From Prochlorococcus sp. AG-679-P15 (GTDB lineage Bacteria > Cyanobacteriota > Cyanobacteriia > PCC-6307 > Cyanobiaceae), in assembly GCA_003210695.1 (NCBI GenBank), contig QCUW01000004.1, positions 1 through 49,968 on the forward strand: a stretch of DNA of 49,968 nucleotides, given 5' to 3'. Shown here one piece after another: positions 1 through 49,968 of this stretch. Every line of letters begins with the position of its first letter. The stretch's first letter is position 1. Position numbers and translations under genes: made by a program. The notes under the pieces were generated by a model. The model was given only the letters and a program-made list of their open reading frames with translations, was not told where the DNA came from and made no database searches.

Positions 1-1
1 A

Positions 2-1162
2 GAATCTATAAAAAAAATTCTTGAAAATATAAACGATAGAAAAATAACCTATATAAAAAATAAATCTTATAAAACTGAAGAAATATTAGAGACTATTGAT
101 ATAACTGGACCTGCAATCATCTTAAATAGTAGTGGCAGTAGTGGAAAGCCTAGAAAATGTATCCATAGTTTAGAAAATCTAAATTCGTCTGCTAAGGCAT
201 CTGGAATTTGGCTTGAAAAGCAAGGATTTAAATTACAAAACTGTTTGATTTTTAATACTTTACCTTTGAATCATATCAGTGGATTAATGCCACTATTTAG
301 AAGCAAAATATGGAGTTGTGAACATATCAATATTCCTCCTAAATTAATTAAAAAAACCAAAGAATTATTAGTATTTACTAATGAGATAAAAAAAGAAAAT
401 CAACATCTTATTACATCATTAGTTCCAACACAATTAAAAAGACTTTTATCTGAAAAAGATGGGATTAATTGGTTAAAGATTTTTGATTTAATTTGGATTG
501 GTGGTGCATCTATATCTAGTGAAACTTCTCGCAAGTGCAGACAAGAAAAGATAAATTTAGCACCCTGTTACGGATCAACTGAAACTGCTGCCATGGTTTC
601 AAGCTTAAAACCTAAGGAATTTTTAGAAGGAATTGATAATGTTGGAGAAATACTATGTGATATAAATTTAAGAATTAGTAAAAAGGGTTTAATCCAAATC
701 AAATCAGAAAGAATAGGAATTGAATTGCTTGAACCTTCTAAAACTAAAAATTTCAAGGATAACAATGGTTGGTGGGAAAGCAGTGATTTGGGAGAGATCC
801 AAGAATTGAACAATTCTTCTTATTTGAAATTTATTAGCAGAACAGATAATGCTTTTAATTCTGGAGGTGAAATAGTTTTTCCAGAAGTAATAAAATTACG
901 ATTAAGTGAATTTATCTCAAATAAAAAAATTCCAATAGAAAATTTTATGATTTCAAATATACCTAATAATGAATGGGGAAATAAAATAGAAATCATCATT
1001 GAATTTAAAAAACAAACTAGTAAAGCAGATATTGAATATTCATTAAAACTATTAAAAAACTTTTCTAAAACTTGGCCAAAACATGAGAGGCCTGAAACCT
1101 GGATTATTGATAAAAATCAATCAAATTATATTAAAAAATCTAATTTCATATTTGAAAAATAG
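2..1162 (+). CDS. menE: O-succinylbenzoate-CoA ligase, 5' end outside window
   Basis: This is an acyl-CoA synthetase of the AMP-binding family. It would activate o-succinylbenzoate to its CoA ester in phylloquinone (vitamin K1, the PSI quinone) synthesis. The frame is open from base 2, so the gene begins before the window; the first in-frame Met codon at 245 is internal. Upstream of it the frame encodes the family P-loop (SSGSSGKPRK, near bases 128-157). Later motifs are YGSTETAAM (near 570-595) and a C-terminal adenylation region with SRTDNAFNSGGE (near 835-870), the position of the usual hinge. The MenE assignment, rather than another acyl-CoA ligase, rests on size and on the menI thioesterase lying convergently 13 bases away. 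Confidence 0.85.
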   Translation, partial: ESIKKILENINDRKITYIKNKSYKTEEILETIDITGPAIILNSSGSSGKPRKCIHSLENLNSSAKASGIWLEKQGFKLQNCLIFNTLPLNHISGLMPLFRSKIWSCEHINIPPKLIKKTKELLVFTNEIKKENQHLITSLVPTQLKRLLSEKDGINWLKIFDLIWIGGASISSETSRKCRQEKINLAPCYGSTETAAMVSSLKPKEFLEGIDNVGEILCDINLRISKKGLIQIKSERIGIELLEPSKTKNFKDNNGWWESSDLGEIQELNNSSYLKFISRTDNAFNSGGEIVFPEVIKLRLSEFISNKKIPIENFMISNIPNNEWGNKIEIIIEFKKQTSKADIEYSLKLLKNFSKTWPKHERPETWIIDKNQSNYIKKSNFIFEK

Positions 1163-1175
1163 TAACTCATGATAA

Positions 1176-1628
1176 TTAACACTCTTTTAAATTCGTATTT
1201 ATATTGGAAGCCTCTATCCACCTCTCCAATTGATCAGGTAATTTAACTTTCAATTTTGAATCAACATCTAAAGAACAATGGATAATTTTTCCTTCAGCAA
1301 CATTAATTTGATCCTTTAAAAAAAATGTATTTACTTGAAATAAATGATTGTTAATTTTTTTGGGGAGTATCTTAATTGAAAGTAAATCGCCAATCTTAAT
1401 AGGTGATAAAAAATTGGCTTCGCAATTAACTATGGGACATATAATTTGATTTTTATGGGAATTAGTATCCGGGAAAATATCCTGATGAGAAATGCCATAT
1501 ATATCTATACTTTCTTCCCAACTTTCATGAGCCCATCTTAAAAGGTTGTGAAAATGTATTACTCCTGCAGAGTCACAATCACCAAATCTTACTTTCCTTT
1601 TTAAAATCAACCAATTTTTAGGTTTCAT
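1176..1628 (-). CDS. menI: 1,4-dihydroxy-2-naphthoyl-CoA thioesterase (hot-dog fold)
   Basis: A 150-residue single-domain 4HBT-family hot-dog thioesterase. In cyanobacteria this family removes CoA from 1,4-dihydroxy-2-naphthoyl-CoA before prenylation to phylloquinone. The N-terminal signature [14 protein letters not shown] (residues about 13-26) carries the Asp that acts in catalysis in this family, and length matches it. It is convergent with menE, an earlier enzyme of the same pathway. It lies 8 bases downstream of ndhH on the same strand, so the two are probably co-transcribed. The substrate is inferred from family and neighbour. Confidence 0.85.
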
Positions 1629-1636
1629 TAAAAGGT

Positions 1637-2824
1637 TTACCTGTCTACAGAGCCCATAATGACGTCTATTGAGCCAAGAATTGCCATAATATCAGCTATC
1701 TTTGCTCCCTTTAGAATATGAGGCAATATTTGAAGATTATTTAAATCAGCAGCTCTGATTTTAAATCTCCATGGTGTAACTTCATTATTACCTTGAATAA
1801 AAACTCCTATTTCACCTTTCCCAGATTCTAATCTTGTATATAATTCTCCATTAGGGATCTTAAAAGTTGGCGCAACTTTCTTAGCTACATATTGATAATC
1901 CATGCCAAATATTTCACTTTTTTTATCCTCTGTAGCCATACGTTTAGCTTCTAAATTTTCTGTTGGACCTCCAGGAATCATTTCGCAAGCTTGACGAATA
2001 ATTTTTAATGATTGTCTCATTTCTTGAACTCTTACTCGATATCTGGCATAACAATCACCTTCTTTTTCTGAAGCAATTTCCCAATCAAAATCGTCATAAC
2101 ATTCATAACTATCAACTTTTCTCAAATCCCAAGAGACTCCAGATGCCCTAAGCATTGGTCCAGAAAGTGACCAATTAATTGCTTGATCTCTTTCTATAGT
2201 TCCAAGACCTTCAATTCGTTTTTTGAATATAGGATTATTTGTTATTAGTTTTTCATATTCATCAATCTTTGGAGCAAACCAATCACAAAAATCAATGCAT
2301 TTTTCTAACCATCCGTAAGGCAAATCACAAGCCACCCCTCCTATTCTAAAAAAATTATTATTTATCAATCTTTGTCCAGTAGCAGCTTCCCAAAGGTCAT
2401 AAATCATTTCTCTTTCTCTAAAGATATAAAAGAAAGGAGTTTGAGCTCCTACATCTGCTAGAAATGGACCTAGCCATAAAAGATGATTTGCAATTCTATT
2501 GAGCTCCAGCATTAGAACTCTTATATAACTGGCCCTTTTGGGTACAACAATATTTGCCAATCTTTCTGGTGCATTTACTACAATAGCTTCATAAAACATT
2601 CCGGCTGCATAATCCATTCTGCTTACATAAGGTACATACATAACATTTGTCCTGTTTTCAGCTATCTTTTCCATGCCTCTATGCAAATATCCAATTACTG
2701 GCTCACAATCTATTACATTCTCGCCGTCAAGGGTTACAACTAACCTTAAAACTCCATGCATAGATGGATGATGAGGGCCAAAGTTGACCACCATCGGTTC
2801 TGTTCTAGTCTCTAGTTGAGCCAT
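1637..2824 (-). CDS. ndhH: NDH-1 subunit H
   Basis: NDH-1 subunit H, 395 residues, equivalent to complex I NuoD (49 kDa subunit). It forms part of the hydrophilic arm next to the quinone site in the thylakoid NDH-1 complex, which takes part in cyclic electron flow and respiration. The family signature [15 protein letters not shown] lies near residues 14-28, and the protein ends in the usual GSVDR tail. Start and stop fit the family length. The ATG is 38 bases from the divergent rsmH start, so both promoters must fit into a very short spacer or reach into the opposite gene. Confidence 0.97.
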
Positions 2825-2862
2825 TAATAATTTAACCTCTATTTAAATCTTAGTAGAAAGTT

Positions 2863-3765
2863 ATGCAAACTGACCTTTCTCATTCATCTTTATTCAATCA
2901 TAAATCAGTGATGACAGATGAAATTTTAGTTTCTGTAGATCAATATCCATTAATATCAGGCAATAAACTAACAGCGATAGATGCAACTTTAGGTGGTGGT
3001 GGACACTCATATCAATTATTAAAAAAATATCCTGATTTAAAAATAATTGGACTAGATCACGATCCATTCGCAAGGAAGTCAGCATTTATTAAGCTTGAGG
3101 AATTTAAATCGAGGATTGAAATAAGTCCCTCAAATTTTGCGAACTTTGAGCCAAAAGAAAAAGTTTCTTTTGTGATAGCAGATCTTGGAGTCAATAGTAA
3201 TCAGATAGATAACCCACAAAGAGGATTTAGTTTTCAAAAAGATGGACCGTTAGATATGCGAATGAATCCTATGATTGAGATGAATGCAGAAGACTTAATT
3301 GAGACTTTAAGTGAAAAAGATCTAGCTGATTTAATTTTTAAATTTGGTGATGAAAGATTATCACGAAAGATTTCTAGGAAAATCAAAAAAGATTTAAAAG
3401 AAAAAGGCAAATATTTGGGTACAAAAGATCTAGCCTATTCCATTGCTGGTTGTTTCCCACCCAAACAAAGATATCGAAAAATTCATCCTGCGACTAGAAC
3501 ATTCCAGGCCCTAAGAATTGCTGTAAATAAAGAAATCGAAGCACTAGAAAGATTCTTAGAGATTTCTCCAGATTGGCTATTACCTGGTGGAATAATTTCA
3601 ATTATTAGCTTTCATTCAATAGAAGATCGGCTGGTGAAAAATTCTTTTAAGAGTGATGAAAGATTAAAAAATCTCACAAAAAAACCAATTAAACCAAATG
3701 AAAAAGAAATTGAAAATAATAAAAGATCTCGAAGCGCAAAATTAAGGATTGCTCAATTAAAATAG
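2863..3765 (+). CDS. rsmH: 16S rRNA m4C1402 methyltransferase
   Basis: RsmH (MraW), 300 residues. It N4-methylates C1402 of 16S rRNA using S-adenosylmethionine. Visible family marks are HKSVMTDEIL at the N-terminus, the SAM loop DATLGGGGHS (about residues 40-49), ADLGVNSNQID in place of the usual ADLGVSS, the RGFSF segment, and SFHSIEDRLVK near the C-terminus. It is a lone plus-strand gene between two minus-strand genes; the stop lies 8 bases from the convergent cysteine desulfurase stop. No mra/mur cluster accompanies it. Confidence 0.96.
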   Translation: MQTDLSHSSLFNHKSVMTDEILVSVDQYPLISGNKLTAIDATLGGGGHSYQLLKKYPDLKIIGLDHDPFARKSAFIKLEEFKSRIEISPSNFANFEPKEKVSFVIADLGVNSNQIDNPQRGFSFQKDGPLDMRMNPMIEMNAEDLIETLSEKDLADLIFKFGDERLSRKISRKIKKDLKEKGKYLGTKDLAYSIAGCFPPKQRYRKIHPATRTFQALRIAVNKEIEALERFLEISPDWLLPGGIISIISFHSIEDRLVKNSFKSDERLKNLTKKPIKPNEKEIENNKRSRSAKLRIAQLK

Positions 3766-3773
3766 TTAAGATC

Positions 3774-4922
3774 TCAGCGTAATAATTTAATAGAATCTGT
3801 AATTATCTCAATTGATTTTTCTATATCTTCTGTAGTAGTCATCAAACCGATACTTAATCTTAATGAAGCCTCCGCTTCTTTAAAAGATCTTCCTAAAGCG
3901 AGTAATACATGCGAAGGCTCACCATTACTACATGCTGACCCACTAGAACAGATTATTTTAGATTTCAAACTTTTATGCAATTTTGAACCGTTAATATCAA
4001 GTATGGTCAGATTCAAATTATGAGGTAATCTTTCTTTCATTGACCCATTAATTTCCACACCTGAATTATTATCTAATAATCCCTTCAAAAGTTTATCTCT
4101 ATGAAAAAGAAATTTCTGAATATTCTTTTTTTGATTTAAAACTGCTATTTCTATTGCTTTAGTAAAACCTACTATCAAGGGTAATGGTAATGTTCCTGAT
4201 CTTAAACCAAATTCTTGACCTCCTCCTAAAACTATAGGCTCCAGCTCAATATCTCTATCAATCAAAAGTATTCCTACCCCTTTAGGACCATATATTTTAT
4301 GGGAGCTTATTGTTAACATATTTGCTACTGAGTCAAGGCTATCAAACTCCAGACAACCTAGACATTGAGCATAATCAGAATGGAGCACTATATCCCTTGA
4401 ACTGCATATTTCTGAAATTTCTTTTAAAGGCTGAATAACTCCTATTTCGTTATTTGCCATCATGATACTTACCAAAAATGTATCATCTCTTATACAGCTA
4501 ACAAATTTTTCTTCTGAAATTAAACCATCTTGTTCTGGAGTAATTTGAGTAATATGAAATCCCTCTTTTCTTAATTGATCTAGGGGCTCTAATACAGCTT
4601 TATGTTCAGTTTTTAGAGTAATAATATGACCATAATTTTCTGTTTCTTTATAATGCTTTCTTGCAAAACCCAGCAAAGCCAAATTATTAGATTCTGTTGC
4701 TCCACTAGTAAAAATTACTTTCTTTTTTTTTAGAAATAAATATTCTTGTATTTTTTCTCTTGAGACTTCTAATATGGCACTTGCATTAATGCCTGCTAAA
4801 TTTGATTTACTCGAGGGGTTAGAAAATATTTCACTCCAATAAGGTGCCATAGAATTTACAACATCCTCTAAACAAGGGGTAGAGGATTGATAATCAAGTA
4901 GTATGGGAGTTGAAAGCATCAT
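3774..4922 (-). CDS. Cysteine desulfurase (NifS/IscS-type)
   Basis: A PLP enzyme of aminotransferase class V, 382 residues, which moves sulfur from cysteine onto its own active-site Cys for Fe-S cluster and thio-cofactor synthesis. The PLP lysine is K209 in SSHKIYGPKG. HSDYAQ (about 181-186) supplies the PLP-binding Asp and Gln; GATESNN (74-80) binds phosphate. The catalytic cysteine is C331 in SSGSACSNGEPS. This short-loop layout is IscS/NifS-like rather than SufS-like. No isc or suf genes are adjacent, so the exact role among the cell's desulfurases cannot be fixed. It is divergent from the response regulator gene across 55 bases. Confidence 0.92.
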   Translation of the reverse strand: MMLSTPILLDYQSSTPCLEDVVNSMAPYWSEIFSNPSSKSNLAGINASAILEVSREKIQEYLFLKKKKVIFTSGATESNNLALLGFARKHYKETENYGHIITLKTEHKAVLEPLDQLRKEGFHITQITPEQDGLISEEKFVSCIRDDTFLVSIMMANNEIGVIQPLKEISEICSSRDIVLHSDYAQCLGCLEFDSLDSVANMLTISSHKIYGPKGVGILLIDRDIELEPIVLGGGQEFGLRSGTLPLPLIVGFTKAIEIAVLNQKKNIQKFLFHRDKLLKGLLDNNSGVEINGSMKERLPHNLNLTILDINGSKLHKSLKSKIICSSGSACSNGEPSHVLLALGRSFKEAEASLRLSIGLMTTTEDIEKSIEIITDSIKLLR

Positions 4923-4977
4923 ATTTAGTATATAAAATTATTATTAGGCTAAAGAAAATTTAATTCAAAATTAAAAA

Positions 4978-5706
4978 ATGAATGACACTAATCAAATAAA
5001 TAATGAAGCAAATAGAAAATCAAAAATTTTGTTGGTAGATGATGAGCCTGGTTTAAGAACAGCTGTAAAAACATTTCTCGAAGACGAAGGATTTGAAATT
5101 TTTATTGCGGTTGACGGAGAGGATGGTTGGGAAAAAGCTCAAACTATTTTCCCAGATCTAATTATTAGCGATATTATGATGCCTAGATCAAATGGTTATG
5201 CTTTATTAGAAAAAATAAGAGGAGATGAAAAGCTAGGAGGAACTCCAGTTATTTTTCTGACAGCAAAGGGAATGACTTTAGACAGAACCCAAGGATATCT
5301 TGCAGGTATTGATGATTATATTGCTAAACCCTTTGATCCAGATGAATTATCTGCAAGAGTTAAAAATGTAATTAATAGGCAAGAGCGATTACTAAAAGAA
5401 GCAGCCCGATTTGCTGATATTGATGTTAGTAAAATGGCAAAACAGATCACTGAAATAAAATCTATGCTTACAGATCAGAATCCACTCAATCAAGAAAATT
5501 CTATAGATATTCCAAGTTTTACGCCAAGAGAAGCAAGCGTACTTCAACTTGTAGCAGAAGGCCTTATGAATAAAGAAATTGCCAGAAAACTTGAAACCTC
5601 TATTAGAAATGTTGAAAAATATGTAAGCAGGCTTTTTATTAAAACAAGTACATCTAGCAGAACCGAATTAGTCCGTTATGCACTTGAAAATCACCTAGTA
5701 CAATAA
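4978..5706 (+). CDS. LuxR/NarL-type response regulator, Ycf29-like
   Basis: A two-component response regulator of 242 residues. The receiver domain (about 15-133) has the acidic pair DD (21-22), the phosphoacceptor D65 in ISDIMMP, and the conserved lysine in AKPFDP (near 117). A linker of about 45 residues follows, then a LuxR-type helix-turn-helix at about 181-240 (FTPREASVLQL and NKEIARKL). The helix NVEKYVSRLF in place of the usual TVKNHVSNIF, followed by SRTELVRYAL, resembles the cyanobacterial/plastid Ycf29 group as I recall it. No histidine kinase is adjacent, so the signal is unknown. It converges on chlM with a one-base gap. Confidence 0.85.
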   Translation: MNDTNQINNEANRKSKILLVDDEPGLRTAVKTFLEDEGFEIFIAVDGEDGWEKAQTIFPDLIISDIMMPRSNGYALLEKIRGDEKLGGTPVIFLTAKGMTLDRTQGYLAGIDDYIAKPFDPDELSARVKNVINRQERLLKEAARFADIDVSKMAKQITEIKSMLTDQNPLNQENSIDIPSFTPREASVLQLVAEGLMNKEIARKLETSIRNVEKYVSRLFIKTSTSSRTELVRYALENHLVQ

Positions 5707-5707
5707 T

Positions 5708-6409
5708 TTATTTTACTTTCTTAAATTCAATTAATTTGGAAAAATAAAATGGTGCTTGATTTAATTTCTTTTGAACTACAATAAAACCTTTTTCATTAGC
5801 AGCATTAATAATCCCTTTTTCTCTTAATGTATAAGCTCTAGTAGTTTTACTTGGCCCGGGAAACAACTTTCCAATATTCTTTAACACTGCCAATATTGGT
5901 GTATAAGGGGCAAAACTAACTATTAGCTTCTCTTTACTCAAGTCGCATAAATGTCTGACCATTTCTTCAGCGACTGGTTGCGGGTAATGAATAAATACAT
6001 CTAAACAAATGACAACATCAAATAATCCTTTTAACTGTTCAAGATCACTAGTTAAAAATTTTATTTTTCTTTGACTTAAACCTAATTCATTGATACGTTT
6101 CTTTGTTTCTTTAATCATTTCAGAAGATATATCACTAACCTGCAAATCTTTAATACCAAGTCTTAGTAAAGGAATAGCTAAACTTCCCACACCACAGCCA
6201 GCATCACAAAAAGTCTTAGTTGTTAATTCACGATAATTTTTTACGTATGAAACGACATCATCGACTGTCTTTTGATGACCTTTTCTAATATTTTTCTGCA
6301 CTGTATTGATTTCTTCTGATTTACTATAAATTTTTCTCCATCGATCAAAACCGGTCCCATTGAAATACTCCCTAACTTCGCTTTTTTCGAGTTTTTTATT
6401 AGACGTCAT
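5708..6409 (-). CDS. chlM: Mg-protoporphyrin IX O-methyltransferase
   Basis: ChlM, 233 residues, transfers a methyl group from SAM to the ring C propionate of Mg-protoporphyrin IX, the step after Mg chelation in chlorophyll synthesis. The N-terminal EVREYFNGTGFDRWRKIY (about 11-28) is typical of the family. The SAM-binding motif is CDAGCGVGSLAIPLL (about 67-81), followed by VSDISSEM and VICLDVFIHYP, and the C-terminal KLIEFKK. Length and full motif order support the call. The start ATG at 6407-6409 gives the expected N-terminus. It is divergent from purE across about 90 bases. Confidence 0.95.
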   Translation of the reverse strand: MTSNKKLEKSEVREYFNGTGFDRWRKIYSKSEEINTVQKNIRKGHQKTVDDVVSYVKNYRELTTKTFCDAGCGVGSLAIPLLRLGIKDLQVSDISSEMIKETKKRINELGLSQRKIKFLTSDLEQLKGLFDVVICLDVFIHYPQPVAEEMVRHLCDLSKEKLIVSFAPYTPILAVLKNIGKLFPGPSKTTRAYTLREKGIINAANEKGFIVVQKKLNQAPFYFSKLIEFKKVK

Positions 6410-6500
6410 AACAATTCATACAAAATTAGTCTTTTTAATACTAACTAACTAGCGCACAAGTAATTGCACGTCATTATAAGAAAAGAATTGATTTGTTATT

Positions 6501-7037
6501 TTGTCAGAATTTAATTCCAACAATATTTATAAAATTGCTGTAGTGATGGGAAGTGATTCAGATCTAAAAACTTTGAAACCTGCAATAGACATATTAAATG
6601 AATTTGAAATAGAAAATGAGGTTTGTATACTTTCTGCACATCGAACACCAATGGAAATGATGGAATATGCAAAAAAAGCAGAATCAGAAAACATAAAAGT
6701 TATTGTTGCAGGAGCCGGTGGAGCTGCTCATCTGCCTGGAATGATAGCTTCGCTAACATGCATTCCTGTCATAGGTGTGCCGGTAGAGAGTAAAACTTTA
6801 CAAGGAATTGACTCCCTATTATCAATAGTGCAAATGCCTGCGGGGATTCCTGTAGCAACAGTAGCCATAAACGGTGCAAAAAATGCTGGTTTATTAGCAA
6901 TTCAAATACTTAGTTTATTTGATGAAGCTTTAAGAGTAAAAATGAAAAAATTTAGAGATAATCTCCATACACAAGTAAGATCTAAAAATAGAAAATTGAC
7001 TGATCTAGGGGCTGATAATTACTATAAAAATTACTAA
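6501..7037 (+). CDS. purE: N5-carboxyaminoimidazole ribonucleotide mutase
   Basis: PurE catalytic subunit, 178 residues, converts N5-CAIR to CAIR in purine synthesis. The substrate loop [11 protein letters not shown] (about 14-24), SAHRTP (about 45-50), [12 protein letters not shown] and the conserved GIPVATVAI are all present. The only usable start is TTG at 6501. The next in-frame Met is inside the VVMGSDSD substrate loop and would remove the first strand. No Shine-Dalgarno sequence is visible before the TTG. It is encoded alone, with purK not nearby. Confidence 0.95.
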
Positions 7038-7051
7038 AGATATTTTTGTAA

Positions 7052-7678
7052 TTAAATCCTTTCAATTAGATTCTGTTCTCTAAGATAATTAATAACTTCT
7101 TCAACAGAATCATTTAAATTTAAGGAACCTGTATCAACTACTATTTCTGGATTTGCAGGTGCCTCATATGGACTTGATATTCCGGTAAATTCTTTAATTT
7201 CTCCCAAACGTGCCTTTTTATATAAACCTTTAGTATCTCTACTTTCACATACACCAATGTCTGCGGAGCAATATACTTCAATAAAATCATTTGATCCAAT
7301 AATTTTTCTAACCTTATTTCTATCCTTATTGAAAGGGGAGACGAATGCTGTAATGGTTATGATTCCTGCATTCATAAATAAATTAGCTACTTCACCGATT
7401 CTTCTTATGTTTTCTTCTCTATCTTCATCAGAAAATCCAAGATCCTTGCATAAACCATGTCTAATATTATCTCCGTCTAGTACATAAGTTGATAACCCAT
7501 CCAAATGTAAAACCTCATTTACAGCATTGGCTAAGGTACTTTTCCCAGACCCTGATAAACCTGTAAACCAAATTACCATTCCTTTATGTCCTCTCATTTT
7601 TTCTAACTTATTTCTATCAATACTTAAATTGTGCCATTTTATATTTTTTCCTGAATTTTTCTGATTTAGTTCCGTCAT
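7052..7678 (-). CDS. cysC: Adenylylsulfate (APS) kinase
   Basis: CysC, 208 residues, phosphorylates adenosine 5'-phosphosulfate to PAPS for assimilation of sulfate. The P-loop is FTGLSGSGKSTLA (about 39-51). DGDNIRHGLCKDLGFS (about 68-83) and the IGEVANLFMNAG segment follow, with FVSPF and the EIKEFTGISSPYEAP substrate lid. The N-terminal 30 residues, including the WHNLSI segment common in the family, are normal. It converges on purE with a 14-base gap and probably leads a short minus-strand unit with the SUI1 gene upstream of it. Confidence 0.95.
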   Translation of the reverse strand: MTELNQKNSGKNIKWHNLSIDRNKLEKMRGHKGMVIWFTGLSGSGKSTLANAVNEVLHLDGLSTYVLDGDNIRHGLCKDLGFSDEDREENIRRIGEVANLFMNAGIITITAFVSPFNKDRNKVRKIIGSNDFIEVYCSADIGVCESRDTKGLYKKARLGEIKEFTGISSPYEAPANPEIVVDTGSLNLNDSVEEVINYLREQNLIERI

Positions 7679-7721
7679 TTTTTTATGTTTCTAAAAGTAG
7701 AAATCTATTTTAACTCTTGAC

Positions 7722-8033
7722 TCATAAATTTTGAAATCCTTCTTTGCGAAGAAACTCAATTGATTTATTTACCATATCTCCTTGTAATTGGATATCTTCA
7801 CCTATTAAAGTTCCTCCAGTACCACAAAACACTTTCATTTTTTTTAGTAATTCCTTAACTTCTATTTCATTTCTGATAGATAAACCTTTTATTAAAGTAA
7901 TAGTTTTTCCTTTTTTACCTTTTTTTTGTTTTGAGATATTTATTTTTGATATTTTTTGAAAATTCTCTTCTTTAGGTTTTTCTTTATAAATATTTTCCTG
8001 ATTATCAAATTCAATCCAATTTTTTTTTCCCAT
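7722..8033 (-). CDS. SUI1-family translation factor (YciH/eIF1-like)
   Basis: A 103-residue protein with the SUI1 fold in its C-terminal two thirds: KGKTITLIKGL (about 41-51), then KKMKVFCGTGGTL (about 65-77) and IQLQGDMVNKSIEFL (about 81-95). The family includes eukaryotic eIF1 and bacterial YciH; bacterial members are thought to affect start-site selection in initiation. The N-terminal 40 residues are lysine-rich and variable. It sits 43 bases upstream of cysC on the same strand and is divergent from trpB across 47 bases. The function in cyanobacteria is not established, though many starts in this window are TTG. Confidence 0.9.
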   Translation of the reverse strand: MGKKNWIEFDNQENIYKEKPKEENFQKISKINISKQKKGKKGKTITLIKGLSIRNEIEVKELLKKMKVFCGTGGTLIGEDIQLQGDMVNKSIEFLRKEGFQNL

Positions 8034-8080
8034 TATCTTTTATATAATCTATAGTTAGTTCATACTTATACTATAAAAAA

Positions 8081-9325
8081 TTGGTAAGTACAATTTCTCG
8101 TCAGGATCAAAATAATAATGATGATTTAAATCAACCTTCAAAAGAAGGAAGATTTGGAAAATATGGAGGTCAATATGTCCCTGAAACACTAATGCCAGCT
8201 CTTTTTGAACTGGAAGAAGCAGCTTCTGATGCATGGAAAGATAAACAATTTGTTAATGAATTAAATCATTTATTGAAAACTTATGTAGGAAGAGAGACCC
8301 CTTTATATGAGGCTAAAAGACTTACTGAGCATTACCAGACAAAAACATCTACTAGCAGGATATGGCTCAAAAGAGAAGACCTAAATCATACTGGTGCTCA
8401 CAAAATCAATAATGCATTAGGGCAAGCTTTATTAGCGATAAGAATGGGTAAACAAAGAATCATTGCAGAAACAGGCGCTGGGCAACACGGAGTTGCGACT
8501 GCTACTGTATGCGCGAGATTTGGTTTGAAATGCATTATCTACATGGGTGCTGAAGATATAAAAAGACAATCATTAAACGTCTTTAGAATGAAACTTTTAG
8601 GCGCAGAAGTTAAAGTTGTCACTTCAGGTACTGCAACTCTCAAAGATGCAACTAGTGAAGCCATAAGGGATTGGGTATCCAATGTAGAAACAACGCACTA
8701 TATTTTGGGGTCAGTTGCAGGACCACACCCATTCCCAATGATTGTTAGAGATTTTCATGCAGTTATAGGAGAAGAAGCTAAAAAACAATGTCTAGAATCA
8801 TTTGGATCGTTACCTGACATTTTGCTTGCTTGTGTAGGTGGAGGGTCAAATGCAATGGGTCTTTTTCATCCTTTCGTAAAAGAAAAATCAGTTCGACTTA
8901 TTGGAGTTGAAGCGGCGGGAAGCGGAGTCAACACTGAAAAACATGCCGCGACTATTACTAAAGGATCTGTAGGAATTTTACATGGATCAATGAGTCTTCT
9001 TTTACAAGATAAGGATGGTCAAGTACAAGAAGCACATTCTATAAGTGCAGGTCTTGATTATCCTGGGGTAGGTCCAGAACATAGTTATTTAAAAGATATA
9101 GGAAGAGCAGAATATGGATCTGTTACTGATACAGAAGCTTTGGATGCTTTGAAACTAGTAAGTGAACTAGAAGGAATTATACCTGCACTCGAAACAGCGC
9201 ATGCCTTTGCTTGGTTAGAAAAATTATGTCCTACCTTAGATAAAGATACAGAAATAGTAATTAATTGTTCTGGTAGAGGAGATAAGGATGTTAATACTGT
9301 CGCATCATCTTTGGATATTGAGTAA
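8081..9325 (+). CDS. trpB: Tryptophan synthase beta chain
   Basis: TrpB, 414 residues, condenses indole and serine to tryptophan with PLP. The PLP lysine is K108 in [10 protein letters not shown]; the phosphate loop is GGGSNAMG (about 257-264); [13 protein letters not shown] near residue 23 is the family N-terminal motif. The start is TTG at 8081, since the next Met lies inside the conserved domain. A TATACT at 8067-8072 lies 8 bases before the TTG; if it is the -10 element, the mRNA would be nearly leaderless. trpA is not adjacent, as is common in cyanobacteria. Its stop is directly followed by the convergent rhodanese stop. Confidence 0.97.
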
Positions 9326-9676
9326 TTAATATCTAGGGATCGTTTGATCAATATACTTACTCCATCCATCTATACCTTCTTCAAGATTCCAAATCTCGTT
9401 TACGAGATTGTTATCTAACGACCATTGTCCAAAATTATAACTTCTGATTCCGGCATGACAAAGAACAACAAACTTTTTATCTTTTGCATCACTAATTTTT
9501 GTTTTTACGTACTCGGCCGAAACTTTACTTAATGGTAAATGTAAAAATTCCTTAGGAAAACAAGCAATTTCGAGTTCTGAATCCTCTCTAACATCAATAA
9601 TAATAGGATTTTCATCTTCAGAATTAAACCATTCATTAAGATCAAAAGCATTTAAAGTCTTTGGATAATTTCCCAA
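9326..9676 (-). CDS. Rhodanese-like sulfurtransferase
   Basis: A single rhodanese domain of 116 residues. The N-terminal half has IIIDVREDSELEIA (about 25-38), the usual Asp-Val-Arg motif. The active-site loop is VVLCHAGIRSY with C73 as the persulfide-bearing cysteine. The final GIDGWSKYID matches the family's GGIxAW element. It is probably cytoplasmic, since I see no signal peptide. The start is TTG at 9674-9676, with no in-frame ATG nearby. The stop codon abuts the trpB stop with no spacer. The biological acceptor for sulfur is unknown. Confidence 0.88.
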   Translation of the reverse strand: MGNYPKTLNAFDLNEWFNSEDENPIIIDVREDSELEIACFPKEFLHLPLSKVSAEYVKTKISDAKDKKFVVLCHAGIRSYNFGQWSLDNNLVNEIWNLEEGIDGWSKYIDQTIPRY

Positions 9677-9742
9677 TTGTTAGAGTTGAATATTTGTTAT
9701 TAACAATTTTATAAGTAAGGTTGCCAGATCAAGTTTTTTGTT

Positions 9743-9766
9743 AAAAATAAAAATAAAAATAAAAAT
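9743..9766 (+). repeat. AAAAAT hexanucleotide repeat, four copies
   Basis: Four perfect tandem copies of AAAAAT fill 9743-9766, and the next base G completes an ATG at 9765-9767. The repeat therefore runs into the probable start codon of the DUF3352 gene. If translation instead begins at the in-frame TTG at 9738, the repeat encodes an alternating Lys-Ile run in the n-region of the signal peptide. A change of one unit would move the start by six bases or add or remove two residues, without a frameshift. Confidence 0.9.
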
Positions 9767-11228
9767 GAAGATTAAATATTTAACTGTAATAACAATATTA
9801 TCATTATGCTGTATTTTTGGATTTGAAGGAATTTCTTATAGTTTAAATAATCTAAGCCAAGATGATATTTCAGAATTAAAAATTTTGAAGTATTTACCTA
9901 AAGATTATCAAACATTCTTTATTTCAAATACTAAAAGTTCAAAAATCACTAACTATATTAGAAAAAACTTTGAAACGAAAAATCAAGATGAGCTTGATTT
10001 GATAAAGAATAGTATATTGGCTTACTTAGGCATAGATTTAGGTACGAACAAATTAGAAGATATCTATAATAATGAACTTGCAATAACTACCTACGATAAT
10101 AATCAAAAAGATATAGATGATTTTTTAATAATATTCAAAATCAAGGAAAAAAAAGATATAGACGATATTTTAAATCTTGATAATAAAATTGATAAGCCTG
10201 ATAAATTAATTACTATATTTAGAGAAAATAAATTAAATTATTTAAAATATATTTATCGAACTAATGATAATTATATTATTACTTCCTCTAATAAAACCTT
10301 AATACTTGAAGCATTAAAATCAATTAATATTGATAAAAATATAGGGGGAAAATATATCTCTTTAAAAGAAGTATTGAATAATTTTAAAAATGAAAATAAT
10401 ATCTTACTAACTAAAAATTTAAAAACAAATGAACTATTAAATAATGAAAATTATGTACAAACAAAAAAGGACTATTTGGTAACATTATTTGATTTTAAGG
10501 ATAAAAAAATCATTTTAAAATCTTATCTAGCAAATAATATTAAAAGTTTAGACATTATGTCTTATGAAAAAATAGATAAGGATAAAATATTGGATGCAAA
10601 AAACTATCAAATTTCCATTTTTAATGATTTAACAAATTCATATCAGTATCTTGAACATATCAAAATAAATAGTTTTGAAAAGGCTATTATTAATGAATTA
10701 AATGAAAAGTTAAAAAATAATCTACTATTATTAATTTCTAACAATAATTGGGTGATAATATTTGATAAAAATAGTTTATCTATTGAGAACATTAAATTAT
10801 TAAAAGATTTCAATAAGAATAATTTAAAAAATAATAATAATATTTTTACATTGTATTCAAAAAATATACTTAAGAAAGAAGAAGATATTGTAAAAGAATT
10901 TAATTATAAAAAGATTTTTTCTGTTCAATCTGACAATCTAACCTTTATTAGTAATAGTTTAATAAATGACAAAGATATAAATTTAATTTCAAAGAAATTT
11001 ATAAATTCTAAAGGAAATAGTTATGCTAATTATTTTTTAAATAAAGAAATAAATCTTAAGAATCTTTATTTTATTCAACCTAAAAATATCTCTTATTTAA
11101 AGAACTTCAAATACTTTTTTGAAAATGTAATTAATTTGTCGATCATAGAATTTAAAGCCATAATAAAGCAATCTATTCCAGAAAAAACTCCTATTTATTA
11201 TGCAGAAACTAATTTAAAAGTATTTTAA
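9765..11228 (+). CDS. DUF3352-like exported or membrane-anchored protein
   Basis: A protein of about 487 residues from ATG 9765, or 496 from the in-frame TTG at 9738. I prefer the ATG because it puts a short basic n-region (MKIKY) before one hydrophobic segment (about residues 6-25), which looks like a signal peptide or anchor. The rest is very rich in Lys, Asn, Ile and Asp. The pattern of DISELKILKYLPKDYQTFFISN and LAYLGIDLGTNKLEDI resembles the cyanobacterial DUF3352 family, in which a signal peptide precedes a long extracytoplasmic domain of unknown function. I cannot assign a reaction. It lies 62 bases from the divergent rhodanese start and 86 bases before gltA. Confidence 0.65.
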   Translation: MKIKYLTVITILSLCCIFGFEGISYSLNNLSQDDISELKILKYLPKDYQTFFISNTKSSKITNYIRKNFETKNQDELDLIKNSILAYLGIDLGTNKLEDIYNNELAITTYDNNQKDIDDFLIIFKIKEKKDIDDILNLDNKIDKPDKLITIFRENKLNYLKYIYRTNDNYIITSSNKTLILEALKSINIDKNIGGKYISLKEVLNNFKNENNILLTKNLKTNELLNNENYVQTKKDYLVTLFDFKDKKIILKSYLANNIKSLDIMSYEKIDKDKILDAKNYQISIFNDLTNSYQYLEHIKINSFEKAIINELNEKLKNNLLLLISNNNWVIIFDKNSLSIENIKLLKDFNKNNLKNNNNIFTLYSKNILKKEEDIVKEFNYKKIFSVQSDNLTFISNSLINDKDINLISKKFINSKGNSYANYFLNKEINLKNLYFIQPKNISYLKNFKYFFENVINLSIIEFKAIIKQSIPEKTPIYYAETNLKVF

Positions 11229-11314
11229 TAATTAAATTTGATTCCTATCTTGTGGTTAACTAAAAATTATTTGACTATCTTATACCTATAAAGTATTCAA
11301 ATCACATTTAAAAA

Positions 11315-12460
11315 TTGGACACTAATAATTATGTTTTAAAACCTGGATTAGAGGGCGTTCCAGTAACTAATTCATCAATATGTGATATTAATGGTCAAAA
11401 AGGAAAATTATTATATAGGGGCTACTCAATTGAAGAATTGGCTCAGAAAAGTAGTTTCTTAGAAACTGCTTTTTTATTAATTTGGGGAGAATTACCCACA
11501 GCAACAGAACTAAGAGATTTTGAACAAGAAGTACAGATGCATCGCAGATTAAGCTTCAGAGTAAGAGATATGATGAAATGTTTTCCTGCTACAGGGCATC
11601 CCATGGATGCGCTACAATCTAGCGCTGCCTCTCTTGGTTTATTCTATTCAAGAAGAGCTATAGATGATCCCAAATATATCTATAACGCAGTGATAAGGCT
11701 GATTGCAAAAATTCCAACAATGATTGCCGCATTTCAACTAATAAGAAAAGGGCAAGATCCTATTCAACCAAGAGATGATTTATCGTACTCATCAAATTTC
11801 CTCTATATGCTCACTGAGAAAGAACAAGATCCAATAGCAGCAAAAGTTTTTGATAGATGCTTAATTCTTCATGCGGAGCATAGTTTAAATGCAAGTACAT
11901 TCAGCGCGAGAGTTACGGCAAGTACTCTTACAGACCCATATGCTGTTATTGCATCAGCTGTAGGAACATTAGCTGGTCCTCTGCATGGAGGTGCCAATGA
12001 AGATGTAATAGCAATGTTAGAGGAAATCAAAACGCCAGAAAATGCAGGTTCTTTTTTGGATAATGCAATTCAAAATAAAAGTAAAATAATGGGTTTCGGT
12101 CACAGGGAGTACAAAGTTAAAGACCCTAGAGCAATTATTCTTCAAAAATTAGCAGAGGAGCTTTTTATCAGATTTGGCAAGGATGAAATGTATGAAGTTG
12201 CTAAAAAGTTGGAGTTAGAGGCGATACCAAGGCTAGGACCTAAAGGTATTTTTCCTAATGTTGATTTCTATTCTGGTCTTGTTTATAGAAAACTTGGAAT
12301 CCCTCGAGACTTATTTACTCCTATTTTTGCCATATCCAGAGTCGCCGGTTGGTTAGCTCACTGGAGGGAACAATTAGGAGCAAACAGAATTTTTAGACCA
12401 TCACAAATTTATACTGGTTCGGCACCAAGAGATTGGATTACTTTAGAAAATCGACAATAA
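11315..12460 (+). CDS. gltA: Citrate synthase
   Basis: Citrate synthase, 381 residues, condenses acetyl-CoA and oxaloacetate. In this lineage it feeds 2-oxoglutarate for nitrogen assimilation rather than a complete oxidative cycle. Visible motifs are LYRGYSIEELA (about 33-43), the active-site His segments LHAEHSLNAS and GPLHGGANEDV, and MGFGHREYKVKDPRA, with the catalytic Asp region PNVDFYSG further on. The size fits the short bacterial type. The start is TTG at 11315, because no ATG occurs before the conserved fold. No Shine-Dalgarno sequence is visible. Confidence 0.97.
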   Translation: MDTNNYVLKPGLEGVPVTNSSICDINGQKGKLLYRGYSIEELAQKSSFLETAFLLIWGELPTATELRDFEQEVQMHRRLSFRVRDMMKCFPATGHPMDALQSSAASLGLFYSRRAIDDPKYIYNAVIRLIAKIPTMIAAFQLIRKGQDPIQPRDDLSYSSNFLYMLTEKEQDPIAAKVFDRCLILHAEHSLNASTFSARVTASTLTDPYAVIASAVGTLAGPLHGGANEDVIAMLEEIKTPENAGSFLDNAIQNKSKIMGFGHREYKVKDPRAIILQKLAEELFIRFGKDEMYEVAKKLELEAIPRLGPKGIFPNVDFYSGLVYRKLGIPRDLFTPIFAISRVAGWLAHWREQLGANRIFRPSQIYTGSAPRDWITLENRQ

Positions 12461-12535
12461 TATTTTGAGCTTTTAATAAAAAACGCACTTATTGTTTAAG
12501 ACGAGTTAATCTATAAAGTAAATAACTATAAAATT

Positions 12536-13654
12536 TTGAACACCGGATTAGATCTAGAATATAGTTTTAATGAAATATTGAAGGGTTTTGGCCTATCTAG
12601 TGAACTTGCTCATATAATTTGGCTTCCTCTACCAATGTTATTAGTTTTAGTGTCAGCAGTTATAGGCGTTTTAGCAACAGTCTGGTTAGAAAGAAAAATA
12701 TCCGCAGCTGCTCAACAAAGAATTGGGCCAGAGTATGCAGGAGCATTAGGTGTACTTCAACCAATTGCAGACGGTCTTAAATTACTTGTAAAAGAAGACA
12801 TTATTCCGGCAAAAGCAGATTCAGTTCTATTTACCGCAGGACCAATATTGGTATTAGTACCGGTTATTCTTTCCTGGTTAATTGTTCCTTTTGGCCAAAA
12901 CTTACTTATAAGTAATGTTAGTATTGGTATTTTTCTTTGGATTGCCCTAAGTAGTATTCAACCCATTGGTCTTCTTATGAGCGGATATGCCTCCAATAAT
13001 AAATATTCACTATTAGGAGGATTAAGGGCGGCTGCTCAATCTATAAGCTATGAGATACCTCTTGCTTTGTCTGTATTAGCTGTTGTATTGATGACAAATT
13101 CTCTTAGCACTGTTGATATTGTTAATCAACAAAGCAGTGCTGGGATATTGAGTTGGAATATATGGAGACAACCTGTAGGATTTATAATTTTTTGGATATG
13201 TGCACTTGCTGAATGCGAGAGACTTCCATTTGACTTACCTGAAGCCGAAGAAGAATTAGTAGCAGGTTATCAAACTGAATATGCTGGAATGAAATTTGCT
13301 TTATTTTATTTAGGCAGCTACATCAATTTAATACTATCCGCATTATTAGTATCCATTCTTTATTTAGGAGGATGGGGATTTCCCATTCCAGTTGAGATGA
13401 TTGCTAAAGTTCTCAATCTTCCAATTAATGCTCCTTTAATCCAAGTATTCACAGCTTCCATTGGAATTATAATGACTGTTCTTAAAGCATATCTTCTAGT
13501 TTTCCTTGCTATATTATTGCGTTGGACAACTCCAAGGGTCAGAATAGATCAACTACTAGACCTTGGATGGAAGTTCCTTTTACCCATATCTCTTGCTAAT
13601 CTCCTGTTAACAGCTGGCTTAAAGCTAGCATTTCCTCAATTTTTTGGTGGATAA
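12536..13654 (+). CDS. ndhA: NDH-1 subunit A
   Basis: NdhA, 372 residues, the NuoH-like membrane subunit at the joint between the arms of NDH-1, lining the quinone channel. It has about eight hydrophobic segments. Conserved stretches are [20 protein letters not shown] (about 50-69) and the acidic loop [19 protein letters not shown] (about 228-246), which is the family signature. The start is TTG at 12536; the sequence from it matches the usual cyanobacterial N-terminus. It heads the run ndhA-ndhI-ndhG-ndhE. A perfect hairpin begins in its stop codon. Confidence 0.97.
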
Positions 13655-13680
13655 TGTTTAAGTACATATACTTAAACATT
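13653..13680 (+). other. Perfect 12-bp inverted repeat between ndhA and ndhI
   Basis: The arms 13653-13664 and 13669-13680 are exact reverse complements around a four-base CATA loop. The left arm begins in the ndhA TAA stop. No T-run follows, so it does not look like a standard terminator. It may act in RNA processing or stability between ndhA and the downstream ndh genes, or bind a dimeric protein as DNA. The function is inferred only from symmetry and place. Confidence 0.85.
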
Positions 13681-13723
13681 GAATTAATCCATTAGAATAA
13701 TGTTATTAGATTAATTCTTTAAA

Positions 13724-14350
13724 ATGAAAGATTTTCTTCAAAAAGTAAATAGCTATATTAAGGAAGCTTTTGGTGCTGCTAAATACTTATATGATGGGCT
13801 ATCAGTAACTTTTGATCATCTCCGAAGAAGACCAGTTACTGTTCAATATCCTTACGAGAAACTAATTCCTTCAGAAAGATATAGAGGAAGAATTCATTAT
13901 GAATTCGATAAATGCATAGCCTGTGAAGTTTGTGTTCGAGTTTGTCCAATAAATCTTCCAGTAGTTGATTGGGTTATGAACAAAGAAACAAAAAAGAAAG
14001 AACTTAGAAATTACTCTATAGATTTTGGTGTTTGTATTTTTTGCGGCAATTGTGTTGAATATTGCCCAACAAATTGCTTGTCCATGACTGAAGAATATGA
14101 ATTAGCTACATTCGATAGACATAATTTAAATTTTGACAATATTGCACTAGGCAGACTTCCTACAAACGTAACTACTGACCCATCTGTAAAATCTTTAAGA
14201 GAGCTAGCTTATTTACCTAAAGGAGTTATGGACCCTCATGAAGTTTCTCCTTCTGACGTTAGAGTTGGTAAACTACCTGAGGAAGTTTATGATTGGATAA
14301 AACCTGAAGCTAATGAGCACAAAGATCCGGCTATCAAGCCAAACAATTAA
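13724..14350 (+). CDS. ndhI: NDH-1 subunit I (2x[4Fe-4S] ferredoxin-type)
   Basis: NdhI, 208 residues, the NuoI-like subunit that carries two [4Fe-4S] clusters and passes electrons toward the quinone site. The cluster ligands are C64, C67, C70, C74 and C104, C107, C110, C114, in the usual CxxCxxCxxxCP pattern. The C-terminal tail of about 60 residues beyond the ferredoxin fold is usual for cyanobacteria. The ATG start is clear. It lies 69 bases after ndhA, with the hairpin in that spacer, and 14 bases before ndhG. Confidence 0.98.
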
Positions 14351-14364
14351 ATTCTAAATAATTC

Positions 14365-14964
14365 ATGTCTTTAGCAGTTACTACACAAATAATTTGTTTC
14401 GCAGTATTGTCACTAATAATCATAGTTGGAGCCTTAGGAGTTATTTTACTTGAAAGTATTGTCTACTCTGCATTCTTACTTGGTGGAGTTTTTATGAGTG
14501 TTGCGGGCCTATATCTACTCTTAAACGCTAGTTTTGTTGCTGCAGCTCAAGTGTTAGTTTATGTTGGTGCTGTAAATGTTCTGATAATTTTTGCAATAAT
14601 GTTAGTTAATAAGAAAGAAGATATGAACCCAATCGATAATCTTAAGTCAAGAAGAATTATATCGACATCAATATGTCTAACTCTTCTAAGCCTCTTAATT
14701 AGAGTTGACTTATCTAATATTTGGGGAATAGCAGATCCAAATAAATCTATAGGCGAGGAATCTACAATAAGAATTGGTGAGCACTTATTTAGTGATTATT
14801 TGCTTCCATTTGAAGTAGCATCCGTATTACTTTTAATGGCCATGATTGGAGCTATAGTTTTAGCGAGAAGAGATGTTATGAATAAAGATATTTCAACAGG
14901 GTTACCTGTAGACCAAGAATTAATTGAGAAAACAAGCGAACCTTTACTAATTAAAAAAAATTAA
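14365..14964 (+). CDS. ndhG: NDH-1 subunit G
   Basis: NdhG, 199 residues, the NuoJ-like membrane subunit. Five hydrophobic segments are visible, at roughly 5-27, 31-51, 58-80, 93-112 and 148-168. The conserved AAQVLVYVGAVNVLIIFAIM spans the third segment, containing the pi-bulge region known in this family, and AIVLARRDV closes the last one. The gene starts 14 bases after ndhI and ends one base before the ndhE start, so it is surely part of the same transcript. Confidence 0.96.
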   Translation: MSLAVTTQIICFAVLSLIIIVGALGVILLESIVYSAFLLGGVFMSVAGLYLLLNASFVAAAQVLVYVGAVNVLIIFAIMLVNKKEDMNPIDNLKSRRIISTSICLTLLSLLIRVDLSNIWGIADPNKSIGEESTIRIGEHLFSDYLLPFEVASVLLLMAMIGAIVLARRDVMNKDISTGLPVDQELIEKTSEPLLIKKN

Positions 14965-14965
14965 T

Positions 14966-15286
14966 ATGAATCTAGAATCGATCCCACTTCAAGCCTTTTT
15001 AATCGTTTCCTCAATATTATTTTGTATTGGTATATGGGGATTACTAAATAGCAGAAACGCAGTAAGAGTTTTAATGAGCATAGAATTAATGTTAAATGCA
15101 GTTAATATAAATTTGATGTCGTTCTCGTCTTATATAGACAATAACCTTATTCAAGGTCAGGTTTTTACGATCTTTGTTATTACAGTTGCTGCAGCAGAAG
15201 CAGCTGTAGGCTTAGCAATATTATTATCGCTTTATAGAAATAGAGTAACTGTAGATATGGAAAGTTTTAATTTATTAAAATGGTAA
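14966..15286 (+). CDS. ndhE: NDH-1 subunit E
   Basis: NdhE, 106 residues, the NuoK-like proton-channel subunit with three transmembrane helices (about 9-27, 32-54 and 63-87). The conserved membrane glutamates are visible in [13 protein letters not shown] and in [12 protein letters not shown]. Size and motifs match the family. It follows ndhG by one base and precedes nadK by 10 bases, linking NDH-1 subunits with NADP supply in one likely operon. Confidence 0.97.
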
Positions 15287-15296
15287 AAAGTATTTA

Positions 15297-16211
15297 GTGA
15301 AACTTTCATTGGTACTTATTATTTATCGTTCTAACAGCTCAATAGCTAAAGAATCATCTGAATTTTGCAAAAATGCTCTTAAAAATAGCAATATAAACTC
15401 GAGCACAATAGAAAGTGATTTTGATAAAAAAGAAATCCTAGACTACTTTAGTAATCTTCATTCATTACCTGAAGTAGTTATTGTTCTGGGGGGTGATGGC
15501 ACTGTTCTTAAATCCGCTAATGCATTAGTGAACTATGATATTCCATTACTTAGTTTTAATATTGGTGGAAATTTAGGTTTTTTAACACAAGAGAAAGATT
15601 TTTTATTTGACCATTCATTTATTGAAATTTTAGAGAAAGAAGAATTTGTTATTGATTTTAGAAACAGACTTCATTGTGATGTATATAGTAATGAAATTAA
15701 TACTGAAAAAAAAATAATAAATAGCTTTGACGCATTAAATGATTTTTATTTTAAATCTGTTGAAGAAGATATCTCCCCTACCAATCAAATTCAAATCGAA
15801 ATAGATAATGAAAAAGTAAACGAATATAAAGGTGATGGTTTAATTGTTTCTTCTTCAACTGGTTCCACTGCATACTCTATGGCAGCAGGAGGGCCAATAG
15901 TACATCCCTCAATCAATGCATTTATAATTAATCCAATATGCCCTATGAGTTTAGCAAGCCGGCCAATTATTATTCCTGATACAAGTAAAGTAATAATTAG
16001 AGCCATACAAAAGAATAAAAGAGAAATAAAACTATGGAAAGACGGATCAAAATGTATGACAATAAAAGAAAGTAATTATTGTGAAATTAATAAAGTAACA
16101 AACCCCTGCAAAATGATTAAATTTAATAAAAGTATTTCCTACTACAATACATTAATTAAAAAGCTTGATTGGAAGGGAGATTTATCATTAAAAAATAATC
16201 AAAGTAATTAG
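15297..16211 (+). CDS. nadK: NAD kinase
   Basis: NAD kinase (PpnK), 304 residues, phosphorylates NAD to NADP. The GGDGT motif with the catalytic Asp is at 65-69, [10 protein letters not shown] at about 88-97, and the second conserved region [20 protein letters not shown] at about 179-198. The start is GTG at 15297. It follows ndhE by 10 bases and abuts the next gene directly, so it belongs to the ndh run. Cyanobacteria usually carry two NAD kinases; which paralogue this is cannot be told from the sequence alone. Confidence 0.95.
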
Positions 16212-16718
16212 ATGACATTAGAAATAGAAAGGCGATTTCTAATAAAAAACGATCAGTGGAAAAAATTTATCACTCATAAAACCTCTATAGAGCAGGGTTA
16301 TCTTTCATATGACTTGGAAGATTGGATTATAAGAATCAGATTTGACGGTAAGAACTTTAAAATTGCACTTAAAAAACATATAAAAAATTTTACTAATTAC
16401 GAATATGAATATTCAATTCCAACTAATGAAGGTGAAAAAATCATGGCTACTCTCAAAGATAAAATTAAAAAAGAAAGATTTTTTCTAGAAGTTGATAAAA
16501 GAAATTGGATTATAGATTGTTTTAAAGACAAAAATTTTCCATTAGAAATTGCAGAAATTGAGCTCACTGATGAAAAAGAAGAGGTGATTCTTCCACCCTT
16601 TTTATCAAAAGAAATTACAGGTCTTAAATTTTTTACCAACATTAGTCTGACAAAAAAACCTTTCTCAAAATGGGAAAACAAAGATTTTAAAAATCTCAAA
16701 AATAAACTAGACAAATAG
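16212..16718 (+). CDS. CYTH-domain protein (triphosphate tunnel enzyme)
   Basis: A 168-residue CYTH domain. The N-terminal ExExR-type motif LEIERRFLI (about 3-11), the basic strand segments and LPLEIAEIEL-like acidic strand (near residues 115-123) form the triphosphate tunnel. Members hydrolyse inorganic triphosphate or nucleoside triphosphates, or rarely act as adenylate cyclases; the annotation as cyclase is often wrong. Its ATG follows the nadK stop with no base between, so the two are translated from one message. The substrate is not determined. Confidence 0.85.
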   Translation: MTLEIERRFLIKNDQWKKFITHKTSIEQGYLSYDLEDWIIRIRFDGKNFKIALKKHIKNFTNYEYEYSIPTNEGEKIMATLKDKIKKERFFLEVDKRNWIIDCFKDKNFPLEIAEIELTDEKEEVILPPFLSKEITGLKFFTNISLTKKPFSKWENKDFKNLKNKLDK

Positions 16719-16776
16719 CTCACTGTAACTTTAAATTTGCTTTATTATTTGTATAAATCTTTTTATTTATTTTAAT

Positions 16777-16962
16777 ATGTATGGTGTTTATGACAGAGAT
16801 GGGATATTGAGATTTGTTAACTCTGATAGAGAAGCATGTCTTGATTATGCAGAGCTTTTTGGACTGAATTCAACCCAGTTTTGTTTAATGAATTTTGTAG
16901 AAAATGTAAATAAAGAAAATGATATTAATCTTGATCTGAATCTGGTAGAGAGCAACAATTAA
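16777..16962 (+). CDS. Small protein of unknown function
   Basis: A 61-residue ORF with an ATG start. The first 45 residues (YGVYDRDGILRFV, then REACLDYAELF) look like folded protein, with a short beta-turn-beta opening and an amphipathic helix, while the tail is Asn/Glu/Leu rich. I do not recognise a family. It lies 58 bases after the CYTH gene, and its 3' end overlaps the 3' end of the convergent pedR-like gene by 38 bases. Composition and codon use match real neighbours, so I think it is expressed. Confidence 0.55.
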   Translation: MYGVYDRDGILRFVNSDREACLDYAELFGLNSTQFCLMNFVENVNKENDINLDLNLVESNN

Positions 16963-17203
16963 ATCCATCTCTGCAGATTTTTCCATGATCCATTGCCCAA
17001 TTTAATAGTGCTACTCTATTTTTTGAACCTGTTTTCGTAAACATATTACTAACATGATTATCAACAGTTCTTTTACTGATTGTAAGCTTTACCGCAATTT
17101 CCTGGTTTGTAAGCCCATCAGCTACTAAATCTATGATTTCCATCTCTCTAGATGAGAGACCCATCATATCAAGGTCGTTTATTCCTTCTTCAACCATTTG
17201 CAT
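16925..17203 (-). CDS. pedR: PedR-like LuxR-family redox regulator
   Basis: A stand-alone LuxR-type DNA-binding domain of 92 residues with no receiver domain. The helix-turn-helix is at about 15-72 (LSSREMEIIDLVADG, then SKRTVDNHVSNMF). The C-terminal tail KICRDGFNCC has C77, C83 and C84. This layout matches PedR of Synechocystis, a small regulator whose conserved Cys is reduced by thioredoxin so that its activity follows photosynthetic electron transport. C77 is the likely equivalent of that cysteine; that is inference from position. It is divergent from metF over 76 bases. Confidence 0.85.
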   Translation of the reverse strand: MQMVEEGINDLDMMGLSSREMEIIDLVADGLTNQEIAVKLTISKRTVDNHVSNMFTKTGSKNRVALLNWAMDHGKICRDGFNCCSLPDSDQD

Positions 17204-17279
17204 TTAAACAGTTCCTTTTTTATATTAATTGAGTTTAGCAATCTCTGTAAACTTCTTAACCAAGTAGGGAAAAAAGCAA

Positions 17280-18170
17280 TTGAAATCAAAACTTCAGCAA
17301 ACTTTAGAAAAAAATTCAAAAGTAATTACAGCAGAATTAATGCCGCCAAGAGGAGGGGACCCCATAAGATCTCTTAAGATAGCACAACTTCTGAAAAATA
17401 AGGTGCATGCTGTTAACATTACTGATGGAAGTAGAGCAATAATGAGGATGTGTAGTTTAGCAATGTCCAAACTACTACTGGATAATGGGATAGAACCTAT
17501 TATGCAAATCTCTTGCAGAGACCGTAATAAAATTGCTTTACAATCAGATATCCTTGGAGCAAATGCTTTGGGTATTAAAAATATTTTATGCATTACCGGA
17601 GATTCTGTAAAAGCTGGAGATCAACAAGAAACAAAAGCTGTTCATGAATTTGAAGCAGTTCGATTATTAAGACAAATTCAAACTTTTAATCAAGGAATTG
17701 ACCCTACTTTTGAGCAACTTCCCGACAAAAGAACTAATATCTTTTCAGGTGCTGCAGTAGATCCTAGTTGTCGAAATCAAAAAAGTTTAAAAAGTAGAAC
17801 CAGAAAGAAAAAAGAGGCTGGAGCAAATTTTTTACAAACTCAAATAGTTATGGATAGAAATTGTTTGATAGATTTTTGCAAAGAAATCAGTAATCCACTT
17901 GAAATACCAGTTATTGCGGGGGTATTTCTTTTGAAATCATATAAAAATGCTCTTTTCATAAATAAATATGTACCTGGCGCAAATATTCCCGAAAATATTT
18001 TAAATCGTCTTAAAGAAGCAAAAGATCCCCTTAAAGAAGGCATACTAATTGCTTCTGAACAAGCCAAAGATTTTATTAACATCGCAGAGGGTATTCATAT
18101 AATGGCAGTCAAATCAGAAAACCTTATCCCAGAGATACTTGAAAAAGCTGGCCTTAATCTGGAATGTTAA
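17280..18170 (+). CDS. metF: Methylenetetrahydrofolate reductase
   Basis: MetF, 296 residues, reduces 5,10-methylene-THF to 5-methyl-THF for methionine synthesis with bound FAD. Visible are AELMPPRGGDP (about 19-29, with the catalytic Glu), NITDGSRA, ILCITGDSVKAGD (about 102-114), FSGAAVDPS, and GANFLQTQIVMD (about 181-192). The TTG at 17280 is the only start before the conserved fold; AGGG lies about 10 bases before it. The 3' end overlaps the convergent nucleotidyltransferase gene by 17 bases. Confidence 0.95.
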   Translation: MKSKLQQTLEKNSKVITAELMPPRGGDPIRSLKIAQLLKNKVHAVNITDGSRAIMRMCSLAMSKLLLDNGIEPIMQISCRDRNKIALQSDILGANALGIKNILCITGDSVKAGDQQETKAVHEFEAVRLLRQIQTFNQGIDPTFEQLPDKRTNIFSGAAVDPSCRNQKSLKSRTRKKKEAGANFLQTQIVMDRNCLIDFCKEISNPLEIPVIAGVFLLKSYKNALFINKYVPGANIPENILNRLKEAKDPLKEGILIASEQAKDFINIAEGIHIMAVKSENLIPEILEKAGLNLEC

Positions 18171-19332
18171 TTAAATCAGTACCTAATAATTCTGCCATAG
18201 CTTTTTGCTGAGGAGATGGCTCAGTCAAATCTAATCTTCTTGAATCTGTTATTAACCAGTCCAAGGAAGCATCTTTCAAGTCAAAATGATCTCCATTTTT
18301 CCCAACACAATATCTACCAAATACTAATTTATCGACTAGTTGAACTCCTTTGCCAATCTTTGAGTAATCAAAAATTATAGAATTATCTATTGTTGCACCC
18401 TCACAAATACAACAACTTGGGCCAATCATTGATGGGCCAACAATTGTTGCCCCATCTTCGATTCTTGTCATCCCTCCAATGTAAACTGGCCCTTTTATGT
18501 CAACTTTATCCCAATTTGCAGCGACATTTAGACCTGTGTAAACTCCAGGTTTAATTTCTTTACCTGGAATTTCCACTTGCCTTACTTTACCTAGTAATAC
18601 ATTTCTAATAGCACTCCAGTAATCAGGAACTTTTCCAATATCTACCCACTCAAAATCCATCGGTAAAGCAAAAAATGGCAAATTCATTTCTACAAGTTTA
18701 GGGAATAGATCAGCTCCAATATCAAATTTTTTCCCTGAAGGTATATAATCAAAAATCTCAGGCTCAAAAAGATAAATCCCAGTATTAATTGAATCACTCA
18801 AAGCATTATCTACTGTTGGTTTTTCCTGAAATGCTTTAACTCGGCCATTTTCATCAGAAACTACAACTCCATAACTAGATACCTGTTCACGAGTTACCCT
18901 CTTCGTTATTAAGCTTGCTACTGCTCCTTTTTGCTTATGCTTTTTTACGGCTTCAGTCAAATCCAAATCAACTAAAGCGTCACCGCACAAAACAACAAAA
19001 GTTTCATCAAAGAAGTTCTGAAAATCTTGAATTTTTTTTAATCCTCCAGCAGAGCCCAAAGCATCGCCAATCATTTCTCCATCTTCAATTCTTCCTTCAA
19101 AGCTATAAGCTATCTCTACTCCAAATCTTTGCCCATCTCTAAAGTAGTTTTCAATTTCCTCAGCAAGATGGGAAACATTAACCATTATTTCTCTAAAACC
19201 ATGCTCTTTTAAAAGTTCCAATAAAAATTCCATTACAGGTTTTTGTAAAATCGGAATCATGGGTTTTGGAACAATATGCGTAATTGGTTGAATTCGAGTT
19301 CCTTTACCTGCTGCAAGTATCATTGCCTTCAT
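18154..19332 (-). CDS. Sugar-1-phosphate nucleotidyltransferase with left-handed beta-helix domain
   Basis: A 392-residue NDP-sugar pyrophosphorylase. The N-terminal nucleotidyltransferase domain opens with MILAAGKGTRIQPIT and contains PKPMIPILQKPVMEF (about 23-37). VVLCGDALVDLDL (about 92-104) carries the metal-binding Asp. The C-terminal part from about 255 shows hexapeptide-like repeats (VKGPVYIGG style, MIGPSCCICEGATI). The family covers mannose-1-phosphate guanylyltransferase and glucose-1-phosphate uridylyl- or adenylyltransferase-like proteins. I cannot pick the sugar or nucleotide. It is followed by scpA upstream on the same strand at 49 bases, and overlaps metF convergently. Confidence 0.85.
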   Translation of the reverse strand: MKAMILAAGKGTRIQPITHIVPKPMIPILQKPVMEFLLELLKEHGFREIMVNVSHLAEEIENYFRDGQRFGVEIAYSFEGRIEDGEMIGDALGSAGGLKKIQDFQNFFDETFVVLCGDALVDLDLTEAVKKHKQKGAVASLITKRVTREQVSSYGVVVSDENGRVKAFQEKPTVDNALSDSINTGIYLFEPEIFDYIPSGKKFDIGADLFPKLVEMNLPFFALPMDFEWVDIGKVPDYWSAIRNVLLGKVRQVEIPGKEIKPGVYTGLNVAANWDKVDIKGPVYIGGMTRIEDGATIVGPSMIGPSCCICEGATIDNSIIFDYSKIGKGVQLVDKLVFGRYCVGKNGDHFDLKDASLDWLITDSRRLDLTEPSPQQKAMAELLGTDLINIPD

Positions 19333-19381
19333 CAGCTTTTAAATCTCTTTTTACAGATTATACGTTATTGCTTTCATATCT

Positions 19382-20230
19382 TTAAGCTGCATTCGAAGGA
19401 GTATCTGCTACCTCAAGATTCTCTATAGGTAATTGAGCTAATTCTCCATCAGGAATAATTCTTTTAATCTGTATGGGTCCATAAAGAGATTTTTTTTGTT
19501 TAATTTCAATTTTATTTTCTGATGATAGAAATAATAAAGCCCAAAAGACACCAAGCCTATCTTTATCTAAATCACTTTTTACCACATTCTGCCACTTATT
19601 TACTAAATATTCAAAGTCAGTCCATTGCAAGGCTTTTTCCCATCCATCAAGAAACTTGCCAAGTGCTTTTGTTGTTTCAGGAAGTTTTTCACGATGTGCT
19701 AGAGATTGTACTTTAGAAATTAGAATCTTATCAGAATATTTTTTATTTCTTTTCCTTTTCATAAGCAAAAGATCTTGAGTTTCAATTATTTCAGCAATCG
19801 ACTCAAGTTGACTAACTAGTTCTCCTAATGTTGATGTGCGTTGAATAATGGGTTGAGCTACAGATCTTCTTCTTAAATATTTTTCAGGATATTTTGGGAT
19901 ATCAAATCCCTGATTAATCCACTCTTGGCTATCCAGCTCAAAATCTTCTTCAAAACCTGATATTTCTTCTTGCAAAACTTCAGATTCTAAAACTTGAGCT
20001 TTTAAATTAACTAATACAGAGGCAGCAAAAAATGCTTCGCTTGTCTCATGTAAGTCCTTTTGATATGAAATTTGATCATTTAATGAAAATTTCAAATTCT
20101 GATTAAATTGCTCTAAAAAGCTGTCGATAACACTTATTACATCAATATCCCAAGGATCAAGATCTCCCCTTCCAGCAGCATCCTGAAGAAACTTTATCAA
20201 TAATCTAGGTCCTAATTGTGACCTATCAAT
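19382..20230 (-). CDS. scpA: Segregation and condensation protein A
   Basis: ScpA, the kleisin of the SMC-ScpAB condensin. The N-terminal GRGDLDPWDIDVI motif and the C-terminal winged-helix region (LGVFWALLFL) are clear. The nearest standard start is TTG at 20200, giving 272 residues, but this cuts the first helix (GPRLLIKFLQDA). The frame stays open upstream to stops at 20255-20260 and contains no ATG, GTG or TTG there; only ATT codons (20228-20230 and 20252-20254) could begin a longer product. I give the longer form, with the TTG as the alternative. Either way the gene is intact. Confidence 0.85.
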   Translation of the reverse strand: MDRSQLGPRLLIKFLQDAAGRGDLDPWDIDVISVIDSFLEQFNQNLKFSLNDQISYQKDLHETSEAFFAASVLVNLKAQVLESEVLQEEISGFEEDFELDSQEWINQGFDIPKYPEKYLRRRSVAQPIIQRTSTLGELVSQLESIAEIIETQDLLLMKRKRNKKYSDKILISKVQSLAHREKLPETTKALGKFLDGWEKALQWTDFEYLVNKWQNVVKSDLDKDRLGVFWALLFLSSENKIEIKQKKSLYGPIQIKRIIPDGELAQLPIENLEVADTPSNAA

Positions 20231-20324
20231 AGATTTAGAATTAGTTACTTGAATTTATTAAATCTTTTTTTAAGATATCTTTATATCTTTTTATATGCAA
20301 AATAAAGACAGAAAATTTTATAAA

Positions 20325-21965
20325 TTAGATAGTAGGTGCTTTAAATATTTGATTTTTTTTATTTACATCAAAAATACTTGTCCTTACAATATTTTTTACT
20401 GCATTTAAATCTCTATCTACCAAGTTATTAATTGAAGCCAAATAACTTTCTGTAACTAACCTTGGATATAAACCTATACCAATTATTGGTAAAAGCAAAC
20501 ATGCAATGATGTATATCTCTCTTGGCTCTGCATCAATTAAATTCCTATCTTCAGTTAACTTTGGATTTTCTTTCCCAAAGAAAATCTCACGCAACATTGA
20601 CAACAAATAAATAGGAGTGAGAATTACTCCTATGGCAGCTAACGCAGCCATTACTACTCTAAAAGGCAAAGTATAAACTTCATCAGTTACAAATCCAGTA
20701 AATACCATTAATTCAGAAACAAATCCGCTCATTCCAGGCAAAGCAAGAGAAGCAAGAGAGCAGGCAGTCCACAATGCGAACATAATACGCATTTTTTGTC
20801 CCACTCCACCCATTTCATCAAGTTTTAAAGTCTTTGTTCTGTCATAAGTGGCCCCAACTAGAAAAAACAAACTTGCTCCGATTAATCCATGACTAACCAT
20901 TTGTAACATTGCTCCACTTGTGCCTAGACTACTAAAACTTCCTATTCCAATTAGAACAAAACCCATATGACTGATTGAACTATAGGCAATTTTTCTTTTA
21001 AGATTCCTTTGTGCGAAAGAAGTTAATGCGGCATAAATTATATTAACTACACCCAAGACTATTAATAGTGGAGCAAATTGAGCATGAGCAACAGGAAGTA
21101 ATTGTGCATTAAATCTTAAAAGTGCATATCCGCCCATCTTTAACAATATTCCAGCTAAAAGCATATGAACAGGAGCTGTAGCCTCGCCATGGGCATCAGG
21201 GAGCCAGGTATGTAATGGGACAATTGGAAGTTTTACACCAAAAGCAATTAATAGTCCTACATAACAAAGAATTTGGAAGTTTTGGTCAAAATCTTGATTA
21301 GCTAAATGAGAAAAACCAAAATTTGGAACTTCAGTTCCGTAAAAACCCATTGCTAACCCAGCTAAAAGGATAAATATGGAGCTGCCAGCAGTATATATAA
21401 TGAATTTTGTCGCTGCATATTGTCTATTTTTTCCTCCCCAGATAGCTAAGAGTAAATATACTGGCAGTAATTCTAATTCCCAACTTAAAAAGAATAGGAG
21501 CATATCTTGAACTGCAAAAACAGCTATTTGTCCACCATCCATGATAAGGATTAAAAAGAAAAATAACTTTGGTTTAAACTTTACTGGCCATGCAGCTAAG
21601 ACGGCTAGTGCAGTTATGAAACTAGTTAATAAAATAAGAGGCATTGAAATTCCATCAGCACCTACTGACCAAGTAAGTCCTAGATTTGGAAGCCAATTTA
21701 TACTTTCTTTAAGTTGAACATTTTCATTATTGATATCAAAACCATTTATGTAGGATCCTACAGTTACCAGAAAAGTAATTAAAGCGATAATTAAAGCAAA
21801 CCATCTGACCTCTTTACCTTCTCCTTTATCAGGCAAAAAAGGTATTAAGAAAGCACTACCAATTGGGAAAAGAATAGATACGGATAGCCAAGGAAAATCA
21901 GATAAATCTGCACCTAATTTTCCAATTGTATGAGATGCAAAATGTGTGAAAAAATAGCTACTCAA
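20325..21965 (-). CDS. ndhD: NDH-1 subunit D (chain 4)
   Basis: NdhD, 546 residues, an antiporter-like proton-pumping membrane subunit equal to NuoM. About 14 hydrophobic helices can be counted. Family motifs include [18 protein letters not shown] (about 165-182, with the conserved Glu), [18 protein letters not shown] and the [15 protein letters not shown] stretch. The start is TTG at 21965; the family core begins around [12 protein letters not shown] (residue 23), so a somewhat shorter start cannot be ruled out. Together with ndhF 84 bases upstream it forms the distal pump pair, and the D1/F1 pairing (respiratory/cyclic form) is likely. Confidence 0.96.
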
Positions 21966-22049
21966 TTGATTAAGAAATTGATCTTAAACAGAGTCTAGAA
22001 TTTATCTAGATTTTTTCATCCAAATGGCAGTGAAGACACACATTTGTAA

Positions 22050-24068
22050 TTAAGTTACTTGGGGTGATTGGAAACCAAAAATAGCAACTAATAAAATAAC
22101 TCCTCCAAAAACTATAAGAGCATAAAATTGGGCTCTACCAGTTTCGAAATACTTTAAGCCCTCTCCACTACCCAATGTTACGAGTCCAGTAAGATTAACT
22201 ACTCCATCAACAACTTTGGAATCAACTTCTAAAACTTCTTTTGCAAGTTTTCTACTTCCTTTAACAAAAAGTTTTTCATTAATATCGTCTAAATACCACT
22301 TATTTGATAAAAACTTATTCACAGATGGAAATCTTTGTGCAAATAATATTGATAAGTCAATTTTCTTAGCAAAATACGCTTGATAAGCAATAGTTATACC
22401 TATTGAGGCAATGAAAACCGATGCAATAGCTAAAGGTAAAAATTCTTTTAATTCAAATGTCTCTATAGCAATCAATGCCTCTTCAGGATCTAAAAAGATT
22501 GCAAATTTACTGTCCCAAGGAAATCCCATAAAACCAATTATTATTGATGGAACGGCTAGAAAAACAAGTGGAAATGTCATAGACCAAGGAGATTCATGTA
22601 ATGAGCCATGATCCTCTTCATGTTCTTGTTCTTCTTCTAAATTAATTTCTGAAGCCAATAAAAGTTGTTTTCGTATTTCCTTATTTTCCCCTCTGAAATC
22701 TCCTTCAAAAGTTAAAAAATAAAGTCTAAACATATAAAAAGCGGTCATTCCAGCTGTTAAAAATCCTACAAACCAAAAAGCTGGAAATGAGATAAAGGCA
22801 CTTCCCAATATTTCATCTTTACTCCAAAATCCAGCCAATGGAGGAATTCCACTAATTGCTACGCAACCTATTAAAAAAGTTGCAGAAGTAAAGGGCATTT
22901 TCTTTCTTAATCCTCCCATTAACCTCATATCTTGAGCAAGTATAGGTTGATGACCAACTACTTCTTCCATTGCATGAATCACCGATCCAGAACCCAAAAA
23001 TAACATTGCTTTGAAGCAAGCATGTGTAATTAAGTGAAAAATTCCCGCAACGGGAGCACCACAACCCATCGCAAGCATCATGTATCCGAGCTGAGAAACA
23101 GTACTATATGCTAAGCCTTTTTTGAGATCCATTTGGGTTAAAGCAATAGATGCTCCTAAGAAACATGTAATGGTACCGACTAAAGCAATAACGAATTGAA
23201 TTGCAGGGAATAATGAATATAGCGGTTGGAGCCTTGCTACTAAGAATATTCCAGCAGCAACCATAGTTGCTGCGTGAATAAGAGCTGAAATTGGGGTCGG
23301 TCCTTCCATCGCATCTGGAAGCCATACATGAAGAGGAAACTGAGCAGATTTTGCCATTGGTCCTAAAAAGACTAAAAAACAAAGTAAAAGCGCAGCCCAA
23401 ACTGGCAATGAATTCTCAGCAATTGATTGTGATACTCCTAAGGCTATTTGATTAAAGTCAAAGCTTTTTGTAGCCCAAAATAGGCCTAAAATACCAAGTA
23501 ATAATCCAAAGTCTCCAACTCTATTTACAACAAAAGCTTTTTGAGCAGCATTAGCTGCACCATCTCTGTCATACCAAAAGCCAACTAATAGATAGGAACA
23601 CATTCCTACTAATTCCCAAAAAACGTATATCTCGAGTAAATTTGGGCTGATAATCAAACCCATCATCGAACTACTAAAAAGAGCTAAATACGTAAAAAAT
23701 CTTACGTAACCTTTATCATGAGCCATATAACCATGAGAGTAAATCATGACTAATAAAGTAATTGTACTTACTAATGTCAGCATTACGCTACCTAATTGAT
23801 CAAGAACGAATCCCATTGGTATTGTGAAATCTCCTGCACTTGCCCATACAAATAATTTCTCTACTGGTTGGTAACCATTTATTTGTTCAAAAAGTGTTTT
23901 ATAACTAACAACTGAAGAAACACCGACTAATGAAATAAGGCTAATAGAAACAATTTCTCTAGAATTATTGATTTTTTTATTAACACATATTAATCCAAGG
24001 CCAGAAAGTACTGCTCCAATAAGTGGAAAGACAGGTATTAACCAGGCAATTTCTGAAGCTTGAGGCAT
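22050..24068 (-). CDS. ndhF: NDH-1 subunit F (chain 5)
   Basis: NdhF, 672 residues, equal to NuoL, the distal proton-pumping subunit with a long C-terminal lateral helix. Conserved segments are FWELVGMCSYLLVGFW (about 150-165), MAKSAQFPLHVWLPDAMEGPTP (starting near 236), LKKGLAYSTVSQLGYM and GIPPLAGFWSKDE. A hydrophilic loop rich in Glu and His (residues near 475-495, EEEQEHEEDHG) lies before the later helices. The ATG start is well placed. The gene is followed by ndhD on the same strand. Confidence 0.97.
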   Translation of the reverse strand: MPQASEIAWLIPVFPLIGAVLSGLGLICVNKKINNSREIVSISLISLVGVSSVVSYKTLFEQINGYQPVEKLFVWASAGDFTIPMGFVLDQLGSVMLTLVSTITLLVMIYSHGYMAHDKGYVRFFTYLALFSSSMMGLIISPNLLEIYVFWELVGMCSYLLVGFWYDRDGAANAAQKAFVVNRVGDFGLLLGILGLFWATKSFDFNQIALGVSQSIAENSLPVWAALLLCFLVFLGPMAKSAQFPLHVWLPDAMEGPTPISALIHAATMVAAGIFLVARLQPLYSLFPAIQFVIALVGTITCFLGASIALTQMDLKKGLAYSTVSQLGYMMLAMGCGAPVAGIFHLITHACFKAMLFLGSGSVIHAMEEVVGHQPILAQDMRLMGGLRKKMPFTSATFLIGCVAISGIPPLAGFWSKDEILGSAFISFPAFWFVGFLTAGMTAFYMFRLYFLTFEGDFRGENKEIRKQLLLASEINLEEEQEHEEDHGSLHESPWSMTFPLVFLAVPSIIIGFMGFPWDSKFAIFLDPEEALIAIETFELKEFLPLAIASVFIASIGITIAYQAYFAKKIDLSILFAQRFPSVNKFLSNKWYLDDINEKLFVKGSRKLAKEVLEVDSKVVDGVVNLTGLVTLGSGEGLKYFETGRAQFYALIVFGGVILLVAIFGFQSPQVT

Positions 24069-24101
24069 TTTAAATAAAATTTATATATTAATACTAAACT
24101 G

Positions 24102-24830
24102 CTAAATGAAAAATTTAGATATGAAAGACGAATTAAATGTTGTAACAGCAATATTTATATATTTATGAGACCACCATATTATTGCAATCGCTATTAATAT
24201 ACCAAGCTGAGAAAATTTAAAAAATTCTTTTAATTGAATCTTCTGTCGTCCATCTATTATTGCGACGAACGGGATTATGGAAGTACTTTTTTTAAACTCA
24301 TAAAATTCATCACCAAATTTAGTTTCTAATCTCTTATCACCGTGCCAAATTGCAAATAGGTGATGAGTAATTAGACCAAAAGAAGTTATAAATGTAAACG
24401 ATGTCCCAATCCATAACGTATGCGATAAGCACCAAATAATTTGACCAAATGCTTGCGGGTGTCTTGTGATTCTCATTATTCCTGTTCCATATATCCTGAC
24501 TTGAGGTTTTAAGACTGAAGGAATTTCCAATAAATTGTATGTCGCAGGATAAAGAAACAAGAAACTTATAGCAGTTAAAAGCCAAACTAACAAAAATACA
24601 TAATTATTACCTTGAAAATTCCATAATCTAATTCCATCGTATCTGTGCGCTAAAAAATAACTTATTAATATAATTGCAGATGGCAAACTTAAAGTGACAA
24701 AGCATAATCTCCATAATCTTGGTCCCATGAAATCTTCTGCTTTACTTCTTAAAGCAGCACCTCCACTATGAATAATGGCGAAGATGAATATTAATCCCAA
24801 AATTATTAAAGAAGTTTTGTGAGTCTCCAT
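24102..24830 (-). CDS. Z-ISO: 15-cis-zeta-carotene isomerase, NnrU family
   Basis: A 242-residue integral membrane protein of the NnrU/Z-ISO family with about six helices. The core RITRHPQAFGQIIWCLSHTLW (residues about 120-140) and ITHHLFAIWHGDKRLE (about 155-170), then STSIIPFVAIIDGRQK, closely follow plant and cyanobacterial Z-ISO as I know them. The histidines in these segments include the expected haem ligands. Z-ISO isomerises 9,15,9'-tri-cis-zeta-carotene between the phytoene and zeta-carotene desaturase steps. pds and crtB are encoded 2-4 kb away. A denitrification role, from which NnrU gets its name, does not fit this organism. It is divergent from rbcR. Confidence 0.85.
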   Translation of the reverse strand: METHKTSLIILGLIFIFAIIHSGGAALRSKAEDFMGPRLWRLCFVTLSLPSAIILISYFLAHRYDGIRLWNFQGNNYVFLLVWLLTAISFLFLYPATYNLLEIPSVLKPQVRIYGTGIMRITRHPQAFGQIIWCLSHTLWIGTSFTFITSFGLITHHLFAIWHGDKRLETKFGDEFYEFKKSTSIIPFVAIIDGRQKIQLKEFFKFSQLGILIAIAIIWWSHKYINIAVTTFNSSFISKFFI

Positions 24831-24914
24831 ATATTTAAAAATTCAAGTTATTTCATTATTAACAATAATACGCTTAGGTATTAGAATTACTAATAATACA
24901 GCAGGCATATGTAA

Positions 24915-25868
24915 ATGCCAGAATTACCTTTTACTCTTGACCAATTAAGAATATTAAAAGCTATTGCGGCTCAAGGAAGTTTTAAGAAAGCAGCAGATTT
25001 ACTATATGTGACTCAACCAGCTGTCAGCTTACAAATTCAAAATTTAGAAAAACAACTTGAAATCACAATTTTTGATAGAGGAGGTAGAAAAGCACTTTTA
25101 ACTGAGGCAGGTAAGCTATTACTTGAATATTGTGAAAGAATCCTGAATCAATGTGATGAAGCTTGTAAAGCTATTGAAGACTTAAATAGTTTGAAAGGTG
25201 GAACACTCATAATTGGAGCTAGCCAAACTACAGGTACCTATTTAATGCCAAGGATGATAGGTATTTTTCGTCAAAAATATCCTGATGTATCTGTCCAACT
25301 GCAAGTGCACAGTACCAGAAGAACAGGTTGGAGCGTTGCAAATGGTCAAATTGATTTAGCTATAATTGGAGGCCAATTGCCAAGCGATCTAGAAAACTTG
25401 TTAGAGGTAATTCCATATGCAACAGATGAATTAGCTCTTGTATTGCCAATAAATCACCCTCTTTCTAGCAAGAAAGAACTTATTAAGGAAGATTTATACA
25501 AACTTAATTTCGTCACTTTAGATTCTCAATCAACAACTAGAAAAGTTGTTGATAAACTCTTAAAAGATTCTGGTCTTGATATTCAAAGATTAAAAATTGA
25601 AATGGAGTTAAATTCCCTTGAAGCAATAAAAAATGCAGTTCAGTCTGGGCTTGGAGCTTCATTTTTACCAGTTGTTTCCATTGAACGAGAATTAGCAGGT
25701 GGTTCAATTCACAAACCCTGCATAACTGATTTAGAGGTTAAAAGAGAGCTCAAATTAATTACAAATCCATCAAGATACACATCAAGAGCCTCTGAAGCTT
25801 TTAAAAAAAATATACTACCTAAATTTGCAAGTTCTGAAAGCCCACTAAGGCAAATAAACTTAATTTAA
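24915..25868 (+). CDS. rbcR: LysR-family regulator RbcR
   Basis: A LysR-type transcription regulator of 317 residues. The winged helix-turn-helix is at about 8-67 ([25 protein letters not shown]), followed by the effector-binding domain with [20 protein letters not shown] (about 94-113). This is the cyanobacterial and red-plastid RbcR/NdhR/CmpR class that controls Rubisco, NDH-1 and carbon-uptake genes in response to photorespiratory metabolites. RbcR is the usual form in Prochlorococcus. The ATG start gives the standard N-terminus. Its 3' end overlaps the convergent DUF3172 gene by four bases. Confidence 0.88.
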
Positions 25869-26488
25869 AACTGAATTGCTTCCCTGTTAATTCCTACACC
25901 TCCGTCTTCAGCTTGTCCATCTCCCTTTATGATGAATTTGTTTTCATTTACATCGGTCTGATAAACACATTTAACTATAGGTTTATCTCTTATTGAGCCA
26001 ATGTAAGCAAAAGTATTCATTCTTTGCTTACATTCTCTTACGTCTTCGTTGCTTATAGCTCCTTGTTTTTGTAATACTGTCCAATTCTCCCTTCGAATGA
26101 CGCAGCCAGGTTGGAGTGCAGGTTGTGTTACAAAACTAGTTGAAGGATTAAGTGTTGTATACATCTCTACATCAATCACGAAAGCGCTTGCACCCCATTG
26201 CCTACAAAATTCTGGGTCTGGAACAGCCATGTCTAGTTGCTGTTGACTAGCTATATTCCCCTGACCACCATCAGTTGTACTAGTAATAGCACTTCCAATT
26301 CCTACACCTAAAATTAAAACTCCTGCGAGTACAGCAATTGTTCCTGTATTGAAGTTATTGTTTTGTAAAGAACTAGAAGGAGGTATTCTTTTACTACGCT
26401 TAGTGTAATTACCATCTCCCATTGAGTTTGAAGGGTAAGAATTTCTTCCAATGCCTCTTCTTGGTCCTCTATTAGGATATTTATTCAC
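25865..26488 (-). CDS. DUF3172 membrane-anchored protein
   Basis: A 207-residue protein with an Arg/Gly/Ser-rich N-terminus of about 45 residues, one hydrophobic helix (about 50-68, [19 protein letters not shown]), and an extracytoplasmic domain with paired cysteines (FCRQW, PGCVIRR, RECKQRM, KCVYQ) that could form disulfides. It matches the cyanobacterial DUF3172 family, whose function is unknown. Its GTG start overlaps the ndhM stop in a GTGA four-base overlap, so it is translationally coupled to ndhM. A link to NDH-1 assembly is only suggested by this coupling. Confidence 0.8.
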
Positions 26489-26832
26489 AATACTTCTTTT
26501 GTTTTAGGTAAACCCATTGAATAGTTCATAACCCTACATTCTGGGTTATAGCTTAATAATCCAATTTGTAGCAAATATTTTATTAAACCCTCGATTTCTG
26601 ACCCTATTTTACGAAGTTCATAATCATCTAAACTTTTTCCAGCTCTTTCTTCGACAAGTTCAGTGAATTTATTATTTACTTTTTTCAAGGATTCTTCATT
26701 CCAAATAAATTCATTATCAGGATCTAAATCAAGTGTTAATTTATTGGGATGAAATTTCAAATTGTTATTAACTACATCAGCAGTAAATATCCTCACATGC
26801 CTTGTAGTTGATTTTAAAAGCATTTTTTCCAT
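26485..26832 (-). CDS. ndhM: NDH-1 subunit M
   Basis: NdhM, 115 residues, one of the subunits found only in oxygenic phototroph NDH-1, in the ferredoxin-binding hydrophilic arm. The opening [27 protein letters not shown], and [17 protein letters not shown] match the family. Two start codons, at 26832 and three codons later (MLLK), are possible; the family usually begins at the second. It shares a GTGA overlap with DUF3172 and is divergent from pds across 89 AT-rich bases. Confidence 0.93.
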
Positions 26833-26879
26833 AATTTAATAAATAATCAACAAAAAAAAATATTATGTTCTAACTTTAG

Positions 26880-28340
<1,461 letters not shown>

Positions 28341-28362
28341 ACCTCAAAATAAAAAAAGCTTT

Positions 28363-29271
28363 TTGAAAAATTCATTGTCTCAAATTAACAAAGCATATGA
28401 AATATGCCGAAAAGAAACTCAGAAATGGGCTAAAACTTTTTATCTAGGAACTCTTTTATTACCTATAGAAAAAAGAAAAGCTATTTGGGCAATTTACGTT
28501 TGGTGTAGGAAAACAGATGAAATAATGGATAGCCTTGAAGCTTCAACCAAGTCCAAAGATGAACTTTCCGAAAATTTAAATGAATGGGAAGCAAACACAA
28601 AAAATGTTTTCAAAGGAGAAATAAAATCAGATTTAGATGCTGTTCTATTCGATACAATTGAAAAATTTCCCCAAGAAATCCAACCATATTTAGATATGAT
28701 CGATGGCCAAAGAATGGATCTGAACAAATTTAGATATGAAAATTTTACTGAATTGAAACTTTATTGCTATCGAGTAGCAGGAACAGTTGGCTTGATGACA
28801 CAGAATGTAATGGGTATTGATAGTGCCTACACTTCTGCCCCTTGGAGTAATATACCTGACCCATCAGAAGCAGCTATATCTTTGGGAATAGCCAATCAAC
28901 TTACTAACATTTTAAGAGATGTTGGAGAAGATAGACAAAGAGGTAGGATTTATTTACCCCAAGAAGATATAAAGAAATTTAATTATTCTGAAGAAGAGTT
29001 ATTAAAAGGAGAAATTAATAATCAATGGAGAATGCTTATGAACTTTCAATTAACGAGAGCCAGGGATTGGTTCAAAAAATCGGAAGATGGTATTAAGTGG
29101 CTAGCCGCAGACGCTAGATGGCCTGTATGGACCTCTTTGCGCCTTTATAGAGGAATATTAGATTCTATTGAAAGATTGGATTATGACGTTTTTAATAATA
29201 GAGCTTTTGTAAAGAAATCCGTAAAAGCATTTGAAATTCCAATATCTTTTTTAATCTCAAGGATCAAATAA
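28363..29271 (+). CDS. crtB: Phytoene synthase
   Basis: CrtB (Psy), 302 residues, joins two geranylgeranyl diphosphates into 15-cis-phytoene, the first committed carotenoid step. The two aspartate-rich metal motifs are visible: DEIMD (about 52-56) and NILRDVGEDRQRGRIYLP (about 185-202). It begins at TTG 28363, since the next Met lies within the first Asp motif. It abuts the stop of the convergent RRM gene with no spacer. It follows pds by 22 bases. Confidence 0.97.
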   Translation: MKNSLSQINKAYEICRKETQKWAKTFYLGTLLLPIEKRKAIWAIYVWCRKTDEIMDSLEASTKSKDELSENLNEWEANTKNVFKGEIKSDLDAVLFDTIEKFPQEIQPYLDMIDGQRMDLNKFRYENFTELKLYCYRVAGTVGLMTQNVMGIDSAYTSAPWSNIPDPSEAAISLGIANQLTNILRDVGEDRQRGRIYLPQEDIKKFNYSEEELLKGEINNQWRMLMNFQLTRARDWFKKSEDGIKWLAADARWPVWTSLRLYRGILDSIERLDYDVFNNRAFVKKSVKAFEIPISFLISRIK

Positions 29272-29691
29272 CTATGCAGGAGTTTTTTGATTAGCTAACA
29301 AATCTTTTAATTTTGATAATTCGCCAGCCCACCTAGGATCTGGAGCTTCAAGATTTGGGGCATCACTGTGAACGATCTTCTTAAAATCTTTCCGCTTTTT
29401 CTTATTATTAAAACCAGCATTATTTCTCTTGTTTGAAGAAGAATCTTTTTTCTCTGAGAGTTCAACGCGCAATTTAGAGCCATTGAATTCAAATCCGTTG
29501 AGCTTTTCGATTATTAAATTTGCATTTTGTTCGTTATTTGTTGTAGCAAAACCAAATCCTCGACACTCTTTTGTTTCTCTATCTAAAACAGCTTTGAATC
29601 TAATAGAATCAGATATTGATTTTAAAATACTATCAAATTCTTTTGGATTAAAACCTTGTGTTAAATTGCCAATGTAAATACGAATGCTCAT
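29272..29691 (-). CDS. RRM-type RNA-binding protein
   Basis: A 139-residue protein with one RNA recognition motif at residues 1-80. RNP2 is IYIGNL (5-10) and RNP1 is CRGFGFATT (about 43-51). A Lys/Asn-rich linker (SNKRNNAGFNNKKKRKD) and a conserved-looking tail (PDPRWAGELSKLKDLL) follow, as in cyanobacterial Rbp proteins that localise photosynthetic mRNAs or act under cold. The tail resembles those I know from marine picocyanobacteria. It stops right after the convergent crtB stop. The RNA targets are unknown. Confidence 0.9.
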   Translation of the reverse strand: MSIRIYIGNLTQGFNPKEFDSILKSISDSIRFKAVLDRETKECRGFGFATTNNEQNANLIIEKLNGFEFNGSKLRVELSEKKDSSSNKRNNAGFNNKKKRKDFKKIVHSDAPNLEAPDPRWAGELSKLKDLLANQKTPA

Positions 29692-29749
29692 AAATTTTTA
29701 AAAAATAATTTGAAGTCTGAACTTTTAAACAAAACTAAGCTATGTGTAT

Positions 29750-30997
29750 TTAATCACATTTTGGCGCATTTTGTTGTATCCATTGCTTTCCTTTATAAAT
29801 AGCTTCATCAAAATTATTCAATCTATTAAATGCAAGCTCTCTAGAAAGATAATCCATAACCTTTCCTAATAAAGGTCCTTCATGAATTTTCAAATATTTT
29901 TTTAGATCATTCCCTTTTATTAAATTAGAGGGATGAAATAATTTATCGTCTTTATTGCGCCATCTTGCTAGCCAATCTATATGAAATATTTCTGGCAAGA
30001 AAAGAATAAAAGAAGGAAGAATAGCTTCTAATTCTTTATGCAAATCAAATCTTTCTGTTTCATTTAATTCACAAATATTTTTTTTATCTAATATTCTTTT
30101 CCATTTTTTTAATAGCTTGATATGTAAAATTTCAGCTTTACTGAATGTAAGTTCTTTTAAAGTAACGTCGTCTAAGATTTGACATAAAAAAAATAAAGGT
30201 GAAAATTGCTCCCTTTCAAATTGATTAAATTTTTCAAAATTAATTTTGTTTAAATCAATAGATATTAAATCTCTCTCTAATTGTATATATTCAAAAATTT
30301 TAAATTTATTGATTAATAAAATCGATAGAGAAGCATTTCCACCTCTTATTATTCTCTGTATTTCATAATTAATTCTTTCATTAGCTACCAGTCTTAATTG
30401 ATTTCTATATTTTTTTAAAGCATTCTTTAATTTATTATCAATATTGAAATTCAATTCAGAAATAAAACGAAAGCATCTTAAAATTCTTAATGGATCATCT
30501 ATTAAGTTTTGGTTTGAATTAGTTCTCAGTAAAGAAAGTTGAATATCTTTTAGTCCATTTAATGGGTCAATTAATAATTTCTTCTCAAAAGAAAAAGCAA
30601 TCGCATTAATTGAAAAATCTCTGCTGAGCAGATCAATCTCAATAGAAGGAGAAATCTGGGTAGCGATATCAATTGTTGTATGTTTAAAAATAATTCTTAC
30701 TACCTCTCTAACATCATCAAGAATAATAAATTTACCTTTAAAGGTATCCGCAATCTTTTTCCCAATTTCAATAGCATTTTTTGGAACTACAATATCAACA
30801 TCAATTTTTTCGTTTAATCTTCTTAAAATAAGATCTCTAATATAACCCCCAACTAAGTAAGAGCCAGAAGGTAAAGAAGATAAAATAAAATCCCAATTAT
30901 AAAGTTTTATACTTCTATCTATTTCATTATTTATTAGTGTATGATCGGTAATAAGATTGATTGTCTCATTTTTTTTCTTGATTATGTGCATTTGCAT
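29750..30997 (-). CDS. cca: tRNA nucleotidyltransferase (CCA-adding type)
   Basis: A class II nucleotidyltransferase of 415 residues. The active-site motif YLVGGYIRDLIL (about 46-57) and the DVDIVVP carboxylates are clear, and the family's DFSINAIAF (about 134-142) and DPLRILRCFRF (about 177-187) follow. It adds CCA to tRNA 3' ends, or in some lineages only the A or CC part; the sequence does not settle which. The first ATG is 30995-30997, with a second six bases later. It overlaps the divergent ycf34 by 14 bases, an arrangement discussed separately. Confidence 0.9.
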   Translation of the reverse strand: MQMHIIKKKNETINLITDHTLINNEIDRSIKLYNWDFILSSLPSGSYLVGGYIRDLILRRLNEKIDVDIVVPKNAIEIGKKIADTFKGKFIILDDVREVVRIIFKHTTIDIATQISPSIEIDLLSRDFSINAIAFSFEKKLLIDPLNGLKDIQLSLLRTNSNQNLIDDPLRILRCFRFISELNFNIDNKLKNALKKYRNQLRLVANERINYEIQRIIRGGNASLSILLINKFKIFEYIQLERDLISIDLNKINFEKFNQFEREQFSPLFFLCQILDDVTLKELTFSKAEILHIKLLKKWKRILDKKNICELNETERFDLHKELEAILPSFILFLPEIFHIDWLARWRNKDDKLFHPSNLIKGNDLKKYLKIHEGPLLGKVMDYLSRELAFNRLNNFDEAIYKGKQWIQQNAPKCD

Positions 30998-31235
30998 TAA
31001 CTGTAAGTGGGTTGATAGATGTATTACTTATCATGATGTTGAAAATAATCATGGTGTTGAAAACATTTGCGATGCACCTAATTTTAAAGCAAAAAAACCT
31101 TACATTCATGTAAGTATAGTCAAAGATATAGATAATGAATATAAAACAGATTGGGATGTTCAATCTTGTTCAAGTTTTATAGAAGAATATGGTAAGTGGT
31201 CTAAGTGCAGACCCGGTTTAGAATTACCTGTTTAA
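30984..31235 (+). CDS. ycf34: Ycf34, Fe-S protein
   Basis: Ycf34, 83 residues, a plastid- and cyanobacteria-specific protein. The opening MCICINCKWVDRC has four cysteines (C2, C4, C7, C13) and C29 follows; in Synechocystis Ycf34 binds a [4Fe-4S] cluster and is needed for normal photosynthetic electron transport. The family starts at MCIC, so I use ATG 30984, not the in-frame ATG 27 bases earlier, which would add a hydrophobic lead. tsaB starts 7 bases after its stop. Confidence 0.9.
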   Translation: MCICINCKWVDRCITYHDVENNHGVENICDAPNFKAKKPYIHVSIVKDIDNEYKTDWDVQSCSSFIEEYGKWSKCRPGLELPV

Positions 31236-31241
31236 AGGTAG

Positions 31242-31892
31242 ATGTCTTACGATTTGAAAAAAACAAATCAATTAACCCTAGCAATTCATAGTACTGATAA
31301 ATCTTTTGGATTCGCTTATAGAGAAAATAACAAGGATTTATCTGATAAATTTTTTGTAAAAAATTTCGAGAAAGATTTATGTAATAATTTAATAGTTGAT
31401 TTTACAAAGTTTATTAAAAAAGAGAACTTTAAGAAAATTAAAAAAATATCTGTGAGTTTAGGGCCAGCTAATTTTAATGCTTCAAGACAAATAGTTGTCT
31501 TAGCAAGAACTCTTGCTCAGCAAATCAATTGCTCATTAGATAGCTTTAGTTCTTTTGAATTGATGGCAAAAAGAATTGCTATGAAAAATAAGATAATTTC
31601 ACATAAAAAAGTATTTTGGATTTTTAAAAAATTAAAGAGAAGAGGATATATTGCAGGACAATATGAAATTTATATTTCTGAAAAAACAAAAAAAATTATA
31701 AATATAAAAGAAAAATCGATACCAAAAATATTTGAAGAATTAAAAAACACCGATTGTTCTTATCAAGCTGAATATAATGACATAGAAGATTTAAAAGAAT
31801 TATTAAATTTATCTGATAAAAATTCACAAGAGTCAAATTTCAATTCATGGGATAAAGTAATCCCGTTATATCCAATATCCCCAATTAACTAA
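31242..31892 (+). CDS. tsaB: TsaB-like t6A synthesis protein
   Basis: TsaB, 216 residues, the catalytically inactive ASKHA partner of TsaD in making N6-threonylcarbamoyladenosine at A37 of ANN-decoding tRNAs. The N-terminal strand TLAIHSTDKSFGFAY corresponds to the family ILAIDTST motif. The central SLGPANFNASRQIVVLARTLAQ is a diverged form of GPGSFTGLRIG. These changes mean the protein is a weak match, but length and position support it. It follows ycf34 by 7 bases and is convergent with plsC (four bases between). Confidence 0.75.
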   Translation: MSYDLKKTNQLTLAIHSTDKSFGFAYRENNKDLSDKFFVKNFEKDLCNNLIVDFTKFIKKENFKKIKKISVSLGPANFNASRQIVVLARTLAQQINCSLDSFSSFELMAKRIAMKNKIISHKKVFWIFKKLKRRGYIAGQYEIYISEKTKKIINIKEKSIPKIFEELKNTDCSYQAEYNDIEDLKELLNLSDKNSQESNFNSWDKVIPLYPISPIN

Positions 31893-31896
31893 AAAT

Positions 31897-32517
31897 TTAG
31901 TCAAGCATATTATTTATTGATTCCTGCAAAGATCTTGTGACAATAGATAATTCGTCTTTTGATGAAACTATTGGCGGGTTTATAGGTTTTCCAACTTTAA
32001 TAACTATTTTTGTAAAAAATGGAATACAAAATCTTAATCTAACTAACCTATGTGAATTGATAATTGCAACTGGTAACAACAACTTTTGGTTCTTAAAGGC
32101 TAGAAGTGCTGCTCCTTGTTTTGGCTTGTTTACACGGCCATCTTTTTGACGAGTACCGTCAATAAAAATACCAATACTATTATTATTTGACAATTTTTCA
32201 CATGCAATTTTAATGGTATTTTTATCGGCTATACCTCTCTTTACAGGGTAAGCTCCGCAAGCTTTTATTATATAGCCAAGCAAAGGAATACTAAAAAGTT
32301 CTGACTTTGCCATAAAAGATATGTTTCGACCAAGAGCATGTCCTAATAAAGGCGGGTCAAACAAGGAGCCATGATTAGAAACCAATATAAAAGAACCTTT
32401 TTTAGGAATATTTTCTCTCCCAACTAAAATTCCTCTAAATAGGAATTTGTAAAGAGGAAATATAATTACTTGACTTACCAATTGATAGATTATTTTTTGA
32501 TTAAAGTCACTTTTCAT
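31897..32517 (-). CDS. plsC: 1-acyl-glycerol-3-phosphate acyltransferase
   Basis: PlsC family, 206 residues, adds the second acyl chain to lysophosphatidic acid. The HX4D motif is in SNHGSLFDPPLL (about 47-58). The family EGTRS motif is here FIDGTRQKDGR (about 116-126), with Asp in place of Glu. One hydrophobic N-terminal segment would place it on the inner membrane. It is the last gene of the minus-strand unit rpaB-plsX-fabH-fabD-plsC, which codes for initiation of acyl chain and phosphatidic acid synthesis. Confidence 0.93.
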   Translation of the reverse strand: MKSDFNQKIIYQLVSQVIIFPLYKFLFRGILVGRENIPKKGSFILVSNHGSLFDPPLLGHALGRNISFMAKSELFSIPLLGYIIKACGAYPVKRGIADKNTIKIACEKLSNNNSIGIFIDGTRQKDGRVNKPKQGAALLAFKNQKLLLPVAIINSHRLVRLRFCIPFFTKIVIKVGKPINPPIVSSKDELSIVTRSLQESINNMLD

Positions 32518-32521
32518 AAAA

Positions 32522-33418
32522 TCAGTAGTTAATTTGGCCCGAAGAAAAAACTTGAGAAATCTTAACTTCCTTTAAATGCCTTTTTACTAAACCTCCTAAT
32601 ACCTTAGAAGGGCCAATCTCTACAATATGAAGATTACTATGTTCTGCCATTAGATTCATCGTTTCACGCCATCTAACACCATTGCACATTTGATTTTTTA
32701 ATCTAACTTTTAATTCATCTGGATCAATAGATAGTAAAGGATTAGAATTGCTTATAACAGGTAAATTAGCTTGCTTAAATTCGACATTATCCAAATATTT
32801 TGAGAATTTAATTGATGGTTCTTTCATAAATGGTGAATGAAAAGCACCTGAGACATTTAGTTTAAGAAATCTTTTACAAGTAATAAGTTGTGAAATATCA
32901 TTTAAAGCCTTTTCACTGCCTGATAAGACAACTTGAGAATCACTATTATCGTTTGCTATTACAAGTTCATCAATCTCCTCCAATAACAAATCCAGTTGGC
33001 TCCTATCAAAACCAATTAATGCTGCCATTGATCCCTTTGCAGCATTTGCCATTAATTTAGATCTTTCTTTTATGAGCAATACAGAATCTTCAAAAGACAA
33101 AACATCTGCACAATATAAAGCTGTGATTTCACCTAAACTATGACCAGCAATATAGTTCGGTTTAAAACCATTTTCTTTTAAAGAATCTAATAAAACGGAC
33201 TCAACCAAGAAAAGACAAATTTGTGTGTTTTTGGTATTGTTTAGGTCTTCATCAAGATTATTTGTATCAGCAACTTGTTCACAAATTTTAAATAAATCTC
33301 TCTCGAATACTTTAGAGGCGTAATTAAATCTGTCTTTTGCATTTGGCAAATTTATAATCTCATTTGCCATTCCAATTTTTTGTGAACCCTGTCCAGGGAA
33401 TACCCAAGCTATTGTCAT
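32522..33418 (-). CDS. fabD: Malonyl-CoA:ACP transacylase
   Basis: FabD, moves malonyl from CoA to acyl carrier protein. The true start is most likely ATG 33416-33418 (MTIAWVFPGQGSQ), giving 298 residues; a longer frame from 33460 would add an unlikely 14-residue leader overlapping fabH. The oxyanion motif GQGSQ is at 9-13, the catalytic Ser is S94 in GHSLGE, and the active-site His lies in GAFHSPFM. The start is 16 bases after the fabH stop. Confidence 0.95.
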   Translation of the reverse strand: MTIAWVFPGQGSQKIGMANEIINLPNAKDRFNYASKVFERDLFKICEQVADTNNLDEDLNNTKNTQICLFLVESVLLDSLKENGFKPNYIAGHSLGEITALYCADVLSFEDSVLLIKERSKLMANAAKGSMAALIGFDRSQLDLLLEEIDELVIANDNSDSQVVLSGSEKALNDISQLITCKRFLKLNVSGAFHSPFMKEPSIKFSKYLDNVEFKQANLPVISNSNPLLSIDPDELKVRLKNQMCNGVRWRETMNLMAEHSNLHIVEIGPSKVLGGLVKRHLKEVKISQVFSSGQINY

Positions 33419-33434
33419 AATGAACCTTTTTATT

Positions 33435-34442
33435 TTAACCCCAGCGAATAAGTGCTGCACCCCAACTTAACCCAGCCCCAAAACCACTGGTGGCAATAAC
33501 ATCATTTTGTTTAATTTTGTTATTTCTAACAGCCTCATCCAGTATTAAAGGAATTGTTGCTGCTGAGGTATTTCCATAGTTACTCAAATTACTAAGAATT
33601 TTCCCTTTCGAGATATTTAGTCTATCTCCCACAGAATCTAATATTCTTTTATTAGCTTGATGTAACAACAGCCAATCAACATTCTCTGAACTATATTTGT
33701 TTTTTTTTAATAAGTTATCAATGATTAATGGTACTTCTCTAACTGCAAACTTATATACTTCCTGACCATTCATTGTAATTGAAGAAAAACCACCAGTTGA
33801 ACAATTAATATTATTAACTATTACATCTTGATTATTTTGAGATGAAAGATTTAAAAAACAACCTCTTTGACCATCTGTTCTCATATCAAATCCAATTAAA
33901 TTATCAAATTCGTTCGTAGCTTCAATTGCTATAGCACCCGCTCCATCTCCAAATAGGATACAACTTCTTCTATCATTCCAATCTACATAACTTGAAAGTT
34001 GATCAGAACCTATAACTATTGCTCTTTTATAGCTACCTGTTTTAAGAAATTGAGAGGCTGTTATTGCCGCAAATAAGAAACCGCTACATGCGGCTGTTAA
34101 ATCAAAAGCTACAGCATTATTCGCTCCTAATTTTTCTTGAATACTAGGGGCAGAACCAAATAAATCGTTCGGGGTTGAAGTGGCTAAAATTATTAAATCA
34201 ATTGTCTCTATATCCCAATTAGTCATCTTAATTGCCTTTAATGCTGCTTTATAACCCATTTGACTAACATCTTCCTCTAACCCAGATATCCTTCTCTGAG
34301 ATATACCTGTTCTAGATTTTATCCATTCATCACTTGTATCTACTTTCTCACTTATATCGTGATTAGTAAGAATTTGATTTGGCACATAACTTCCACTTCC
34401 TTTAAAGGAGACTCCAATTTGATTTAAATTTATTCCTTCCAA
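33435..34442 (-). CDS. fabH: 3-oxoacyl-ACP synthase III
   Basis: FabH (KASIII), 335 residues, condenses acetyl-CoA with malonyl-ACP to start fatty acid synthesis. The catalytic triad is visible: C119 in LTAACSGFLFA, His in LLHQANKRI (about 261-269), and Asn in GNTSAATIP (about 294-302). The N-terminal GSGSYVPNQILTN is usual. It lies between plsX and fabD, the standard bacterial order. It is 53 bases downstream of plsX. Confidence 0.97.
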   Translation of the reverse strand: MEGINLNQIGVSFKGSGSYVPNQILTNHDISEKVDTSDEWIKSRTGISQRRISGLEEDVSQMGYKAALKAIKMTNWDIETIDLIILATSTPNDLFGSAPSIQEKLGANNAVAFDLTAACSGFLFAAITASQFLKTGSYKRAIVIGSDQLSSYVDWNDRRSCILFGDGAGAIAIEATNEFDNLIGFDMRTDGQRGCFLNLSSQNNQDVIVNNINCSTGGFSSITMNGQEVYKFAVREVPLIIDNLLKKNKYSSENVDWLLLHQANKRILDSVGDRLNISKGKILSNLSNYGNTSAATIPLILDEAVRNNKIKQNDVIATSGFGAGLSWGAALIRWG

Positions 34443-34495
34443 AAGTCTTATCTAATTACTTATATAAGTCAAACATAAATCTGTCAAAATATGTT

Positions 34496-35908
34496 TTAAG
34501 AATTTAAAACTTGAAGCTTTTGAAGCTGATTTAAATTTTCCATAACATCATGATTTACAGCAGAATGAGCTAAACGAAGAGCACTCACAACAGATAAAGA
34601 CTTACTACTGCCATGACCAATTACGCAAATACCATTTACCCCCAGCAATAATGCTCCACCATGTTCAGCATGATCTAACCTTTTCTTAATCCTTAGTAAA
34701 TTACTTTTTAAAAAAGCAGAACCAACTTTACCCCTTCTTCCTCTTGGTAATTCGGACCTTAAGATATCTAATAAAACGCCTCCAACGGACTCAAGAAATT
34801 TAAGTAATATATTTCCTGTAAAACCGTCGCAAACGACTACATCAAAATTTCCAGACAAAACATCTCTTCCTTCACAATTTCCAGCAAAATTAAAACTTTT
34901 TTCATTGGATAATAATTCAAATGTTTTTAAAGACAAATCGTTACCTTTACATTCTTCTTCCCCAATATTTAATAAACCAATTCGTGGCTTTTGTATTTGT
35001 AAAACATCCTTAGCGTAAACATTACCAAGAAGAGCAAATTGATGTAGATAAGAGGGTTTACAATCTGTATTTGCTCCGACATCTAAAACTAATACAGGTC
35101 GAGTTTGATCTCTAGTTGGAAATAATGCTCCTATTGCAGGACGTTCAATACCTTTCAATCTCCCTATCCTAAATATTGCTGAAGCCATAAGAGCCCCTGA
35201 ATTGCCTGCCGAGTAAACAGCTTTTGCTTTATTCGTTTTAACTAGATCCATAGCAATATTTATACTTGCATCTTTTTTCTTTCTTACTGCTGTTGCTTCC
35301 TCATTCATCCCTATGGGATCCCCACTATCTATTAATTCAAAACGATTGTTCTCAATTTCTTTTTCTAATAAATCTACTAGGCCAACTTTTTCAGCTTCAT
35401 ATCTAACTTTTTCAATTTTTCCTACAAACTTTATATTTATTGGAAATCTAGTAATGGCATCAAGGCATCCCTCCAAAATGGGTATAGGAGCATAATCTCC
35501 TCCCATACCATCAACTGCGATCCAAATCCTTTCAGAATTTAATACCTCTTCTTTATTTATCAAATTATCATTATTTTGTAACCTTTTTAAAGGATCAAAA
35601 ACTAATGGCTGCAAAGTATTTTTTGCAATTGAACTAGCATTTGAAACTACGCTACTTGCAGTGTTAACAACTGATTCAGCACTAGAAACTACATTTTCCG
35701 CTACATTGCCTGCAACATTACTTGCAGTACTTACAACAGAGCCAGCACCAGAAACTACATTTTCCGCTACATTGCCTGCAACATTACTTGCAGTAGTCGC
35801 AGAATTAGCCGCAGAATCAACTATTGAAGTTACAGCAGAATTTCTTTTATACCAAATAACTAATCTTCTTATAGCTCTAGACTTTTTATGAGAAGAATAT
35901 TTTTCCAT
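34496..35908 (-). CDS. plsX: Phosphate acyltransferase PlsX with a repeat-bearing N-terminal extension
   Basis: PlsX makes acyl-phosphate from acyl-ACP for phospholipid synthesis. The conserved enzyme begins at IWIAVDGMGGDYAP, about residue 128, and continues through GDPIGMNEEATAVRKKKDAS (about 204), SAGNSGALMAS, and DVGANTDCKP, complete to the C-terminus. The total is 470 residues against a usual 330-350. The additional N-terminal 127 residues comprise a basic opening (SHKKSRAIRRLVIWYKR), then a Ser/Asn/Ala/Val stretch at about 25-98 with near-identical 22-residue repeats at 39-60 and 61-82 and a degenerate third. The ATG directly follows the rpaB stop with no intervening base. Confidence 0.93.
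   Translation of the reverse strand: MEKYSSHKKSRAIRRLVIWYKRNSAVTSIVDSAANSATTASNVAGNVAENVVSGAGSVVSTASNVAGNVAENVVSSAESVVNTASSVVSNASSIAKNTLQPLVFDPLKRLQNNDNLINKEEVLNSERIWIAVDGMGGDYAPIPILEGCLDAITRFPINIKFVGKIEKVRYEAEKVGLVDLLEKEIENNRFELIDSGDPIGMNEEATAVRKKKDASINIAMDLVKTNKAKAVYSAGNSGALMASAIFRIGRLKGIERPAIGALFPTRDQTRPVLVLDVGANTDCKPSYLHQFALLGNVYAKDVLQIQKPRIGLLNIGEEECKGNDLSLKTFELLSNEKSFNFAGNCEGRDVLSGNFDVVVCDGFTGNILLKFLESVGGVLLDILRSELPRGRRGKVGSAFLKSNLLRIKKRLDHAEHGGALLLGVNGICVIGHGSSKSLSVVSALRLAHSAVNHDVMENLNQLQKLQVLNS
35677..35795 (-). repeat. 66-bp tandem repeat in plsX (22-residue repeat)
   Basis: The segments 35684-35729 and 35750-35795 are identical over 46 bases, and the match extends to 35677 and 35743 with one mismatch. 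The offset is 66 bases, that is 22 codons, so the repeat preserves frame. A weaker third unit lies at 35611-35676. The encoded units have hydrophobic residues spaced 4-4-4-3-4-3, giving six turns in 22 residues, as in the 11/3 helices of membrane-binding proteins. Confidence 0.95.
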
Positions 35909-36655
35909 CTATTTACCATCGAATGGAGATATATCAACTATTCTCTGAAACAAATATCCTGTACCTCTTGCTGTAAGAATCAATTCAGGATTTGCAGGAT
36001 CAGCTTCCAATTTTGATCTTAATCTCGATATATGAACATCCACTACCCTTGTATCTACATGCCTTTCAGGAGTGTAGCCCCAAACCTCTTTTAAAATCTC
36101 TCCTCTACTAAATGGCTCTCCTGATCGACTTACTAAAAGCTCTAAAAGACTAAATTCCATTCCTGTTAATCTGATCCTTTCATCACTTTTAAAGACTTGT
36201 CTTCTATTGGTATCAATTTTAATATCTGTTACTAAAATTAAACCTGAATTAGGCATGCCAGGAAGTTGTTCTTTATCTATTCTTCTTAATACACACCTAA
36301 TTCTAGCTTCTAATTCTTTTGGACTAAATGGTTTAACAACATAATCATCAGCGCCTAATTCTAATCCTGTAATTCTATCTGCCACATCGCCTAAAGCAGT
36401 CAACATAACAATAGGTACATCAGAATCTTTTCTTAATTCTTGACAAACTCCATACCCATCTAATTTTGGCATCATAACATCAAGTACAACTAAATCTGGA
36501 TCGTAATCTTTGAATAATTTTAATGCTTCTTTTCCATCACAAGCAGTGACCACTTTGTAACCAATCATTGAGAGACGAGTTTCGAGAATTCTTCTAATGC
36601 TTGCCTCGTCATCAGCGACCAGAATTGTTTCTTTTGTTTGACTAGATACAGCCAT
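35909..36655 (-). CDS. rpaB: OmpR-type response regulator RpaB
   Basis: RpaB (Ycf27), 248 residues, an essential cyanobacterial regulator paired with the kinase NblS (Hik33), which controls high-light genes and binds HLR1 DNA elements. The receiver domain has DDE at 15-17, phosphoacceptor D59 and K108 (VVKPFSP); the winged-helix domain covers about 135-238 with LTGMEFSLLELL and TRVVDVHISRLRSKLE. The identification rests on its close likeness to known RpaB. The downstream gene plsX abuts its stop. An HLR1-like direct repeat lies 34 bases upstream of its ATG. Confidence 0.95.
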   Translation of the reverse strand: MAVSSQTKETILVADDEASIRRILETRLSMIGYKVVTACDGKEALKLFKDYDPDLVVLDVMMPKLDGYGVCQELRKDSDVPIVMLTALGDVADRITGLELGADDYVVKPFSPKELEARIRCVLRRIDKEQLPGMPNSGLILVTDIKIDTNRRQVFKSDERIRLTGMEFSLLELLVSRSGEPFSRGEILKEVWGYTPERHVDTRVVDVHISRLRSKLEADPANPELILTARGTGYLFQRIVDISPFDGK

Positions 36656-36688
36656 TTGTTTCTATTAGCTAATCAGTAAGAGAATTTG

Positions 36689-36706
36689 TCTCTAACCCAA
36701 TCTAAC
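36689..36706 (-). promoter_or_regulatory. HLR1-like direct repeat upstream of rpaB
   Basis: On the minus strand the sequence reads GTTAGATT, GG, GTTAGAGA: two eight-base units separated by two bases. The RpaB box HLR1 has the same design, two copies of (G/T)TTACA(A/T)(A/T) two bases apart. Here the fifth base of both units is G instead of C, and the second unit ends in GA. It lies 34-51 bases upstream of the rpaB ATG, where a repressor or activator could act. Binding is not shown by the sequence. Confidence 0.35.
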
Positions 36707-36761
36707 TTGTAGAGGGGCAATATCCCAAATATCTCAGCTCTTCAATCTAATCAAAAATTAA

Positions 36762-38114
36762 ATGCCTAGTAAATTTTCGACTTTTATTTGTCAAAATTGC
36801 GGATCTGAAACTTCTCAATACTTTGGTAGGTGCTTAAATTGTAATGAATGGAATACAATAGTTGAGGAAAAGAAAAACTCAAGACCTAAAACAACAAATA
36901 TTAACGAAAGTAAAAGCTCTAAGCTTTTACATGAAATTGAAATTAACACTATAACGAGATTTACGAGCGGTTTTAAAGAATTTGATAGAGTTCTGGGAGG
37001 TGGAATAGTCCCCGGATCTATAGTTTTACTCGGGGGAGAACCAGGAATTGGTAAAAGTACAATTGTGCTGCAATCTGCAGGGATAATATCTCTTAATGAA
37101 AAAGTTTTATACGTCACTGCAGAAGAATCTTTAGAACAAGTAAAAATAAGATGGGAAAGATTAGATCAGAACAACCTCGATTTAAAAATTTATGCAGAAA
37201 CTAATTTATCTTTAATTATCGAAGAGATTAAAAAAATTAAACCTAGTTTTGCAATTATTGATAGTATCCAAGCTATTAATAATGATGAAATTGAAAGTGC
37301 TCCAGGATCTGTTTCCCAAGTTAGGACTTGTTCATCTGAACTTCAGAACCTTGCAAAAGAAAATAATATAGCTCTTTTGATAATTGGCCATGTAACTAAA
37401 GAAGGAGCCCTTGCAGGTCCAAAAACTTTAGAACATCTAGTAGATGTTGTACTAAACTTTGAGGGGGACAATATTGCCTCTCATAGATTACTCAGAAGTG
37501 TAAAAAATAGGTTTGGATCTACTTTTGAAATAGGAGTTTTTGAAATGTTAGAAAATGGTTTACGAGAAATTGATAACCCTAGTTCAATTTTCACAAATAA
37601 AGAAAATATATCGGGTGTCACAACCACAATAACTAATGAGGGATCAAGACCATTTGCTGTAGATATTCAAGCTTTAGTGAATAAAACTTTCTACAATAAC
37701 CCAAGGCGAACAACTACAGGAATCAGTATCAACAGATTGCACCAGATATTAGCAGTCATCGAAAAACATGTTGGGATTAAATTATCAGAATATGACTGTT
37801 ATATTGCTACTGGCGGTGGTTTTGAAATAAATGACCCATCTTCAGATTTAGGTGTTGCGATATCAATCTTATCAAGTTTAAAAAATATTCCCCCTTTAAA
37901 AAATTGTTCATTTGTAGGAGAATTAGGATTAAGCGGTCAGGTAAGGCAGGCAAATAATGTTCGTGCCAAAATTGATGAGGCTATTAGGCTAGGTTTCAAA
38001 AATATATTGATACCTAAAACGACTATTGAAATTAAAGATACTTTTCAAAGTCTCATAGAGATTAGAGAAATTTCCAATATTAATGAAGCCATTAACCATA
38101 CATTGAAAGAGTGA
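36762..38114 (+). CDS. radA: DNA repair protein RadA (Sms)
   Basis: RadA, 450 residues, a RecA-related branch-migration ATPase of recombination. The zinc finger has C10, C13, C24 and C27; the Walker A motif GGEPGIGKST is at 91-100; the RadA signature VKNRFGSTFEIGVFEM follows at about 247-262. The C-terminal Lon-protease-like domain (about 300-450) has no visible catalytic set. It is divergent from rpaB over 106 bases and converges on ycf3, 12 bases between stops. Confidence 0.96.
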   Translation: MPSKFSTFICQNCGSETSQYFGRCLNCNEWNTIVEEKKNSRPKTTNINESKSSKLLHEIEINTITRFTSGFKEFDRVLGGGIVPGSIVLLGGEPGIGKSTIVLQSAGIISLNEKVLYVTAEESLEQVKIRWERLDQNNLDLKIYAETNLSLIIEEIKKIKPSFAIIDSIQAINNDEIESAPGSVSQVRTCSSELQNLAKENNIALLIIGHVTKEGALAGPKTLEHLVDVVLNFEGDNIASHRLLRSVKNRFGSTFEIGVFEMLENGLREIDNPSSIFTNKENISGVTTTITNEGSRPFAVDIQALVNKTFYNNPRRTTTGISINRLHQILAVIEKHVGIKLSEYDCYIATGGGFEINDPSSDLGVAISILSSLKNIPPLKNCSFVGELGLSGQVRQANNVRAKIDEAIRLGFKNILIPKTTIEIKDTFQSLIEIREISNINEAINHTLKE

Positions 38115-38126
38115 ATCTATATAAAC

Positions 38127-38648
38127 CTAGAGATAAATATCGATTGAACTTCTTCCAGAAGTTTTTAACCAATTTTCAATATCTAAGTATCCTCCAGGAT
38201 AAAGCCTTACAGCCTTAGACCATACTTCTGCAGCTTTATCAAACCAAATATCTCTTTGATCTAAATCACCATTCTGTTCAGCACATCTTCCCCTTTTTTC
38301 ATAAATTAAACCTATATTTTTGAGACAAGATGGCTGTTTTGGATTTTCAACTAATGCTTTTTGATAAGTTTCTATAGATAAATCTTCCTCTCCATTACTC
38401 ATGTATATTATTGCCATGTTTTTTAATGTTTCTCCTCTATCAATTTTATTTTCTTCTAATAATAGACTTTCGTTATAGTATTCCAGAGCTTCTGAATAAT
38501 CACCATTATTTTGTGCAGCTAATCCGTCTCGATAATATATGTATGCTTTTTTTTCTTTATCAGCAATTGGCATTATCTTAACAATAGATTCAGCAATTAC
38601 AGTAAAAGCTTTATCAATAAAATTGTCTCTGTTTTGATTACTAGGCAC
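38127..38648 (-). CDS. ycf3: Photosystem I assembly protein Ycf3
   Basis: Ycf3, 173 residues, a TPR protein that acts as chaperone for PsaA/PsaB assembly at the thylakoid. Three TPR units are visible at about 40-73 ([20 protein letters not shown]), 75-107 and 114-150 (the last with a longer insertion). The N-terminal [11 protein letters not shown] and the C-terminal [14 protein letters not shown] match plastid and cyanobacterial Ycf3. It has an ATG start and is divergent from the copper ATPase over 123 bases. Confidence 0.95.
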
Positions 38649-38720
38649 TTTTATAATTTTAATAAAATTAAATTAGTCAATTAATTATCAACTATTTAAA
38701 AATTCTATAACATTTTTTAT

Positions 38721-38726
38721 TATAAT
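38721..38726 (+). promoter_or_regulatory. Candidate -10 element for the copper ATPase gene
   Basis: An exact TATAAT lies 45 bases before the ATG of the copper ATPase gene, in the divergent spacer to ycf3. I see no convincing -35 box at the expected distance, and the spacer is so AT-rich that chance matches are common. It is only a candidate for the start of the ATPase-tmk-holB transcript. Confidence 0.3.
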
Positions 38727-38771
38727 TTAAGAATAAAACATAAGCATTAAGTTACTTTTATTGCAAAAAAT

Positions 38772-41069
38772 ATGAATAGCATTCAATTAAATATAACCGG
38801 TATGAAATGTGGGGGATGTGTTAACACTGTAGAAAATATATTAAATAATTCTGATGGGGTCGAAAATGTCTCCGTAAACTTACTTACTGAAAGCGCCTAT
38901 TTTGAAATTAATGAAAAGGTTCCAAATATTGATCAGGTTCTAGAAAAGCTTAAACAAAGCGGTTTCCCTGCAAAGATTTACATAAATGACTTTTCAAAAA
39001 AAGTAAATAAAGTTCAATTAGAAAAAAAAAAGAAATGGATTAATCAATGGAAAAAACTTAATTTTGCACTTTTTCTATTATTGTTTTCTGGTTTAGGTCA
39101 CTTAGCAGCGGGTGGTTATTTAAATTTACCAATATTAGGTAATTTATTCTTTCATGCTGTATTGGCCACAATAGCATTATTATTTCCTGGACGGGAAATT
39201 CTAATCAAAGGATTTAAATCATTTCTAAGTAATCGACCAGATATGGATTCTTTAGTAGCTCTGGGAGTAACAAGTGCTTACATAACTAGTATTTTATCAT
39301 TATTATTTCCTTCTACCGGTTTTCCTTGTTTTTTTAATGAACCAGTAATGTTATTAGGATTTATCCTAATTGGACGTTTTTTAGAAGAAAGAGCAAAGTA
39401 TCAAACTGGTGCTTCAATTGGAGAATTATTAGATCTCCAGCCAGAAAAAGCAAACATTTATGTAGAAGCAAATAAAGTTAAATCAGTCAGAGTAAATTCT
39501 TTAAAAACTGGAGATGAAATTCAATTATTAGCTGGAGATAGAGTGCCTGCTGACTGCATTGTTATCGACGGAAATTCATCTATAGATGTTTCTCACATCA
39601 CAGGAGAATCTAAACCTATCAATGTCTATTCAGGTGCACATTTACTTAATGGCTCATTAAATTTAAATTCCACATTAAAACTAAAAATTATCAAAGTAGG
39701 AGAAGAAACTTCTCTAGCAAAACTGGTAAATCTTATTGAATCTGTCCAAGTTAACAAACCTCCTATTCAGAGAATTACTGATCAAATTGCAGGAAAGTTT
39801 ACATATTTTGTACTCTTCATGTCAACTTCAACCTTCTTTTTTTGGTGGAAAGTAGCAAAACAAATTTGGCCGGATTTATTAATACATGATCATCATGTAT
39901 TGATAAACGCTCCCATCCATACGCTACATAATTCATTAGGTAGTAATGCTGAAAATTTTTTAAGTTTAGCCATTCAACTCTCAATTGCCGTTTTAGTAAT
40001 AGCTTGTCCTTGTGCTTTAGGCCTTGCTACTCCAACTGTCATAACGGTTGCTTCAGGAAAAGCTGCAAAACAAGGGGTTTTATTTAAAGGAGGAGATAAA
40101 ATAGAAATGGCATCAAAAATCAATAATATTATTTTTGATAAAACAGGAACTTTGACGAAAGGAGAGCTTTTCATCATTAACTATTTAAATAATGAAGATA
40201 ATTTATTTTTATTAAAGATATCTGCAAGTTTAGAAAGTCAAAGCCGCCATCCCATAGCTAGTGCATTGGTTAAAGAAGCCAAAAAGGAAAATCTTAGTTT
40301 AATACCAATCAAAAGTATCCATACTGAATCAGGTAGAGGTATTTCCGGAGAGCTTGAGTCAATTGATGGAGAAATTAATATTGGAAGCGTTGAATGGTTG
40401 GAAAGCAAAGGAGTAAACATTGATAGAAAAGCAAAACAAACACTAGAAACTGAAGAAAACAAATCCCATTCCGTTATTGGAGTAAGTAAAAAAAATGTTT
40501 TACTTGGATTTATATTATTAGGCGATGTATTAAGAGAAGATTCAATTAGTTCTGTTCAAAAATTGAGAAAAGAAAATTATAAGATTAATATTTTAAGTGG
40601 GGATAGAAAGGAAACTGTAATTGAGTTAGCCCAAAAATTAGGTAGTCCTGAAACTGAAATAAAATGGGATCTTCTGCCAGAAATGAAATTAAAAATTATT
40701 GAAAATTTAAAGAAAAACTATAAAGTTGCAATGATTGGAGATGGCATAAATGACGCTCCCTCTTTAGCAGCCTCAAATTTAGGAATAGCAGTTGGTTCCG
40801 GTACTCAGATTGCGAAAGCAAATGCAGATGTTGTTTTAATGGGAGATAAACTAAGTGGATTACCTTATGCGCTTAGTCTTGCAAAAAGAACAATAAGAAA
40901 AATTAAACAGAATATCTTTTGGGCTTTTGGCTACAACTTGATTGCAATTCCAATAGCTGGGGGTCTTCTATTTCCTAAATATGGCATTCTTCTAACACCA
41001 TCAATAGCAGCATTACTAATGGCAACTAGTTCTATAACAGTTGTAATCAATGCTTTATCGTTAGATTAA
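38772..41069 (+). CDS. Copper-transporting P1B-type ATPase
   Basis: A heavy-metal P-type ATPase of 765 residues. An N-terminal HMA domain binds metal through C13 and C16 (GMKCGGC). The transmembrane metal site is C412-P413-C414 in IACPCALGL, which indicates Cu(I). The phosphorylation site is D456 in DKTGTLT, the TGES actuator motif is in HITGESKP (near residues 276-283), and GDGINDAPSLA is the hinge. A histidine-rich loop (IHDHHVL, THLHN-like) sits before CPC. It could be CtaA-like (import toward plastocyanin) or PacS-like; the neighbour ycf3 does not decide. Its stop abuts the tmk start. Confidence 0.92.
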   Translation: MNSIQLNITGMKCGGCVNTVENILNNSDGVENVSVNLLTESAYFEINEKVPNIDQVLEKLKQSGFPAKIYINDFSKKVNKVQLEKKKKWINQWKKLNFALFLLLFSGLGHLAAGGYLNLPILGNLFFHAVLATIALLFPGREILIKGFKSFLSNRPDMDSLVALGVTSAYITSILSLLFPSTGFPCFFNEPVMLLGFILIGRFLEERAKYQTGASIGELLDLQPEKANIYVEANKVKSVRVNSLKTGDEIQLLAGDRVPADCIVIDGNSSIDVSHITGESKPINVYSGAHLLNGSLNLNSTLKLKIIKVGEETSLAKLVNLIESVQVNKPPIQRITDQIAGKFTYFVLFMSTSTFFFWWKVAKQIWPDLLIHDHHVLINAPIHTLHNSLGSNAENFLSLAIQLSIAVLVIACPCALGLATPTVITVASGKAAKQGVLFKGGDKIEMASKINNIIFDKTGTLTKGELFIINYLNNEDNLFLLKISASLESQSRHPIASALVKEAKKENLSLIPIKSIHTESGRGISGELESIDGEINIGSVEWLESKGVNIDRKAKQTLETEENKSHSVIGVSKKNVLLGFILLGDVLREDSISSVQKLRKENYKINILSGDRKETVIELAQKLGSPETEIKWDLLPEMKLKIIENLKKNYKVAMIGDGINDAPSLAASNLGIAVGSGTQIAKANADVVLMGDKLSGLPYALSLAKRTIRKIKQNIFWAFGYNLIAIPIAGGLLFPKYGILLTPSIAALLMATSSITVVINALSLD

Positions 41070-41699
41070 ATGAAAGGTAAATTTATTGTTATCGAAGGAA
41101 TAGACGGTTGCGGAAAAACAACCCAAATTGATGAAATTTCAAGATGGCTGCCTACTAGTGGTCTTATGGGGGGGGGTTCAAAACTAATAAAAACTAGAGA
41201 ACCAGGGGGAAGCTTATTAGGTAAAAAACTTAGAAATCTAATACTTGAAAATAATAAAAATAATAAACCTTCTTCACTTGCTGAATTATTGCTTTATTCT
41301 GCTGATAGAGCGGAACATGTTTCTAAAATAATTTCTCCTGCATTAGAAAAAGAAGACTGGGTAATTAGTGATAGATTTGCTGACTCAACACTTGCTTATC
41401 AAGGCTATGGCAGAAATATAAATCTAGAAATAATAAAAAACATCGAATCAATTGTTTGTCAAGGAGAACAACCAGACCTCACAATTTTTCTTGAGATTAC
41501 AGCGGAAGAAAGTATTTTACGAAGAAAAAATATAGTTCCTGACAGAATAGAATCCGAAGGTATAAATTTTTTAAAAAAAGTCAATGAAGGTTTTAAGTTG
41601 ATTGCTAAAGAAAAAAACTGGAAAGTAATATCTGCAACACAAAATATTAATGCTATAACCAATGAAATTAAAGAAACGTTATTAAAAAACTTTTCATAA
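41070..41699 (+). CDS. tmk: Thymidylate kinase
   Basis: Tmk, 209 residues, phosphorylates dTMP to dTDP. The P-loop [11 protein letters not shown] is at 9-19, the DR(Y/F) motif is [12 protein letters not shown] (about 106-117), and [11 protein letters not shown] is at about 41-51. The lid region [13 protein letters not shown] follows. It abuts the copper ATPase gene and is 8 bases before holB. Codons 33-37 contain a run of nine G, described as its own feature. No frame disruption is present in this sequence. Confidence 0.95.
41168..41176 (+). repeat. Nine-G homopolymer within tmk
   Basis: Nine consecutive G lie in codons 33-36 of tmk (Met, three Gly), in a variable loop between the P-loop helix and the REPGG motif. 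In a genome this AT-rich a G9 tract is unusual. A slip of one or two bases would shift the frame of an essential gene. It could also be a sequencing or assembly length error. Confidence 0.9.
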
Positions 41700-41707
41700 C
41701 TTAAAGA

Positions 41708-42667
41708 ATGATTGATCTCAAAAATGACAATCTTTTAATTAATAAAGAATTAAATGAAAATTTAGAAAACATACTTAAAAGAAAAGTATTTTCTAACGGT
41801 TATATTTTCTATGGTCCAGAAGGTATTGGAAAAAAACAAACAGCTATTCAATTTATTAAAGAAATTTTTAATCAATATTATCCTAGTTCAAATATTCAAG
41901 AAAAAATCATAGATAATAACCACCCTGACTTTTTATTAATAGAGCCTACATATCTTTCAAAGGGTAATCTTATAAATCGATCAGAAACTGAATCTTCAAA
42001 AAATAAAAATCAAATAATAAGAATAGAGCAAATAAGAAAAATGAAGACTTTTTTATCTCAAAAATCTATTGAATCAGGAATTAAAGTTGTGTTAATAGTT
42101 GATGCAGACTTTTTAAATGAAGCAGCATCAAATTGCCTTTTAAAAACGCTTGAAGAACCCACTAATGGTCTTTTTATTCTTTTAACATCTAGATTAAGTT
42201 CGATTTTGGATACAATTATATCCAGATGTCAACTAATAAGATTTAAAGCTTTTTCAAAGAAACAACTTGAAATTTTTATAAGAAATAATTCAGATTCATC
42301 AATATTTAATTTTGAAGAAGGATTAGACATAGAAGATTTAATTGATTTAGCAGACGGTTCTCCAGGGAAAATTTTAAATAATATAAAAATATGGAATGAA
42401 TTACCTAATGAGATTAAAAATAATTTAGACTTTCCATTAAGTGATACTTTAGAGATACTAAAAATATCAAAAATAATTGCTGAAGAGATGGAAATTGATC
42501 AGCAGTTATTTTTAGCAAATTTTATACAAAAAAAATGTTGGGAAAAAACAAAAAATACAAAAATGATTAAAAATTTAGAAGATTTGAAAGCAAATATAAG
42601 AGGTTTTGTTCAACCAAGATTGTCATGGGAGGTAGCTTTATTAAAAATAGCTACTAAAGAATTATAA
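41708..42667 (+). CDS. holB: DNA polymerase III delta' subunit
   Basis: HolB, 319 residues, the delta' subunit of the clamp loader. The start of an AAA+ fold is at IFYGPEGIGKKQTA (about 33-46), a degenerate P-loop as expected for delta', and NEAASNCLLKTLEEPTNGLFIL (about 138-159) with SRCQLIRF is the family core. The usual four-cysteine zinc module is not present, a common feature in this lineage in my judgement. tmk before holB is a common bacterial order. It stops where the convergent rpaA stop begins. Confidence 0.9.
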   Translation: MIDLKNDNLLINKELNENLENILKRKVFSNGYIFYGPEGIGKKQTAIQFIKEIFNQYYPSSNIQEKIIDNNHPDFLLIEPTYLSKGNLINRSETESSKNKNQIIRIEQIRKMKTFLSQKSIESGIKVVLIVDADFLNEAASNCLLKTLEEPTNGLFILLTSRLSSILDTIISRCQLIRFKAFSKKQLEIFIRNNSDSSIFNFEEGLDIEDLIDLADGSPGKILNNIKIWNELPNEIKNNLDFPLSDTLEILKISKIIAEEMEIDQQLFLANFIQKKCWEKTKNTKMIKNLEDLKANIRGFVQPRLSWEVALLKIATKEL

Positions 42668-43450
42668 TTACTCAAATACTGTATTAATTAAATTTGAATT
42701 TCTTGATTCTGCAAATTCTTGACTTGCAAAATCAACTTGAGCTTCATCAGGTAATTCAAGACAATATCCAGCTCCATAAACAGTTTTTATATATGTTGGT
42801 TTACGAGGATCAGGCTCTAATTTTGTTCTTAAGTGTCTGACGTGCACCCTAATTGTCTCAATATCATCATCAGGCTCATAACCCCAGACTTCTTTTAGAA
42901 TAAGTGCTGGAGATACCGTTTGACCATGTCTTTGCAACAAGCAATGAAGCAGTTCAAACTCTAGATGAGTAAGTCTAACAGGAGATCCAAACCAAATAGC
43001 CTCAAATCTTTCTGGAACAAGTGTTAGAGGGCCATAATTTAAAATTTCTTGTTGATTTGTAGAATTTAATTGTGCTCTATTTGTTCTTCTCAATAAAGCT
43101 TTAATGCGAACATGTAATTCTTCAAGATCAAATGGCTTTGTTATGTAATCATCAGCACCTGAATTAAAACCAGTTACTTTATCTTTTAGTCCACCTAAGG
43201 CAGTAATCATTAATATAGGAATATTAGAGGTTCTTTCATCTCTTCTTAGTCTTTGGCATATAGTTAAGCCATCAACACTGGGCAACATTAAATCCAAAAG
43301 AATTAAATCTGGCGAATACTGAAGTGCCAATGCTTGTCCTTTAATACCATCTTCTGCTTTTTGAACATCAAAACCAGAATGCTCAAGGTGTCCAGCTATC
43401 AATTCGCGCATATCACGATCATCTTCTATTAAAAGAATTGAAATTTTCAT
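42668..43450 (-). CDS. rpaA: OmpR-type response regulator RpaA
   Basis: RpaA, 260 residues, the output regulator of the circadian/diel system, phosphorylated by SasA. The receiver domain has ED at 9-10, phosphoacceptor D53 (LLDLMLP) and [10 protein letters not shown] with the conserved Lys. The DNA-binding domain contains [18 protein letters not shown] and [19 protein letters not shown], which closely follow Synechococcus RpaA. In this genus it would drive the KaiBC-linked daily timer. It begins with ATG 43450 and is preceded by the 427-base gap. Confidence 0.95.
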
Positions 43451-43877
43451 ATTTATTTATTTATTAAACTAAAATTTGAATTTTGTAATACGATTCTCTC
43501 AATAATTTGCATTTATTGCAGAATTAATATAAAAACTTTATTAAGTGAATAAAATAGATAAAACTAATGAGGCCAATCTATTAGAAGAAAAATATAGTTT
43601 TTTAAAAACCATAAATTTTATAATTTCTTTCGATTTATTTAATAATTCCTTAATAATTTAATGTAATTTCTCAATTAATAGCATATTAATTTAAACCAAA
43701 TATCATATGAAAAATATTTATGAAATTATTAAATTAAGATAATTATTAACCTTATGATTAAATCTTTTATTTTTTAAATTATAATTTTCTTTGAATTAAA
43801 AGACAAAACTTAGTAACTTGAAATCTTTTTTTAAGATGCTAATAATTAACTGTGTTATAAAGAAAAACTAAATATTT
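43451..43877 (+). other. 427-base AT-rich spacer between rpaA and orphan gene
   Basis: This stretch contains the rpaA promoter region at its left end and the start region of the orphan gene at its right end. I see no tRNA, no strong hairpin and no long ORF. A GTG-started frame of 38 codons exists at 43545-43661; its opening half is Lys/Glu/Asn rich and its end hydrophobic, and I do not claim it is expressed. The rest is largely T and A. Confidence 0.6.
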
Positions 43878-44237
43878 ATGAAAAATAAATCTATTTCATA
43901 TGCTGATTTATCAAAAAAGCAGCTCCAACATTTAAAAGAACTTTATATCCAAAAAAAAGTTAAAAGCATGAGTCTTAAAGACTTAAAAGAATTTGTTCAA
44001 GAAATTATTAGCCATCAGATAAATGACACGATTGGTAAAGAAGAGGAAATGGAAGCATGGAGAGAAATGTCTAATTTTTATGGAGATGAATTTGAGATTA
44101 TCGTTAATGAAATTCAGAAAAAATATATAAATTATGAAACTTTACAAAATTTTGAAGAAGATACTCAAGAGCATAGATTAAAATTGCTTGAAAAAAATAT
44201 CACTGAAACAGAGAAAAAAGATATGTGGGATGATTAA
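43878..44237 (+). CDS. Orphan hypothetical protein
   Basis: A 119-residue ORF with an ATG start and an ordinary stop. It is highly charged (Lys and Glu rich), predicted by eye as mostly helical, with SLKDLKEFVQEIISHQI (about 36-52) and EEEMEAWREMSNFYGDEFE (about 56-74) as likely amphipathic helices. There is no signal peptide, membrane segment or cysteine. I do not recognise the family. It stands alone between two long noncoding stretches, next to the polysaccharide genes, so it may be a lineage-specific gene or the last core gene before the island. Confidence 0.6.
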   Translation: MKNKSISYADLSKKQLQHLKELYIQKKVKSMSLKDLKEFVQEIISHQINDTIGKEEEMEAWREMSNFYGDEFEIIVNEIQKKYINYETLQNFEEDTQEHRLKLLEKNITETEKKDMWDD

Positions 44238-44765
44238 GTAGTAATTGATAATTTATCTCGTAAAAAACAAAAATTCAGAATAGTATTGAATAACAAAAAT
44301 TTTAAAACTTATTGAATCAGTAATAAAATATTGCAAACAATTACCCATTAATTTTTGAGACAGGTCATAATTTATATCTATAATTCAATTGTTTTAAAAA
44401 ATAAATATTACTCCATCCTACTCAATAAATTACCCAAATTAAATGCAAGTAGATGATTTGAGTTAATTGATTCTCCCTATTACTAAATTAAAAAATCCCA
44501 AAAAAAATATGGTTTTGTTCAATATTATAAAAGGACCAATTTATATAATTTAAGATAAGAAATTGAGAAACAAATGGATCGAATAAAAAGTTAATAAGGT
44601 CTTTTAGAAAATCTAATCTTTTAATTTATATTTATTATCTTGGTGTATTTATTTATTTGAAAAAATTAGATAAATTAACTGATTTTATTATTGCCTTTTT
44701 AGTTTCAAACATTGCCATTTACGAAACTTTACTTAAAATATATATAAACTTGAAAGTCTAAGAAT
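44238..44765 (+). other. 528-base AT-rich spacer before the surface-polysaccharide genes
   Basis: No convincing gene, tRNA or repeat is visible. A TATAAT at 44544-44549 is one possible -10, but in such DNA it means little. A TTG-started frame of 34 codons at 44657-44761 ends 4 bases before the ABC transporter start and has a short hydrophobic stretch (FIIAFLVSNIAI); it might be a leader peptide, or chance. The spacer marks the change from compact core genes to the variable-looking region. Confidence 0.55.
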
Positions 44766-46520
44766 TTGATTAAAATATTTGGAGAAGTATTAAAATTAGT
44801 CTCATATTTAAATTTACATACTAAAAAAAAATTTATTTTTATTATATTTGTTATTTTTATAAATTCACTTTTAGACTTTATTACAATAGGGGCAGTTGTA
44901 CCTTTGATATCTTTTGTAAGTGATCCAAATAACATATTAGAAATAGAATTATTAAGAAAAACCTCAGAGTTTTTTAACTTTCAAAAACCAGAACAATTAT
45001 TTTTCTTTATATCTTTTTTGTTTTTGATAATAATATTATTTTCTGGATTTATAAAGATTATTTGTATAAAAAAAATAAATCATTTTGGTGCCACTCTAAA
45101 AATAGAATTGGGTAAAAAATTATATGAAGAAATTCTATATCAAGATTATGAATATCATTTAAATACAAATTCTAGTCAATTAATTAGTTCGCAGATACAG
45201 CAACTAGATTCGTGTCTTAATGTAATTTCTGAAAGTTTGGGACTAGGTCTTTCAGCTCTGAGTATTTTAGGAATTACTATCTCTTTAATTCTTATTGATT
45301 TAAGGATTATGTTTTTTATTATAACTTTTTCATTATTCTTTTATTTGATTTTATTTAAGTCCGCAAAAAAGTATAGTGACTTATATGGGAAAATAATTTT
45401 TGAAACTAGGAAAAATATCATAAGAGTTGTTCAGGAATCATTAGGATATATTAGACAAATAATTTTAGATGATTCTCACAGTTTTTTTATAAAAGAATAT
45501 GATAAAAATAATATTCAAAATTCTTTAGCTGGCGCAAATTCTAGTACAATTGGTCAGATTCCAAGATACTTAATGGAGTCGTTAATATTATCAGGCCTTG
45601 TAATATCTATTATATTTATTTATTTATCTGGGAATAATCTATATAATTATTTAACAAAAGCCGGGGCATTTATCCTAGGAATTCAGAAATTATTACCTCT
45701 TTTTCAAAAAGCATTCTTATCCACATATTATATAAGACAAGATAGATTTAGTTTATTTTCAGTACTTCAAATTCTAAAGGAGACTAAAAAAAATAACTCC
45801 AAGTCAAGAGAAAGATTAGTAAATATTTTTAAGCTGAAAAATATTATTAGATTTGAGAATATTAGTTTTTCTTACAAAGAAAATAAAGTATTGGAAAATA
45901 TTAATTTAGAAATCAGAAAAGGAGAAGTAATTGGAATTGTTGGTAAAACTGGCACTGGAAAATCAACTTTTATAGATATACTTTTAGGTTTATTAAAACC
46001 TAATTCTGGTTATATCTATATAGATGAAAATAAAATGGACTCTAATCTTTTTAAGCAATTCAGATTATTGGTATCGAGTGTTCCGCAAGATTATTTTATT
46101 TTAGATAGAACTATAGAAGAAAATATAGTTTTTGGACAATCAAAAATTGATTATAATCTGCTAAATAAAGTATTAGATATTTCAATGTTACGAGATCTTA
46201 TAGATTCTCTTAAGCATGGCCTTAAAACTTTTGTTGGGGAGAAGGGAGTTAGGTTAAGTGGGGGCCAAAGACAAAGATTAGCAATAGCAAGAGCAATTTA
46301 TAAAAAACACTCTTTGCTTATACTTGATGAAGCTACAAGTTCAGTAGATACTGTAACTGAAAAAAACATTCTGGAAAATATAATAAATAATGATCCAGAA
46401 ATAACTATTCTTATGATTACACATAGATTGCAAACTTTAAAAAATTGCGATTATATTCTCGAAATAAAAAACAAAAAACTTTTTAAATATTATAATCTAG
46501 ACGAATATAAAGTTAAATAA
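44766..46520 (+). CDS. ABC exporter, PglK-type flippase family
   Basis: A fused permease-ATPase half-transporter of 584 residues. Six hydrophobic helices fill residues about 20-310. The nucleotide-binding domain has Walker A GKTGTGKST (393-401), the Q-loop SSVPQDYFI, signature LSGGQ (497-501), Walker B LLILDEATSSVD and the H-loop His in MITHRLQTL. The N-terminal pattern (VVPLISFVSDPN) and the region IGQIPRYLMESLI resemble PglK, which flips lipid-linked oligosaccharides. The start is TTG, with no ATG nearby. It is 11 bases before the PFTS gene. The glycan is unknown. Confidence 0.85.
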   Translation: MIKIFGEVLKLVSYLNLHTKKKFIFIIFVIFINSLLDFITIGAVVPLISFVSDPNNILEIELLRKTSEFFNFQKPEQLFFFISFLFLIIILFSGFIKIICIKKINHFGATLKIELGKKLYEEILYQDYEYHLNTNSSQLISSQIQQLDSCLNVISESLGLGLSALSILGITISLILIDLRIMFFIITFSLFFYLILFKSAKKYSDLYGKIIFETRKNIIRVVQESLGYIRQIILDDSHSFFIKEYDKNNIQNSLAGANSSTIGQIPRYLMESLILSGLVISIIFIYLSGNNLYNYLTKAGAFILGIQKLLPLFQKAFLSTYYIRQDRFSLFSVLQILKETKKNNSKSRERLVNIFKLKNIIRFENISFSYKENKVLENINLEIRKGEVIGIVGKTGTGKSTFIDILLGLLKPNSGYIYIDENKMDSNLFKQFRLLVSSVPQDYFILDRTIEENIVFGQSKIDYNLLNKVLDISMLRDLIDSLKHGLKTFVGEKGVRLSGGQRQRLAIARAIYKKHSLLILDEATSSVDTVTEKNILENIINNDPEITILMITHRLQTLKNCDYILEIKNKKLFKYYNLDEYKVK

Positions 46521-46531
46521 TAGAAGAATTT

Positions 46532-48190
46532 ATGCTGCCATATTACATATCAAATACATTTAAGACACTTCTAAGAATACATTTTATAAATAAATATTTT
46601 TCGAGAATTGTAAGGAAAAATACTAGATCATATATGAGAGGATATGAAAAAGCTAAAAAACAACTTGGTTTAGATTTTTTGGCTGAGTTAAATATAGATA
46701 TATCAAAATTACATATACGATGTAATCCTAATTTAGATGAATTTTTAGATAGAACTAACTTCAACTTAAAATATTCTTTAAGACAATTTGTGATTTCAAG
46801 ATTATTAGGCTGTACATATTATAGTTTAAACAAAGTACTACTTAAAGCCATCGAGGATGGTAAGCCAATAAACTATTCATTACCATATGAATACATTATA
46901 AAATTAGAACAAAAAGGCTTTAAAGTTAACAAGTTTTCATCATTAACTCTTTGGAGGATTTTAATTTTACTTGAATTCCTTCGAGGAATTAAAGAAGCTA
47001 TTTTTTATATATTCAGGAATATTTTTTATAAAATTAAAAAAGTAGATATAAAAAAAGTTGATGCATATTTTCTTAGTCAAAATCCAAATATATTTCCAAC
47101 TAAATTCCAAAGAGAATTAAATTGCCAATGTTTTAATTATTTTGGAAAAAAATTTTTTAAACAAAAATATATATTATTCGCTCATGGTATAAATATCAGG
47201 AATAAAAAATTAGACCATAATGTAAATATAGAATTTCAAAGATACCCTTTTGGATATCTTTCATCGTGGTTAAAAATATTAGAGCTAATTTATTTTTTAT
47301 TTATTCAAATAATCTATTTTCCAATAAATATTTTTTCTAGTAAACTGGTAAGCACAATTTTATTAAGTGAATTATTTTTTGCGAAGGTTTGCAGTTTACA
47401 GAACAAAAAGTTTCTTGCAAAATCATATTTATTTGATAATTCATATATTTTTAGACCATTATGGACTTTTATTGCTGAGAAAAAAAGATCAGAAATAATT
47501 TATTATTTTTATTCTACAAATTGTCTTTCTATTAAAAATAAAGCTGGAATAAGCTCATTAGTTTCTTATCATTATAGAAATTTAAATTGGCCTAATTATG
47601 TTTTCTGGAATAAATATCAAGAAAAAGTATTTAAAAAATTTTTTGAGAAACCCTACTCTATTTCAATTTCAGGACCATTATGTATAAACAATACAGACTT
47701 AAAAGAAAACTTTAAATTGCCTAGAAGAACAATTTCTGTTTTTAATATTACTCCTGTAAGAAATTCTTTTTATAAAACTTTAGGTCTTACTGATGAATAT
47801 TATATCCCCAAAAATTGTATATCTTTTATTAAAGACATTGTTACCATATGTGAAAAAAATAATATTACCTTATGCTTTAAATCAAAAAGAGGTATAACAA
47901 AGTCAACTCATCCTAGTTATGTAAAATACATAAATTCTATTTCTAATAAAGCTAATGTTTTAATAATCCAAGATAAAACTTCTCCTTATGATTTAATAAA
48001 AAAAACTGATATTTCTATAGCTATGCCCTTTACTTCTACACCTCATTATTCTAAAGTTTTAAAAAAACCAAGTTGCTATTATGATTCTTCTGGGTTTATT
48101 AACAAAAATCATAAGGGGGCTCAGGGAGTAGAGATTATAGTGGGATTAAGTCAACTTAACAGTTGGGTATTAAAGCAAATAAATTTTTAA
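46532..48190 (+). CDS. Polysaccharide biosynthesis protein with PFTS motif
   Basis: A 552-residue protein. Near the C-terminus, MPFTSTPHYSKVLKKPSCYYD (starting at residue 498) contains the PFTS motif (499-502) and the Tyr-Tyr-Asp end that name a family of proteins in surface polysaccharide clusters. This C-terminal half (about 395-540, with FNITPVR and FKSKRG) looks like a Rossmann-type glycosyltransferase-B domain, as in capsule transferases, but no enzyme activity is established. One strongly hydrophobic stretch lies at 246-268. The N-terminal 230 residues are of unknown fold. It sits between two ABC exporters, supporting a role in making or handling their glycan. Confidence 0.75.
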   Translation: MLPYYISNTFKTLLRIHFINKYFSRIVRKNTRSYMRGYEKAKKQLGLDFLAELNIDISKLHIRCNPNLDEFLDRTNFNLKYSLRQFVISRLLGCTYYSLNKVLLKAIEDGKPINYSLPYEYIIKLEQKGFKVNKFSSLTLWRILILLEFLRGIKEAIFYIFRNIFYKIKKVDIKKVDAYFLSQNPNIFPTKFQRELNCQCFNYFGKKFFKQKYILFAHGINIRNKKLDHNVNIEFQRYPFGYLSSWLKILELIYFLFIQIIYFPINIFSSKLVSTILLSELFFAKVCSLQNKKFLAKSYLFDNSYIFRPLWTFIAEKKRSEIIYYFYSTNCLSIKNKAGISSLVSYHYRNLNWPNYVFWNKYQEKVFKKFFEKPYSISISGPLCINNTDLKENFKLPRRTISVFNITPVRNSFYKTLGLTDEYYIPKNCISFIKDIVTICEKNNITLCFKSKRGITKSTHPSYVKYINSISNKANVLIIQDKTSPYDLIKKTDISIAMPFTSTPHYSKVLKKPSCYYDSSGFINKNHKGAQGVEIIVGLSQLNSWVLKQINF

Positions 48191-48241
48191 TATTTTGGAC
48201 GAAGTTTTTTTAAAAGTTTAATTTTTATCTATATTTAAAAA

Positions 48242-49968
48242 ATGATAGTTAGTAATCTCTCTCCAAATAATTCACAAGAAAGTATAATTTCTCTTTTAAG
48301 GTGGATTTTTAAATTTATCTCAAGAAAAAATAAAATTAAATATTTAAAATTATTACTTTTAATGCTCAGTTGTGGTATTTCAGAAGTTGTATCTCTCGCT
48401 ACAGTTATCCCATTTCTAAACATGGTTACAGATCCTGAAATGGTAAATAATTATGAATTTTTACTCAATGCAATGGAATTCACTAATTTTTATAGACCAC
48501 TTGTGATTAGTGGTTTTTTTCTTATTTTCGCTAACCTTATAAATCTGTCTTTGAGACTTCTTAATATTAAAAAAATAAATCATGTAACTTCGGAATTAGG
48601 CAATGAGTTAAGTTTTAATTTATTTAGAAATACAATTAACCAACCTTATAGTTATTATCTAAATATCAAAAGTAGTTTAATAATTGATGCTGTCATTACT
48701 GATATAAAAAGAACAGTTGGTACTTTAAGAGCATTAAGTCAACTTATTACTGGATTTATAATTACCCTTTTTATAGTTATAACTTTACTTACTATTAATT
48801 TAAGGGTCGCAATTATTTCGCTAATAATTTTTAGTGTTGCATATTTTGTTGTAGCTAAACTTGCAAATAAAAAATTAAATAGTAATAGTTTTGAAATTTC
48901 AAAAAAATCAGCAAATCTGATTGGCATAGTCCAAGAAACTTTAGATTCTATTAAAGAAATTATTTTATATTCACATCAAAAGTTTATTTTAAATTCATAC
49001 CACATTAACGATAAGATTATAAGAAGATTACAAGCAGAGAATAGTTTTATAGCTGTCTACCCCAAATTTGTATTAGAGGCATTAGGGATAATTTTTATAA
49101 TCGTTCTTGGTATGATTCTTTCATTTGATCTAGAAACTAATATGTTAGCGATAACTTCTTTGGGACTTTTTGCTGTAGCATCACAAAAACTTCTTCCTAG
49201 CTTGCAACTTATATATTTTTCTTATGCAACTATAAAAGGAGGTAAAGCTAGTTTTCAGAGAATTAAGAGTTTATTGATTTCTAATAAATCATCAAAAGAA
49301 ATTTTTTCTTTGGAAAGTTATTTCTTTAAGAATAAATTTGAATTAAAAGACATTAGTTTTTGCTTTCCAAATGAAAAACCACTTTTCTCAAATCTAAATT
49401 TAGAAATAAAAAAGGGAGAAAAAATTGGATTAATTGGAAAAACTGGTTGTGGAAAATCTACACTTACAAACATTATTTTAGGATTATTAGAACCTAATAA
49501 TGGTGAGATATTTCTTGATGGTAAGTTAGTAGATAGTTTAAAAAATAGGCGAAATTTAATTAAATGGCAGCAATCTATAGGATATGTCCCACAAAAGATT
49601 TATTTACAAAATAAATCTTTTGCAGAGAATATTGCATTTGGAATAAATAAAAAAGAAATAGATTTTCAAAGAGTAATTCATGCAGCAAAATTGTCTGATA
49701 TTGATAAAGATATTGAAAAAACTAAATTTGGTTATAAGACTAGTATTGGAGAAAGAGGAATTAATCTTAGTGGAGGACAAATTCAAAGGATCGCTATTGC
49801 AAGGGCGATTTATAGAAAACCACAAATTTTATTTTTAGATGAGGCAACAAGTGCATTGGATCTATATACTGAAGAAAAAATTATAAATAATATATTTAAA
49901 GATGATATTAAATATACAATTTTTCTTATTTCGCATAGATTACAAGCATTAAAACAATGCGATACTAT
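48242..49968 (+). CDS. Second PglK-type ABC exporter, cut by window end
   Basis: The frame is open from ATG 48242 to the last base, 575 codons, and runs off the window without a stop. The N-terminal half has six likely helices; the N-terminal pattern (VIPFLNMVTDPE) is like the first exporter. Walker A GKTGCGKST is at 399-407, LSGGQ at 509-513, Walker B FLDEATSALD follows and the H-loop His is in LISHRLQAL, so only the last few residues are missing. It is a diverged paralogue of the first exporter, not a recent copy. It begins 51 bases after the PFTS gene. Confidence 0.88.
   Translation, partial: MIVSNLSPNNSQESIISLLRWIFKFISRKNKIKYLKLLLLMLSCGISEVVSLATVIPFLNMVTDPEMVNNYEFLLNAMEFTNFYRPLVISGFFLIFANLINLSLRLLNIKKINHVTSELGNELSFNLFRNTINQPYSYYLNIKSSLIIDAVITDIKRTVGTLRALSQLITGFIITLFIVITLLTINLRVAIISLIIFSVAYFVVAKLANKKLNSNSFEISKKSANLIGIVQETLDSIKEIILYSHQKFILNSYHINDKIIRRLQAENSFIAVYPKFVLEALGIIFIIVLGMILSFDLETNMLAITSLGLFAVASQKLLPSLQLIYFSYATIKGGKASFQRIKSLLISNKSSKEIFSLESYFFKNKFELKDISFCFPNEKPLFSNLNLEIKKGEKIGLIGKTGCGKSTLTNIILGLLEPNNGEIFLDGKLVDSLKNRRNLIKWQQSIGYVPQKIYLQNKSFAENIAFGINKKEIDFQRVIHAAKLSDIDKDIEKTKFGYKTSIGERGINLSGGQIQRIAIARAIYRKPQILFLDEATSALDLYTEEKIINNIFKDDIKYTIFLISHRLQALKQCDT

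Follow-up and report, generated by a model that had tools for sequence, protein, structure and literature searches.

A repeat-built N-terminal arm on PlsX of Prochlorococcus and its family that may have taken over the membrane contact of the enzyme

The plsX locus and its N-terminal arm

The stretch of DNA analysed here, called the window throughout, comprises 49,968 nucleotides of contig QCUW01000004.1 from Prochlorococcus sp. AG-679-P15, a partial genome (1.08 Mb in 68 contigs, 69% complete). It carries plsX, the ATG of which abuts the stop codon of an upstream response-regulator gene with zero bases between them (35906-35911). I take this upstream gene to be rpaB-like, and the genes downstream on the same strand, named by motif, to be fabH-like, fabD-like and plsC-like. 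The features of plsX are as follows.

34496..35908, minus strand: plsX, phosphate acyltransferase, 470 aa (open reading frame with ATG start; PF02504; NF010419)
35816..35881, minus strand: conserved basic-aromatic block SRAIRRLVIWYKRNSAVTSIVD, residues 10-31, net charge +4 (row counts, dN/dS)
35615..35842, minus strand: amphipathic array of variable length, residues 23-98, 76 residues in the window (spectrum, length steps, dN/dS)
35729..35794, minus strand: unit 1 of the array, residues 39-60, TASNVAGNVAENVVSGAGSVVS
35663..35728, minus strand: unit 2 of the array, residues 61-82, TASNVAGNVAENVVSSAESVVN (59/66 bases as in unit 1)
35615..35662, minus strand: degenerate third unit, residues 83-98 (sequence; 2.2 copies by TRF)
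35576..35614, minus strand: near-invariant segment LQPLVFDPLKRLQ, residues 99-111 (dN/dS 0.011, the most constrained part of the arm)
35528..35575, minus strand: variable spacer to the core, residues 112-127, 16 residues in the window (indel control)
34499..35527, minus strand: PlsX enzyme core, residues 128-470 (Pfam and solved-structure alignments)
34715..34741, minus strand: GRRGKVGSA, residues 390-398, equivalent by alignment to B. subtilis PlsX 253-261, with R391 at Leu254

The protein belongs to the PlsX class (PF02504 / TIGR00182), its full-length catalytic core matching above the cut-off. Because the Pfam match (PF02504, FA_synthesis, E 3.4e-104) spans residues 130-457 and solved PlsX chains align with residues 128-459 at most, the core is placed from about residue 128. 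It also exceeds the curated cut-off of NF010419 (PRK13845, putative/long PlsX), scoring 867.5 bits against 729. The best stretch of that match, residues 65-470, takes in much of the arm, so the arm is already within the reach of annotation, although the model description assigns the extension no role. Among the titles listed by literature searches on PlsX, no publication on such an N-terminal arm was found.

Read from the N-terminus, the arm consists of a short variable start, the basic-aromatic block, the array, the near-invariant segment and the variable spacer. The array is made of Val/Ala/Ser/Asn/Gly/Thr repeats, in the window two units of 22 residues and a degenerate third. Units 1 and 2 share 19/22 residues and 59/66 bases, and TRF finds a period of 66 bases at 35653-35795 (2.2 copies, score 237). 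This anatomy is the one given by the first-pass annotation, which was drawn from the window alone: a core from near residue 128 behind a 127-residue arm, a basic opening (now the block at residues 10-31, with its charge of +4) and 22-residue units at 39-60 and 61-82 with a degenerate third were all borne out. An open reading frame of 76 aa on the plus strand (35661-35891) is antisense to the arm and has repeats that mirror those of the arm, which I take to be mechanical. Elsewhere in the window, at 19944-19986, there is a 22-base tandem repeat of two copies (81% match).

Distribution of the arm

PlsX was recovered from 165/200 genomes of the genus (64/66 of those at high completeness), 120/121 of the family and 146/146 of the class, and was read from 358 loci, here called rows: 115 from Prochlorococcus, 113 from the rest of the family (drawn from 112 genomes), and the remaining 130 from elsewhere in the class. 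The 115 Prochlorococcus rows represent 106 distinct proteins, some genomes having entered by two routes. Row L001 is the window again and was skipped, row L204, from the same genome as L120, was kept in the 358-locus and arm counts and left out of the tree and length-difference tests, and two genomes with split plsX genes (G367 and G432) entered as partial rows (L307 and L306).

One of three kinds of arm is present in 226/228 rows of the family, which I take to be Cyanobiaceae, and in 0/130 rows of other cyanobacteria. The first kind, block plus array, accounts for all 115 Prochlorococcus rows and 97 others of the family, the second, block plus a short TGP tail with no array, for seven rows, and the third, a different basic arm (RRRAIRRIRRIRRL) confined to one genus, for seven. 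The two family rows without an arm are a gene cut by a contig end (L308) and a split gene (L309). The absence of the arm from most relatives, raised by the first-pass annotation as a reason to doubt it, is thus not what the aligned family rows reveal. The block itself occurs in 115/115 Prochlorococcus rows and 104/113 other family rows, the nine without it being seven from one genus, L308 and L309. It is absent from 130/130 rows of other families, one of which (L307) is without its N-terminus. An ATG at least 15 residues ahead of the core is found in 6/130 of these other-family rows, at about 30 residues in two of the six. Counted from the first possible start, the arm ranges from 60 to 156 residues over the family and is 127 residues long in the window. 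In the genus with the third kind of arm (rows L168, L197, L200, L203, L205, L311 and L342), the basic arm RRRAIRRIRRIRRLSRQSR lacks both the WY block and the array, and its best 18-mer moment is the highest among the three arm kinds (median 0.51).

In the tree each arm kind groups together and the armless rows form one side of a branch, so a single gain of the arm fits; resolution among the arm kinds is weak. A profile of the arm matched 56/61 family genomes, and every match listed lay at plsX (places compared by eye), so the idea that the same arm is carried by other proteins was dropped. The five genomes missed were three with the different basic arm (G205, G238, G261), one with a short arm (G224) and one in which no plsX was found (G258). 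A second match in the genome of the window (E 0.029) overlaps an open reading frame of 300 aa on the other strand and was taken as chance. Relatives in viral contigs, sought for a deeper alignment, yielded none that were confirmed.

The arm is translated and under selection

A miscalled start is an unlikely source of the arm, because the plsX ATG immediately follows an in-frame stop in 115/115 Prochlorococcus rows (that this stop ends the same upstream gene was seen in the window) and because the next in-frame start codon in the window is TTG 99. Outside Prochlorococcus, arm starts were set mechanically at the first ATG, GTG or TTG. With arrays of equal length compared position by position, the two main array-length classes (1128 and 1081 pairs, overlapping and not independent) gave dN/dS of 0.084 and 0.071 for the array, 0.061 and 0.073 for the basic-aromatic block, and 0.061 and 0.054 for the core. 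The LQP segment LQPLVFDPLKRLQ is at 0.011 in both, below the enzyme core. In two small classes (21 and 10 pairs) the array values were 0.20 and 0.14, against 0.059 for the core.

Could the arm be a cleavable targeting or export peptide? Its basic N-terminus followed by a Ser/Ala/Val-rich stretch does resemble an organelle presequence. However, by eye it has no long hydrophobic stretch of the Sec/Tat type, its most constrained part is its C-terminal end, and PlsX acts on cytosolic acyl-ACP, which leaves this explanation barely credible.

Helical periodicity and array length

In 161/166 distinct arrays the hydrophobicity spectrum has its peak at 90-110 degrees per residue, and in that of the window (residues 23-98) the peak is at 99 degrees. 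The signal at 95-105 degrees exceeds that of shuffles (p <= 0.05) in 85/85 Prochlorococcus arrays and 78/81 others. Shuffles of this kind break the repeats, whereas permuting the unit identically in its three copies (residues 39-98) keeps them and covers the window only; the observed value was then reached in 1/2000 trials. Given this permutation result and the 99 degree peak, the periodicity of the window array is not chance. The array does have a hydrophobic moment, the lack of which the first-pass annotation had named as a ground for refutation, but a low one, about 0.31 in the window with family medians of 0.24-0.30. The arm is thus helical in periodicity and weak in amphipathicity. AlphaFold2, run on the arm alone, predicted one helix at residues 6-116 in its best model, which has a mean pLDDT of 78.1, against 46-61 in the remaining four. 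The full-length prediction (mean pLDDT 48.8, arm helices below 50) was too poor to use. The predicted helix is supportive, not decisive.

With array length counted from the WYKR block up to the L of LxP, there are 20 distinct lengths: 14, 25, 29, 32, 36, 40, 43, 44, 47, 50, 51, 54, 58, 61, 65, 72, 76, 80, 90 and 94 residues. These lengths fall on a helical grid, with a Rayleigh R of 0.81 at 3.6 residues and a scan maximum at 3.65. The length of 14 (L111 and L117) belongs to the short-arm kind and represents 2/166 arrays; without both, R at 3.6 is 0.823. The observed R was reached by 0/20000 uniform draws and 0/20000 free draws of 4a+7b, and by 0/1500 slippage walks with helix-sized steps in each of nine settings, these walks being simple models of a process, slippage, that itself favours unit-sized steps.

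A tree of cores from 200 rows supplied 58 pairs on separate paths with differing array length; the length tests excluded the split and contig-cut genes (L309 and L308). The pairs were chosen greedily, some of them joined by long paths, and one difference may sum several events. In 52/58 the difference is a whole number of alpha-helical turns to within half a residue, for which 27% of integers qualify. A difference of 4 residues was found 24 times, 7 and 18 ten times each, 15 three times, 11, 14 and 36 twice each, and 3, 8, 22, 29 and 51 once each. Differences of 1-3 residues make up 1/58 in the array against 9/11 independent pairs in the control spacer. Row L128, with one of the longest arrays (94 residues), contains three consecutive copies of GNVAESVVSSA, a clear 11-mer array.

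The conserved feature is therefore whole helical turns, and not a 22-residue or an 11/3 unit. The first-pass annotation had read a fixed unit of 22 residues with hydrophobic positions spaced 4-4-4-3-4-3, equal to an 11/3 periodicity. The spacing is there (A2-A6-A10-V14-A17-V21, then the next A2), and 11/3 in particular fell away, the shared period being 3.6-3.65; with the array-length scan peaking at 3.65 residues, I dropped the strict 11/3 reading. Neither does a fixed unit hold, since units are of 18, 22 and 26 residues in Prochlorococcus and of 4, 7 and 11 elsewhere. Because of the turn-sized length steps, the peaks at 90-110 degrees and an array dN/dS near that of the core, the arm is a translated, selected and helix-periodic element. 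The earlier view of it as real, conserved in the family and under coding selection holds, on dN/dS near the core's in the two main length classes and its presence across the family.

These data bear on whether the array is simply a low-complexity tail produced by replication slippage, with little function and with length steps that mirror its repeat units. The units are indeed tandem repeats in the DNA (59/66 bases identical), array lengths vary between close relatives, and the array dN/dS in the two small length classes (0.20 and 0.14) is two to three times that of the core. However, in the two main classes it is near the core's, none of the slippage walks kept to the 3.6-residue grid as well as the cumulative lengths do, unlike units of 4, 7, 11, 18 and 22 residues yield the same period, and an arm is present in 226/228 family rows. 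I consider this reading very improbable.

A helix might also pack against protein, either as a coiled coil between the two arms of a dimer or by docking to PlsY, PlsC, ACP or another membrane partner. Coiled coils tolerate changes of 4, 7, 11 and 18 residues as well, which counts against reading the array indels as the mark of a membrane helix; small Ala, Gly and Ser residues permit close helix packing; and LQPLVFDPLKRLQ, with a dN/dS of 0.011, may mark a specific contact. Against such packing, the window array has few charges (7%) and no Leu core, and an array that ranges over the family from 25 to 94 residues, and from 54 to 90 in near relatives (L082 and L083), would be odd for a fixed partner. 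It would also leave the changes in the core described below unexplained. Protein packing is the main alternative to an exchange of membrane anchors, and an unlikely one.

The membrane peptide of the core

According to PMC6702220, an amphipathic peptide at the tip of a helical stem, residues 253-261, anchors B. subtilis PlsX to the membrane, and the protein is delocalised by L254A and L254D, whereas L254E did not have this effect. In the window the equivalent peptide is GRRGKVGSA. The Leu254 equivalent is Arg in 227/228 family rows; the remaining row, from the genus with the different basic arm, has Tyr. Among other cyanobacteria it is hydrophobic in 122/130 rows (W 47, L 38, I 18, V 11, M 6, A 1, F 1) and polar or Pro in eight (K 4, T 3, P 1); a protein with no arm can therefore have a polar tip. 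A second origin of the arm in these eight rows (L225, L234, L261, L262, L263, L289, L292 and the partial gene L307) was considered and rejected, as in seven of them the starting ATG stands five residues ahead of the core position used, and L307 is partial. Over all nine residues, hydrophobicity and moment are 0.42 and 0.33 in B. subtilis, with medians of 0.37 and 0.37 in armless cyanobacteria (129/130 rows) and of -0.17 and 0.06 in the arm-bearing family. By these values, the amphipathicity of the core membrane peptide is kept in armless cyanobacteria and lost in the arm-bearing family, a point that the first-pass annotation had missed.

Synechocystis lies outside the arm-bearing family, and I take its PlsX to be armless. 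This PlsX has been mapped to the thylakoid membrane (PMC6878006).

An economical reading of the stem-tip data is that the anchor may have moved from core to arm. Alternatively, the array could be helical and the switch to Arg at the tip unrelated to it, serving for example the electrostatic binding of acidic ACP or of anionic lipid. Within the arm-bearing family GRRGK hardly varies and is strongly basic, the eight armless rows are also polar at position 254, and the gain of the arm and the switch are one coincident event only. Indeed, because gain and loss coincide on one branch, the association of arm and tip counts as a single event, and the rows are not independent. Yet B. subtilis has an amphipathic peptide at this place, as do armless cyanobacteria by median, which makes loss of the old tip function the simplest reading and an unrelated switch rather unlikely.

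Likeness to known amphipathic helices

The likeness to B. subtilis PlsX lies in the same enzyme with a peripheral amphipathic helix of weak, tuned hydrophobicity, binding by the window arm being presumed; there (PMC6702220) the anchor is nine residues at the tip of the core stem, with the two copies in the dimer proposed to act together, whereas in the window that peptide is degenerate and the candidate anchor is an N-terminal arm. The array also recalls helices of other proteins. Eukaryotes are the best-known source of repetitive, weakly amphipathic helices like that of Plin4. The window array has a hydrophobic fraction of 0.43, an aromatic fraction of 0, a charged fraction of 0.07 and a local moment of about 0.31. 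In PMC5889406, the same four values are 0.35, 0.002, 0.15 and 0.257 for Plin4 and 0.37, 0.05, 0.05 and 0.48 for the ALPS of GMAP-210 (Table 1), and alpha-synuclein has a moment of 0.30 with 24% charged residues.

In composition and moment, which are what was compared rather than sequence directly, the array resembles perilipin 4 and alpha-synuclein (PMC5889406) in being long and repetitive with nearly no aromatics and a low moment. It departs from their 11-mers in having units of 4, 7, 11, 18 and 22 residues and fewer charges, and in sitting on a bacterial enzyme; instead of 11-residue repeats in register there are varied units with a period of 3.6-3.65. With ALPS (PMC6164224 and PMC5889406) it shares a polar face of small uncharged residues, the array being 50% Ser/Thr/Gly/Asn and 7% charged. 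The polar face of Ser, Thr and Asn with few charges described at first pass is borne out, with Gly as a further member. The GMAP-210 motif has one bulky hydrophobic residue per turn in those sources, whereas the array has Val, Ala and only two Ile, is rich in Asn, unlike the textbook motif, and has a lower moment. The resemblance to packing-sensing helices and 11-residue repeats that had been proposed therefore survives as a composition between those of Plin4 and ALPS, and fails on the 11-residue repeat and on bulky residues. By the features tested, the array is a member of neither class, and would work as they do if it binds lipid.

A possible exchange of membrane anchors

I think it probable, from these comparisons of sequence, that in the family the membrane contact of PlsX has passed to the arm, which would form a long alpha-helix of weak amphipathicity. 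The conserved Arg-rich block with its Trp and Tyr (RRLVIWYKR) would adsorb to anionic membrane lipid, and the array would lie along the bilayer surface with its Val/Ala face, its Ser/Asn/Thr/Gly face turned to water; the weak contacts that it adds would be many, and the more numerous the longer the array. The near-invariant LQPLVFDPLKRLQ would terminate the helix and hand over to the core, whose stem-tip peptide, no longer needed, would have lost its hydrophobic residue and become GRRGKVGSA. PlsX would in this way stay at the membrane, the site at which PlsY consumes the acyl-phosphate that PlsX makes. The putative binding face (V 16, A 15 and I 2 in the window array) has no Leu, Met or aromatic residue, and the array has a low moment; by itself, the array might therefore bind only weakly or fail to bind. 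What I infer, then, is binding of the arm to membrane, the specificity of that binding and a causal link from gain of the arm to loss at the tip, the circumstantial case for binding being stronger now than at first pass.

More tentative, and doubtful when taken together, are two further claims: that a packing-sensing bacterial helix of the ALPS or perilipin 4 type replaces the ancestral membrane sensor of PlsX, the first enzyme of phospholipid synthesis, and that the copy number of the array, in whole turns, tunes membrane affinity to the lipids of each lineage, with acyl-phosphate made at the places and times of packing defects. If the exchange of anchors is right, the changes at the stem tip and in the arm would be two separable elements, and the indel record would serve as an assay-free readout of helical structure under selection. 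An essential lipid enzyme of highly abundant ocean phototrophs would then have swapped a nine-residue anchor for a helix built of repeats.
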